Below, in pieces: positions 1 through 48,102 of a DNA stretch of 48,102 bases. How positions within the stretch are numbered: position 1 is the stretch's first letter; the number at the start of each line of letters is the position of its first letter. The notes under the pieces are model-generated. The model made no database searches and was not told the origin of the DNA. It was given only the letters and a program-made list of their open reading frames with translations. Made by a program: the position numbers and the translations under genes. This DNA comes from Nostoc sp. CCCryo 231-06 (lineage in GTDB: Bacteria; Cyanobacteriota; Cyanobacteriia; Cyanobacteriales; Nostocaceae): positions 1 through 48,102 of the forward strand of contig JAHCSU010000155.1 of the NCBI GenBank assembly GCA_023522315.1. The letters are read 5' to 3'.

Positions 1-1
1 C

Positions 2-265
2 AGTTATGTGTTAGCTTCCGCAGAATATCGTTTTCCCGTCTTACCAATAGTAGGGGGTGTATTATTTGCCGACTTTGCCTCAGACTTAGGCTCCGGTGAT
101 ACTGTATTAGGAGATCCAGCAGGTGTACGAGGCAAAGCAGGCTATGGTTTTGGTTATGGGGCTGGAGTGAGATTAAATTCACCACTAGGCTTAATTCGGG
201 CTGACTATGGCATTAATGACCAAGGAGAAAGCAAAGTGCATTTAGGCATAGGTCAGCGATTTTAA
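2..265 (+). CDS. Omp85/BamA-family outer membrane protein, C-terminal end (partial)
   Basis: The reading frame is open from the first bases of the window, so the start lies outside. The visible ~87 residues look like the last strands of an Omp85/D15 surface-antigen beta-barrel: alternating aromatic/hydrophobic strands, a Gly-rich turn (GKAGYGFGYGAGVRLNSP), the LGLIRADYG strand and a final strand ending in Phe (GIGQRF), the usual C-terminal signal for barrel insertion. In cyanobacteria this family includes the BamA/Toc75-like translocons that insert outer-membrane proteins. Family call is fairly firm; which paralogue it is cannot be told from the tail. Confidence 0.8.
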   Translation, partial: SYVLASAEYRFPVLPIVGGVLFADFASDLGSGDTVLGDPAGVRGKAGYGFGYGAGVRLNSPLGLIRADYGINDQGESKVHLGIGQRF

Positions 266-971
266 GAAAGTGAGCATTCAGAATATTAACCTGGATTTCT
301 CCCGAAAACTGAAAAAAGAGGATAGGATTAGCCCTTTTCAAGTAGGTGGAAATAATTCTTATTTAACCTCTTCTCTCTGTGTTCTCTGCGCCTCTGTGGT
401 TAAATAAAAGACTTTTTAATCGCGGAACACAGTTGCTTTTAATATTTCTGAGCGACTCTGAGTTTTTGCTTCTTGTATTACTTATGCAAGAGTTAGGGAA
501 TAACGTAGACGCAAACGCGAGAGCGTCTCGTAGAGAAGCGGCTTGCCGCAGGCTACCACAGAGGCGCAGAAGGCACGGAAAAATCAGAGTTTGAGAGATA
601 TTTTGCGTAAGTCCTAAAATAAATTCGTTACACTTGGTTCCTGTTCAAAAATAATCAATTATTTGGTAATAAATGGTGTCGCGTTTCACTAAAATATCCG
701 AAATATACTGGTTATTAACTTATTAAAAATTACAAAATAGCTCTTTGGCATTGTAGCAAGTAGCGTGTTAGTAATAACTTCACAGGCGTAGAAGACAAAT
801 TGAGCCTGTTTCCCACTTCAGGATTTCTTGACTCTCGCGTTATCCTATAAAGATAAAACTGTTGTGCTCATGGGGAGGTCTTTCTTACTTGGAGAGTTCC
901 AACAACTAAATCATCCCGTAAGATAGACAGGCAAAAACCCTCCCCTATATAAAAAAATATGGGAAAATTTT
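266..971. other. Intergenic region, about 700 bp, no supported gene
   Basis: Between the barrel gene and the first kinase I see no credible gene. It holds a copy of a GC-rich interspersed repeat near 504-556, related to one at 20650-20735, and AT-rich sequence with no clear terminator. A 71-codon open frame here runs through the repeat and has repeat-like composition, so it was not called. Confidence 0.5.
504..556. repeat. Interspersed Nostoc-type repeat (GAGACGCT/CTCGTAGAGAAG family)
   Basis: Contains GAGCGTCTCGTAGAGAAG followed by a small GC-rich stem (GCGGCTTGCCGCAGGC). The reverse complement, CTTCTCTACGAGACGCT, recurs near 20683-20699 and again in shorter form near 20655, so this is a dispersed family in opposite orientations. 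Confidence 0.6.
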
Positions 972-983
972 TTGGGAATCCCT

Positions 984-1030
984 CAAGACTCAGGACTCAC
1001 TAGTTATCTGCTCACTCAGGACTCAGGACT
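984..1030. repeat. STRR-type heptamer repeat (ACTCAGG)
   Basis: GACTCAGGACTCAC is followed about 20 bp later by CTCACTCAGGACTCAGGACT, that is, repeated ACTCAGG heptamers. It sits directly before the kinase ATG at 1035, within what would otherwise be an N-terminal extension from a TTG at 972. The repetitive composition argues for starting the protein at 1035. Confidence 0.6.
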
Positions 1031-1034
1031 ATTT

Positions 1035-2639
1035 ATGTTAGCAGGCACAATTTTGCAGGATGGAAAATATACCCTAATTCAAGAAATAGGGCGAGGTGGC
1101 TTTGGCATTACGTTTAAAGCTACACATCATTACTTGGGCCAGGAGGTGGTGATGAAAACCATCAATGAACGGCTGCGACAACATCCTGATTTTGCAAAAT
1201 TTGAGCGCCAATTCCAAGATGAAGCCAGACGATTAGCTACGTGTATTCACCCAAATATAGTCCGAGTTAGTGATTTTTTTGTCGAGGCTGGACTGCCTTA
1301 CATGGTGATGGAATACATTCGTGGCGAAACCTTGGGAGACGCATTTGTATTACCAGGGATACCTTTACCAGAAGCCACAGCAATTCATTACGTCCGGCAA
1401 ATTGGGGCAGCTTTGCAGGTAGTGCATAACAATGGTTTGTTACATCGAGATGTCAAACCAGATAATATTATCCTTCGTGAAGGAACTCAAGAAGTAGTAC
1501 TGATTGATTTTGGCATTGCCAGAGAATTTAATGGCAGTGTCAGGCAGACTCACACAGGTATGGTTTCTGAGGGTTATTCTCCCATTGAGCAGTATTTGAC
1601 GCAAGCGCCGCGCACACCCGCCACGGATGTTTATGGTTTAGCGGCAACCTTGTATTCACTGTTGACAGCACAGGTTCCTATACCAGCATTATTGCGCGAT
1701 CGCGAACAAATGCCTTCCCCCCGCGAACTGCAACCACACTTAAGTGCTTCTGTCAACCAGGCCGTAATGCGCGGTATGGCGGTGGAGTCTCGTTTTCGGC
1801 CAGCGACAGTTGCTGAGTGGTTACAACTGCTACCTGGAAATGGGGCCAATATGACACCGCAAGCCTTAGCCACTTATGCAGTGCCAACTGTCAATTTATC
1901 TGCCCAGCAGGCAGCAACTTTAATTGGGCAAACTGCCCAAAATCGCATTCATAAACCATCTGTGTTGGCGCAGCCTAACCCAGGCATCGCCAAGGAAAAT
2001 GTATCGGCTAAAAAACAGGGGTCATCTAAAATATTCATAGGTATAGGTGTAGCCCTAGTTGCTGCTACAGCAGGCTTTGGCATCACTAGCATCTTACCCA
2101 AATCTCAGCCCCAGCCAACCGCAAAACCACTTTTTGAACAGCCAACTCAAGAACCAGCCGCGAAAGTTCCTAGCTTAGAGAGGGATGAAGAGACTAACAC
2201 CACCTCAAGAAGCGAATCAGCACCTGTTTTTAATTCCAAGCAGCGCCGGCGTAATCGTCGTTCTTCCCCAGAAGAAACTCCCAGCAGCCCTACACAAGAA
2301 TCACAACGCGGCGATTCTGAGCAATCCACGCCTTCACCTAGCGTTTCACCTACACCCTCGCTAGTCGAAAAACTACGGGCGATCCGTTCATCTCGTAGTG
2401 CTTCCCCCGCACCACTACAAAAAAATAACTCACCCGCTTCTAATCAGAATTCTCCTTCTCCTCAACCGGTAATTCCGTCAAATTCTGTGGTTATACCAAC
2501 AGCACCACCTACAGAATCCAAACAGTCAGATCCTTCTGCTGTAGTAGTACCAACACTGGACAAGCAAAATTCACCGACTGATACTCAACCTCAGAATGAT
2601 CAAAAATCTCAGGAAAAGCTACAAGATGACAATAATTAG
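1035..2639 (+). CDS. Membrane-anchored Ser/Thr protein kinase with Ser/Pro-rich tail
   Basis: Hanks-type kinase, 534 residues from the ATG at 1035. Visible motifs: glycine loop GRGGFG (~19-24), VVMK with the ATP-binding Lys (~41), catalytic loop HRDVKPDN (~137-144), DFG, and [10 protein letters not shown] as activation segment. All catalytic residues are present, so it should phosphorylate proteins in the cytoplasm. A single membrane helix follows (about 330-352, [17 protein letters not shown]). The last ~180 residues are low-complexity Ser/Pro/Gln/Asn, probably outside the membrane or wall-associated. The start was preferred over a TTG at 972 because the extra 21 codons are tandem repeat and the canonical family N-terminus begins here. 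Convergent with the next gene. Substrate unknown. Confidence 0.93.
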
Positions 2640-2802
2640 TCAATTTTAAATTTTTTATTCAATCTAAAATCCAAAATTCACAATCTAAAATTGAACGTCT
2701 CTTGCTAATACAAAAACATCTTTTTGTTTCTTGTTTCATCTTTAGCTAAATTTCTTATTTAGTCTTCTAACTTTTCCCGTTATCTAAAAAATCTCTCTTG
2801 TT

Positions 2803-4059
2803 TTAGGAGAAAGACTTTGAATTTTTGCTCTTAGAGGTCGGGAAGGGGGTTAAGTTATTCGTGGGCTTTTCCACATTAACTAAATTTCCAGATTTACTCT
2901 TTTGTACAACAACTTCCCCCTTCTTATTAATCTTGACCGGATTTTTGGGAAAAGCTTGAGTATTCAAAGAACGCATAAGTTTCACAGTCCGAAAATACCG
3001 ATCAATTTGAGGGATTCCCTGCCCATTCATCCGCACGGGGATAATTTTACTTGATACCAAATTTCCCGCAGAGTTGAGTTTAACTTCTAAAATCATAGAG
3101 TCACCCGTCTGGGCATTTGTAGATAAAGTTCGATATCCCAGAAAGTTTCCTAAAGAATAGGCGATGATTTTTCCCTTATAAATTTCCATCGCTCTCGGAA
3201 CATGAGGCCCATGTCCTAGTACTAAATCTGCTCCCGCATCAATCATCTTTCTAGCAAACTTGATCGAATTACCTCGGTTTTCTCCATAAAAAAACTCTGT
3301 CTGATTCTTAACATGTAGTGCCCCCGTTCCTTCGGCTCCCGCGTGCATCGATACTATTACAATGTTGGCCTTATTTTTCGCTTCTGTTACAAGTGCTTGG
3401 GCTGCTCCTAAATTATGGATGGAATTATACATTTCATAAGGGGAAAACCCAACCATTGCCACAGGAATATTGTTAGCTTGCAAATAAAGAATTTGATTTT
3501 TATGACCTAATGTTGCAATGCCCACAGCCTCAAGATTTTTCTTTGTATCTTTGAACCCTACCGGGCCGAAGTCCATTGCATGGTTATTAGCCATATTAAA
3601 CACATTAAAACCAGCCTCAGCAAATAGTCGAGCATATCCAGGTGGGGAGCGAAAGGCAAAGACTTGTCCTCGACTAATATCTTTGGTAGTGTAGGGATAA
3701 TTAGTTAAGCTACTTTCAAAGTTACCAAACAAGATATCAGATCCTTGCAAGTGAGTTCTCACTGATTTTGGTAATAATTGATCTCGAAACCGGGGTAATC
3801 TATAGTTAGGGAAATTAGTGCCGGGAATAATATCTCCAACAGCTTTGATAGTAATAGTCTTTTGAAAGGTTTGTTCTTCTGTTGTTGATGGCGTAACAGG
3901 GATAGCTAATGGTAATGATACAGGTTCAGTGGGTGTAGTAGCAGCGTTTAATCGCTGTGATTGCCCAAGCCGGATAACAACTCCTATACTAATACCCAGA
4001 TATAAACAGACACTGATAAAAATAAATGAGGGCACTTTCCCTATACTGCGATTTGCCAT
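2803..4059 (-). CDS. CapA/PgsA-like metallophosphatase-fold protein, membrane-anchored
   Basis: 418 residues. An N-terminal hydrophobic segment (~8-28) acts as signal or anchor, followed by a Thr/Pro linker and a PGA_cap domain: VGDIIPGTNFP (~75), GNFESSLT, NNHAMDFG (~159), SMHAGAE and GHGPHVPRAMEI near 280, then AYSLGNFL. These are the conserved metal/phosphoesterase-like motifs of the CapA family, known from poly-gamma-glutamate capsule systems. No other capsule gene is adjacent, so the substrate in this organism is open; an envelope or exopolymer role is inferred. The C-terminus is Lys/Ser/Asn-rich. The Shine-Dalgarno and start codon lie in a hairpin (see 4054-4082). Confidence 0.88.
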   Translation of the reverse strand: MANRSIGKVPSFIFISVCLYLGISIGVVIRLGQSQRLNAATTPTEPVSLPLAIPVTPSTTEEQTFQKTITIKAVGDIIPGTNFPNYRLPRFRDQLLPKSVRTHLQGSDILFGNFESSLTNYPYTTKDISRGQVFAFRSPPGYARLFAEAGFNVFNMANNHAMDFGPVGFKDTKKNLEAVGIATLGHKNQILYLQANNIPVAMVGFSPYEMYNSIHNLGAAQALVTEAKNKANIVIVSMHAGAEGTGALHVKNQTEFFYGENRGNSIKFARKMIDAGADLVLGHGPHVPRAMEIYKGKIIAYSLGNFLGYRTLSTNAQTGDSMILEVKLNSAGNLVSSKIIPVRMNGQGIPQIDRYFRTVKLMRSLNTQAFPKNPVKINKKGEVVVQKSKSGNLVNVEKPTNNLTPFPTSKSKNSKSFS

Positions 4060-4082
4060 CGTTCACTCCTCACACGATGGCA
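4054..4082 (-). promoter_or_regulatory. Start-codon hairpin with Yfr1-complementary Shine-Dalgarno loop
   Basis: In the mRNA of the CapA-like gene, TGCCATCG (4075-4082) pairs perfectly over 8 bp with CGATGGCA (4054-4061); the second arm contains the AUG. The 13-nt loop carries the AGGAG Shine-Dalgarno. GTGTGAGGAGT, spanning the stem edge and loop, is the exact 11-nt complement of ACUCCUCACAC, the ultraconserved single-stranded motif of the cyanobacterial sRNA Yfr1. Hairpin and complement are seen in sequence; regulation is inferred. Confidence 0.55.
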
Positions 4083-4303
4083 TTAGTGTATCCCAAAAAC
4101 CTGTGTAGTCAGTGTATATTTTAATGTAGTTTTGGCAATATTTAACTAAGTGAATACGGAAAGATAATACCGTTTCACACAAGCTCCCTTACATATATAC
4201 TTAGGGGCGCACATCTGTATGCCCTTACTTGCAAATACTCATACATACCATCTATGAAGCCAAACATCATCTGTTTGTCTAGTTTTTCGGCAATCATTTT
4301 AAA

Positions 4304-4388
4304 CGGAGAGGGGGGGATTCGAACCCCCGTTGGGTTTCCCCAAAACGCATTTCGAGTGCGTCACCATGAACCGCTCGGACACCTCTCC
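4304..4388 (-). tRNA. tRNA-Ser (anticodon CGA)
   Basis: On the minus strand a 7-bp acceptor stem GGAGAGG/CCTCTCC closes the molecule, with discriminator G at 4304. The anticodon stem GACGCA/TGCGTT encloses the loop CTCGAAA, giving anticodon CGA (reads UCG). A long variable arm (TTGGGGAAACCCAA) and T-arm GGGGGTTCGAATCCCCC fit a class II serine tRNA. CCA is not encoded. AT-rich flanks on both sides. Confidence 0.95.
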
Positions 4389-4595
4389 AGGTATATTATT
4401 CACACATTTGAGTATTCAAATGCGGTGAAGTAAGGGAAATTTTACCATATTTCCTATACTACTATAACATTATTGGTTTATCTGCGTAACAGGGTGCTTC
4501 GGGAACGCCAATGGCTAATTAAGGTGTGTAGACATCGAAAAAGACATCACAAAATTTATCTTATTACATTAGCATGACTTAAAAATAACATTCAT

Positions 4596-4639
4596 GCGAT
4601 CGCACTTCTGGAGGAGGACACTAACGAAAGTGCGATCGC
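4596..4639. repeat. Inverted repeat built on two HIP1 sites
   Basis: GCGATCGCACTT (4596-4607) and AAGTGCGATCGC (4628-4639) form a 12-bp perfect stem with a 20-nt loop; each arm starts or ends with the HIP1 octamer. No T-run follows, so it is not a standard terminator. Confidence 0.6.
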
Positions 4640-4721
4640 TGGATAACTAATCACGCTCTCAGGTGTGGGAAAGCTAATATACAATTTATGTCCGACAGCT
4701 TACCTCACCCTCAATCCCTCT

Positions 4722-4783
4722 CCTTATAAAGGAGAGGGAAGCTAGATACAGGATGAAGTTTTGCATTTTATTTAATTCACGTT
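4722..4783 (-). repeat. Dispersed 62-bp repeat, copy A
   Basis: The reverse complement of this stretch matches 20109-20170 over 62 nt with one mismatch (GCTAGATACAGGATGAAG core). Its left flank holds a CCCTCTCCTT/AAGGAGAGGG palindrome absent from the second copy, where a 249-bp element interrupts the sequence. Confidence 0.75.
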
Positions 4784-5107
4784 TCTAAGCAAGATGACCC
4801 CTCAACTGTGGGTGCTTTTTTATCCCCATTGCTATGTATAAATCATTGCTAGCAAAATTAAAGCTGCAATTATCATCTCTTAGTACTTGTATAATTACAT
4901 AATTATTTGCTGTAACATAAGCATATTTTCTAAACTCTACCTTGTAGTTTTTTATTAAAATTATTATTTACAATATTCCAAAACATCTCTTATTAATATC
5001 TCTTGACATCGGATATCTTAGTGATTACTATGTCAATCAATCCGGATTTCATTAAATTATTCGGAAAATGTCTGTAAATAAATCTAATACTATCCTCACA
5101 GCACTGC

Positions 5108-6130
5108 ATGAAAATACGCTCGCTCTTACTGAGCCTTACAAGTATTCTTTTACTATCGTCCCCAGTAAAAGCGAATCCCAATACGAATCAAGTTGGCAAC
5201 ATAAATGACTGGAGTGCAAATCAATCTAATTTACAACTACCAAAACTTAAATTTATTCCTCCGGTTCCTCTAACCGATCCTGTCAATCCAATAAATGCTT
5301 CTAAATTTACTGGTGTAGTTCCTCTAGGACGCGAGATATCAGAACTAAAAACTCCTATTAAAGCATTAATGGCTCGCTATAGATTCCTTACTCCCGGAAT
5401 CTTTTTTATGGACTTAGAAACAGGGGATTATTTTAGTTTTAATGGTGATAAAGCTTTTTCTGCCGCTAGCACAATTAAGTATCCGATTTTGATTGCCTTA
5501 TTTCAAGAAGTAGATGCAGGGAGAATCAAACTAGGCGAAACTTTGGTGATGCGACGGAAGCATGTCACTGGCGGTTCTGGAAATATGCAGTATCAACGAG
5601 TGGGAACTAAGCTTAGTCTCTTGCAAACTGCAACCAAGATGATGACTATTAGTGATAACACTGCTACAAATATGATTATTGACCGTTTAGGTGGTGTATC
5701 TAAATTAAATCAAAAGTTTCGCCGTTGGGGATTGCAAAGCACTGTGATTCGCAATATGTTAGGAGACTTTAAAGGAACTAATAAAACTAGTGCAAAAGAC
5801 TTGGTACGACTGTCAGCTTTGGTTACAAATAATCAGTTAATTTCTGATAAAAGTCAATCCCAAGTTTTAGGTATTATGATTCGTTGTCAGAATAGAGCAT
5901 TGCTCCCATCTGGTTTAGGTTCTGGTGCAAATATTGCCCATAAAACAGGCACTCTACGGTTTGTACTAGGCGATGCGGGTATTATTGAAACGCCATCAGG
6001 TAAGCGTTATTTAGCAGGAATTTTCGTGCGAAGACCGAATAATGACATTAGAGCTAGGGATTTTATTCGTCAAGTTTCTCGCGTGATGTATGGCTACTTT
6101 GAGCAGCCAAAAGTCACTCATTTACCTTGA
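5108..6130 (+). CDS. Class A beta-lactamase-like serine hydrolase (exported)
   Basis: 340 residues with a clear signal peptide (KIRSLLLSLTSILLLSSPVKA, mature from ~23). The penicillin-recognising triad is visible: STIK with nucleophile S121 and K124, SDN at ~182-184, KTG at ~279-281. The family (beta-lactamase2) covers true lactamases and related periplasmic serine hydrolases. I see no clear omega-loop ExxLN motif, and a ~70-residue Pro-rich leader precedes the domain, so drug hydrolysis should not be assumed; a peptidoglycan-related role is equally possible. Single gene, promoter in the AT-rich upstream region. Confidence 0.85.
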   Translation: MKIRSLLLSLTSILLLSSPVKANPNTNQVGNINDWSANQSNLQLPKLKFIPPVPLTDPVNPINASKFTGVVPLGREISELKTPIKALMARYRFLTPGIFFMDLETGDYFSFNGDKAFSAASTIKYPILIALFQEVDAGRIKLGETLVMRRKHVTGGSGNMQYQRVGTKLSLLQTATKMMTISDNTATNMIIDRLGGVSKLNQKFRRWGLQSTVIRNMLGDFKGTNKTSAKDLVRLSALVTNNQLISDKSQSQVLGIMIRCQNRALLPSGLGSGANIAHKTGTLRFVLGDAGIIETPSGKRYLAGIFVRRPNNDIRARDFIRQVSRVMYGYFEQPKVTHLP

Positions 6131-6250
6131 AGCAATCCTGAATTCTTTTCTGTTCAAAGCTGCCGAATAGCCCATCGTAGACATCGCTTTTCTAACTGCC
6201 AAGGTTATTATGTAGTCGAACATTGTGCAGCATACAGCTTGAGGTTTTGC

Positions 6251-7255
6251 ATGAAAGTAGCAGTTTTCAGTACAAAAGTCTATGATCGCAAGTTTTTGTC
6301 AGATGCAAATTCTCCCGCCCAACACGAATTAGTGTTTTTTGAACCTCGTTTAAATCGGGATACAGCTATCCTCGCCGCCGGATTTGGGGCGGTTTGCGTA
6401 TTTGTCCATGACCAAGTTGACGCGCCAACTTTAGAACTTCTCGCCTCACGGGGAACTCGGTTGGTTGTCCTGCGCTGTGCAGGGTTTAACAATGTAGACT
6501 TACAAGCCGCAGCAGATTTAGGAATTACCGTTGTGCGTGTTCCTGCCTATTCACCCTATGGGGTAGCAGAACATGCTGTGGGATTAATTTTAAGCTTGAA
6601 TCGCAAAATTCATCGAGCCTACAACCGTGTCCGAGAAGGCAATTTTTCTTTAGATGGACTGTTGGGATTTAATTTGCATGAGCGCACTGTGGGGATTGTC
6701 GGCACTGGTAAAATCGGTCTGATTTTAGGACAGATTATGAAGGGGTTTGGCTGTCACATACTCGCCTATGACGTTTATCGTAATCCAGAATTGGAGGCGC
6801 TAGGTGGAAAGTATGTAGAGCTATCTGAGCTATTTGCGAACTCGGATATTATCTCCCTGCATTGCCCCCTGATTCCGGAGACGCATCACTTGATTAACGC
6901 TGAGGCTATAGAACAGATTAAGCCAGGCGTGATGTTAATTAATACTAGCCGAGGAGCGCTGATTGATACCCAAGCAGTGATTGAGGGGTTGAAGTCTGGC
7001 AAGATTGGCTATCTCGGTGTGGATGTCTACGAGCAAGAATCGGAATTGTTCTTTGAGGATTTGTCTGGTGAAATTATTCAAGATGATATTTTCCAGCGTC
7101 TGACGACCTTCCCCAATGTACTTATTACCGGACATCAAGCCTTTTTTACAGCAGAAGCTCTCCACAATATTGCAGAAACAACTTTTGCTAATATTGCTGA
7201 TATTGAACAGGGTCGTCCTTGTGCCAATGAAATTCGCGCTCAAGTGCCAGCTTAG
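6251..7255 (+). CDS. ldhA: D-lactate dehydrogenase (2-hydroxyacid dehydrogenase family)
   Basis: 334 residues, aligning by eye with E. coli LdhA from end to end: [12 protein letters not shown] at the start, [11 protein letters not shown], the NAD-binding GTGKIG motif (~150), [15 protein letters not shown] with the substrate-binding Arg, the VDVYEQE region with the catalytic Glu, and GHQAFFT with the catalytic His. It should reduce pyruvate to D-lactate with NADH in the cytoplasm during dark fermentation. The start is the ATG at 6251; a TTG four codons upstream also stays in frame but the LdhA N-terminus begins at the ATG. Confidence 0.93.
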
Positions 7256-7298
7256 GTAATGGTTGGCGATCGCAATGACTTTGGACAAAAATCACTAA

Positions 7299-7559
7299 TC
7301 AATCCTGATCATCAGGCAAATTTTCCATTTCCTCAATAATTAGCGTCTGAAAATCTTCGTCACAATGATTATGCAGATGAACCGTAGCAGCTAAAAGTTC
7401 TGCGAGAATTTCAGCTTGTTGGTTAACAGTTAAACTAAGTAACTGTAACTGGTTAACCAAGGCTTGTATGTTTACGCACTCTTTATTTAATTCAGCAATC
7501 AAAATACTGAGGGTTGAATTCGTGACTGCAAGAGGGCGATCGCTAATCTGTCTTTTCAT
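7299..7559 (-). CDS. Small acidic hypothetical protein coupled to M50B-like gene
   Basis: 86 residues from an ATG that overlaps the stop of the upstream gene as ATGA (7556-7559), a classic sign of translational coupling, which decides this start over a longer frame from 7631. The protein is helical, with hydrophobic heptads (ALVNQLQLLSLTVNQQAEILAELL) and an acidic tail ending ENLPDDQD. I recognise no domain. It is probably made together with the membrane protein before it. Confidence 0.55.
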   Translation of the reverse strand: MKRQISDRPLAVTNSTLSILIAELNKECVNIQALVNQLQLLSLTVNQQAEILAELLAATVHLHNHCDEDFQTLIIEEMENLPDDQD

Positions 7560-8299
7560 TCTGAACGATAGGCAACGCGGAGACTTTGGACTAAAATCAC
7601 CAGAGATGCGATCGCCATTAACCCGCCCCAAAACCAGTAAGGTAAAAGCAAATATCGCTGCATTTGCGCTGTATCAGAAAGTCCAAGGGGGCCAGCAGAA
7701 CTACTAAATAAATAATCAAGTTGATGGTACGTACTCACACAAGCTTGTACACCCAGAAATTGAATGACAAACCCTTGTGCCCAGCGAGGTGCTTTCAGGG
7801 CGATACCCAAGATTATTAAACCCAGCAAGGGAATTGCCACCAATCCAAACCAGGAACGTACCCAAATTAATGTGGAAAACAGCAAAAAACTCCCTAAAAT
7901 TTTCAAACTCAGGGTAGCGGCTGTAAAACTGCGGGAAGCCAAAATCAAAGCTGCACCGGCAAGAGGTGGCCCCATTGGGCCTGCGGCTGCGACTATTGCC
8001 GGGCCAATTGGCCCCAATGATGAGCCGATGCCATAAGTTGCGACACCGGAACCATTGCTAAAAATCTGTAATTTCTGAAACTGTCCCCCTAATAGGAGTG
8101 CCATTAAGCCGTGACCCATTTCATGAAACCAAGTTGCCAGGATCGTAAATGGGTATAAGATATAATCCCCTGCTGGTATTTGCCAGAGTAAAGCAGTTGC
8201 GATCGCTGCTGCAATTAGCCACGTTAGCCCCATGCGTTCAACAACTGACGGGGCTTCTCTGGTAAGCAAGGGTTCAAAATTTTTACTTGGTTCCCTCAT
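7556..8299 (-). CDS. M50B-type membrane metalloprotease-like protein
   Basis: 247 residues, mostly hydrophobic with about six membrane segments. The zinc motif HEMGH sits in the first half (WFHEMGHGLMALLLGG, ~59-74), followed by a Gly/Pro-rich loop (GSSLGPIGPAIVAAAGPMGPP) typical of the peptidase M50B-like family, and a late acidic Asp (YHQLDYLF) that could be a third ligand. Site-2 proteases cleave within membranes; M50B members are poorly characterised, so substrate and even activity are open. The promoter region is shared divergently with the TPR remnant. Confidence 0.8.
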   Translation of the reverse strand: MREPSKNFEPLLTREAPSVVERMGLTWLIAAAIATALLWQIPAGDYILYPFTILATWFHEMGHGLMALLLGGQFQKLQIFSNGSGVATYGIGSSLGPIGPAIVAAAGPMGPPLAGAALILASRSFTAATLSLKILGSFLLFSTLIWVRSWFGLVAIPLLGLIILGIALKAPRWAQGFVIQFLGVQACVSTYHQLDYLFSSSAGPLGLSDTAQMQRYLLLPYWFWGGLMAIASLVILVQSLRVAYRSE

Positions 8300-8563
8300 A
8301 GGTCACTTTATTTTGGATTTTAGATTTTCTGGAAAACTCAAAATTTAAGATTGGCAGTGTATTGTCATCCATCCTAGTGTAATTCTTGAGGTAGTGGAAT
8401 TGCTCGGCAATGCAACAACTCGTCCTACAACAGTCAAAATAATCGAAATGGTGAGGCAGCTATTCTTAATAACATCGGGCAAACTTACGATGGATTAAGT
8501 CAGTATTCAGAAGCCTTAGAGCTACATCATCAATGTCTTAATATCGAGATAGAAATTAATAAT

Positions 8564-9586
8564 TTGTCAGGTCAAGCTTCTTCTTTGAATAATATAGGAT
8601 GTGTTTATCGTGAAATAGGGCAATACACGAAAGCGTTAGAACACTACAAAAAAGCTTTAAAAATTTTCCAAAAATTAGGCGATCGCGCCAACGAAGCTAC
8701 AGCCCTCCATAATTTTGGAGGGATTTATGACCAGACAGGAAAGTATCAAGAGGCATTAAAGTATTATCATCAAGCTTTATCAATTCGTCGAGAAATAGGA
8801 ACGCAAAAAAGTGAAGGTATTACTTTAAATAATATTGGAGCAGTTTATACTTTTCTAGAAGACTTACCAAAAGCACTTCAATACTATAAAGACGCTTTGA
8901 GTTTACATAGAGAGATTGGTGATTTAGCTAGTCAAAGCACAACTCTTAATAATATCGGTCATATATCCTTTCGTTATAGGGATTATACAACAGCTTTAGA
9001 ATGCTATCAAGAAGCATTAGTAATAGCTAGTAAAATGGGCGATCGCAACACAGAAGCTACTCTTTTAAGTAATCTTGGCTTACTTAATGCTGGTTTGAAA
9101 GACTTTGAAAAAGCATTAAACTATTACGAACTTGCATTAGCTCTTCGACGAGAAATTAATGCTCTTCCAGGTCAGGCAGAGACTCTTTATCTCATTGGCG
9201 ATTTGTATTGCGATTTAGGAAATTACTCAAAAGCACAAAATTATCTTCAAGAAGCTTTAGCAATTAGCCAAAAAATTGGAGATCGTCTAAGTGAGAGTGA
9301 TACTCTTAGTATTTTAGGATTAATGTATCGACATTTGAAAGAAGATGACAAAGCCTTAAAATGCTATCAGGAATCTTTAGTGATTTGTAAACAATTAGGC
9401 AATCACATTAGTGAACTTCAAAATATTGAATATATAGGTGAAATATTTATTGAGCTAAAACAACACTCCAAAGCCTTGAAGTATTATCAGCAAGCCTTAG
9501 CAGTCGCTAGAGAACAGGGTTATCAAAATAATGAAGATAAAATTATTGAGATAATTAATCAAATTAATAATCGTTTATCTACTTGA
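8564..9586 (+). CDS. TPR-repeat protein, 5' end apparently lost
   Basis: The frame encodes about eight 40-residue TPR units of the kinesin-light-chain type (LNNIGxVYxxxGxYxKALxxYxxALxIxxxxGDR). It is a protein-protein interaction scaffold and carries no other domain. The coordinates begin at a TTG, but the same frame is open back to 8390 and encodes another TPR unit (ILNNIGQTYDGLSQYSEALEL) with no ATG, GTG or TTG start. An ATG at 8410 lies in another frame and runs 10 codons (MQQLVLQQSK) to a stop. This looks like a gene cut or frameshifted at its 5' end; the intact product may have had an effector domain upstream. No Shine-Dalgarno is evident before 8564. Confidence 0.6.
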   Translation: MSGQASSLNNIGCVYREIGQYTKALEHYKKALKIFQKLGDRANEATALHNFGGIYDQTGKYQEALKYYHQALSIRREIGTQKSEGITLNNIGAVYTFLEDLPKALQYYKDALSLHREIGDLASQSTTLNNIGHISFRYRDYTTALECYQEALVIASKMGDRNTEATLLSNLGLLNAGLKDFEKALNYYELALALRREINALPGQAETLYLIGDLYCDLGNYSKAQNYLQEALAISQKIGDRLSESDTLSILGLMYRHLKEDDKALKCYQESLVICKQLGNHISELQNIEYIGEIFIELKQHSKALKYYQQALAVAREQGYQNNEDKIIEIINQINNRLST

Positions 9587-9681
9587 CTGACTAAATTTTA
9601 GTTTGCGATCAAAAGCGATCGCTATTCCAATACTATGGCTTTTGAGATTGCAAATATTTCGACAGGATTAAAGTTAATAAT

Positions 9682-9700
9682 ACTCCCCATGAAGGGGAGT
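9682..9700. terminator. Hairpin between convergent genes
   Basis: ACTCCCC and GGGGAGT form a 7-bp GC-rich stem with a 5-nt loop between the TPR gene and the convergent FHA gene. There is no T-run on either side, so a terminator role is only suggested by position. Confidence 0.3.
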
Positions 9701-9845
9701 TACTACACAGTATTCAATTACCTAAAATGAACAAACATAGTTATTCATTGCTTATTTGATCCAGTGCATTTGTTTTTCCTCCAAAGGGATGCCGGAGGAT
9801 GGGCAGAAAATGCCTAGACTGATGTCACAATTGATAGAGAATCAG

Positions 9846-10715
9846 TTAAGCAAGTTGAAAGAGGAATGTCATTAAGTCTCCTTTACCCAAGCTGATGCGA
9901 TCGCCTGGTCGCAAGCGATGACGATTCCCTGGTAAAAGTGGCAAATTATTAATGTAAGTGCCATTAGAACTTCCCACATCCTCTACATAATGAGCATCTC
10001 CCTCGACGCGAATATCTGCATGAATCCGCGAGACAACTTCTGAATTGGGAAATCCTGAAACATCTATATCTGGGGGAATCCGGTCATTGGGTTTGCCGAT
10101 ATGAATCACAGAGAGATTTTGTGGCAATTCAATTAAGCGATCGCTTTGAACGTGGATTAACCGCGCTGTAACCTGCTGCAATTGCGTTCTGGCAACAGTT
10201 GCAGTTGGTGCTGGTGCGGCTGGCTCCTGTACTTCGACTTCAGGGGCTGGCGCTGGTTCCAACGGTGGTGGAGTAGGAATACTTTTTATAGATACTACTG
10301 GTTGAGATGCGACGGAGGTTGGCGCTGGTTCTGGAGGGCTGCTTTCTGCCACAGGTACCTCTGGCGCAGCTGCCACCTCTGTTGCTGGTAAAGATGATTC
10401 GGGGGGATGGGAGTTGGTATAACCACTTATTCCCAAAGCATCTGGTTGTAAAAGTTCTAACAGGGGATCGGGTGGAACTAACGGCGGTACTTCCACAGGA
10501 ACATCGGGAGTAACTGTTGTAGCTACTGCTGTATGAACGTGTGGAACTCCTGCGGAGTGAAGGTTATAGCCACACTGACCGCAGAATGCAGCATCTGCCT
10601 GCACAGTTGCCCCACAACTGGGACAGTTAGTAGTCGCGGGTAACGGTGTATAGCAAGCTTCACACTGGACAGCGCCATCAGGGTTGGGATGATTGCAATT
10701 AGGGCAGACGATCAT
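9846..10715 (-). CDS. Double zinc-ribbon and FHA-domain protein
   Basis: 289 residues. The N-terminus has two zinc-ribbon knuckle pairs (CPNCNHPN...CEACY and CPSCGA...CGQCGYN, ~4-51). A long Pro/Ala/Glu-rich linker (~60-185) follows, then a C-terminal FHA domain (~200-285): HIGKP, the phosphothreonine-binding VSRIHADI segment, GSSNGTYINN and LRPGDRISLG. FHA domains bind phospho-Thr peptides, so this is a likely reader of Ser/Thr-kinase signalling; three such kinases lie in this window, though none adjacent. Cytoplasmic, no membrane segment. Confidence 0.9.
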   Translation of the reverse strand: MIVCPNCNHPNPDGAVQCEACYTPLPATTNCPSCGATVQADAAFCGQCGYNLHSAGVPHVHTAVATTVTPDVPVEVPPLVPPDPLLELLQPDALGISGYTNSHPPESSLPATEVAAAPEVPVAESSPPEPAPTSVASQPVVSIKSIPTPPPLEPAPAPEVEVQEPAAPAPTATVARTQLQQVTARLIHVQSDRLIELPQNLSVIHIGKPNDRIPPDIDVSGFPNSEVVSRIHADIRVEGDAHYVEDVGSSNGTYINNLPLLPGNRHRLRPGDRISLGKGDLMTFLFQLA

Positions 10716-10823
10716 CGATATTTAGCCTTTGTTCAAGATCATCATAAATATAGGTAGGACTGGCAAGCAGAGGGCGGCCCTAGTTTTAGATTCTAGCAAT
10801 TACTGCTGATGGAACCATTAATT

Positions 10824-10985
10824 GGACACGGGGAAAGGGAGCAGGGGGCAGGGGACAGGGGAAGCAGGGGACAAGGTGACATCAGTAAGAACTTGCAACA
10901 AGTCTTTACCCTTGTCCCCAATTTTTCTTGTCCCCTTGTCTTCTTCCCAATGCACCATGCCCCATGCCCCATGCCCAATTCCCAA
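10824..10985. repeat. STRR-type tandem repeats in the pgl-FHA gap
   Basis: GGGGACA/GGGGCA-type units near 10826-10875, their complement (TTGTCCCC) near 10910-10940, and ATGCCCC heptamers near 10950-10975. The opposing G- and C-rich runs could pair. Short open frames here on both strands are repeat-encoded and were not called. Confidence 0.65.
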
Positions 10986-10987
10986 GG

Positions 10988-11710
10988 TTAATCTTGGAGT
11001 TCCAAACCTGCTGCCGCATCTAGCAGCCACCAAAGTTCTCCTTGGGGCCGAATTAAGCGGGATGGGTAAGTGAAGTCGTCGGCTACAGGTGCAAAGACTT
11101 GCGTCAGAGCTGGTCGTTTATTAGCACCAGCAACCAGAAAAATCACGCTGCTGGCAGCGTTGATGAAGGGGTATGTGAAACTTATCCTGGGGTTTCCGTC
11201 TTTGTTACCTACGGTAACTAGGCGATCGCGTACTTTGAGAGCCTCTGTATGGGGAAACAAAGATGCGGTATGTGCATCATCACCCATTCCTAGTAATACT
11301 ACATCCAACGAGGGAAACTCGACCCCAGAAGAATTGAAAAATTCTTTAAGCTGTTGTTCATACTTAGCAGCAGCCAGTTCTGGATTGGCTGACAAGGTTG
11401 GTACGGGGTGAATGTTAGCTGCTGGGATATCAACACGATCTAGCCACGCCCGACGCGTCATCAGTTCATTGCTATCGGGGTGATCTGGTGGTACGTAACG
11501 CTCATCCCCCCAGAATATATGAATTTTATCCCAAGGCAGTTTTTGATTAGCGATCGCTTCGTATAACGGTTTAGGTGTACTGCCGCCAGATAAGGCGATG
11601 CTAAACCGCCCTCGCTGCTCAATGGCAGTTTCTAACTTCGACAGAATTAATTCTAGCGCTCGTGCAACCAGCGCCGGCTGATCCGGTAGAACTTCAACGG
11701 TTTTGTTCAT
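10988..11710 (-). CDS. pgl: 6-phosphogluconolactonase
   Basis: 240 residues, the normal length. Motifs: LSGGSTPKPLYEAI (~40-53), IFWGDERYVPPDHPDSN (~69-85), the VLLGMGDDAHTASLFP loop with the catalytic region (~139-154), and late NKRPAL. It hydrolyses 6-phosphogluconolactone to 6-phosphogluconate in the oxidative pentose phosphate pathway, the main NADPH source in darkness and in heterocysts. Transcribed alone; followed by the repeat-filled gap. Confidence 0.95.
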   Translation of the reverse strand: MNKTVEVLPDQPALVARALELILSKLETAIEQRGRFSIALSGGSTPKPLYEAIANQKLPWDKIHIFWGDERYVPPDHPDSNELMTRRAWLDRVDIPAANIHPVPTLSANPELAAAKYEQQLKEFFNSSGVEFPSLDVVLLGMGDDAHTASLFPHTEALKVRDRLVTVGNKDGNPRISFTYPFINAASSVIFLVAGANKRPALTQVFAPVADDFTYPSRLIRPQGELWWLLDAAAGLELQD

Positions 11711-11979
11711 GGCTTCATCATCATATTGCTGGCTTCTGGCAATACAATACCGAACTTATTACAATCCTCCTTTTTAACTTTTGAAACATTTAACATCGTG
11801 GATTAGGTAGGCTGGAAAAACGTAGTCCTTATCACCTTCAAGGGGAAGTTGTCAGTAGTCGGTTGTACTAACTACTAATGACTCTCATGATTATTTTTAT
11901 TTACACCCAGTTACTTGATACTTTGTTGATTAACGCCACAAAGGATACATTTATTAATTCTTATTAAAAATTAATAAAA

Positions 11980-12723
11980 CTAATTAATCATAAACAGCGC
12001 TTCCCAGTCAGCGATCGCTTCGCGTTGGGCGATTAACAATTCCTGAATTCCTTTTTGGGCGACATCTAGCAGTTGATTCAGCTGAGTCCGGCTAAAGCTG
12101 CCTTCTTCGGCTGTTCCCTGGACTTCAATGATTCCTAAATGTTGATTCATCACCACGTTAAAATCTACTGTTGCAGCCACATCTTCGATATAATTCAGAT
12201 CCAAAAATGGCTCTCCCTCCAGTAATCCTACGGAAACTGCTGCTACCTGTCCACACAGAGGCGATCGCTCTAACACGCCCTCTTGCAACAATTTAGAAAT
12301 TGCATGAGCCAACGCCACAAACGAGCCTGTAATGGCTGTTGTCCGAGTTCCAGCGTCTGCTTGCAACACATCAGCATCCACAGTCAGCGTGCGTTCTCCC
12401 AGTGCCTCAAAATCCACTGCTGCGCGTAAACTGCGGCCAATTAGACGTTGAATTTCTTGCGTCCGTCCAGATAATTTCAATAATTCTCTTTCTTGCCGTT
12501 TTTGAGTAGCAGATGGTAGCATTCGGTACTCAGCAGTTAACCAGCCTTTACCAGTTCCTTCAAGAAACTTGGGAACTCCCTTATTAACGCTAACAGTACA
12601 AAGTACTTGAGTATCACCGCATCTTGCGAGAACAGAACCGGGGGCAAAGTGGGTAAAACTGGGGTGAAAGCTGATCGGACGTAGTTCGTAGGAAATCCGA
12701 CCGTCAGGACGCTGCCAAGCCAT
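11980..12723 (-). CDS. rph: Ribonuclease PH
   Basis: 247 residues, family length. Begins MAWQRPDGR, with [63 protein letters not shown], and the [23 protein letters not shown] phosphate-binding/catalytic segment, then [18 protein letters not shown]. It trims tRNA 3' ends phosphorolytically. The C-terminal [21 protein letters not shown] segment matches the family, so the protein is complete. Confidence 0.96.
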
Positions 12724-12782
12724 TGGAGTTGCCTCAAGATTTTTATATGGAATACTGCCTTAAGATTACCTTAGTGTTATTG

Positions 12783-12818
12783 GGCATTGGGCATGGGGAA
12801 TGGGGAATGGGGAATGGT
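12783..12818. repeat. STRR-type heptamer repeat (GGGGAAT)
   Basis: TTGGGCA, TGGGGAA, TGGGGAA, TGGGGAA, TGG units in the gap between the adenylate-kinase-like gene and rph. Confidence 0.7.
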
Positions 12819-12847
12819 TATGAATTCTTGTCCCTCATCTCCCCCTG

Positions 12848-13471
12848 CTAAGGAACTGAAAGCAGAGTCAAAATATTTTGCTGCACCATATCTGGTGACT
12901 GTCCGCCGTTGATGGTCAATAAGCGACGACGACGGTCGTAATATTCTAGGATGGGAATGGTGCGATCGTAGAATAATTCTAGACGGCGTTGCACGATTTC
13001 TGGTTGGTCATCTGGTAGCGATCGCCCCAAGGATCGGCTAACCATGACAGCTTCCGACACTTGGAGATAAATTGCCCAATCTAGCTTTTGCTCTAAATTA
13101 TCCAATAAAAAATCTAATTCTTCAGCTTGGAAGGCGGTACGGGGATAGCCTTCCAACACCCAATCGCAGTTAATATCTGGTTGTCTGAGGCGAATTCGGA
13201 TCAATTCAACGATCATTTCGTCTGGAACTAACTCCCCTTTTTGCATATAGGGTCGGGCGTGGTAACCTAGTTCACTCAGGCTAGCGTAAACCGAAAGAGA
13301 AGTCCGGGGGTCAGTTTCCGACCATTGCAACTCCGGGAGCAGGCTATCGCCAGATATCGCTTCCCGTAAAATCTCACCAGTCGAAATCAAAGGAATATCA
13401 AAGTATCTGCAAAGCCTTTGTGCTTGAGTGCTTTTACCCGATCCTGAACCTCCCAGAATCACCAATCTCAC
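12848..13471 (-). CDS. Adenylate kinase-like nucleoside monophosphate kinase
   Basis: 207 residues. P-loop GGSGSGKSTQAQ (~7-18), ISTGEILREAI as NMP-binding segment, KGELVPDEMI, the EGYPRTAFQAEE motif (~110), short-lid region (VSRSLGRSLPDDQPEIVQRR) and the C-terminal YDRTIPILEYYDRR. It transfers phosphate between ATP and a nucleoside monophosphate, probably AMP. Unusual is an extra stretch (~42-68, SGDSLLPELQWSETDPRTS) between the NMP-binding helix and YMQKGELVPD, not found in the standard enzyme. Likely a second paralogue rather than the ribosomal-operon adk; substrate not certain. Confidence 0.85.
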   Translation of the reverse strand: MRLVILGGSGSGKSTQAQRLCRYFDIPLISTGEILREAISGDSLLPELQWSETDPRTSLSVYASLSELGYHARPYMQKGELVPDEMIVELIRIRLRQPDINCDWVLEGYPRTAFQAEELDFLLDNLEQKLDWAIYLQVSEAVMVSRSLGRSLPDDQPEIVQRRLELFYDRTIPILEYYDRRRRLLTINGGQSPDMVQQNILTLLSVP

Positions 13472-13815
13472 AACAATTTACTCCTCATCCTGTCAAATTC
13501 ACTACTTGCTAAGTCTGTTTTGCCCAAACAACCGATAAATCTAACATTTAGCGATTTTCAGACGTTATGCCTAGCTTTTTTAAATAATTGGAACTGTAAT
13601 TCTAATGTTTTCATTTTTGCAACTAATTACCGACAAAATACGTAAATCTAAATCAACAGAACTCTTGACTTCAGCACAAACCTAGTGTTTGACTAAGAAT
13701 GCAATTTGCCAAAGTCACCACAACTGTGAAAAACAGATAGATTATATAGGCAGATTTGTAATAAGTACCGCCAGCACAAACCTTTAATTTATTGTAATTT
13801 TTTGAACTTTACCCT
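13472..13815. other. Intergenic region, about 340 bp, divergent promoter area
   Basis: AT-rich sequence between the divergent adenylate-kinase-like and CobO-like genes. No open frame, repeat or strong hairpin noticed; it should hold both promoters. Confidence 0.4.
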
Positions 13816-14352
13816 ATGGTTGCCCAGCTAGAAACTCCAAGTATAAATTCACCCCTTACCTTACCATATCCAGTGGAAGGGCTAGTGCAAGTTTTCACTA
13901 GCTCCCATCGCAACTTTTTTACGAGCGTTATAGCGCAAGCACTGAGGATAGCTGGACAAGGAACCCCAGTATTAATAGTGCAGTTCCTTAAAGGAGGTAT
14001 TCGTCAAGGACAGGATCGACCTATACAACTAGGACAAAATTTAGATTGGATTCGCTGTGATTTGCCTCGTTGTATTGATACACCACATTTAGATGATACG
14101 GAAAATCAAGCCTTACAAAAGCTGTGGCAGTATACACAACAGGTAGTGTGTGAGAGTAAGTATTCTCTCGTTGTCTTAGATGAGTTAAGTTTAGCGATTA
14201 ACTTTGGTTTAATTCCTGAAACGGAAGTTTTAGCGTTTCTGGCAAAACGCCCTCCCCACGTCGATATCATTCTCACAGGGCCAGAGATGCCCAAATCTCT
14301 CCTCGATGTAGCAGATCAAATTACAGAAATCCGCCGGAGTTATCGACCCTAA
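13816..14352 (+). CDS. CobO/BtuR-like P-loop-fold protein lacking Walker A
   Basis: 178 residues with the layout of ATP:corrinoid adenosyltransferases (CobO/BtuR): an N-terminal strand, VLIVQFLKGG (~53-62), a central helical part, the Walker B-like strand YSLVVLDELSLAINFGLI (~116-133), LAKRPPHVDIILTGPEMP (~139-156) and a final ADQITEIRRSY. The N-terminal P-loop, GxGKGKTT in active enzymes, reads VFTSSHRNFFTS here with no Gly-Lys-Thr. It therefore probably does not bind ATP in the usual way and may have another role. The start was chosen at the ATG 13816, which follows an AT-rich leader. Confidence 0.75.
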   Translation: MVAQLETPSINSPLTLPYPVEGLVQVFTSSHRNFFTSVIAQALRIAGQGTPVLIVQFLKGGIRQGQDRPIQLGQNLDWIRCDLPRCIDTPHLDDTENQALQKLWQYTQQVVCESKYSLVVLDELSLAINFGLIPETEVLAFLAKRPPHVDIILTGPEMPKSLLDVADQITEIRRSYRP

Positions 14353-14440
14353 ACAATCCATCTCCAATTGATAAGTTTCTCAAAAGATGAGTTGCTACTG
14401 GTAGTATTTAAGTGGATGAGAATGGCGCTGATAAAGATTT

Positions 14441-14887
14441 TTATTTGTGCTGTTGTCTCCACTGTTTTAAAACACTCTCAAGTTGAGTCAAAGCATCTTT
14501 ATAGTCGTTAAACTCGATTTCAGAAAATATAGTAGGTATACCACGAGGGAATCTCGATATTACTTTACCTCTTTCGTAGAGTAAAATAATTGGAATAGCA
14601 TTTGTCTCTGCATATGCTAATTCCATCCCAACACCCAGAGAAGCATAACCAATGTAGGCAATAACTAGGTTAGATTTGCTAACTTGGCGTTTATCAGTAT
14701 CAAAAACTTGACGGGGGCTAATATTAGGATGATTAATAGGGTCAGTGTTTAGATGGGGAACATAACTCTGAAATCCTATTTCGTCGCAAAGTGAGCCGAT
14801 AGCTGTATAAAAAGCCTTGACTGTATCTAAGTTATCAATACCTGTCAACGCACCAGAAATATATACACATGTTTTTGTAGTATTCAT
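14441..14887 (-). CDS. DNPH1/Rcl-like nucleotide N-hydrolase (deoxyribosyltransferase fold)
   Basis: 148 residues resembling 2'-deoxynucleoside 5'-monophosphate N-hydrolase (DNPH1/Rcl) and nucleoside 2-deoxyribosyltransferases: VYISGALTG at the N-terminus (VYFCGSIRGG in DNPH1), an Asp in FDTDKRQVSKSNLVIAY, and YASLGVGMELAYA holding the catalytic Glu (PSLGVGYELG in DNPH1). DNPH1 cleaves deoxynucleoside monophosphates into base plus deoxyribose 5-phosphate and removes abnormal dNMPs. Last gene of the minus-strand deoxypyrimidine cassette, 78 bp after the Dcd-like gene. Exact substrate unknown; another member of the superfamily is possible. Confidence 0.6.
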   Translation of the reverse strand: MNTTKTCVYISGALTGIDNLDTVKAFYTAIGSLCDEIGFQSYVPHLNTDPINHPNISPRQVFDTDKRQVSKSNLVIAYIGYASLGVGMELAYAETNAIPIILLYERGKVISRFPRGIPTIFSEIEFNDYKDALTQLESVLKQWRQQHK

Positions 14888-14965
14888 TTTTTACTATTCA
14901 ATTAGCTATATTCTCCGAATTATAGTTTTATATTAAATACTTAAATTTAATAGTTAATCAAAAAT

Positions 14966-15655
14966 TTATTTTGATTTTAGCCTATCGTACACAACAGGGC
15001 TTATCAAAGCTATAAAAGCGGCTAGTGCAGATCCCAAATCGGGATTTTTTAAGGATACAAAAACTCCAAAAGATAAGACAATTGTAATAAAAGAAATTAT
15101 TAATATATTGCGGTTAACATTTTCTTTTTCTTTCTTCTTTTTTTCTTGCCTAGATATCTCTAGTAGCCTTTCCCATATATCATCCCTATCAGGAGGTCTT
15201 CCAAGAGGTACTTTTGATTGAGATTCCATTTTGTGAAAGCAAACTGTACAGAAAGAATCTCTAAAACGAAGTACTACAGAGGTATCTCGGTAGTTACTTA
15301 CTGAAATTAACAGTTTGCCTGTCCATCCTGGATCTATTGTGGTAGAAATATGAGACAAACCATAAAGAACAGCTTTTGAAACCATTGCATGTATGGTAGC
15401 GCCGACTTCTTTAGACAAACTGACTGATTCAAGGGTTTCAATAACTACCGTATCATTGGGTTCAATCTCAATATCTCTCTCTTTCTCTATATCAATTTCA
15501 CGCTTATTTTTCCAAGAGAATCCTTTTAGCCCTACTCTCAAATCATAACCAACAGGGGTCAGGTACTTTTCTTCAAAGGGATCTATATATATTCCCTCTG
15601 TTGGATTATTTTTTCTGTCTTCTATTTGTTGTTTAATATCTGTATCACTCAACAT
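14966..15655 (-). CDS. dCTP deaminase/dUTPase-fold protein with C-terminal membrane helices
   Basis: 229 residues. Residues 1-150 align by eye with dCTP deaminase: LSDTDIKQQI start, TPVGYDLRVGLKGF (~32-45), ETLESVSLSKEVGATIHAMVSK, and TTIDPGWTGKLLISVSNYRD (~110-129). Where Dcd has catalytic Glu in IVLEFYN, this protein has Ser (LLISVSN), and the active-site Arg of the RSSLAR segment is Val. A highly charged segment (QEKKKKEKE) leads to two hydrophobic helices (~183-200 and ~207-222). So this is a membrane-anchored nucleotide-binding-fold protein that probably does not deaminate. 27 bp after the dCMP deaminase gene, in the same operon. Confidence 0.75.
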   Translation of the reverse strand: MLSDTDIKQQIEDRKNNPTEGIYIDPFEEKYLTPVGYDLRVGLKGFSWKNKREIDIEKERDIEIEPNDTVVIETLESVSLSKEVGATIHAMVSKAVLYGLSHISTTIDPGWTGKLLISVSNYRDTSVVLRFRDSFCTVCFHKMESQSKVPLGRPPDRDDIWERLLEISRQEKKKKEKENVNRNILIISFITIVLSFGVFVSLKNPDLGSALAAFIALISPVVYDRLKSK

Positions 15656-15682
15656 ACTTAATAATTATGTTTTGATATGAAT

Positions 15683-16234
15683 TTATGGATTTTGTACAAT
15701 GTCAAAACTGACAACAGATGTAGAAGATAGCAAGAACGAGGCTGCTCTTTTTGCTGTGGTTTCAGAAAGCTTAACTTGCTTGAGGTTAACTAGACCTTCA
15801 TTCACAAAAGAATCTCTCACCAAGGCTTTCTCACCGCTATTGAAAGAAGTTTCATAAAACACTTCCTTAATCCCTGCGGAGATAATTAATTTCAAACAAG
15901 ATAGACAAGGTTCTAGGGTGACGTAAATACTTGCACCATCTGTAGAGGTACCATGTTTTGCAGCTTGTGCGATCGCATTTGCTTCCGCGTGTACAGCCCT
16001 TGATGGTAAAGTTTTACTAGCATCACAGCTACTCAATCCTGGATAACAGTAGCCCTGAGCGGTACAATGGGCCGAACCCGATGGTGAGCCATTGTAACCT
16101 GTTGCTACGACCTGCTTGTTTTTCACAATCACAGCACCCACGGGAAAAGCTAAACACGTTGAGCGAGTTGCTGCAAGTTTAGCCAACATTAAAAAGTATT
16201 CATCCCATGTTGGTCTTTGCTCATCACAAACCAT
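15683..16234 (-). CDS. Deoxycytidylate (dCMP) deaminase, ComEB-like
   Basis: 183 residues. Zinc-deaminase signature HAEANAI (~82-88) with the proton-shuttling Glu, and PCLSC (~109-113) as the other zinc ligands; PVGAVIVKNKQVVATGYNGSPSG is the typical dCMP deaminase N-terminal part, and the CTAQGYCYPGLSSCDASK insert may bind a second zinc as in the ComEB type. It converts dCMP to dUMP, the substrate of thymidylate synthase, encoded directly upstream: its ATG overlaps the upstream stop by one base (TAATG at 16232-16236), so the two are translationally coupled. Confidence 0.93.
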   Translation of the reverse strand: MVCDEQRPTWDEYFLMLAKLAATRSTCLAFPVGAVIVKNKQVVATGYNGSPSGSAHCTAQGYCYPGLSSCDASKTLPSRAVHAEANAIAQAAKHGTSTDGASIYVTLEPCLSCLKLIISAGIKEVFYETSFNSGEKALVRDSFVNEGLVNLKQVKLSETTAKRAASFLLSSTSVVSFDIVQNP

Positions 16235-17730
16235 TATTTACTATCCTGAATGTATTTAGTCCCTGTTTTCAAACACTCAGAGGCTCGCTGTAATTCCATT
16301 CCCAAATATCCAACATGATCTGCACGTATTGAAGGCGAAGCAGCACAAATTTCTCTAACTAATTTCAAGGCATCAAAACCTGAATAGCAACCTACAATCT
16401 CACCACTTCCGGGAGTTGTTTGTGTAACAACTATCTCGTTTTCTGCAATCTCAACTAAAAAATTTCCCGCAGGATCGTGGTAATTTATTTTTCTACAAAT
16501 GCGTAGATACTGTTGTTTAATCAGTTGTTCGGCGTTACTCCAAGTATCATCATATATATGAGCCGACTGACTGATGGTAATCAGTGGTCCTATTTTCAAG
16601 TCATACTTAGAACGTTGAACAATTTCATCTCTAATATGTTGTTGCAAAGCCCTCAAGCCCATTGCATTTGCAGGCCATGCAGCAAACATATCATTACTTC
16701 TAAGAGTTGCAGTTAGTGATAATTCATTATCAACCACTCTCAACCAAATATGATTAAGACAAGGGCTACCACCCTTTTCATGGTCTTTTACATCCCATAA
16801 ATTCATCACTGCACTAGCAGCATCAATTTCTCCTATTAATTTCTGAATCACCTGGTCAATTTGATCGCGCCCAAACCAAGAACGTAAACGTTGACCATAA
16901 GTATATTTCAACCCTTCCCGATAAGGTGCATCATCTAAAATCTGCGAAACGTATTCTTCAATAAAAGGGCGGTCAATAGGCAAATAATTCGGCTCAGGAA
17001 AATAAAAGTCAGCAGGCTCATCAGTAATAATTGCCATTAAATCAATTAATTCTTGCCATTGCCCATCATAGCCAGTTGGTCTAATTATTCCTGTTGTCTT
17101 AATCCGATGAATGATTTTTACCCAAGTTTCGGCTATAGTTTTACCTTCTATTCGATGTCCGTAGCGTGGGCCTGGTAAAATAGTTGGTTCAACGATAGAC
17201 ATGGGAAATTCTACAGGCGTTCCCCAAGGATAGAGTGGTTCCAATTCTGCATAAAATAAAACTTGCCTAACTGCCGACTCTATTGATTTGACTTCTTTGC
17301 ACTCTACAGAATGACGTAGTTTTTCTAGCGTATTGATATCAATTTCAATATCAATATAACCAGGAATCGCAGAGCGAATTACCCATGCTCTGCGCCCAGT
17401 ATCACTTAAATTTTCTTCAACACCATTACGGAAAAAATCTAGCAAGCACTCTCCAGCCCCAGCATTCTTGTCTTCTTTCGTAGCATTGAGAACAACTAAA
17501 TAGCGAACGTGGGGATTCAACAGCAAATTGCGAATTAGTAAGTTTATGCCCCTTGTGGGCGAGTATAGTTGCCCAATTACAGCATAATCTTCGGGTTGCA
17601 AGTGTTTAGCGATCGCCTGCTTCACTGTCCACCCTGTAATCACAGCTGTCTGCCCATGTCCATAAATAAGCTGATTGGGCTTGTGTAGTGCTTTGTATTC
17701 AAATTGGGTTGCCTTACCCGTTGCTGTCAT
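16234..17730 (-). CDS. Thymidylate synthase fused to MtrA-like and DUF4346 domains
   Basis: 498 residues in three parts. N-terminal ~1-150 resembles tetrahydromethanopterin S-methyltransferase subunit A (VITGWTVKQAI, SPTRGINLLIRNLLLNPHVRYLVVL). The middle (~190-410) is a divergent thymidylate synthase: YTYGQRLRSWFGRDQID, the nucleophile motif GGSPCLNHIWLRV (~322-334), LTATLRSNDMFAAWPANAMG (matching RSxD..xPxN) and SAHIYDDTW. The C-terminal ~80 residues match DUF4346 (DPAGNFLVEIAENEIVV, DHVGYLGMELQRASE), a domain known beside ThyA. It should methylate dUMP to dTMP, or possibly hydroxymethylate it. First gene of the cassette. Confidence 0.88.
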   Translation of the reverse strand: MTATGKATQFEYKALHKPNQLIYGHGQTAVITGWTVKQAIAKHLQPEDYAVIGQLYSPTRGINLLIRNLLLNPHVRYLVVLNATKEDKNAGAGECLLDFFRNGVEENLSDTGRRAWVIRSAIPGYIDIEIDINTLEKLRHSVECKEVKSIESAVRQVLFYAELEPLYPWGTPVEFPMSIVEPTILPGPRYGHRIEGKTIAETWVKIIHRIKTTGIIRPTGYDGQWQELIDLMAIITDEPADFYFPEPNYLPIDRPFIEEYVSQILDDAPYREGLKYTYGQRLRSWFGRDQIDQVIQKLIGEIDAASAVMNLWDVKDHEKGGSPCLNHIWLRVVDNELSLTATLRSNDMFAAWPANAMGLRALQQHIRDEIVQRSKYDLKIGPLITISQSAHIYDDTWSNAEQLIKQQYLRICRKINYHDPAGNFLVEIAENEIVVTQTTPGSGEIVGCYSGFDALKLVREICAASPSIRADHVGYLGMELQRASECLKTGTKYIQDSK

Positions 17731-17910
17731 GATTGGCTAAAAGTAAAAAATTAACGATCTTTGATTATATCACTAAATCTAAATTGGTAATATTTTCATA
17801 GAAGGTAGACTTTGAAAGTCTACCTAATAAATCAATGCAATGCGCTTGCTTTACAAATATTAATAAATTTGTTACAGTTATTTACATAAAGAGAAGACAG
17901 GGAAAAATCC

Positions 17911-18126
17911 ATGCGTACAAACACTAGTATAATTGACGACCAAGGCAAACTGAACAACTTTGCGATCGAGCCAAAGGTTTATATAGATGAGCAAGGCGAT
18001 CGCACTGGTTTCACTCCCTATGCAGAAATGCTCAACGGTCGTTTAGCAATGATTGGTTTTGTCTCTCTGATAGCATTAGAAGTATTCACAGGACACGGCA
18101 TCGTTGGTGTTTTGGCAAGTCTGTAA
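17911..18126 (+). CDS. High-light-inducible protein (Hlip, CAB/ELIP/HLIP family)
   Basis: 71 residues. The C-terminal half is one membrane helix with the chlorophyll-binding signature [15 protein letters not shown] (~45-59), followed by a Gly-rich end ([11 protein letters not shown]). Hlips bind chlorophyll and carotenoid in the thylakoid, protect newly made photosystem II subunits and are induced by strong light. The N-terminal ~40 residues are soluble. A strong palindromic hairpin follows the stop codon (18161-18188). Confidence 0.95.
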
Positions 18127-18160
18127 AAACTAATTTCCATAACTTAATTCTCAACAAATA

Positions 18161-18188
18161 TAAGAGACGGTAAATTTACCGTCTCTTA
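18161..18188. terminator. Palindromic terminator after the hli gene
   Basis: TAAGAGACGGTAAA (18161-18174) is followed directly by its complement (18175-18188), a perfect 28-nt palindrome containing a GAGACGG/CCGTCTC stem. Short T-rich tail (AATTTAT). Rho-independent termination of the hli transcript is likely. Confidence 0.65.
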
Positions 18189-18267
18189 ATTTATGGAAAA
18201 CTTAGTGCTAGAGTAAAAATATACTGATAGCAAAAGCCGCTATCAGCGTAAAAATATTGGGTGAACT

Positions 18268-18849
18268 ATGGCTTTAACTGCTTCAACTATGTTGCCATTA
18301 GGCACAAAAGCACCAGATTTTAATCTACCGGAAGTAGTATCTGGAAAGGCAACTTCACTTTCCACCTTCGCAGATAAAAAAGCACTGTTGGTAATGTTTA
18401 TTTGTCGGCATTGCCCATTTGTAAAGCACATTCAACAAGAATTAGTGCAGTTAGGAAAAGATTATTTTACAAGTGATTTAGCGATCGTTGCCATCAGTGC
18501 TAACGATGCAAAAAATTACCCAGATGATGCGCCAGAGTCGTTACAAGCATTTGCCACAGAACAAGGGTTTAATTTTACCTTATGCTACGACGAGAGTCAG
18601 GAAACGGCGAAGGCTTACACAGCAGCTTGCACACCTGATTTTTTTGTATTTGATGATCAACGCCAACTTGTTTATCGGGGACAATTAGATGATAGCCGCC
18701 CCAGTAATGGTAAACCCGTAACAGGCGCAGATTTACGCGCAGCCATTGAAGCAGTGCTGGCAGGTAAACCTCTTACAAGCGACCAAAAGCCGAGTGTTGG
18801 TTGCAATATTAAATGGAAACCTGGAAACCAACCCAGTTATTTTGGTTGA
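18268..18849 (+). CDS. Thioredoxin-fold protein (AhpC/TSA-like redoxin)
   Basis: 193 residues. APDFNLPEVVSGKATSLSTF at the start, then ALLVMFICRHCPFVKHI with a CxxC redox motif (CRHC, ~48-51), AIVAISANDAKNYPDD, and the cis-Pro-containing TPDFFVFD (~119-126). The family (thioredoxin-like, related to peroxiredoxins and ResA) does disulfide exchange or peroxide reduction; the product has no signal peptide, so it acts in the cytoplasm. Close after the hli gene but separated by a terminator, so probably its own promoter. Confidence 0.9.
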   Translation: MALTASTMLPLGTKAPDFNLPEVVSGKATSLSTFADKKALLVMFICRHCPFVKHIQQELVQLGKDYFTSDLAIVAISANDAKNYPDDAPESLQAFATEQGFNFTLCYDESQETAKAYTAACTPDFFVFDDQRQLVYRGQLDDSRPSNGKPVTGADLRAAIEAVLAGKPLTSDQKPSVGCNIKWKPGNQPSYFG

Positions 18850-18862
18850 AAAAGATTTGGAA

Positions 18863-18900
18863 TTGGGCATAGGGCATGGGGCATAGGGCATGGGGCATTG
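18863..18900. repeat. STRR-type heptamer repeat (GGGCATA/GGGCATG)
   Basis: TTGGGCA, TAGGGCA, TGGGGCA, TAGGGCA, TGGGGCA, TTG: five heptamers in tandem between the convergent redoxin gene and the hypothetical gene at 18944. Confidence 0.75.
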
Positions 18901-18943
18901 AGTATTGGTAAAACTTTTCCCCACTCCCTACTCCCCATAACCA

Positions 18944-19456
18944 TCAATGTTTAATTTCCAAATTCAGTATGTAGCATCCTAATTGAACTTTTTCTGCCCA
19001 CAATTCATATTCCAGACGTAAATGTTCTGGCAAGGGATGTCCGTTGAGAATTAGGCTACTAGTAAAATTTCGTAAACGAATAGGATTGTTAGGTTGCAAG
19101 GACTCATTTGGCAACCAGTAGCGACTAATGCCATAAACGCCCCGTTCCCAAAAGTGACGGTAACTCACTTGAGCGTTACCTTGCATGGTCATGATGACCC
19201 GATAAGGGGAAATCTCCAGCCACAAAATTCTGGGACTGTTAGGGGCATAAGCTTTGCTCTTACTTTGGGGAAGTGTATCCTCTGGACTTACGACACTCTC
19301 TACTTCACAGCTAATTAGGGGTGGTGCGGTCAGCAGCAAGTGGAATCTATCAGTATCTTTTTGATACAATGTCGCGGCAGTTTCCACAACAGACCAGATT
19401 GGTAAGTCAGTGGAAATAAGTGATAAGCACACGGGCTTGCGGTGATGGGTCAGCAT
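18944..19456 (-). CDS. Conserved-looking hypothetical protein
   Basis: 170 residues, no recognisable catalytic motif, no signal peptide and no membrane helix. It has an all-beta look (SLISTDLPIWSVV, RFHLLLTAPPLISCEV, PRILWLEISPYRVIMTMQG, RLEYELWAEKVQLGCYILNLEIKH). Coding potential is supported by uninterrupted length and normal amino-acid composition. Function unknown. The ATG at 19456 is the first in frame. Confidence 0.65.
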   Translation of the reverse strand: MLTHHRKPVCLSLISTDLPIWSVVETAATLYQKDTDRFHLLLTAPPLISCEVESVVSPEDTLPQSKSKAYAPNSPRILWLEISPYRVIMTMQGNAQVSYRHFWERGVYGISRYWLPNESLQPNNPIRLRNFTSSLILNGHPLPEHLRLEYELWAEKVQLGCYILNLEIKH

Positions 19457-20108
19457 GGGAGCGATAAGGGCTAAAAGCTATTGAACAAAGTGAAATAGAA
19501 CACTCTAGCTGTCTAATAGGCCAGGGTAAGAAACTAAATAGTAAAACAGGCTTAATATTAATGAATCCGCTGATTTGTTAAGCTACACAGATACCAATAG
19601 AAACAGGTAGAATGTCAGCTTAGACACCAAAAACGTTACTTTCTCTAGAGAGAGCTAATTCGTAAGTAAAGCTTGTAAATATTCTAAGGCTATAGCCTCA
19701 AAACAGTGGGGTCTTTTTAGATGTTAAGAAACCTTCTTGAGGGAGACTTGCCGTAGATTTGAGTAAGTTTCATACAGCAAAAAGCAATAGGATACTAGGC
19801 AGAAAGTCACCAGCAGCGATTTTGTTTGTTGCTGCTGAACTTCCGGTGTATTCAAAAGCCAGTGTATCCTAATGTCGCCTTGTGTTATAACCGTAGAAAC
19901 TCACGAAGACCTTTCTCACAAGTTAATTATTCAATAGCCCCCTATTAGCTGCCTTTACGGGGTCATATCGAGTATTTGTACTGGATTACGTATATTTTGC
20001 AAAAATTAACGCTTTGAAATTTTTTACCCCAGATGAATGGCACTAAGTTCTGGGCTACATGTAATACTCATGAAGCGATGACGCGACAAGCGAACAAAAC
20101 AGTTAAGG
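19457..20108. other. Intergenic region, about 650 bp, nothing identified
   Basis: No convincing gene on either strand. It has moderate GC, and short self-complementary pieces (for example CTCTAGAGAG near 19643, GGCTATAGCC near 19689). I considered a structured RNA such as 6S or RNase P RNA but recognised no diagnostic segment. Confidence 0.4.
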
Positions 20109-20170
20109 AACGTGAATTAAATAAAATGCAAAACTTCATCCTGTATCTAGCTTCCCTCTGCTTTATAAGG
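20109..20170 (+). repeat. Dispersed 62-bp repeat, copy B
   Basis: Matches the reverse complement of 4722-4783 with one mismatch (core CTTCATCCTGTATCTAGC). The match stops exactly at 20170, where the hairpin-rich element begins. Sequence after that element (GGGGAGAGGTTGGGGGTGGG, from 20427) resembles the continuation of copy A, suggesting the element was inserted into this repeat. Confidence 0.75.
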
Positions 20171-20419
20171 CTACGGTGTACACACAAGTGCTGTCCACGT
20201 TTCAACTCTTTTACCCACATTTTTATCAGAGTTAAACTGTCATACTTACCGACATCCCGCCCAGAACTAAAGTTCAGGGCTAATAGCTGAAGTCCACGCT
20301 TTGTGGACTTCAGCTATTAGACTCGGAATAAATTCCGAGGCGGGATAGAAACGCAGCCATATATTTATTAATAAATTAATAAATATATGGCTGCGACAAA
20401 ACTTGTGTATACACGGTAG
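20171..20419. mobile_element. 249-bp hairpin-rich MITE-like element with 19-bp terminal inverted repeats
   Basis: Ends CTACGGTGTACACACAAGT (20171-20189) and ACTTGTGTATACACGGTAG (20401-20419) are inverted repeats with two mismatches. Inside are four stems: an outer ATCCCGCC/GGCGGGAT pair (20254-20261 with 20339-20346) enclosing a 5-bp GAACT/AGTTC stem (20264-20275), a perfect 17-bp stem with loop GCTTT (20281-20319) and an 8-bp CTCGGAAT/ATTCCGAG stem (20322-20339); then a separate perfect 19-bp stem (20352-20370 with 20377-20395). No coding capacity. No certain target-site duplication. Confidence 0.65.
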
Positions 20420-20451
20420 GCCGGCGGGGAGAGGTTGGGGGTGGGGTTCTT

Positions 20452-20577
20452 TCATTGCTCCAAAATTTGTCTCACTCTAACTAAGGCTTCCTCTCCACGA
20501 ATGGGTTCAAGACTTTCAATCAGCTTTTCTGCCAACAATGCTCTCGCTGCACTGGGCAAAGCTAAAGCTTCTTTCAT
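20452..20577 (-). pseudogene. Internally deleted addiction-module antitoxin remnant
   Basis: A 41-codon frame reading MKEALALPSAARALLAEKL, then IESLEPIRGEEALVRVRQILEQ. The first half is the start of the addiction-module (Unstab_antitox) family, normally about 70 residues; the end matches that family's C-terminal PGxEALxxVRxxLE segment, but the roughly 25-30 middle residues are missing. The toxin gene that usually follows (RelE/ParE type) is absent; repeats and the MITE-like element occupy that position. Confidence 0.55.
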
Positions 20578-20639
20578 GAACTTGCATCAACAGAAGTTTT
20601 TTTCTCCAACGAAACACACCGTATGTACCAAAAAACAAT

Positions 20640-20745
20640 GACAAATGACAAATACTTCTCTACGAGAGGCTGCGCCAACGACTTCTCTACGAGACGCTAC
20701 GCGTAGCTTGCTTCCCCGCAGGGGTACGCTCAGTACAAGTGACTA
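20640..20745. repeat. Interspersed Nostoc-type repeat cluster
   Basis: CTTCTCTACGAGAGGCTGCG and CTTCTCTACGAGACGCTACG lie in tandem, followed by GCTTGCTTCCCCGCAGGGG and CGCTCAGTACAAGT. The first unit matches 504-556 in reverse; the CGCTCAGTACAAGT piece recurs near 37310. Confidence 0.6.
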
Positions 20746-20749
20746 ATGA

Positions 20750-23404
20750 CTAATTAATCAAATCAACGATCGCCTTCACCAATACATCTGGATCTACTGG
20801 TTTAGAAATATGCATTTGAAATCCTGCTGCTAATGCTTGCTGCTGATTCATTTCCCCTGCATAAGCCGTCAGAGCGATCGCTGGTATCAATCCTCCTTGC
20901 CCTGGCGATCGCGCTCTCAATTCACGCATCAGCATATAACCGTCTGTCTTTGGCATTCCAATATCGCTAATTAAAACATCTGGTATCGACTCAGACAGCG
21001 CTTCTAATGCTTCCTGTGCTGAAGATACGGTAGTTACTTGTACACCGTAGTCTTGCAAAATAAAGCTAATTAAGTCGCGGATATCTGGTTCATCGTCTAC
21101 GACCAAAACTTGAGTATTGGAAAGGAGCGAGGATTCAGGCTCACAATCTAAAGACTCATTCTCTCCACGCGTCACCTGTTCACTTCTGACTAAAAGCGGT
21201 AGCTCAACAGTGAAAGTAGTACCCGCTCCTTCTCCAAGACTTTCGGCTTGAACATTTCCCCCATGCATCTCTATAACCTTACGCACGATCGCTAATCCTA
21301 AACCTAATCCACCAAATGTCCGGGTAGTTGTGCTATCAGCTTGGCGAAAGTAATCGAACACATAAGGCAAAAACTCTGGGCTAATTCCCTTACCTGTATC
21401 GCTGACCTGAATTTGAGCTTGATCACCAACTTCCATCAGTCGAATTTCTACCTGTCCGCCTGCTGGTGTAAATTTTACCGCATTGGAAAGTAGATTCCAC
21501 ACAACTTGCCCAAGCCGATTTGGGTCGCCCATCACTTGTCCCAAAGTGGGATCAAGTATCGTTTGAATTTGAATTGACTTAGCTTGTGCTGCAAGTTTTA
21601 CTGTCTCTAGTGCGGCTTCAACCACCGTTACTAAGTTTACTGGACAGATATTCAAGTTTAATTTTCCTTGGAGGATGCGAGACACATCCAACAAATCTTC
21701 AATTAGCTGAGTTTGTAACTTGGCGTTGCGTTCAATGGTTTCTAAGGCGTGGTTAGTGGTTTTTTCATCGAAATTACGAGTTCGCAACATTTTCGACCAC
21801 CCCAGAATAGAGTTGAGTGGGGTTCGCAGTTCATGGGAGAGAACCGCCAGAAATTCATCTTTGAGTGTGTTGGCGATTTCTGCTTCTTTGCGTGCTTTCA
21901 TTTCTCGTTCGAGGAGGCGATCGCATTCTTTCTCAACTGATTTGCGAGCGGTAATATCCAGTACAAAAGCAACACCATTATCCTTGGAGTCATTCAGCAA
22001 GGCTATCCCCAAAACAATTGGGACTCGTTTCCCGTCGCGCTGGAGATATTCTTTCTCATAAATTCTGGAAACTCCAGTGGTTTGCACTTCCAAAAGGGCG
22101 CGATCGTCTAAATCTTTATATTCAATAGGAGTAAGTTCTCTCCAATTAATTTTACCCAAGGTGGCAAACTCATCACGAGTGTAGCCAGCTGACTGGAGAA
22201 AGGCATCATTAGCATCAATAATAAAGCCATCCACATTCCAAAAAGCGACCCCGATTAAGTTGGATTCAAACAAACGCCGAAATCTAGCTTCACTTTCGCG
22301 TAATATTTTTTCTGCCCGTTTGTGTTCGGTAATATCACGAGAAACAGTAATTACGCCTTCAATAGTTTGGTGGGAATTCCGTAATGGTGTGAGGATGTAT
22401 TCATAATAATGCAACCCATCGGTGGTAAGATATTCACACTCATCCTTGATTGGCTGCCCAGTTTTCATGACAGCTTTTCGTTGATTATCTACTTGTTCTA
22501 TAAGGTCTGCGGGTACATTTAGGTCTTGCAAAGTTTTTCCGACAAGATCCTGGGGCTTGAAGCCTAATACTATAGCTCCATCACGACTGACATACTGATA
22601 GCAACCTCTGCCATTAAAGATGTAAATGTGATCAACTGATGCAGTGAGGATGGCATTTAAAATATTTGCCTGTTCTTGCACTTGCGTTGTGAGTTCACGA
22701 GTACTTTCTTCTGCTTGCTTGCAGACAGTAGTTTCCATACAAACGCCGATCATTCGCACCGCTTGTCCGCGATCGTCATAGATAAATTTTCCCTTGGCAG
22801 AAATCCAATGTACACTTTGGTCTGATCGAACTATGCGAAATTCATCGTTGTAGTCAGACTTTTGTTCTAAAGCGTGGGCGATCCCTTGCATTACAGATTG
22901 CCTGTCTTCAGGATAAACGCACTTCTGAAACGTTTCGTAAGGGCTATCAAAACTACCTGGAAGCACACCAAAAAGCAATTCATAATTTTCAGACCAGATG
23001 ACTTTATTGGTAATAATATCCCAATCCCACAAGCCCATCTGGGAAACCTCTAGGGCTAGCCTGAGCCGTTCTTCACTCTCCCTCAGCGACGCTTCTACCT
23101 GCTGTCGTTCTGCAATTTCTTGTTGGAGTTGTTCTAAAGTTACTGCCACTGTTGACACATTTAAGGTTGTGGATGTCCCCTGTTGAAAATGCCGCTTGAT
23201 CTCATATTCGACAGATTGAATATGGGGATATTCTAGTGCAAGCGCCAGTTTTTTTTCTAGCTCTATTACTTGCTCCTCAAGGGCTGCTTGCTTTTGCTGA
23301 TAAAATATTTCTGATTGCTCTAACTCAGCTACACGCTGCCGCAGAGCTACTAATTCATCAGTGACTTGAAAGTTTATTTTATCAACATTTTGCATCTTGC
23401 ACAC
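20750..23404 (-). CDS. Hybrid sensor histidine kinase with three PAS domains and receiver
   Basis: 884 residues, soluble. Order: N-terminal coiled coil (~15-60), PAS with PAC (~105-235, SQMGLWDWDIITN), second PAS (~245-365), third PAS (~370-490), HisKA with phospho-acceptor His in [15 protein letters not shown] (~524), HATPase (NLLSNAVKF, DTGKGI, GGLGLGLAIV; ~570-740) and a C-terminal receiver (VLVVDDEPD, phosphoacceptor Asp in LISDIGMP ~814, conserved Lys in ISKP). It autophosphorylates and passes the phosphate to its own receiver, feeding an unknown phosphorelay. Ligand not predictable. Stands alone; no DNA-binding regulator beside it. Confidence 0.95.
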   Translation of the reverse strand: MCKMQNVDKINFQVTDELVALRQRVAELEQSEIFYQQKQAALEEQVIELEKKLALALEYPHIQSVEYEIKRHFQQGTSTTLNVSTVAVTLEQLQQEIAERQQVEASLRESEERLRLALEVSQMGLWDWDIITNKVIWSENYELLFGVLPGSFDSPYETFQKCVYPEDRQSVMQGIAHALEQKSDYNDEFRIVRSDQSVHWISAKGKFIYDDRGQAVRMIGVCMETTVCKQAEESTRELTTQVQEQANILNAILTASVDHIYIFNGRGCYQYVSRDGAIVLGFKPQDLVGKTLQDLNVPADLIEQVDNQRKAVMKTGQPIKDECEYLTTDGLHYYEYILTPLRNSHQTIEGVITVSRDITEHKRAEKILRESEARFRRLFESNLIGVAFWNVDGFIIDANDAFLQSAGYTRDEFATLGKINWRELTPIEYKDLDDRALLEVQTTGVSRIYEKEYLQRDGKRVPIVLGIALLNDSKDNGVAFVLDITARKSVEKECDRLLEREMKARKEAEIANTLKDEFLAVLSHELRTPLNSILGWSKMLRTRNFDEKTTNHALETIERNAKLQTQLIEDLLDVSRILQGKLNLNICPVNLVTVVEAALETVKLAAQAKSIQIQTILDPTLGQVMGDPNRLGQVVWNLLSNAVKFTPAGGQVEIRLMEVGDQAQIQVSDTGKGISPEFLPYVFDYFRQADSTTTRTFGGLGLGLAIVRKVIEMHGGNVQAESLGEGAGTTFTVELPLLVRSEQVTRGENESLDCEPESSLLSNTQVLVVDDEPDIRDLISFILQDYGVQVTTVSSAQEALEALSESIPDVLISDIGMPKTDGYMLMRELRARSPGQGGLIPAIALTAYAGEMNQQQALAAGFQMHISKPVDPDVLVKAIVDLIN

Positions 23405-23579
23405 CGCTTATAACTAAACAATACCGATTTGAAGAGTAGGCATCCCCTAGCTTTAACAGTATGGATTTTTAAGCTAAAAAATGTAATCCGTCAAAAGGCG
23501 CATAAGCTTTTAACCAAAACACACTTTCTGAGATTAAGAGCTATGTCCCACGACAAGACACTTTGCATCCAATAATGAA

Positions 23580-24278
23580 TTATCTCTTCAAACGCATAAA
23601 ACCTGCACCCATTAATAATCCCACAACCTGTCCCCAGAAGACAACACCCGATTGGTTTACGCCAACAGGAGGAATATTTAAACTGCCTATGCCATAAAAT
23701 AATTGTTGCACAAACCACCAAAAGAGATAGAAAAAAGCTGGAAGTTCGATTGGGATATATAAGATTATTAGCGGTAAAATTGTGTCAATTTTAGCTTTAG
23801 GAAACTTCATAATATATGCTCCTAAAATAGCTGCGATCGCGCCATTGCTCCCAATCAATGGTACTGTCAAACTCGGTTCAGCCAGAACTTGCACTACCCC
23901 CGTCATTACGCCAGCAGCGAGATACAATCCGAGATAGCGTCTATGTCCCAGAATATTTTCGACAGTCTTACCAAAAACCCATAAAAATAACAGATTTCCT
24001 AATATTTGGCTAAAACTGCCATGTAGGAATATTGCAACAAGTAGTGAAAATGTCCGCCAAATTACAATTATCCAAGCAGCATTATTGTAAAATAATGCAT
24101 TTGTAATTGCCCCACTAATTTGGGCTGGAATTACACCCCAAATGTTAACAAAATAACCTAATCCGCCACTAAATTCTAGTTGAAGCTCCCATAAAAATAC
24201 GGCAACATTAATACCAATCAGCCAGTAATTAATAATCGGTTTAGTCCGGCAACGAATATTATCACTAATAGGAATCAT
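23580..24278 (-). CDS. Rhomboid-family membrane protein, probable pseudoprotease
   Basis: 232 residues, starting MIPISDNIRCRTKP like the cyanobacterial rhomboid family, with about six membrane helices and the conserved GNLLFLWVFGKTVENILGH and VTGVV-like segments. The catalytic positions are altered: GASGAIAG of active rhomboids reads GSNGAIAA, putting Asn where the nucleophile Ser belongs, and the WAHxGGF segment with the catalytic His reads WGQVVGL, with Gln. Intramembrane proteolysis is therefore unlikely; inactive rhomboids (iRhom/Derlin-like) act in membrane-protein trafficking, which is only an analogy. Its 5' region abuts a repeat element at 24283. Confidence 0.85.
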   Translation of the reverse strand: MIPISDNIRCRTKPIINYWLIGINVAVFLWELQLEFSGGLGYFVNIWGVIPAQISGAITNALFYNNAAWIIVIWRTFSLLVAIFLHGSFSQILGNLLFLWVFGKTVENILGHRRYLGLYLAAGVMTGVVQVLAEPSLTVPLIGSNGAIAAILGAYIMKFPKAKIDTILPLIILYIPIELPAFFYLFWWFVQQLFYGIGSLNIPPVGVNQSGVVFWGQVVGLLMGAGFMRLKR

Positions 24279-24282
24279 ATCA

Positions 24283-24433
24283 ATACGCTTCGGTTAAGGT
24301 TTTTCGATGAAAATTATAGATCACAAAGATCCGATAAATCATCACAAAGACGCGATAAATCGCCGTCAAGACAAAAGACTTATTATTGTAAAGACGGCGA
24401 TTCATCGCGTCTCTTGTCTTAACCGAACAGTAT
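24283..24433. mobile_element. 151-bp MITE-like element with 16-bp terminal inverted repeats
   Basis: Left end ATACGCTTCGGTTAAG (24283-24298), right end CTTAACCGAACAGTAT (24418-24433): inverted repeats with two mismatches. Inside, 24348-24367 pairs with 24393-24412 over 20 bp with one mismatch. Non-coding. The end motif also occurs alone at 30864-30879 and 34101-34116. Confidence 0.6.
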
Positions 24434-24563
24434 TGGGAATCATAGATTAGTCATTACTCATTAGTCATTAGTTATTCTCCTCCTACCTCCACACTCCCTC
24501 ACTTCTCCTTAACGTGTGGCAAGATTGAAATCAGATCGCATCGCACTTAACTAGGCAAACAAG

Positions 24564-26699
24564 ATGCTAGGAAACACACTTGTAGGAAGATACCAAATTA
24601 TTAGTAACTTGGGAGGTGGGGGTTTTGGTGAAACTTTTGTGGCAAGTGATACCCAATTACCCGGTTCACCTCTATGTGTCGTTAAGAAACTTAAACCCCA
24701 GGCAAGTGATCCCGTAACTTTGGAAACAGCTAGGCGTTTATTTGATACGGAAGCACAAGTTCTGTATAAATTAGGAACTCACGATCGCATTCCCCAACTT
24801 TTAGCTTACTTTGAGGAGAAAGCCGAATTTTATCTCGTACAAGAATTGATCGAAGGGCATGACTTGAGTCTAGAATTAATCCCAGGTAAAACCTGGAGTC
24901 AAGAGCAAGTAACTTCACTTTTACAAGAACTTTTGACAATCTTAGAATTTGTCCATCAACAGAATGTAATTCACCGTGATGTCAATCCGCGAAATATCCT
25001 CAGACGAGAACCAGATGGCAAATTAATTTTAATTGATTTTGGTGCAGTTAAACAAATTACTACCCAGGTGATTCTTCCCGAAGGCTCAATTAAAGGTACT
25101 GTTGCTATAGGTACACCTGGATATATTCCTGGAGAACAAGCTCATGGTACGCCAAAATTAAGCAGTGATATCTATGCTACGGGAATAATAGCTATTCAAG
25201 CTCTCACTGGATTATCACCAGAAGAAATAGTAAAAGATGCCGATACTAATGAAATTATCTGGCAGAATCAAGCCACGGTAACGCCAGAATTCGCTCAATT
25301 TTTAGATAAGATGGTGTGCTACGACTTTCGCCAACGCTATCCTTCGGCAACAGTGGCATTACAAGCGCTGAAAGAGTTAACACAACCACCCGCCCAGACA
25401 ATTGCATTAACTCCTATTTCCTTGCCCAAAAATATCAACAAACCTCAACCTAAAAAAGGTATATTGGGTAAAATTTTACTAGCAATATTTTTAATTGGGG
25501 TTAGCACAATAGCATCAATATTTATTTTAAATCACATTAATTCAAATAACGCCATAGAATTATCCAAACAAGGAAATACCCTTTTTGATTTGCAACGCTA
25601 TCAAGACGCATTAGAAATATATGAAAAAGCCGTTAATATTAGACCAGATTATGCTCAAGGCTGGAATGGACAAGGTAAAACGCTGTCTAAATTAAAAAAA
25701 TACAAAGATGCGCTAGCGGCGTATGATAAAGCAATTCAAATTCAGCCAGATTATTTTGAAGCTTGGAGTGGACGAGGCTTTGTATTAGGAAATTTACAGC
25801 GATATCAAGAAGCGATCGCGTCTTTTGACAAAGCCTTACAATTAAATAATCAAAGCTCGGAAGTCTGGAATGCTAAGGGTGAAGCTTTTAGTAGTTTAAA
25901 TCAATATGACCAAGCAATTAAAGCTTATGAAAAAGCGATTGAATTTAAACCAGATAATTACGAAGCCTGGTATAAAAAAGGATTAGCTTTACAAAATTCT
26001 AACCGATACGAAGAAGCGATCGCAGCTTATGAAAAAGTCGTAGATTTAAAACCAGACTACGAGCAAGCCTGGTATAATTGGGGAAATTCTTTAGTAAATT
26101 TGCGACGCTACCGAGACGCATTTACAGCTTATGATAAAGCTGTACAATACAAGTCGAATTATTATCAAGCCTGGTTATCCAGAGGTAATGTACTACTGAA
26201 TTTACAACGTTATCCAGAAGCGATTGAATCTTTTAATCAAGTAATCAAATATAATCCTGGTAATTATCAAGCATGGTATAATCTAGGTTGGTCGCTGCAT
26301 CAAACCCAACGCTATGAAGAAGCAATAAAAACTTATAAAAAAGCAGCAACACTTAAGCAAAAAGATTATCAACTGTGGTATAACTTGGGTAATTCGCAAT
26401 ACATCTTGCAAAAATACGAAGATGCGATCGCGTCTTATAATAAGGCAGTTCGTTATAAACCAGACCATTCTGAAAGCTGGTATAGCAGAGGCAATGCGCT
26501 ATTAAATTTGAAACAGTTTAAAGATGCGATCGCGTCTTACGATCAAGCAATAAAATACAAGCCTAATTACCAACAAGCAATAGACGGGCGCAATCAAGCC
26601 CAAATTCAACTACAAGGCGAAATATCAAAGCCTAAACCTGTAATTGTGCCAGTTCTGCCATTTCCTAATGCTACTAATTCACCACAAACGACACCCTAG
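24564..26699 (+). CDS. Ser/Thr protein kinase with ten TPRs; altered catalytic Lys
   Basis: 711 residues. Kinase domain ~1-275: glycine loop LGGGGFGETF, ATP Lys in CVVKKL (~41), catalytic loop HRDVNPRN (137-144), DFG (158-160). The Lys normally found in HRDxKPxN is Asn141. One membrane helix (~300-322, ILLAIFLIGVSTIASIFIL), then ten 34-residue TPRs (~330-680) with RYxEAIxxYxKAIxxxPDY consensus, and a short Pro/Thr tail. The TPR part probably lies across the membrane from the kinase and binds partner proteins. The catalytic Asp is intact, so activity may be reduced rather than absent. Confidence 0.93.
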   Translation: MLGNTLVGRYQIISNLGGGGFGETFVASDTQLPGSPLCVVKKLKPQASDPVTLETARRLFDTEAQVLYKLGTHDRIPQLLAYFEEKAEFYLVQELIEGHDLSLELIPGKTWSQEQVTSLLQELLTILEFVHQQNVIHRDVNPRNILRREPDGKLILIDFGAVKQITTQVILPEGSIKGTVAIGTPGYIPGEQAHGTPKLSSDIYATGIIAIQALTGLSPEEIVKDADTNEIIWQNQATVTPEFAQFLDKMVCYDFRQRYPSATVALQALKELTQPPAQTIALTPISLPKNINKPQPKKGILGKILLAIFLIGVSTIASIFILNHINSNNAIELSKQGNTLFDLQRYQDALEIYEKAVNIRPDYAQGWNGQGKTLSKLKKYKDALAAYDKAIQIQPDYFEAWSGRGFVLGNLQRYQEAIASFDKALQLNNQSSEVWNAKGEAFSSLNQYDQAIKAYEKAIEFKPDNYEAWYKKGLALQNSNRYEEAIAAYEKVVDLKPDYEQAWYNWGNSLVNLRRYRDAFTAYDKAVQYKSNYYQAWLSRGNVLLNLQRYPEAIESFNQVIKYNPGNYQAWYNLGWSLHQTQRYEEAIKTYKKAATLKQKDYQLWYNLGNSQYILQKYEDAIASYNKAVRYKPDHSESWYSRGNALLNLKQFKDAIASYDQAIKYKPNYQQAIDGRNQAQIQLQGEISKPKPVIVPVLPFPNATNSPQTTP

Positions 26700-27058
26700 T
26701 ACAGCGTGGCGTCAATAAAGATACCATTTCATTATAGCCAGAAACCCCAAAATTAAAGCTTTTTGACTTTTGACACTTCGACTTCGCTCAGTGTTAACTT
26801 TTGAATGCGTGACTTCCGCCTTGCGGTACTAGTACATTAACAATTCGGAATTCCGAATTGTTAACAACACTTCTTATAGCCAATAATTGGAATTTTAGTT
26901 GATTTTAAAGAATATCAACTAAAAACTTATAATACACGCCGTTACTATAAATTTATTGTTTATTTTATCAACAGCTGTGAGCATCGGTAGTTTCTTGGGC
27001 AATCTAAAGATAACCTAGAATTTCTTCTTGCCGAACTATGCCATTAAGGAGCTAACCC
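26700..27058. other. Intergenic region, about 360 bp
   Basis: Contains a CGACTTCGCTCAGT repeat fragment near 26778-26793, a perfect 28-bp palindrome (26837-26864) and an AT-rich promoter-like region before the sensor kinase. The AAGGAG Shine-Dalgarno at 27046-27051 ends it. Confidence 0.5.
26837..26864. repeat. Perfect 28-bp palindrome
   Basis: TTAACAATTCGGAA is followed immediately by its own reverse complement. As DNA it is a symmetric site (operator-like); as RNA a tight hairpin without a T-run. It lies about 140 bp after the TPR-kinase stop and 195 bp before the sensor kinase start. Confidence 0.6.
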
Positions 27059-29485
27059 TTGATACGAGCAAACGCCAGCCTATCAGCAACTAACAGAGAA
27101 AGTCATCCCTCACGAAATTTACTAATTCGATTTATTCTTGGCGGCACTACCCTTATAGTCAGTATTTCTGCTTATTTTAGCTATCAAGCCGCTAGAAATA
27201 TGATGCTCAAAGATTTGAGACATAGCGCTTTTTTAGAGGTACAGAGAGGAGGTGCTGAAATTGAGGAGTGGTTACACGTTCGTCAAGTGGAGGTACAAAC
27301 TCTGGCGAATACTTCAACTGTACGTTCCTTAAAGTGGTCTGTGGCAGAACCTTATTTAAAGGCAGAAGTCAAGCGGATTCATGAATTTTTCTTATTCCAA
27401 ATAGCTACCCCTGATGGTTCATATTCCAATACAAAAGTTGGTCGAGCAAATAAAAATATTCAGGATCGAGACTACTTTCAAAAAGCAATCGCGGGAAAGA
27501 CCAATATTTCCGATCCCTTCATTAGCCGTTCTACAGGAATTTCTTTGATTGCGATATCTACCCCGATTGGGTCAAATTCCGCTATCAGTAGTTCACCGAT
27601 AGGGACTTTCCACGGCAATGTGAGAGTCGATCACATTGCAGATGTTGTCAACTCCCTGTACTACGGTGCGAATAGTTATGCTTTCGCTCTCAATTCCCAA
27701 GGACAAGCGATCGTCCATCCTAACTCGGCGTTAATGTCAACCGTAGAAAAACCTGCACCTAGCTTGCTGAAAATTGGCGATCGCAATTTAAATGCGATCG
27801 CCCAGCAGATGGTAAACAAACAACAGGGAATTGAGTTAATGGAAATTGACGGCACTAAAAAGTATGTAGCTTATCTGCCGTTGCAAGCCGCTAATTGGTC
27901 TGTGGCTTTGGTGATTCCCCGCGAAAATATCGAATCTCGATTGCAATTCCTCGATTTAATCGCCTTAATTGTTGGTGGATTGACAGTCACCATGATCACC
28001 GTCTTGTGGCAAGTGCAAGCATTTGAACAAGCTGAACTGAAAAAATCTAAAACTGCGGCTGATACAGCTAACCATGCTAAAAGCGAATTTTTAGCCAACA
28101 TGAGTCATGAACTGCGAACGCCCTTGAATGGCATTCTTGGTTGTGCCCAAATTTTGCTGCGTTCCCCAGCTTTACCAAATCAAAAACAATATCATGTCAA
28201 TATTATTGAACAATGCGGCTCTCATCTGCTGACTTTAATTAATGATATTTTGGATCTCTCCAAAATTGAAGCAAAAAAGCTAGAACTGCATCCAGTTGAT
28301 GTGCATTTCCCATCTTTTCTCCAAGGAATTGTGGAAATATGCCAGATTCGGGCAAAACAAAAAGGCATTTTGTTTGTCTATAAACCCCCGATCAACTTGC
28401 CTACAGGGGTTCATGTTGATGTCAAAAGATGACGTCAGGTACTATTGAATCTGTTGGGAAATGCGATCAAATTTACAGATGAAGGTCAGGTTACTTTCAA
28501 TATTGAAGTAATCGATCAAGCTTCCAGCGATCGCCAGAAACATCACCTTCGTTGTACCGTAGAAGATACAGGAATTGGTATAATTCCCGCAGAATTGAGC
28601 AAAATTTTCTTGCCATTTGAACAAGTGGGTGATAAAAAGCGCCAAGCTGAAGGTACAGGGCTGGGTTTAGCTATTACTCGACAGTTAGTACAGATGATGG
28701 GTAGCGATATCCATGTTGAGAGTCAAATCGGTCAGGGGAGTAGCTTCTGGTTTGAGTTGGAGATTCCCGAAGCAACTGACTGGGTACAATCTGCGATCGC
28801 ATCATCAGAGAAACAAATCATTGGCTTTGAGGGTAACTCTTACACCATCCTGATGGTTGACGATCGCTGGGAGAATCGCACAGTGATTACAAACTTACTG
28901 CAACCACTGGGTTTTAATGTAGTTGAAGCCAGCAATGGTAAAGAAGGTTTAGAAATAGCGACCGCTCTCAAGCCAGACTTAATCATCACAGATTTGCTGA
29001 TGCCAGAAATGGATGGGTTTGAATTAATTGAACACCTACGTCATACTCCAGAAATTAAGGATGTATTGATTATTGTCTCTTCCGCTAGTGTCTTTGAAGC
29101 CGACAAACATCGCAGTCTGCAAGCTGGAGGTAACGCCTTCTTAACCAAACCTATACATGTAGATGAATTATTGGATCAACTAGAAAAATACTTAAATTTG
29201 GTATGGATTTACAAGCAATCTCAGCCTGATGGAGAAAAAGCCAAAGAAGCAACAGCAAATAGCCAATCTGCTCAATTAACCCCTCCTTCCCCCCAAGTGT
29301 TGCAGGAACTAGTCACCTTAGCCAGTAAAGGTAACTTCAATGCCATTCTCAAGTGGGCCGATCAACTGGAGGAAACAGACATAACCTTCGCGCCATTTGC
29401 TAACGAAATAAGGCAACTAGCAAGGCAATTTGATGAAGATTTAATCCTCAATTTCTTGACTCAATATACAATAGAAACAGTATGA
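27059..29485 (+). pseudogene. Cache-domain hybrid histidine kinase interrupted by one in-frame TGA
   Basis: One frame from a TTG start (AAGGAG 7 nt upstream) to 29485, broken only by TGA at 28430-28432. Parts: membrane helix ~23-45, dCache sensor ~46-290, second helix ~296-318, HisKA with [11 protein letters not shown] (~350), then ...VDVKR-stop-RQVLLNLLGNAIKF. Related kinases read DEKRLRQVLLNLLGNA here, so the stop replaces one Leu codon (TTA or TTG to TGA). HATPase (DTGIGI, GTGLGLAI), a receiver (ITDLLMPEMDG) and a C-terminal helical region follow. Without readthrough the 457-residue product has no ATP-binding domain. The second half has an internal TTG (28445) and still overlaps the next gene by ATGA. 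Confidence 0.85.
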
Positions 29486-30777
29486 AAACTACTATTGAAG
29501 ACCAAAAAAATTCTATTAATTACGCTTTTTCTAAGGGAATTATTTTAGTCGTTGACGATAACCCTGCTAATTTACAAGTTTTATCCAGCTTTCTGGATCA
29601 GTCTAGTTTTGAAGTTTGGGCGGCACGGAGCGGTGAGAAAGCCCTTCAGCGATTAGAAAATGATGATTTACCTGATTTAATCTTGCTGGATGTAATGATG
29701 CCCGGTATAGATGGTTTTGAAACCTGTAAACAGCTAAAAAGCAATCCTCGTGTCCAAGATATTCCGGTCATTTTTATGACAGCCCTCTCAGAAACTGCTG
29801 ATAAAATCAAAGGTTTGCAATTGGGAGCCGTAGACTACATTACCAAACCTTTTCAGCATGAAGAAGTCTTAGTACGGATTGAAAATCATCTAAAGCTGAG
29901 AAATTTGACGAAAGCTTTAATCGCTAAAAACACCGAATTAGAACAGACTCAAACTCAACTGATTCAAGCAGAAAAGGTAGCAGCTTTAGGTCAATTGACA
30001 GCAGGAATTGCTCATGAAGTTAATAATCCCATCAATTTTATAGCTGGCAACTTAAATTTTGTTAAACAGTATGTACAGGAGGTAGTTAGTTTACTGTATC
30101 TCTATCAAAAACATCTACCCAATCCACCAGATGAAATTCAAACTGCAATCCAAAAAAGCGATCTAAACTTTTTGTTAGATGATTTATCTAAAATTATTCA
30201 ATCTATGCAAGTTGGTACAGATCGCGTTACAGAAATTGTGTCATATTTAAACAACTTTTCACGACACAGAGAAACTGGTAAAAAACTAGCTAATTTGCAT
30301 GAAGGGTTAGATAGTACATTACTCATTCTCGGACATCGGTTTAAATATAATGCTCATCAACCAACCATCAAATTAGTCAAAGAGTATGGAAGCTTGCCAC
30401 TTGTTGAGTGTTTTCCTGGGGAAATTAATCAGGTTTTTATGAATTTAATTTGTAATGCGATCGATGCAATTGAAGAAAAGTATAAAAATAAAGATATTGA
30501 GACAGTTTATCAAAATCCTGGAGTTATTAAAATTAAAACTGAGGCAATTGGAGAGCAAGTTATTTTAAGAGTTGCCGACAATGGTTCAGGTATAAATAAA
30601 GCAGATGCAACAAAAATATATGATGCTTTTTACACAACAAAACCTGTCGGTAAAGGAACAGGGCTTGGTCTATCTATTGCTTACCAAATTGTGGTAAATA
30701 ATCATCACGGCAAGCTCACATACGATTCCAAACCAGGTGAAGGCATAGAGTTTATCATTGAACTACCCATCCGATAA
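29482..30777 (+). CDS. Response-regulator/histidine-kinase fusion
   Basis: 431 residues. Receiver (~18-135): ILVVDDNPANLQ, acceptor Asp in LILLDVMMPGIDG (~72), YITKPF. A coiled coil (~140-165, NTELEQTQTQLIQAEKVAAL), then HisKA of the GIAHEVNNPINFI type (His ~177) and an HATPase (LICNAIDAIEEKY, DNGSGI, GTGLGLSIAYQIV). Its ATG overlaps the previous stop (ATGA at 29482-29485), so the two are coupled and presumably form one phosphorelay. The receiver comes before the kinase, so it likely takes phosphate from, or is controlled by, the preceding sensor. Soluble. Confidence 0.93.
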   Translation: MKTTIEDQKNSINYAFSKGIILVVDDNPANLQVLSSFLDQSSFEVWAARSGEKALQRLENDDLPDLILLDVMMPGIDGFETCKQLKSNPRVQDIPVIFMTALSETADKIKGLQLGAVDYITKPFQHEEVLVRIENHLKLRNLTKALIAKNTELEQTQTQLIQAEKVAALGQLTAGIAHEVNNPINFIAGNLNFVKQYVQEVVSLLYLYQKHLPNPPDEIQTAIQKSDLNFLLDDLSKIIQSMQVGTDRVTEIVSYLNNFSRHRETGKKLANLHEGLDSTLLILGHRFKYNAHQPTIKLVKEYGSLPLVECFPGEINQVFMNLICNAIDAIEEKYKNKDIETVYQNPGVIKIKTEAIGEQVILRVADNGSGINKADATKIYDAFYTTKPVGKGTGLGLSIAYQIVVNNHHGKLTYDSKPGEGIEFIIELPIR

Positions 30778-30809
30778 ATGAGAATTTGCAAACCAAATAA
30801 AAGAAACAC

Positions 30810-30837
30810 GTAGGGGAGCAATATATTGTGCCCCTAC
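30810..30837. repeat. Interspersed GTAGGGG...CCCCTAC inverted repeat
   Basis: GTAGGGG and CCCCTAC flank a nearly palindromic CAATATATTG core. A related but degenerate copy (AGGGGCGCACATCTGTATGCCC) lies near 4203-4224. Lies just after the REC-kinase stop and may end its transcript. Confidence 0.55.
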
Positions 30838-30863
30838 TCGCATTTTCAAATTGTTGTATATCA

Positions 30864-30922
30864 ATACAGTTCAGTTAAGCCTCAAATCTTTTGTAGAGAC
30901 GAAGAAAAGCAACGTCTCTACA
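30864..30922. repeat. MITE-end motif plus GTAGAGACG hairpin
   Basis: ATACAGTTCAGTTAAG (30864-30879) resembles the terminal repeat of the element at 24283. TGTAGAGACG (30892-30901) and CGTCTCTACA (30913-30922) form a 10-bp stem with an 11-nt loop. No second terminal repeat noticed, so probably a decayed copy. Confidence 0.5.
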
Positions 30923-31005
30923 TACCTAAAATCAATACCAAAAATCCTTAACCCAAGTGGATTGTTTTATATGTAACCAATCTATAAATCAAATAATTGC
31001 TGTAA

Positions 31006-32763
31006 CTAGCGAATATTAACCTCTTGCAAGTAATTTCCTCCTTGAACATATTCAATATTAGTGGCTGAGTTTTTATAAACAAATGAATTTTTTCTTTTTA
31101 CAGAAGCGACATTTTGATAATCAGTTAGCAGGCGTTGTTTTTGAGTATATTCATTCAATTTTACTTGAGCTTGAGCATAAACTAGAGTATCGTTGGGAAT
31201 ATTTCGGAGAAATTTTATAGCTCGATTAAAATCACCAACAAATGCTTGTTTATAGGCTTTTTGTAAAAAGTAAGCTGCTCTAATCTGGCGCTTTCGATTG
31301 TACTCAGCTAACTTGTCTTGAACTAAAGCACCCGCACGACTTTCTTTAGGAATTTGCCGCAGATATTGTAATGCAGCAGAAAAATCTTTTGTATCGGCAC
31401 TATCGTAAGCTTTTGCTAATAAATCTTGCGTCTGTGCCTCAATGTTGACGTATGCTTGCTGAACTAATTTATCTGTTTTAGATTTCCAATATAAAATATT
31501 TGGAATGTTAGCAACAGCATGAATAACATCTGACCATTTGCTGTCATGGAAAGCTGTTTGAGCTATTTGGTATTGCTGTGCAGCTACTTGCCATTGCTCT
31601 TGCCATTCTTCAATTGTGGCTTGCGCTTCTGGATAAACATTGCTGTGGGAGGGAATTGATTTAGCAAGTGCGATCGCTTCTTCTAAATCTCCTGCTTGAT
31701 ATTCTTGTGTGGCTTGAGATAAAGTTTCTGTTTCTGAGTATGCAGGCGCAGCATTAATTAAAGAATATACCCCAAATCCCATCACTAAAGAATTAGCTGC
31801 CAGTCCTACTTTCATTCCTGTTAATAACGGAGATGAATTTCCAGATGTAGGATTATCATCTTCAATTGCCGCCTCTATAAAAACATGATCATCTGCTTCT
31901 AATATTTCTGGTGGCTGCTCCCATATTATTTGTTTGAGTACCCGCAGCACCTCACCCGTAGACTGGAAGCGGTTTTGATAATCGTAGCGAATCATTTGGC
32001 TGAGAACAGCAGCTAAATAATCGTTAACTGGCGTATTTTCAGAACGCCAAACAATTTCATTAGTATAAGGATCAGGTTTTAATTGTAATGGTTCTAACCC
32101 TGTTAAAGCCTGGATGGCAATCATACCCAAAGCATAAATATCACTGTTGGGTTGTGTTTCTCCAATAAATTGCTCTGGGGGTATATACCCTAATGAAGTG
32201 ACGGGAATTCTATAAATGGGCAATTCCGCACCTATGCCAAAATCGATAGACTGGATTGAGCCAAAGTCAATCAAAACTAACTTGCCATCGCTATTACGTC
32301 TGATCAAGTTTTCTGGTTTGATATCGCAATGGATAACGCCCTGAGAATGAACAAATTCCAGAATACCTAAGACATCTATCAGCAATTCTACAACTTCCCT
32401 TTCACTCCACAGACACCCCCATTGTTGAGCAATGGGTAATTCCGCAGTCAGCGCATGTCCTTCAATCCGCTCTTGGACTAAATAAAATCGCTCGTTTTCT
32501 TCAAAGCAGGCGATAAATTCAGGAATTTGGTGATGGCTTCCCAAAAGCTTAAGGGTTTGGGTTTCAGTCACAAACAGTAATTTCAGCATCTCCAAGTAGC
32601 CGGATTCGGAACTACTAACTTTAATCTGCTTAACAACGCATTTGGGATTCTCTGGATAATCTACGTCTACAGCTATATATGTTTGTCCAAACACCCCTGC
32701 ACTCAGGCTTTGGATAATTTTGTAACGCCCTTGTAGTAATTTACCGATTATGTGGTAGGTCAT
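31006..32763 (-). CDS. Membrane Ser/Thr protein kinase with repeat-rich C-terminus
   Basis: 585 residues. Kinase ~1-275: degenerate glycine loop SAGVFGQTY, CVVKQI with the ATP Lys (~44), catalytic loop HCDIKPEN (145-152, Cys in place of the Arg of HRD), IDFGSIQ, then DIYALGMIAIQALTG. One membrane helix near 318-338. The C-terminal ~240 residues contain TPR-like helical pairs (AxxxFxxAIxxLRxIPxxS: KDFSAALQYLRQIPKES, GDFNRAIKFLRNIPNDT). Having Cys for Arg in HRD puts it among RD-negative kinases, which often do not need activation-loop phosphorylation. A 15-bp hairpin sits 33 bp upstream of the start. Confidence 0.93.
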   Translation of the reverse strand: MTYHIIGKLLQGRYKIIQSLSAGVFGQTYIAVDVDYPENPKCVVKQIKVSSSESGYLEMLKLLFVTETQTLKLLGSHHQIPEFIACFEENERFYLVQERIEGHALTAELPIAQQWGCLWSEREVVELLIDVLGILEFVHSQGVIHCDIKPENLIRRNSDGKLVLIDFGSIQSIDFGIGAELPIYRIPVTSLGYIPPEQFIGETQPNSDIYALGMIAIQALTGLEPLQLKPDPYTNEIVWRSENTPVNDYLAAVLSQMIRYDYQNRFQSTGEVLRVLKQIIWEQPPEILEADDHVFIEAAIEDDNPTSGNSSPLLTGMKVGLAANSLVMGFGVYSLINAAPAYSETETLSQATQEYQAGDLEEAIALAKSIPSHSNVYPEAQATIEEWQEQWQVAAQQYQIAQTAFHDSKWSDVIHAVANIPNILYWKSKTDKLVQQAYVNIEAQTQDLLAKAYDSADTKDFSAALQYLRQIPKESRAGALVQDKLAEYNRKRQIRAAYFLQKAYKQAFVGDFNRAIKFLRNIPNDTLVYAQAQVKLNEYTQKQRLLTDYQNVASVKRKNSFVYKNSATNIEYVQGGNYLQEVNIR

Positions 32764-33315
32764 GACCTGGTTACTCAGTAAGTCCTTTTATTTACTTTTT
32801 CAAGCATTCCCTCCTGTTTCCGGAATGCTTGAAAAATAGATTTACTGAACTTAACTTCCTGGATGCAAACTTGATTTATTTCCGTATTTTTACTTAAAAA
32901 AATCGTATTTTACTTTATCAAAACTTATTAAACTTATCAGATATTAATATTCCGATAAATTTTTAGATTACTAATAAAAATTTTTAAACTTAAAATCTAT
33001 TTTTCGTCTCTTTGTAAGGGATTAGATGTAATTTGAAACCAAAAAATAAAGAAGTAATAAAAAATATGTAAATTTTATATAAAGTTTATATGTTTTTACT
33101 GACGGTAATATTTTTTATACTATCATGCTAGCACCAGCATTGTTTGATTTAATACATAATTTGCAGTGCCAATAAAACCCTAGTTCAATACTGAATTTTT
33201 TACTACGCTTAGTTGCTCTGATTGTGGAGCAACTACGAATGAGAAAAGCAGTGATTGCATAGAGAAAATTTTTGTGAATTTCACCTAGACAGGTTCAAAT
33301 TTAGAGGTATATCCC
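32764..33315. other. Divergent intergenic region, about 550 bp
   Basis: Strongly AT-rich, between the divergent kinase and PEP-CTERM genes, so it holds both promoters. Apart from the hairpin at 32796-32836 I see no gene or repeat. Confidence 0.5.
32796..32836 (-). promoter_or_regulatory. Perfect 15-bp hairpin in the leader of the kinase gene
   Basis: TTTTTCAAGCATTCC (32796-32810) pairs with GGAATGCTTGAAAAA (32822-32836) around an 11-nt loop. In either direction a GC-containing stem is followed by T residues, so it could be an attenuator or terminator in the kinase leader, or a bidirectional terminator for upstream transcription. Confidence 0.5.
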
Positions 33316-33996
33316 ATGAAAAACTGTTACAAATTGGCAATTACGGCTGCTATTGTTGGATTTGGATTAGGAACGCTGAACATAGCACAAGCAGCAACTG
33401 TTAGTTTGAGTAGTTCAAATCAAGGTTGGTGGAATACGATAACTAGTAACACGAACATCAACGACAACTATATAACTGGAAATTACAGCCCGGTTAGTCT
33501 TCGTAGCTTCTTTACATTCGATCTTGGTACTTTAGCTGGAGTCTCCTCAGCAACTTTGCAAGTTCAACGATTTGAAGGTTCAGGAAATCCAACACAGACT
33601 TTAGGTTTTTTTGATGTTTCAACATCTGCTGATGTGCTTGCTCAAAAAGCTAACAATCCCGATACCAATATTTATAACGATTTGGGAAGTGGTAAAAATT
33701 ATGGTACTTTTAACGTCAGCACCTCTGGCGATCGAAACGAAATCCTAAGTTTTGTTCTCAACTCAGACGCTATTGCAGATATTAACGCCAGAAGTGGACA
33801 ACTTTTCTCAATTGGAGGTGCGCTTTTGGGTGATCTTGGAATTAGTGACCAGTATCTGTTTGGATTGAGTTTTGATTCGTCTGCTACACTTGTGGTTAAT
33901 ACTGTTCCCGAACCTGGTACTATTAGCGGGGCAGCGCTTGTTGGTATTATAGGTTTGTGCCTAAAGCGCAAAAGAAAAACGTTCCAAAATGTATAG
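33316..33996 (+). CDS. PEP-CTERM exported protein
   Basis: 226 residues. Signal peptide at 1-26 (ITAAIVGFGLGTLNIAQA). The mature part is Ser/Thr/Asn-rich beta-sandwich-like (SLRSFFTFDLGTLAGVSSATLQVQRF), resembling carbohydrate-binding DNRLRE/CBM-type domains. The C-terminus is a PEP-CTERM tripartite signal: VPEPGT (~197), a hydrophobic helix (GAALVGIIGL), then a basic cluster KRKRK. Such proteins are processed by exosortase and usually reach the surface or the exopolysaccharide matrix. No exosortase gene lies in this window. Ligand unknown. Confidence 0.9.
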   Translation: MKNCYKLAITAAIVGFGLGTLNIAQAATVSLSSSNQGWWNTITSNTNINDNYITGNYSPVSLRSFFTFDLGTLAGVSSATLQVQRFEGSGNPTQTLGFFDVSTSADVLAQKANNPDTNIYNDLGSGKNYGTFNVSTSGDRNEILSFVLNSDAIADINARSGQLFSIGGALLGDLGISDQYLFGLSFDSSATLVVNTVPEPGTISGAALVGIIGLCLKRKRKTFQNV

Positions 33997-34100
33997 GCTA
34001 ATTTAATTTAATAGGACTGAGAAAGAATGTAGAAACGTAGCACTGCTAAGTCTCTACAAGGGTTCTGAATAATGCATATTTAATTTTTGGAGATGTCTCA

Positions 34101-34199
34101 ATACGGTTCGGTTAAGAATATTGTAGGTTGGGTTGAAGCTTTGCGAAACCCAACAAACGCCGCAAAATGTTGGGTTTCGTTCCTCAACCCAACCTACAC
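34101..34199. repeat. MITE-end motif followed by AGGTTGGGTT hairpin repeat
   Basis: ATACGGTTCGGTTAAG (34101-34116) is a further copy of the terminal motif of the 24283 element. Right behind it TGTAGGTTGGGTT (34122-34134) pairs with AACCCAACCTACA (34186-34198), and CGAAACCCAAC (34144-34154) pairs with GTTGGGTTTCG (34169-34179): a long double hairpin of a type widespread in cyanobacterial intergenic DNA. Confidence 0.65.
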
Positions 34200-34352
34200 A
34201 TTTTTATTTTTTGGGCTTACAGCACTTCCGTATTGGGAGATGTCTAATTTGCTGCCTATCCAACAAAGTATTTTTTCCTAGAAAAATTTCAACTCGCATC
34301 TTGCAAAAAAGCAAGAGCATTTTTGACACTAACTAATCAAAAAAGTTTATAG

Positions 34353-35912
34353 TTATTGAGGTTCTTCTCTACTTTTTTGTTCCTCGATCGCTTCAGATTT
34401 ATCTGTTAACGGCTTCACCACTCGCGCGATCGCTTCTTGAATAAAAGCTTTAATAAATTCATCTCTGCGATTAATTTGAAACTGTCGCTGCACAACTTCT
34501 GTCATTCCACCATCACCCCAATCTTGGTCATGACGAAAATATTCAATAAAACTTTTACCAGCAATTCGCGTTAAATAAGCTGCTGTCACACCTTGAATTG
34601 CTCTACCAATAATAAAGGTGGCAACATTGAGTTGCAAAGCTGTAGATAATAATTGAATTGCTCCTTTAACAATGCCTAAACTGGCGATGGTTTTTGCTAA
34701 AGAAAGGGCTAACTCTCGTCCCCGTTCCATATTCAAGTCACAGCCGTAGACTCTGCCAATTTCCACAACCATTTGAGCATTAACAGCAGCTGTCGCTAGT
34801 AAATCTACCACTGGTATAGGCGTAACTGATACCACACCAGCACCAATCCACTGAAAGCGTTCTACGATTTTGTCAGCTTGACGGCGACGCTGGCCATCGA
34901 TGAGTTTTCGCGCCTCGTCTCCCAATCGCAGAGATTGCAAAAGAATATTATCTGCCACCAAATCTTCACCCTCAGCCCGTAAAACAGCAGCCGTGCGCCG
35001 CAGCAAAGGGATAATATCGGGTTCCGGCTGGAAGGTTTCGCCAGTTTCTAGTTGTGCAGGTTGGGGATTAGCAGCGATCGCCACGACATCATTAGTAGCA
35101 ATAAATCCCCGTACCCGTTGACGCAACCTTGCAAGGATAGATTCTTTATCTTCATCTGTATATAAATCAGTTTTGTTGAGAACTAGGAGCGATCGCTTTC
35201 CAATTTCTGCCAACCCCCGCAGTGGCTCATATTCTGAGCGCCGTAAGTCATTATCTACCACAAACAACAGTAAATCTGCTTCTGTTGCCAGTTCTCGCGC
35301 CAGCTGTTCCCGTTCCGTTCCCGCCACCCCTGCTTCTAAAATTCCTGGCGTATCTGTAATTAAAATCTTGCGTTCTAATCCCTTCAACCGCAGACAATAA
35401 GTTTCTCCAACCTGGGTTGTACCCATCGGTGCATCTACCTGACCGACCATGCGTCCCATAATCGCATTAACTAGGGAAGTTTTACCAGCACTCCCCGTAC
35501 CAAATACCACTACTTGAATTTCACCCCGTGCTAAGTTTGCTTCAATCTCCCGCGATTTACTTAATAAAGCTTGGCGTGCTACTTCATCTTGAATTTGCCC
35601 TACCTGTTGGCGCACAGCCTGGAGAGTTGTAGAAGCAGCATCAGATTTGCCAGCAGGAATTTGCGCCGCAGTTACTCGCTTGGGGTTGCGGCGCGATCGC
35701 TTTTCCCCAGATTGAATCACCAATACATAATAGACAAAAGCAGCAACCAACGCTCCAATGAGGACAATCAGCAGCAACAGCAGCAAATTGCCTAGCAACG
35801 GCGAATAGGACAATTGCCAATAGAGGCGCGATAGGGAATCAATTAGCCATAGGGCTAGCCCCAAAATGACGATCAGACCAACAATCAGCGTTACTATGCG
35901 TGACAGAGGCAT
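34353..35912 (-). CDS. Membrane GTPase of the Era-like/DUF697 type
   Basis: 519 residues. Two N-terminal membrane helices (~8-25 and ~40-65). GTPase domain ~130-300: G1 GTGSAGKTSLVN (~138), a G2-like GTTQVGE, G3 DTPG (~187), G4 NKTD (~247). The C-terminal ~180 residues carry hydrophobic/amphipathic segments with VTPIPVVDLLATAAVNAQMVVEIGR, the DUF697/YcjF-like hallmark. Such proteins are inner- or thylakoid-membrane GTPases thought to act in membrane remodelling or stress. No operon partner. The C-terminus is charged (EEQKSREEPQ). Confidence 0.9.
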   Translation of the reverse strand: MPLSRIVTLIVGLIVILGLALWLIDSLSRLYWQLSYSPLLGNLLLLLLIVLIGALVAAFVYYVLVIQSGEKRSRRNPKRVTAAQIPAGKSDAASTTLQAVRQQVGQIQDEVARQALLSKSREIEANLARGEIQVVVFGTGSAGKTSLVNAIMGRMVGQVDAPMGTTQVGETYCLRLKGLERKILITDTPGILEAGVAGTEREQLARELATEADLLLFVVDNDLRRSEYEPLRGLAEIGKRSLLVLNKTDLYTDEDKESILARLRQRVRGFIATNDVVAIAANPQPAQLETGETFQPEPDIIPLLRRTAAVLRAEGEDLVADNILLQSLRLGDEARKLIDGQRRRQADKIVERFQWIGAGVVSVTPIPVVDLLATAAVNAQMVVEIGRVYGCDLNMERGRELALSLAKTIASLGIVKGAIQLLSTALQLNVATFIIGRAIQGVTAAYLTRIAGKSFIEYFRHDQDWGDGGMTEVVQRQFQINRRDEFIKAFIQEAIARVVKPLTDKSEAIEEQKSREEPQ

Positions 35913-36656
35913 GGCTGGGAAATATTAGTGGATATTCAGTAGGCAGATGCTTCTGATTTTAACTAATTCAGCAGAAGTCCCACACTCCTAAAAGTGAGTG
36001 TGGGACGCCAGTCGCCTGCGACGGGAAACCCGTCTACAGCGCACCGCGAGTGAATGCGCGGGAGTGGAGAGATATAGTAATTAATGTATTTTGGCATAGC
36101 CAAAACAGTTAATTGCTATGTCGAAACATGACCCATATTCATTATATTTCTTGAAGCAAATACCACGATTGATGGTATTATAAGTAAGTACAAACAAAGC
36201 CGAAAATGCTGGTTGTACACTGAACCTAGACAATCTAGAATATGGGGTTCCATTCAAGAATAGACTTGTGTTGAGCGAAGTCGAAACACATTTTTTGTCA
36301 TCTCCGTGAATGGGTAAAATTCTAGCGGTACTAAGGTAGAACATACTTTTTGGTAGTTGTTCAAAATCTGCGGCAGGGCATGACGTGGATTCAAAACAAA
36401 GCTCAGTCAATGTCTTCATAGAAGAGTCACTGAGAAGCCTACACTGTATGCTTGCATCAGTGTAGGTATGTCACTAGTTTCAGTATTTTTTACCAGAGTA
36501 GTTAAGAAGCAGCTTTTGTGAAATTTGAACCTTTCTCATCCTTAAGCTAGTAGCTTTTGAAATTATATTCGTTCATTATAAGGTTCGCGTGTTCTAATTT
36601 ATTAGTGGACTTACGCCAGTTTTGGCAAGCTTTTTCAGAACAAAGAGAGAAAACTT
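35913..36656. other. Intergenic region, about 740 bp, repeats and no supported gene
   Basis: Starts with the hairpin repeat cluster at 35977-36055. A 112-codon minus-strand frame (36081-36419) was examined and not called: composition is unlike a protein, it contains a TTGAGCGAAGTCGAA repeat copy (36273-36287), and it has no domain. The last ~100 bp are probably the promoter of the DUF937 gene. Confidence 0.5.
35977..36055. repeat. GTCCCACACTC hairpin plus GACGGGAAACCCGTC hairpin
   Basis: GTCCCACACTC (35977-35987) pairs with GAGTGTGGGAC (35996-36006); immediately after, GTCGCCTGCGAC and GACGGGAAACCCGTC form two small stems. A composite intergenic repeat of the Nostoc type. Confidence 0.6.
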
Positions 36657-37181
36657 ATGGGACTTTTCGATCAAATTCTTGGTGCCGTTGCTAATCCCAA
36701 TCAACAAGGTAGCTTAGGTCAATTGGGAAGTATTGTTAACAGTGTACAACAACTGAGCCAACGCACTGGCACAGACCCTTCTACCATGCAATCAGTTTTG
36801 TCAATCGTCGGTAGTCAAGTGCGTTCTGCTTTACAACAGAAGCAAGCCACAGATGGTAATGAAGCCGCACAGAGTCTAGTTAATCAATATGCTGGGACTT
36901 CACCTAATCCCCAAGCCGTTAATTCGCTGTTTTCTCCTCAGATACAACAACAGGTAGCTCAGGTTGCTGCCGGGCGCACTGGATTGGATGCTGGTATGGT
37001 TCAACAATTGCTGCCTTTAGCAGTACCTTTAGTACTTAATTTTTTGCAATCAGGTGCAAATGCTCAGAATCCCCAAGCTGGCGGGAATTCTGTACTGAAT
37101 TCTTTCTTAGATGCTGACGGCGATGGTGATGTCGATATCGCTGATGCCATCCAAATGGCTAGTCGGTATATGAAAAGGTAA
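36657..37181 (+). CDS. DUF937 (YidB-like) protein with calcium-loop-like tail
   Basis: 174 residues. N-terminal MGLFDQILGAVANP and the Gln/Ser-rich repeats (IVNSVQQLSQRTGTDPSTMQ, LLPLAVPLVLNFLQSG) match DUF937. The end has DADGDGDVDIADAIQMA (~154-170), an EF-hand/dockerin-type calcium loop (D-x-D-x-D-x-D-x-x-D), common in cyanobacterial members. No signal peptide. Function unknown; calcium binding is inferred from the loop alone. Confidence 0.85.
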   Translation: MGLFDQILGAVANPNQQGSLGQLGSIVNSVQQLSQRTGTDPSTMQSVLSIVGSQVRSALQQKQATDGNEAAQSLVNQYAGTSPNPQAVNSLFSPQIQQQVAQVAAGRTGLDAGMVQQLLPLAVPLVLNFLQSGANAQNPQAGGNSVLNSFLDADGDGDVDIADAIQMASRYMKR

Positions 37182-37194
37182 CACTTCTTAACCC

Positions 37195-37335
37195 CCACTC
37201 CCCACTCCTAACTCCTAACTCCTAACTCCTAACTCCTAACTCACCACTACTTCGGCTTACCTCGACTTCGCTACTTCGACTTCGCTCAGTACAAGTCGGT
37301 ACAAGTCGCTCAGTACAAGTCCCCACTCCCAACTC
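37195..37335. repeat. STRR heptamers (ACTCCTA) and CTTCGCTCAGTACAAGT repeats
   Basis: About five ACTCCTA/CTCCTAA heptamers in tandem (37205-37240), then CGACTTCGCTACTTCGACTTCG and repeated CGCTCAGTACAAGT units (37280-37320). The second family also occurs near 26780 and 20727. Confidence 0.75.
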
Positions 37336-37425
37336 CCTTAGACATCGGCAATTACCCTTGCTAGATATTTAGCTAAGACATAGGCTGAGAAGATAGGAAA
37401 TTTGCAAATATAAATCAGACAGTCT

Positions 37426-37980
37426 ATGTCTAAATTTTTTGACTATATCACTGAGGAACTACAAGACTTCATTGCAGCCCAACACCTTTTCTTTGTTGGC
37501 TCTGCACCCTTGAGTCCTACGGGTCATGTTAACCTGTCTCCTAAAGGTTTAGGCTGCTTTCGCGTCCTCTCTCCCAACCGAGTAGGTTATTTAGACCTTA
37601 CAGGCAGTGGTAACGAAACATCAGCCCATTTGGAAGAGAATGGGCGGATAACCTTCATGTTTTGCGCCTTTGAAGAACCTGCGTGTATCCTCCGTCTTTA
37701 CGGTCAAGGAAAGACAATTTTACCGAGTTCTCCAGACTGGGACTCCCTGTCTTCTTTGTTTTTCCCAATGCCTGGAACTCGTCAAATTATCGTCGCCGAC
37801 ATTGAAAAAATACAGACTTCCTGTGGTTTTGGCGTACCACTCTATGAATATCAAGGTGAGCGCCAGACTTTAGTAAACTGGGCTAGTAAAAAAGGTGAAG
37901 AGGGAGTTCGAGAATTTCAACAGCAGAGAAATCTTGTCAGCATTGACGGTTTAGCCACACCACTGAGTAAATTACCCTGA
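37426..37980 (+). CDS. Pyridoxamine 5'-phosphate oxidase-like (PPOX) flavoprotein
   Basis: 184 residues. FMN-binding split barrel: FVGSAPLSPTGHVNLSPKGLGCFRVLSPNRVGYLDLTGSGNET (~25-68), ITFMFCAFEEPACILRLYGQGK, and the YEYQGERQTLVNWA end. It has the fold of PPOX enzymes but not the substrate residues of PdxH that I could check, so it is likely an FMN- or F420/haem-dependent reductase of unknown substrate. 33 bp before the GNAT gene on the same strand, so probably co-transcribed. Confidence 0.88.
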   Translation: MSKFFDYITEELQDFIAAQHLFFVGSAPLSPTGHVNLSPKGLGCFRVLSPNRVGYLDLTGSGNETSAHLEENGRITFMFCAFEEPACILRLYGQGKTILPSSPDWDSLSSLFFPMPGTRQIIVADIEKIQTSCGFGVPLYEYQGERQTLVNWASKKGEEGVREFQQQRNLVSIDGLATPLSKLP

Positions 37981-38013
37981 AGAAAGACAAAAGCGGACTT
38001 TAGAGCATGAGTT

Positions 38014-38520
38014 ATGGATTATTCTATTCGTCCACTTACACAGGAAGACGAGGCTTTTCTTTGGTTTATGCTTTACGAAGCAGCCCATTTGGTAGAAGAA
38101 GGTAATTTAACAGTGCAGGATGCAATGAATAATCCTGATTTGGCAAAATATGTTAAAAATTGGGGACGTAAAGATGATAGCGGCTTTGTCGCTATTCTGC
38201 AAAGTAGTAATCAGCCAGTAGGAGCGGCATGGCTGCGTCTATTGACAGGTGAAAATAAAGGATATGGCTATGTTGATGATCAAACTCCTGAACTAGCAAT
38301 AGCAATTCTTCCCCAACATAGAAATAAGGGCATAGGAACGCAGTTACTCACACATTTGTTAGCAGCTGCTAAAACATCTTATCCATCAATATCACTTAGT
38401 ACCAGAGCGACAAATCCAGCCGTGGGTTTATATAAACGATTTGGCTGGGAAGTTCTTGCTGACAGTGAGACAATCAATCGAGTTGGTAATATCTCTTTTA
38501 AAATGAAAATTGATTTTTAA
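38014..38520 (+). CDS. GNAT N-acetyltransferase
   Basis: 168 residues. Starts MDYSIRPLTQEDEAFL; the acetyl-CoA pyrophosphate loop is LPQHRNKGIGTQLLTHLL (~107-124), followed by ISLSTRATNPAVGLYKRFGWEV, the standard motif B. It transfers an acetyl group from acetyl-CoA to an unknown amine. Behind the PPOX gene (33 bp gap); a terminator follows at 38557. Confidence 0.92.
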   Translation: MDYSIRPLTQEDEAFLWFMLYEAAHLVEEGNLTVQDAMNNPDLAKYVKNWGRKDDSGFVAILQSSNQPVGAAWLRLLTGENKGYGYVDDQTPELAIAILPQHRNKGIGTQLLTHLLAAAKTSYPSISLSTRATNPAVGLYKRFGWEVLADSETINRVGNISFKMKIDF

Positions 38521-38556
38521 GCTCAAAGCTCGTCAATTCTAGGGAGTGTAAATAAG

Positions 38557-38595
38557 AAAGCCGCCAAAGCGATCGCAGGTTGCAAGCGGCTTTTT
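38557..38595 (+). terminator. Rho-independent terminator
   Basis: AAAGCCGC (38557-38564) pairs with GCGGCTTT (38586-38593), followed by a T-run, 36 bp after the GNAT stop. The loop contains GCGATCGC. Good terminator for the PPOX-GNAT pair. Confidence 0.75.
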
Positions 38596-38648
38596 GGTGT
38601 AACATCACAATAGTTGTGAAATCTCTACCTTCATTGGAAATTTTGCTT

Positions 38649-38825
38649 TTATGACCTTTTAGGGGTGGTGTCACCACCAATTATTGCTTGGAACAAGTTT
38701 CCTAGTAAAGAGAAAAACGCCGAAACTAACACTACCAGCATTAAACTAGCAAGGGCAGCAAAGGGAGAGATGATGAATAAGAGTAAGAGTGAAAGCATCA
38801 AAATCGTTAGTAATGTCTTATTCAT
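38649..38825 (-). CDS. 58-residue membrane protein, hypothetical
   Basis: ATG at 38825 with an AGGTG element a few bases upstream; ends with TAA at 38649. The product begins MNKTLLTILMLSLLLLFIIS, has two adjoining hydrophobic stretches (~4-23 and ~25-48, FAALASLMLVVLVSAFFSLL) and a polar tail GGDTTPKRS. It looks like a small integral membrane protein, one or two helices. The convergent terminator and the clear positively charged end support a real gene. Function unknown. Confidence 0.55.
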   Translation of the reverse strand: MNKTLLTILMLSLLLLFIISPFAALASLMLVVLVSAFFSLLGNLFQAIIGGDTTPKRS

Positions 38826-38964
38826 CTTTTTTCACCTTTAATAATTGCTCCTCTCAAGCTAACCAACTAAGTCATGACCTTGACCACAGTCCATAGAAAG
38901 AATTAGTCTTAGTTCTCTGGTAAGATTTTGCAAGAAAATTGAGTACAAAAGTTTAATTTATAAA

Positions 38965-39381
38965 TCAACAATCTGTCACCTGTCCTCTGTTAGACTTAAC
39001 CTGTCCGCGCTTAGTTTTGTAGTCAAGGCGCTTTCTTTGAGAACTGCGGCTTGGCTTCGTGGGTTTGCGTTTTATCGTCACTACAACTGCGCTTTGAATG
39101 AGTTCTTGAAGTCGTTTCAATGCTGATTCCCGATTGTTCTCTTGGCTTCGGTGTTCCTGGGCTTTGATTACCACAACTCCGTCTTGGGTGATACGTCGAT
39201 CGTTCAGCTTTAAAAGCTGTTCTTTATAATAAGCTGGTAATGACGAAGCCACAATATCGAAGCGCAAGTGAATCGCAGTGGAAACTTTATTCACATTTTG
39301 ACCTCCTGCTCCTTGCGAACGAATTGCACTAATTTCAATCTCACTCTGTGGGATAATAACTTTGTTGGAAATTTGCAGCAT
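38965..39381 (-). CDS. arfB: Alternative ribosome-rescue peptidyl-tRNA hydrolase ArfB
   Basis: 138 residues, normal length. The GGQ catalytic motif is in IRSQGAGGQNVNKVSTAI (~20-37) and the C-terminus is a Lys/Arg-rich tail (KRKPTKPSRSSQRKRLDYKTKRG) that threads into the mRNA channel of stalled ribosomes. It releases peptides from nonstop complexes. 47 bp after an S4-domain gene on the same strand, probably one transcription unit. Confidence 0.94.
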   Translation of the reverse strand: MLQISNKVIIPQSEIEISAIRSQGAGGQNVNKVSTAIHLRFDIVASSLPAYYKEQLLKLNDRRITQDGVVVIKAQEHRSQENNRESALKRLQELIQSAVVVTIKRKPTKPSRSSQRKRLDYKTKRGQVKSNRGQVTDC

Positions 39382-39428
39382 TACTCACAAGGTAAAAGAG
39401 GAACTTTTCAATTTAGGATAAAAATCCT

Positions 39429-39683
39429 TTACTCAGTTTCTTCGGGAGAATCTATTACTACGTCTTGGTCTTTATTGTTTTCCAAATTCACCTCTAAAGT
39501 CTTTCCTTCTATTGTCACTTTATCACCCGGTACTAATCGCCGCCCTCGTCGGGTTTCTAGCATACCGTTGACTTGAACATCACCACCTTGAATCATCAGC
39601 TTGGCTTGGCCTCCACTTGGCACTATACCCATCAACTTTAAATATTGATTTAACTTAATTGTGTTGTCTCGGATTTTCTTCAT
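39429..39683 (-). CDS. S4-domain RNA-binding protein (YaaA/YbcJ-like)
   Basis: 84 residues. Consists of one S4 domain: IKLNQYLKLMGIVPSGGQAKLMIQGGDVQVNGMLETRRGRRLVPGD (~9-54), then a beta-hairpin end. Stand-alone S4 proteins bind ribosomal or tRNA-like RNA. It precedes arfB by 47 bp, and both concern the ribosome, so the pairing is sensible. Confidence 0.88.
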   Translation of the reverse strand: MKKIRDNTIKLNQYLKLMGIVPSGGQAKLMIQGGDVQVNGMLETRRGRRLVPGDKVTIEGKTLEVNLENNKDQDVVIDSPEETE

Positions 39684-39814
39684 ACTAAATAAAACTACAT
39701 CATCTTAATTGTATCGTGGCGTTATCAAGGCAAAGTGTGAAGGGGGCATCCCAGTTTTTTGCAAAGAGAGGGAAAATCAGTCATGATAAGTAAGATGAGT
39801 ATATTTACTTACCA

Positions 39815-40024
39815 ATGACCCCAGAACAAAAGCAAGCTCTTCAAGAACATGTTCGAGCGATCGCTAAAATACTATATGAAGATACTTCAGCAGAAAGGCT
39901 AACAAGCCTTGCAGGAATTGAATCGGCAGTGCGAAGTCAAATGCAGAAGCATGTCATGCCAGAAGTAGGGGTTTTTTTATTGATCGCGCGTAAAACCCCA
40001 TCCCCTTGTGAGTGGGGCAGTTGA
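39815..40024 (+). pseudogene. N-terminal remnant of an ISKra4-type transposase
   Basis: 69 codons reading MTPEQKQALQEHVRAIAKIL and then YEDTSAERLTSLAGIESAVRS. This resembles the first ~55 residues of ISKra4-family transposases; then the frame leaves the family at about residue 52 (FLLIARKTPSPCEWGS, with TCCCCTTGTGAGTGGGG repeat sequence) and stops. The rest of the transposase is missing and a helicase gene begins 90 bp on. Based on memory of the family, so moderate confidence. Confidence 0.45.
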
Positions 40025-40114
40025 CTATCTATAATGTTGATCTACAAAACTGCCAGATATAGGTGAACAAACTAGTCTGGAAGGTTCTTTTAATGTGTTC
40101 AGGTGACTGGATCT

Positions 40115-43100
40115 ATGATTAAGCTCGGTTTATTGGTACAGTCCCAGAATAACTCTTTGGGTATAGGAAAAGTTACTGAAATATCTGATACCAATGCGAA
40201 CGTTGAGTATTTTTGCTCCATAGGGCAACGTCTACAAAAAACTTTACCTATAAGTTCGCTCTCTCAAGTCAAGCTTGAACCCCAGGCTCGATGCTATATT
40301 AAGTTTCAAACCCAGGATAAATGGATAGTTGGCAGAGTTTTCATCTGGGATGAAGATACAGAAATGTATCAAATAGATTTACCAGATAAGAAAACTGCGA
40401 TCGCTACTGAAGAAGACATTTACGTTCGTTGTAATCTCCCAAACACAGACCCCATCGAAACTTTGGCGATGAAGGGTCACGAAACACCCTACTTCCACGA
40501 CAAAAGATTGGCTTTTGTCAAATCCTTGATTAAGCAACGCGCTGTCAGTCGCGGGATGACAGGACTGATTTCGGCAAATATTAATCTTTATCCTCACCAA
40601 GTTGAAGTTGTCAGGCGGGTACTGGAAGACCCAATTCAACGCTACTTGCTAGCAGATGAGGTGGGACTCGGAAAAACCATCGAAGCGGGGGCGATTCTGC
40701 GTCAATTCCTTCTGGATGAACCAAAAAAAGGGGCGGTGGTATTAGTTCCGCAATATTTGCTCAAACAATGGCGAACTGAGTTAGAAAACAAGTTTTACAT
40801 TTCCCATTTTGGCAAACGGGTAGCGGTGCTAGCGGTTGAAGATATCCATAAAATCAACCTGAAAGCGAAGATAGGCTGCTTAATTTTAGATGAAGCCCAT
40901 CATATCGCAGCAATGGCAACCTCCAAGGATGCAACAGTACGCCAGCGTTTTCAGACTTGCAAAGAAATTGCTCATAAAAGCGATCGCTTACTTTTATTAT
41001 CTGCCACTCCTGTTCTCAATCATGAGCAAGATTTTCTGGCTATGTTGCACTTGCTCGACCCAACAACCTATAAAATTGGTGATTTAGCAGGTTTTCGTGC
41101 CAAAGTTGAAAGCCGTCAGCAAATTGGTAAAGTTCTGCTTTCTTTTAAAGAAGATGCGGAACCTGTTGTCCTCAAAAGCAACTTGCAGCAACTACGCAAC
41201 CTCTTTGCTGAGGATGAGTCTTTACTGAAGCTGGCGGATGATTTAGAAAATTTACCAGCAAATTCTACTGAGCAAGAGCAAATACTCCAAGCGATTCGCG
41301 TCCACGTCAGCGATATTTATCGACTACACCGCCGAATGCTTCGCAACCGTCGCGCTGCGGTGGAAGATGTCATATTTGACCGCAATTTTACGCCAAAAGA
41401 AGAGTATGATTTAGACGAGCGATCGCTTGATATTCACGAACTGCTCAATCAATGGCGGAGTGTTGCTCCTGCTGAAAAGCAATATCAGCGAATTTTTCTG
41501 TTGTTATTCCTAGCTGCTGGTACTTGGTTAGGCATTTTAGAGCAGGTAATTACCGCCCGGTTAACTGGTAAACCTCATGCTAAACTCATCCAAGAGTTTA
41601 AAGAACATGATATTCGCCTATTAACTACAACCCCCAAATTCTCAGGGGAAGAAGAGATTCTGCAATCCTTCCTAAAAATTATTCGTCAACCTCAAGAAGA
41701 CGGACAACGGACGGAAAATTTGAAAACAGTGCTGCTGAATCAGTTAGGTACATACTTCAAAATTCCCGCAAACGTTCGGAAGAATCAAAAGGAATTCATC
41801 ACGAGGATACAGCAGAGAATCAAGAGACCAATTACTGGCGATATTCTGCCGAAATTTATTGTGTTTACCAGTTTTGTGCAAACTTGTGGCGAAATTGTCC
41901 GCTATTTATCTGATAGCTTTGGTGCAGAGACAGTAGCCAGCCATCAATTTGGAGAATCACCAGATAAGGTTGAGGAAGGTTTAAATAAGTTCAAGAATAA
42001 CCCAAACTGCTTTATTCTAGTATGCGATCGCTCTGGAGAAGAAGGGCGGAACCTCCAGTTTGCCGATTGGTTAATTCATTTTGACCTTCCTTGGTCGCCT
42101 AATCAATTAGAACAGAGAATTGGCAGACTTGACCGCATTGGCAGCAAAATTGGCATCCAATCTAGTGCCTTAATTGGCCCCTACTTGGAAGATAGCCCTC
42201 ACAATGCTTGGTATAAAGTATTAAAAGATGGGTTTGGTATTTTTCAACAATCAATTGCCAGTCTCCAGTTTTATGTAGATGATAAACTTGCAGAATTAGA
42301 AACAGTTTTGTTTCAATCCAGTGCTGCTGGATTGTTAGAGATGATTCCGCCAATTCAAGAGCAAATTGAAGCTGAAATAGCTAAAATTAGCGAACAGAAT
42401 GCTCTAGATGAAATTGATGCAAACGATGAAATTGCCACCGAGTATTTTCAAGATTTAGATAATTACGATGCTTGTCATCTAGAGATGAAACGAGCAATTG
42501 AAGGCTGGATTTGTGACGCGCTGGGATTCAGAGGACTCAATAACCCCGACTCATCAGAGATGCGACGTTATCAACCCTCAACGCGGACATTGGTTCCCAT
42601 AAATGACTTAAAAAACCGTTTTGCTGAGAGTTCCCTAGACCAATTTGGTACTTATAATCGCAGGGTAGCAAACCAGAATGCTGGTATTAAACTCTTTCGA
42701 GTTGGGGAAGGATTTGTTGAAGCACTCTGGAACTATATAAACTGGGATGACCGAGGTGAAGCCTTTGCAATGTGGCGCACTGATGCATCTTGGGACTCTA
42801 AAGAAGGAAAGGAGTGGTTCGGTTTCCAATGCAATTATGTAGTCGAAGCAAATTTAAAAATTGCCAAACAAGTTTTACTAGATAACAAACTAGATAGTTC
42901 ACAATTCAAACACTTGCAGCGACGTGTTGATGCTCTATTTCCGCCAATTATAGAAACTATCTATGTTGATGGTCGCAAGGAGCCAATACGCGTTGTTGAA
43001 GATAAAGCGCTCTTAAGTATCTTGCAACGTCCATATAAAGATAAAAACAACAATCAAGGACGAGATTACAATCTAGCAAAGGAACGCTTAGGAATTATTG

Positions 43101-43423
43101 ACGATTTTGTTGACCCTAGTAAATGGCAAAATTTCTGTTATCAAGTGCGTAACACTTCTTCAGAATTACTCTCCAATCGTCCCGATTTTATTGACTTATG
43201 CCAAAGTTGTGCTAAAGTCGCCGAAAAGAAATTAGCCAATAGAGTAGAACAATTACGCCTGCGTCTAAACCAGCAAAGTTGGGATAATGCATTAGCTGAA
43301 GAATTGAAGATAGAAACTGCTTTAAATGCAGCCATTCTAGAGGGAATTCGCCAGCCTCAGATTAGGCTTGATTCTGTCGGTTTTATTATTGTATCGGGGC
43401 GATCGCTTGTGCAATTTGAGTGA
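40115..43423 (+). CDS. Large SNF2/RapA-like helicase, possibly DpdE-like
   Basis: 1102 residues from the ATG at 40115 (a GTG at 40103 is in frame). N-terminal ~100 residues look like two small beta-barrels, as in RapA. Helicase core: ADEVGLGKTIEAG (Walker A, ~179-191), LILDEAHH (~256-263), LLLLSATPVLNH (~293-304), second lobe FIVFTSFVQTCGEIVRYL, SGEEGRNLQFADWLIHFDLPWSPNQLEQRIGRLDRIG (~655-690). A ~400-residue charged C-terminal extension follows. It is a dsDNA/RNA translocase. DpdE of the 7-deazapurine DNA-modification cluster is a similar SNF2 protein, but no dpdA or other dpd gene is seen here, so that name is not used. First gene of the island. Confidence 0.88.
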   Translation: MIKLGLLVQSQNNSLGIGKVTEISDTNANVEYFCSIGQRLQKTLPISSLSQVKLEPQARCYIKFQTQDKWIVGRVFIWDEDTEMYQIDLPDKKTAIATEEDIYVRCNLPNTDPIETLAMKGHETPYFHDKRLAFVKSLIKQRAVSRGMTGLISANINLYPHQVEVVRRVLEDPIQRYLLADEVGLGKTIEAGAILRQFLLDEPKKGAVVLVPQYLLKQWRTELENKFYISHFGKRVAVLAVEDIHKINLKAKIGCLILDEAHHIAAMATSKDATVRQRFQTCKEIAHKSDRLLLLSATPVLNHEQDFLAMLHLLDPTTYKIGDLAGFRAKVESRQQIGKVLLSFKEDAEPVVLKSNLQQLRNLFAEDESLLKLADDLENLPANSTEQEQILQAIRVHVSDIYRLHRRMLRNRRAAVEDVIFDRNFTPKEEYDLDERSLDIHELLNQWRSVAPAEKQYQRIFLLLFLAAGTWLGILEQVITARLTGKPHAKLIQEFKEHDIRLLTTTPKFSGEEEILQSFLKIIRQPQEDGQRTENLKTVLLNQLGTYFKIPANVRKNQKEFITRIQQRIKRPITGDILPKFIVFTSFVQTCGEIVRYLSDSFGAETVASHQFGESPDKVEEGLNKFKNNPNCFILVCDRSGEEGRNLQFADWLIHFDLPWSPNQLEQRIGRLDRIGSKIGIQSSALIGPYLEDSPHNAWYKVLKDGFGIFQQSIASLQFYVDDKLAELETVLFQSSAAGLLEMIPPIQEQIEAEIAKISEQNALDEIDANDEIATEYFQDLDNYDACHLEMKRAIEGWICDALGFRGLNNPDSSEMRRYQPSTRTLVPINDLKNRFAESSLDQFGTYNRRVANQNAGIKLFRVGEGFVEALWNYINWDDRGEAFAMWRTDASWDSKEGKEWFGFQCNYVVEANLKIAKQVLLDNKLDSSQFKHLQRRVDALFPPIIETIYVDGRKEPIRVVEDKALLSILQRPYKDKNNNQGRDYNLAKERLGIIDDFVDPSKWQNFCYQVRNTSSELLSNRPDFIDLCQSCAKVAEKKLANRVEQLRLRLNQQSWDNALAEELKIETALNAAILEGIRQPQIRLDSVGFIIVSGRSLVQFE

Positions 43424-43448
43424 TATAGTCTCTGCAATAATACTCATG

Positions 43449-43485
43449 CTAACCCCGCCTGCAAAGAGGGGTTAGATGGGTTTTT
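43449..43485 (+). terminator. Probable terminator after the helicase gene
   Basis: CTAACCCC (43449-43456) pairs with GGGGTTAG (43468-43475); ATGGG then TTTTTATT follow. The T-run is displaced by five bases from the stem, so efficiency is uncertain. Confidence 0.4.
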
Positions 43486-43638
43486 ATTCTCGTTATCGTT
43501 CACACTTGTGGTTAAATTAACGTAAGCAGTTGACAATTGCAGCTAAAACTCGTGAGTTAGTTATAATAGGTAGCCTAACGCGTTTGCGTATTTCTACCCA
43601 GTCAATTAAGCCAGAATTATGTTGGTCACTCACAAAAT

Positions 43639-45156
43639 ATGGAGATTCAGATAGTTCTTTACATTTATTCATTTCCCTCGTATCTGCGGGAACAGCCACG
43701 AGTTAAAATTGGCAGAACTTCTGGGAGTATTGATGCTGATCCTAAAGAATTAGCATTGCAGCGCATACGTGGACAGATTAGAACTTCACATGCAGAAGAA
43801 CCAAAATTATTGGGTGCAGTCAAAGTTCCAGGCGAGTGGGTGGAAACAACAATTCATTCCCAATTGAGAATTCAGGGATATCATATTTCAGAAGCACCTG
43901 GAATCGAGTGGTTTAGATTTCCCAATCAAAAAGAATTACAGGATTTCCTAGATAGGATTTATCGAGCTGTAATCATTGATGATTTCTCAGAATTAGGTGG
44001 GGGACGAAGAGATATTGAAGGAGACTCATTCGAGTCTATCGTTTCTGCATTTGGGGTAAGAAAGCTTAGTGGTAGTGAGTTTAGGCGTGAGATAGAATTA
44101 GTCAAAGTCCTTGATGATGAACTATCTCCAATGTATCCAGGCTTTCCCCAATGGTTCGATAGAACAATGAGCAGTTCAGATGCTGTTTTTAACGTAGCTT
44201 ATAGAGATAGACAAGCTATTGGAGTTGCTATTTGGAAGCCGAAAGGGAATGGAATAGCTAAACTATCAACTCTTTTTGTTACTGAGAATTATCGACGTAG
44301 TGGTATCGGAAGAAACTTAATCTTAACTTGTTTTGAGCAATGGAAATCAGAACGAATTAGAAGAGCCTTTGTTACCACAGCCAGAGTCGAACTCGTTAAA
44401 TTCTTTGAACGTTATGGGTTCTGGGTAGAAGGTATAGGGCGGGAAATATACCAACGTAAAGCTCATCAACCGGAATGGTTCTTAACGAAACTATTCTTTT
44501 ACGAATCTGATAAGAGTAGTTTGGACGCAATAAATAAGGCAAAGATTCTATTTCCATCAATAATATCGACTTCTTATAATCCTGCTGGTAGAGAAGAAGT
44601 TGAACAAATTCAGCTTCACGATGCAACAGTTCAGCTAAGTGCTTATAATGGTAGTTTAATTAATCAATTCCCTCTCGATTCTTGGCTAAACTTGACTTAT
44701 CCAGCAGAGTCAGTCTACACTCCTAAAACAGCTTATATTATACCAATTCGCCCTCAATTCTTGATTCAGATATTTCAAGCTGGCAAGACGGTTTACTATG
44801 GACGATGTAGTTGTAAACAAGATGACATGAGAGGATCATTGATATTGTTCTATGCCAGCCATCCTATATCTGGTATAGTAGCGAGCGCCAGAATTGTTAA
44901 TCGATACATTGGAACACCCACTAAACTGTATAGTGATTTCGGTATGAAGGGTGTTCTCACCTTAGAAGAGATCGGTAGTAAGGAACAAGAACGACAGGCT
45001 GTTGAGTTCGACTTCCTAATGCCACTTAGTCAAGTAGTTCATCTAAATGACTTACTCAGTAATGGTGTTCTCAATGGCCCACCACAAGCAATGCACAGCC
45101 TTGGTATAGAACGTTATAGAATAGCCGTTGAACTTGGAGGTTTTTATGCAGGTTAA
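43639..45156 (+). CDS. Three-domain fusion: GIY-YIG-type nuclease, GNAT, ASCH/PUA-like
   Basis: 505 residues. Residues ~1-110 look like a T5orf172/MUG113 GIY-YIG-type nuclease: LYIYSFPSYLREQPRVKIGRTS, ALQRIRGQI, and IEWFRFPNQKEL. Residues ~130-290 are a GNAT domain: VAYRDRQAIGVAIWKPKG and LSTLFVTENYRRSGIGRNLI (acetyl-CoA loop). Residues ~345-505 resemble an ASCH/PUA-like domain: IPIRPQFLIQIFQAGKTVYYGRCS, GSLILFYASHPISGIVASARI. PUA-superfamily domains read modified or unusual nucleobases. I know no named family with this order. The next gene, an ASCH protein, overlaps by 11 nt. Function unknown; a defence role is inferred. Confidence 0.7.
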   Translation: MEIQIVLYIYSFPSYLREQPRVKIGRTSGSIDADPKELALQRIRGQIRTSHAEEPKLLGAVKVPGEWVETTIHSQLRIQGYHISEAPGIEWFRFPNQKELQDFLDRIYRAVIIDDFSELGGGRRDIEGDSFESIVSAFGVRKLSGSEFRREIELVKVLDDELSPMYPGFPQWFDRTMSSSDAVFNVAYRDRQAIGVAIWKPKGNGIAKLSTLFVTENYRRSGIGRNLILTCFEQWKSERIRRAFVTTARVELVKFFERYGFWVEGIGREIYQRKAHQPEWFLTKLFFYESDKSSLDAINKAKILFPSIISTSYNPAGREEVEQIQLHDATVQLSAYNGSLINQFPLDSWLNLTYPAESVYTPKTAYIIPIRPQFLIQIFQAGKTVYYGRCSCKQDDMRGSLILFYASHPISGIVASARIVNRYIGTPTKLYSDFGMKGVLTLEEIGSKEQERQAVEFDFLMPLSQVVHLNDLLSNGVLNGPPQAMHSLGIERYRIAVELGGFYAG

Positions 45157-45646
45157 ACACATCAAAGCTCTAAGCATAAAGCGAATTTACGCTGAACGTA
45201 TTATTGATGGGACTAAAAAAATTGAGTTACGAAAACGCTCAATTGGGATGGAATTAGGTGATCTAATTCTTTTGTACGAAACAACACCTGATTCTATTAT
45301 AAGGGGAGGTTTTGTTGCTGATAAAACTATATCCTTATCTGTCTCAAAGATGTGGAGTAAGTATCACCACATTCTGGGAGTAGACAAAGAGTTTTATGAT
45401 ATATATTTTGAAAATTGTGAATTTGCATACGGCACTTTTATATATCAAAGCTTTCTTTTTCCTTCAATTTCTCTGAAAGAAATACACGAAAGTTGCCATA
45501 ATTTTACACCACCACAAGCCACAATCAACTGGCGTAAAGATTGGTACATTCAGTCCGAATGGATTGATGCACTTAATAAAGGAAGAAATCAGTTAATGCA
45601 GGAAGGAAGACTAAGTGAACAGTTGAGTTTATTTGCATTGCAATAA
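45146..45646 (+). CDS. ASCH-domain protein
   Basis: 166 residues from the ATG at 45146 (GGAGG 5 nt upstream decides this start; a TTG at 45128 is unlikely). Domain signature: IKALSIKRIYAERIIDGTKKIELRKRS (Gly-x-Lys-x-x-Glu-x-Arg), LILLYETTPDSIIRGGFVADK. ASCH domains belong to the PUA superfamily, thought to bind RNA or modified nucleosides; one characterised ASCH enzyme hydrolyses N4-acetylcytidine. Its start overlaps the stop of the GIY-YIG/GNAT fusion by 11 nt, so both are translated together. Cytoplasmic. Confidence 0.85.
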   Translation: MQVKHIKALSIKRIYAERIIDGTKKIELRKRSIGMELGDLILLYETTPDSIIRGGFVADKTISLSVSKMWSKYHHILGVDKEFYDIYFENCEFAYGTFIYQSFLFPSISLKEIHESCHNFTPPQATINWRKDWYIQSEWIDALNKGRNQLMQEGRLSEQLSLFALQ

Positions 45647-45786
45647 ATTAGAGTATATTAATTTTATTCCACTTTCGACGCTAAATGAAATGATCGCAGG
45701 AGCAATTTTGTAGAGTTGACGATTAAACAAATCGTTGTTTAGATTTAAAGCTCATCATTTTTGTTATTTTTTAAGAAATAAACAAT

Positions 45787-46338
45787 ATGGTAAAACGTAA
45801 AATAATTTTCGTCGGTGGAGTGCATGGTGTTGGTAAAACAAACCTTTGTAAAAATATAGAATTAAGATTTAATATCGAACATTTTTCAGCAAGCAATCTG
45901 ATTACTAGAGAAAAGGCAGAGGAACATCTTCGTAATAAACAAGTTGAGAATATTGCCGGAAATCAAGACATTTTAGTAAAATCAATAAACAAGTATCTAA
46001 AAAATGACAATACGTATTTAATTGATGGGCATTTTTGTCTCTTAAACAAGGATAATGAAATCACTAAAATTCCATACTCAACATTTGAAGGTATTTCTCC
46101 TAGTGCTATTATTGTTTTATTTGAGGAACCTGAAAATATCTCTACTCGTTTAAGCTCAAGAGACAGTATTAAACATGATCTACCTCTGCTACGCTCTTTT
46201 CAAGAACAAGAAATTTATTATGCTGAGTACATCAGGGATAAATTAAACATTCCCTATCTAATGTGTAATGCTACTAAGTACGAGGACAAAATATATACTT
46301 TTATTGAAGGTTTAGTGGCTCAACCAGTATCGGAATGA
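45787..46338 (+). CDS. P-loop kinase-like AAA ATPase
   Basis: 183 residues. Walker A GGVHGVGKTNLC (~10-21) at the extreme N-terminus, YLIDGHFCLLNKDNEI (~78-93) as the Walker B-like segment, and IIVLFEEPENISTRLSSRD (~113-131) with basic residues as in the lid of nucleotide kinases. Architecture fits the AAA_17/18-type small nucleotide kinases; the substrate is not recognisable. 140 bp after the ASCH gene with an AT-rich gap. Could be a nucleotide- or nucleoside-kinase effector, or a kinase-type toxin; neither is shown by sequence. Confidence 0.75.
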   Translation: MVKRKIIFVGGVHGVGKTNLCKNIELRFNIEHFSASNLITREKAEEHLRNKQVENIAGNQDILVKSINKYLKNDNTYLIDGHFCLLNKDNEITKIPYSTFEGISPSAIIVLFEEPENISTRLSSRDSIKHDLPLLRSFQEQEIYYAEYIRDKLNIPYLMCNATKYEDKIYTFIEGLVAQPVSE

Positions 46339-46362
46339 AAATTTCCTCAGCCTTATTAGCAT

Positions 46363-46424
46363 AATGAAACGTTCAAATCGTCTTGCTTGGATAGGAGCGA
46401 TCGCTTATGCAATTTGAGTGATAT
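46363..46424 (+). repeat. Composite duplication scar joined at a HIP1 octamer
   Basis: 46364-46404 copies the first 41 nt of the DUF4350 gene (47302-47342) with one mismatch, ending in GCGATCGC. From that same octamer, 46397-46424 copies the 3' end of the helicase gene (43399-43426) with one mismatch, ending after its TGA. The two sources therefore meet exactly at the shared HIP1 site 46397-46404. Confidence 0.85.
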
Positions 46425-46517
46425 TATCTGCGGATAATTTCTTTTGCCTTTCGCAATGTGTCAGCGATCGCCAGAGTTTACAATAGATTTGTACTAGTGT
46501 GAAGCAATCGCTTCAGA

Positions 46518-47096
46518 ATGCTTATGCTAATCCAGTTTCGGTTTCATCCTGAGAAAGCCGTTGAAGCCGCAGCAATACTCTTAAAGCTGCACGGTAAGCC
46601 TATGAAGTATTTAGGCTTACTTAAGATGCTTTACATAGCTGATCGTGTTGCATTGAAACGCATGGAACAACCGATTACTGGCGATCGTTATGTGTCGATG
46701 GATTACGGCCCTGTCTTGAGCGGCGTTTATGACCTAATCAAGGGGAAGCCCGTTGATGATGCCTTACCTCTCTGGTATAAATTCATTTCTCGTCGTGATG
46801 AAAATCATGTTTCCTTGTTGCGCGATCCAGGAGACGAAGACCTTTGTGAAGAGGAAGAGGAAATCATTCAGCAGGTTTATCAAACTTTTGGACATCTTGA
46901 CCCTTTTGAAGTTGCTGAGTGGACTCATGACCTTCCAGAGTGGAAAAACCCTCATGGCTCTGCCATTCCGATTTTGGTAGAGGATATTCTCAAAAATGTG
47001 GGCAAGAGTGACGAGGAAATCGGGAAAATTCAGCAAGAAGCCATTCGAGAAGCATATCTAGATGGGGTTTTGAACAGATTCAGCAAGGTGGTTTAA
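46518..47096 (+). CDS. Panacea (DUF4065/SocA-like) domain protein
   Basis: 192 residues. Matches the Panacea domain of SocA/GepA-type proteins: AAAILLKLHGKPMKYLGLLKMLYIADRVAL (~18-47), PITGDRYVSMDYGPVLSGVYDLI (~52-74), and FEVAEWTHDLPEWKNP (~134-149). Panacea proteins neutralise diverse toxins in toxin-antitoxin pairs and also serve as protease adaptors. The antitoxin's partner is usually adjacent; the gene before it is the P-loop kinase-like protein, separated by the scar, and the gene after it is DUF4350. No classical toxin is recognisable. Confidence 0.85.
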   Translation: MLMLIQFRFHPEKAVEAAAILLKLHGKPMKYLGLLKMLYIADRVALKRMEQPITGDRYVSMDYGPVLSGVYDLIKGKPVDDALPLWYKFISRRDENHVSLLRDPGDEDLCEEEEEIIQQVYQTFGHLDPFEVAEWTHDLPEWKNPHGSAIPILVEDILKNVGKSDEEIGKIQQEAIREAYLDGVLNRFSKVV

Positions 47097-47301
47097 TCTC
47101 CAAGGGGTTGAAAAACAGGTATAAAACGGCTCTGAAAGCTTTCTTGGGAATACTGTAAGATGGCAGAGATCGCAGTCACATATAGAAAGCGCGTAATGCT
47201 GGGAAACTCAGATAAAATTAATTATATTTTTGACTTTACCTGAAAAATAAGTAAGTATTAACACTAATGATCCTGAAACGAAGTGATTATAGTGATCGAA
47301 A

Positions 47302-48102
47302 ATGAAACGTTCAAATCGCCTTGCTTGGATAGGAGCGATCGCACTCGCTGCGATCGTTTTACTGAGTTTGATTGCGGCTCCAAATAATACTAAAATTAAC
47401 ACTGGCTCTACTTATAACCGCGCCTCCGATGGCTATGGTGCTTGGTATGCTTTTATGCAACAGCAGGGAATTTCTATCAAGCGCTGGCAAAAGCCTTTTA
47501 GTGACATTCAGCCAGAGAAAAACCCAGTTACCTTTCTACAGGTAAGCGGCGATCCAAGAGAGACTACACTGGATAGTCAAGAGCGGGAATGGGTAGAAAA
47601 AGGGAATACTTTGGTAATTTTGGGTGCGGGGGCGCGGGTTACAGAAGCGCAGTTTAGCAGTATGCAAAAATCTCCTGAAGGTGATATAAAAATTGATACA
47701 CGTAGACGATATAAAAAAGCTAACTCCCAGCAAGTTAATTTAGGCGATCGCTTTGGTGCTATTGTCTGGGAAGAAAATTACAAACAAGGAAAGGTGATTT
47801 TTTCTACCACTCCTTATTTAGCTGCTAACGCCTACCAAGATTATTTAAGTAATTTCAAGTATTTAGCCAATTTAGTTAATCAAAAAGGTCACACAGTATT
47901 TGTCGATGAATACATCCACGGCTATAAAGATGCCGATGTCAGAAAGAAAGAAAGCGAAGGAGATTTATTTAGTTTTTTTGCTAAAACTCCTGTATTTCCA
48001 ATATTGGTGCAAGTCGGTATCCTACTATTAGTGTTAATTTGGGCGCAGAATCGCCGCTTTGGCAAGCCAGTAGCTTTAGATACACCAGTTGTAGATAACA
48101 GC
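47302..48102 (+). CDS. DUF4350 membrane protein (partial, runs past the window end)
   Basis: The frame is open from ATG 47302 to the last base, at least 267 codons. The product has an N-terminal helix (LAWIGAIALAAIVLLSLIAA, ~7-26), the GSTYNRASDGYGAWYAFMQQQG segment and FSTTPYLAANAYQ, then HTVFVDEYIHGYKD (~199-212), as in DUF4350, and a second helix (FPILVQVGILLLVLIWAQ, ~233-250). In other bacteria DUF4350 genes sit beside MoxR-type ATPases; the sequence beyond is not visible here. The first 41 nt are duplicated at 46364-46404. Confidence 0.88.
   Translation, partial: MKRSNRLAWIGAIALAAIVLLSLIAAPNNTKINTGSTYNRASDGYGAWYAFMQQQGISIKRWQKPFSDIQPEKNPVTFLQVSGDPRETTLDSQEREWVEKGNTLVILGAGARVTEAQFSSMQKSPEGDIKIDTRRRYKKANSQQVNLGDRFGAIVWEENYKQGKVIFSTTPYLAANAYQDYLSNFKYLANLVNQKGHTVFVDEYIHGYKDADVRKKESEGDLFSFFAKTPVFPILVQVGILLLVLIWAQNRRFGKPVALDTPVVDNS

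What the first reader, a model, noticed from the sequence alone, without database searches (positions are those of the whole stretch)
40115..47096. Possible new defence-type island: helicase, GIY-YIG/GNAT/PUA-like fusion, ASCH, kinase, Panacea
Five genes on one strand combine a large SNF2/RapA-like helicase, a nuclease-type domain, two PUA-superfamily (ASCH-like) modules that typically read unusual bases, a small P-loop kinase and a toxin-neutralising Panacea protein. The set is preceded by a transposase remnant and carries a recombination scar. Nuclease plus modified-base reader plus translocase is the recipe of modification-dependent restriction. No named system with this gene order is known to me. 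Defence is inferred from composition and context.
Basis: inference. Interest (0 to 1): 0.75.

Follow-up and report, generated by a model that had tools for sequence, protein, structure and literature searches.

The report
Composite cyanobacterial locus, not one system
The five neighbouring genes are not one new defence system: a long-resident helicase gene, a mobile three-gene module that probably makes a nuclease-acetyltransferase effector with its partner proteins, and a leftover antitoxin-like gene were brought together by recombination in one cyanobacterium.

Summary
The five genes, the transposase remnant and the scar are real. The five-gene "system" is not.
(1) The helicase is DpdE (NF041062, 1100 bits). 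It is an orphan here: searches found no DpdA or DpdF. It is in 53 of 53 genus genomes, under purifying selection.
(2) The GIY-YIG/GNAT/ASCH gene, the ASCH gene and the kinase form a genuine mobile module, next to dpdE in 3 of 13 distinct loci. It is a variant of the published (PIN)-GNAT-EVE + ASCH + AAA_17 operons, with GIY-YIG where PIN is usual.
(3) Panacea belongs to another allele of the dpdE-DUF4350 gap; its partner gene is truncated here.
(4) The scar looks like a crossover inside GCGATCGC (46397-46404) between a module-bearing and a Panacea-bearing allele. Both alleles occur singly in relatives.
New details: 16 of 16 close cyanobacterial copies of the small ASCH protein end in QLxL[FL], like the sliding-clamp-binding consensus (distant copies lack it). 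The effector gene is broken in 4 of 13 loci; the ASCH gene is whole in all 13. Best reading: a toxin-antitoxin-like nuclease-acetyltransferase module beside an unrelated, domesticated DpdE. Function is untested.

The parts
39815..39979 (+). N-terminal remnant of an ISKra4-family transposase gene, inside a stretch (39741-40018) that differs between genomes of the genus
   Evidence: 89% identity over residues 1-55 to an annotated ISKra4 transposase on a Nostoc plasmid; in 14 of 15 genus loci compared both flanks align and the middle does not; in the 15th only the right flank aligns
40103..43423 (+). Orphan dpdE: RapA/SNF2-type translocase, core gene of the genus, not part of a Dpd system here
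   Evidence: NF041062 1100 bits, cut-off 500; 53 of 53 genus genomes; no DpdF at E<=1e-60 or DpdA at E<=1e-20 in the genome; dN/dS 0.09-0.13; helicase motifs intact in the window copy and in 29 of 29 genus loci held
43639..45156 (+). Module gene 2: GIY-YIG (T5orf172, about 1-110), GNAT (about 150-280), C-terminal ASCH/PUA-like domain (about 365-500); proposed effector
45128..45646 (+). Module gene 3: stand-alone ASCH protein with C-terminal QLSLF tail; proposed antitoxin/recruiter
   Evidence: DUF3850; ZmASCH by profile E=3.4e-24 and by fold, TM 0.71; overlaps gene 2; tail in 16 of 16 close cyanobacterial copies, in 0 of 14 distant ones
45787..46338 (+). Module gene 4: small P-loop kinase (AAA_17, NMP-kinase-like)
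   Evidence: AAA_17 63.5 bits; in 9 of 13 module loci
46363..46404 (+). Scar, left part: copy of the first 41 bp of the DUF4350 gene and the base before it (as in the module-bearing allele)
   Evidence: 98% identical to 47301-47342; 46301-46404 aligns without a break to the allele of G265 (L178), 86.5%
46397..46433 (+). Scar, right part: copy of the dpdE 3' end; both parts overlap exactly in GCGATCGC 46397-46404, the inferred crossover
   Evidence: blastn to window 43399-43426 and to L180/L181
46518..47096 (+). Panacea (SocA-like) gene whose downstream partner ORF is truncated
   Evidence: PF13274 99.5 bits; partner ORF of 130-131 aa present in G230, G253, G257, G259, G269; about 308-312 bp missing at about 47074 in the window
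47302..48102 (+). DUF4350 gene, the far border of the variable gap (cut by the window end)
   Evidence: PF14258 95.8 bits; homologue in 49 of 53 genus genomes; within 8 kb of dpdE in 23 of those 49

Best explanation
The locus is a composite. (a) dpdE is a resident, orphan RapA-type SNF2 translocase gene of the genus; in this genome it does not belong to a 7-deazaguanine (Dpd) restriction system and probably acts alone on DNA or RNA polymerase. (b) A mobile three-gene module lies after it: gene 2 is a GIY-YIG nuclease-GNAT acetyltransferase-ASCH effector, gene 3 is a separate ASCH protein that controls or aims it, and gene 4 is an accessory nucleotide-kinase-like protein. The most likely working mode is a toxin-antitoxin-like conflict module: the ASCH domains recognise a (modified) nucleic acid, GNAT acetylates and GIY-YIG cuts, and gene 3 holds the effector in check. 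In the cyanobacterial version gene 3 is probably tethered to the replication clamp by its QLxL[FL] tail, so the target is likely newly copied DNA. (c) Panacea belongs to a different allele and its partner ORF is truncated. (d) The two alleles were joined by a crossover at GCGATCGC. Shown by calls: composition, distribution, absence of DpdA and DpdF at the thresholds used, the two single alleles and the junction sequence. Inferred: the crossover itself, domestication, and every biochemical step.
For: dpdE core and orphan. Module conserved without dpdE. Alleles and scar. Published relatives of the module: PMC7641849 passages. ASCH structural relative that binds nucleic acid and weakly cuts ssRNA: PMC5615036 passages; fold match. 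QLxL[FL] tail in 16 of 16 close cyanobacterial gene-3 proteins, against 1 of 986 other ORFs. Gene 2 broken in 4 of 13 loci (stop, TnpB insertion, truncation, frameshift) with gene 3 whole in all 13.
Against: No assay exists. The tail is judged against a consensus that I recall; 14 of 14 distant gene-3 relatives (5 in the same genus, 8 Bacteroidota, 1 viral) lack it. The ZmASCH residues Lys53 and Ser128 are not conserved in gene 3, so RNase activity cannot be carried over. The broken-gene asymmetry is 4 to 0, too few to be firm, and one of the four is a metagenome assembly. The gene 2 model is good only for about residues 1-110 and 140-210 (overall pLDDT 56). T5orf172 is only just over its cut-off in the window copy (20.7, cut-off 20; 22.7 to 29.4 in three relatives). 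Strict helicase-motif patterns II, III or VI are missing in 9 of 19 other orphan rows of the tree, all 9 outside the genus, so not every orphan DpdE is plainly an active ATPase.
Confidence: 0.72

Rival explanations
1. One reading: the five genes act together as one modification-dependent restriction system (translocase + nuclease + modified-base readers + kinase + Panacea).
For: All five lie on one strand within 7 kb; gene 2 joins a nuclease domain to an ASCH-like domain; dpdE and the module are adjacent in 3 of 53 genus genomes.
Against: dpdE occurs without the module in 50 of 53 genus genomes; in 10 of 13 module loci no dpdE lies in the stretch examined; Panacea is beside the module only in the window and its own partner ORF is truncated; the junction looks like a recombination product.
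Confidence: 0.05
2. The module is a modification-dependent (type IV-like) DNA restriction system on its own: the ASCH domains read a modified base, GIY-YIG cuts that DNA, and GNAT alters the base or the protein.
For: Nuclease-reader fusion; EVE-nuclease fusions, GIY-YIG included, are described as predicted modification-dependent enzymes in PMC7641849 (section 9); the clamp-like tail points to DNA.
Against: GNAT is not part of that recipe as I know it; relatives carry a PIN-like domain (PIN_3 under its cut-off in 3 of 7 Bacteroidota partners scanned), which points to RNA; neighbours are not a clear defence island.
Confidence: 0.25
3. The module acts on RNA: GNAT acetylates (aminoacyl-)tRNA or cytidine and the ASCH proteins bind or remove the mark, as a tRNA-directed toxin-antitoxin pair.
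For: PIN-like domain in relatives (weak) and frequent PIN in the published class; ZmASCH acts on ssRNA; YqfB, an ASCH protein, hydrolyses N4-acetylcytidine (abstract in listing) and its fold is similar (TM 0.46).
Against: QLxL[FL] tail on gene 3 suggests DNA replication; ZmASCH Lys53 and Ser128 not conserved.
Confidence: 0.25
4. Orphan DpdE is the last remnant of a decaying Dpd island rather than a domesticated gene.
For: DpdE is normally an island gene, and island and orphan copies interleave on the tree; some orphans outside the genus lack strict motif II, III or VI patterns.
Against: 53 of 53 genus genomes keep it; dN/dS 0.09-0.13; motifs whole in 29 of 29 genus loci held; island copies in G245 and G252 are second copies next to dpdF.
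Confidence: 0.12

Closest known systems
(PIN)-GNAT-EVE operons with ASCH and AAA_17 (Bell et al. 2020, PMC7641849; passages and section 9 seen)
   Same: GNAT fused to a C-terminal PUA-superfamily domain, N-terminal nuclease in many, second ASCH gene, often an AAA_17 gene; predicted toxin-antitoxin/defence
   Different: N-terminal nuclease is GIY-YIG (T5orf172), not PIN; the C-terminal domain matches ZmASCH chains; gene 3 carries a QLxL[FL] tail. The paper mentions GIY-YIG-EVE fusions, but the passages seen do not name GIY-YIG-GNAT-EVE; its supplements were not read
PADLOC PDC-M11 (PDC-M11A + PDC-M11B), a candidate defence pair
   Same: Gene 2 matches PDC-M11A (52.9 bits) and gene 3 matches PDC-M11B (72.4 bits)
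   Different: The gene 2 match covers its GNAT and ASCH parts; the first 120 positions of the PDC-M11A profile align with the stretch of a Bacteroidota partner (L168) where L167 shows its PIN_3 match, not with GIY-YIG
Dpd system (7-deazapurine in DNA), protein DpdE
   Same: dpdE is a full-length member over the curated cut-off
   Different: No DpdA and no DpdF found in the genome; stands alone
ZmASCH of Zymomonas mobilis (PMC5615036, passages seen; PDB 5guq)
   Same: Closest solved relative of gene 3 and of the gene 2 C-terminus; the binding Tyr47 aligns with the invariant Y50
   Different: Lys53 and Ser128 are not conserved in gene 3; the match ends at chain residue 141 of 149, before the gene-3 tail
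SocA/Panacea antitoxins
   Same: Panacea domain
   Different: Partner ORF truncated in the window; scores far below the SocA equivalog cut-off (23.6, cut-off 190)

Membership tests
Dpd (7-deazaguanine) modification-restriction system | DpdE protein | tested here: met
   NF041062 1100 bits
Dpd (7-deazaguanine) modification-restriction system | DpdA transglycosylase in the genome | tested here: not met
   NF041059: no match at E<=1e-20 in the own genome; over cut-off in 5 of 76 dpdE genomes
Dpd (7-deazaguanine) modification-restriction system | Restriction partners (dpdF and on) beside dpdE | tested here: not met
   DpdF at E<=1e-60 in 15 of 76 dpdE genomes, not in the own genome, where 12 of 17 candidates were scored; DpdG-DpdK were not searched genome-wide
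(PIN)-GNAT-EVE/ASCH operons | GNAT fused to a C-terminal PUA-superfamily domain | tested here: met
(PIN)-GNAT-EVE/ASCH operons | N-terminal PIN domain (frequent, not universal in the class) | tested here: not met
   T5orf172/GIY-YIG instead; GNAT-EVE proteins without PIN also belong to the published class
(PIN)-GNAT-EVE/ASCH operons | Second ASCH gene in the operon | tested here: met
   gene 3 follows gene 2 in 13 of 13 GIY-YIG-type loci
(PIN)-GNAT-EVE/ASCH operons | AAA_17 ATPase nearby (often) | tested here: met
   9 of 13 loci; AAA_17 63.5 bits
Modification-dependent (type IV) restriction | Nuclease joined to a modified-base reader | tested here: met
   domain architecture only
Modification-dependent (type IV) restriction | Cleaves only modified DNA | not testable with these tools
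   needs an assay
Type II toxin-antitoxin | Overlapping two-gene operon, toxin lost more easily than antitoxin | tested here: inconclusive
   genes overlap; gene 2 broken in 4 of 13, gene 3 in 0 of 13
Beta-sliding-clamp binding protein | QL[SD]LF-type peptide (consensus recalled) | tested here: met
   QLSLF in the window; QLxL[FL] in 16 of 16 close cyanobacterial copies, 0 of 14 distant ones; binding itself not testable here
SocAB/Panacea toxin-antitoxin | Intact partner gene | tested here: not met
   about 308-312 bp missing at about 47074 relative to five relatives

The most novel reading that the evidence does not exclude
The module is a replication-clamp-tethered nucleic-acid modification and cleavage device: gene 3 rides the sliding clamp, and with gene 2 (GIY-YIG-GNAT-ASCH) it inspects, acetylates and cuts freshly copied foreign or damaged DNA. 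Beside it, DpdE has been domesticated into a stand-alone core translocase across a whole cyanobacterial genus.
Probability: 0.22. Interest if true: 0.75.

Novelty: new variant of a known kind. Interest (0 to 1): 0.48.

Why it matters
It removes a false five-gene system and replaces it with two sharper questions. Why does a whole genus keep a restriction helicase (DpdE), nearly always without the DpdA and DpdF partners? And does a GNAT-ASCH conflict module use the replication clamp to find its target? Both can be tested directly in laboratory strains. The dpdE-DUF4350 gap also shows how crossovers at the GCGATCGC repeat can assemble gene strings that look like designed islands.

Tried and rejected
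Rejected: one five-gene system (distribution). Rejected: a Dpd system with DpdA and DpdF in this genome. Rejected: simple tandem duplication as the cause of the scar, because the sequences before the two DUF4350 starts differ and each side matches a different allele.

Led nowhere: gene 2 in viral contigs (no relative); gene 3 in viral contigs gave one relative, with a gene upstream that has no GNAT match (L175). Fold search with the gene 2 model filled its list with GNAT chains, so the GIY-YIG and ASCH parts were not tested by fold. Defence-gene neighbours: 82 neighbour proteins (ORFs of at least 100 aa) of 10 loci, L157-L166; 40 PADLOC families matched at E<=1e-15, 25 shown, 16 of them PD-T4-6 kinase models matched by one member each; mad3 and PDC-S17 matched 2 members each, PDC-S03 and PbeA 1. 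No control set of neighbours was run. A GNAT-motif pattern in the script was badly written and returned nothing; it was not used.

Papers: one hit for 'DpdE' with '7-deazaguanine'; the passages seen of two papers do not describe orphan dpdE. The search for an ASCH clamp link listed 10 of 48 papers, none with an ASCH occurrence. The search for GIY-YIG with GNAT, EVE and PUA listed 5 papers, of which one (PMC7641849) holds all four terms; of it I saw passages and one section.


Full report
What is in the sequence. Five + strand ORFs lie at 40103-43423, 43639-45156, 45128-45646, 45787-46338 and 46518-47096. I call them dpdE, gene 2, gene 3, kinase and Panacea. The first is DpdE: NF041062 1100 bits against a cut-off of 500, and the best PADLOC hit is DpdE, E=3.7e-241. 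It is RapA-like in sequence (RapA equivalog 206 bits, under its cut-off of 576; PDB RapA chains E 5e-34 to 5e-33). Gene 2 has T5orf172 (20.7 bits, cut-off 20) and GNAT domains and a C-terminal ASCH-like domain (PDC-M11B models; ZmASCH chains by the family profile). Gene 3 is DUF3850 (26.4 bits, cut-off 22.9) with ASCH under its cut-off, the kinase is AAA_17 and the fifth is SocA_Panacea. Residues 1-55 of the ORF before dpdE are 89% identical to an ISKra4 transposase.

The five do not belong together. In 53 genomes of the genus, dpdE DNA was found in 53 of 53 (in G229 only as a fragment at a contig end), but the stretch covering gene 2, gene 3 and kinase only in the window, G228 and G265 (its list is cut at the weak end). 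A protein search with gene 3 in the same 53 found those three close copies and five distant ones of 25-33% identity. Those five sit beside a gene that resembles the Bacteroidota partner (29-31%), cut by the end of the locus held; three of those pieces had no Pfam match. In 224 genomes of the order, dpdE (E<=1e-100) was in 25, and gene 2 at E<=1e-3 in 27, many of these only generic GNAT-sized matches. Gene 2 relatives with a gene 3 beside them were in G000, G017, G045, G108, G032 and G058. G045 has both dpdE and gene 2, about 0.63 Mb apart. In 386 genomes of the phylum, gene 2 at E<=1e-15 was in 6, one of which (G343) has the other type of GNAT partner.

DpdE is an orphan here. Over the 76 genomes that gave dpdE (53 genus genomes and 23 others), DpdF at E<=1e-60 was in 15 and DpdA over its cut-off in 5; the own genome gave neither. 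The other dpd genes were not searched genome-wide. In the genus, DpdF occurs only in G245 and G252, and there beside a second, diverged dpdE. Outside the genus, 13 of 23 dpdE genomes have dpdF and 10 do not. On a tree of 35 DpdE proteins the orphan and island labels need 8 changes, 6 of them forced by well-supported branches; 13 of 500 shuffles were as low for the orphan label and 11 for the island label. The states have therefore changed repeatedly; the tree does not say in which direction. Some rows there are partial or on long branches. DpdE dN/dS in the genus is 0.09-0.13 in 6 comparisons and 0.10-0.13 in 2 comparisons in another genus. Walker A, DEAH and motif VI are intact in the window copy and patterns I, II, III and VI are present in 29 of 29 genus loci held. 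Over the 19 other orphan rows of the tree, pattern I is in 19, II in 13, III in 13 and VI in 12; strict patterns can miss variants, but some orphans outside the genus may have changed ATPase motifs. Named plasmids show the same two states: a dpdE-dpdJ string in Nostoc sp. C057, and single dpdE genes in Nostoc NIES-3756 and Trichormus variabilis. So in this genus an orphan DpdE is kept by selection. What it does is not shown; a RapA-like translocase role is my inference from its homology.

The scar. The gap between dpdE and the DUF4350 gene (PF14258) is variable. The two genes are within 8 kb in 23 of the 49 genus genomes with DUF4350, on one contig but farther apart in 9, and on different contigs in 17. 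G230, G253, G257 and G259 hold Panacea plus a partner ORF of 130-131 aa, then DUF4350. In the window, 46301-46404 aligns without a break to the first allele (86.5%), and from 46397 to 47074 it follows the second (for example L180), with a short stretch missing at 46433; the two matches overlap in GCGATCGC at 46397-46404. The simplest account is a crossover in that octamer between the two alleles. That the octamer is an abundant cyanobacterial repeat (HIP1) is recalled. The same 63-71 bp junction recurs in G228, G254, G264 (twice) and G269, so this has happened repeatedly or spread. The Panacea partner ORF is truncated in the window: 308-312 bp are missing at about 47074 relative to five relatives.

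The module. G108 and G032 are nearly identical to each other. Gene 3 follows gene 2, whole or broken, in 13 of 13. The kinase follows in 9 of 13, not in G017, G045, G108 or G032. dpdE is present in 3 of 13 and Panacea in 1 of 13, within the flanks held. Three further cyanobacterial loci (L163-L165) have a convergent GNAT gene whose N-terminus is not GIY-YIG; it looks PIN-like to me but Pfam found no PIN there. Eight Bacteroidota loci have an upstream gene of about 690 aa (one, L171, cut by its contig and not scanned): GNAT in 7 of 7 scanned, and PIN_3, under its cut-off of 27 bits, in 3 of 7, there after the GNAT domain. Gene 2 is broken in G017 (stop), G045 (TnpB insertion), G058 (5' truncation) and RU_5_0 (frameshift, a metagenome assembly); gene 3 is whole in all 13. 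That fits gene 2 as the costly partner, but four events are few. dN/dS of the window copy against relatives is 0.13-0.20 for gene 2 (4 comparisons), 0.11-0.14 for gene 3 (3) and 0.21-0.32 for the kinase (3).

This is a known class. Bell et al. 2020 (PMC7641849; passages, and section 9) describe GNAT-EVE proteins, often with PIN in front, in operons that almost all have a second, ASCH, gene and often an AAA_17 ATPase. They predict toxin-antitoxin or defence roles and say none of the modules had been experimentally characterised. The window's module has this layout with GIY-YIG in place of PIN. The text mentions GIY-YIG-EVE fusions, so a GIY-YIG-GNAT-EVE may already be in its supplements, which I could not read.

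Verdict. The five-gene defence system is not supported. A three-gene module of a known predicted class, in a new variant, is supported. An orphan core DpdE beside it is the more surprising find. The function of both is open.

Noticed in passing
G228 (L179 8027-8095), G254:C201 (L186 5350-5414), G264:C141 (L187 5859-5929 and 6842-6912), G269 (L184 6997-7059): The 63-71 bp DUF4350-start/GCGATCGC/dpdE-end junction recurs in other genomes, twice in one, between different cargo genes: a recurrent cargo-exchange site between dpdE and DUF4350.
   Followed up: partly
L057-L059, L062-L064, L070 (genus g11): A second long-lived orphan dpdE clade (7 rows, full support), with similar flanking genes in the two loci examined (L092, L093); strict motif II, III or VI patterns are missing in 5 of the 7.
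   Followed up: partly
L013 14673-21309 (Trichormus variabilis plasmid A): Orphan dpdE directly follows a CyRepA1-family plasmid replication gene.
   Followed up: no
L203-L207: Five genus genomes carry a separate, distant ASCH gene beside a gene that resembles the Bacteroidota partner; no Pfam match in the three pieces scanned.
   Followed up: partly
L077 11214-12398: A TnpB gene splits gene 2 in G045.
   Followed up: no
L182 6553-6945 and relatives: Unnamed 130-aa ORF overlapping the Panacea gene by 8 bp, found in five genomes, no Pfam match in the one scanned; a possible Panacea partner.
   Followed up: partly
window 16234-17730: Protein with a thymidylate synthase domain and a C-terminal DUF4346 domain.
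   Followed up: no
L175 5261-6405 (viral contig): ASCH gene of the gene-3 family after a 236-aa gene without a GNAT match.
   Followed up: no
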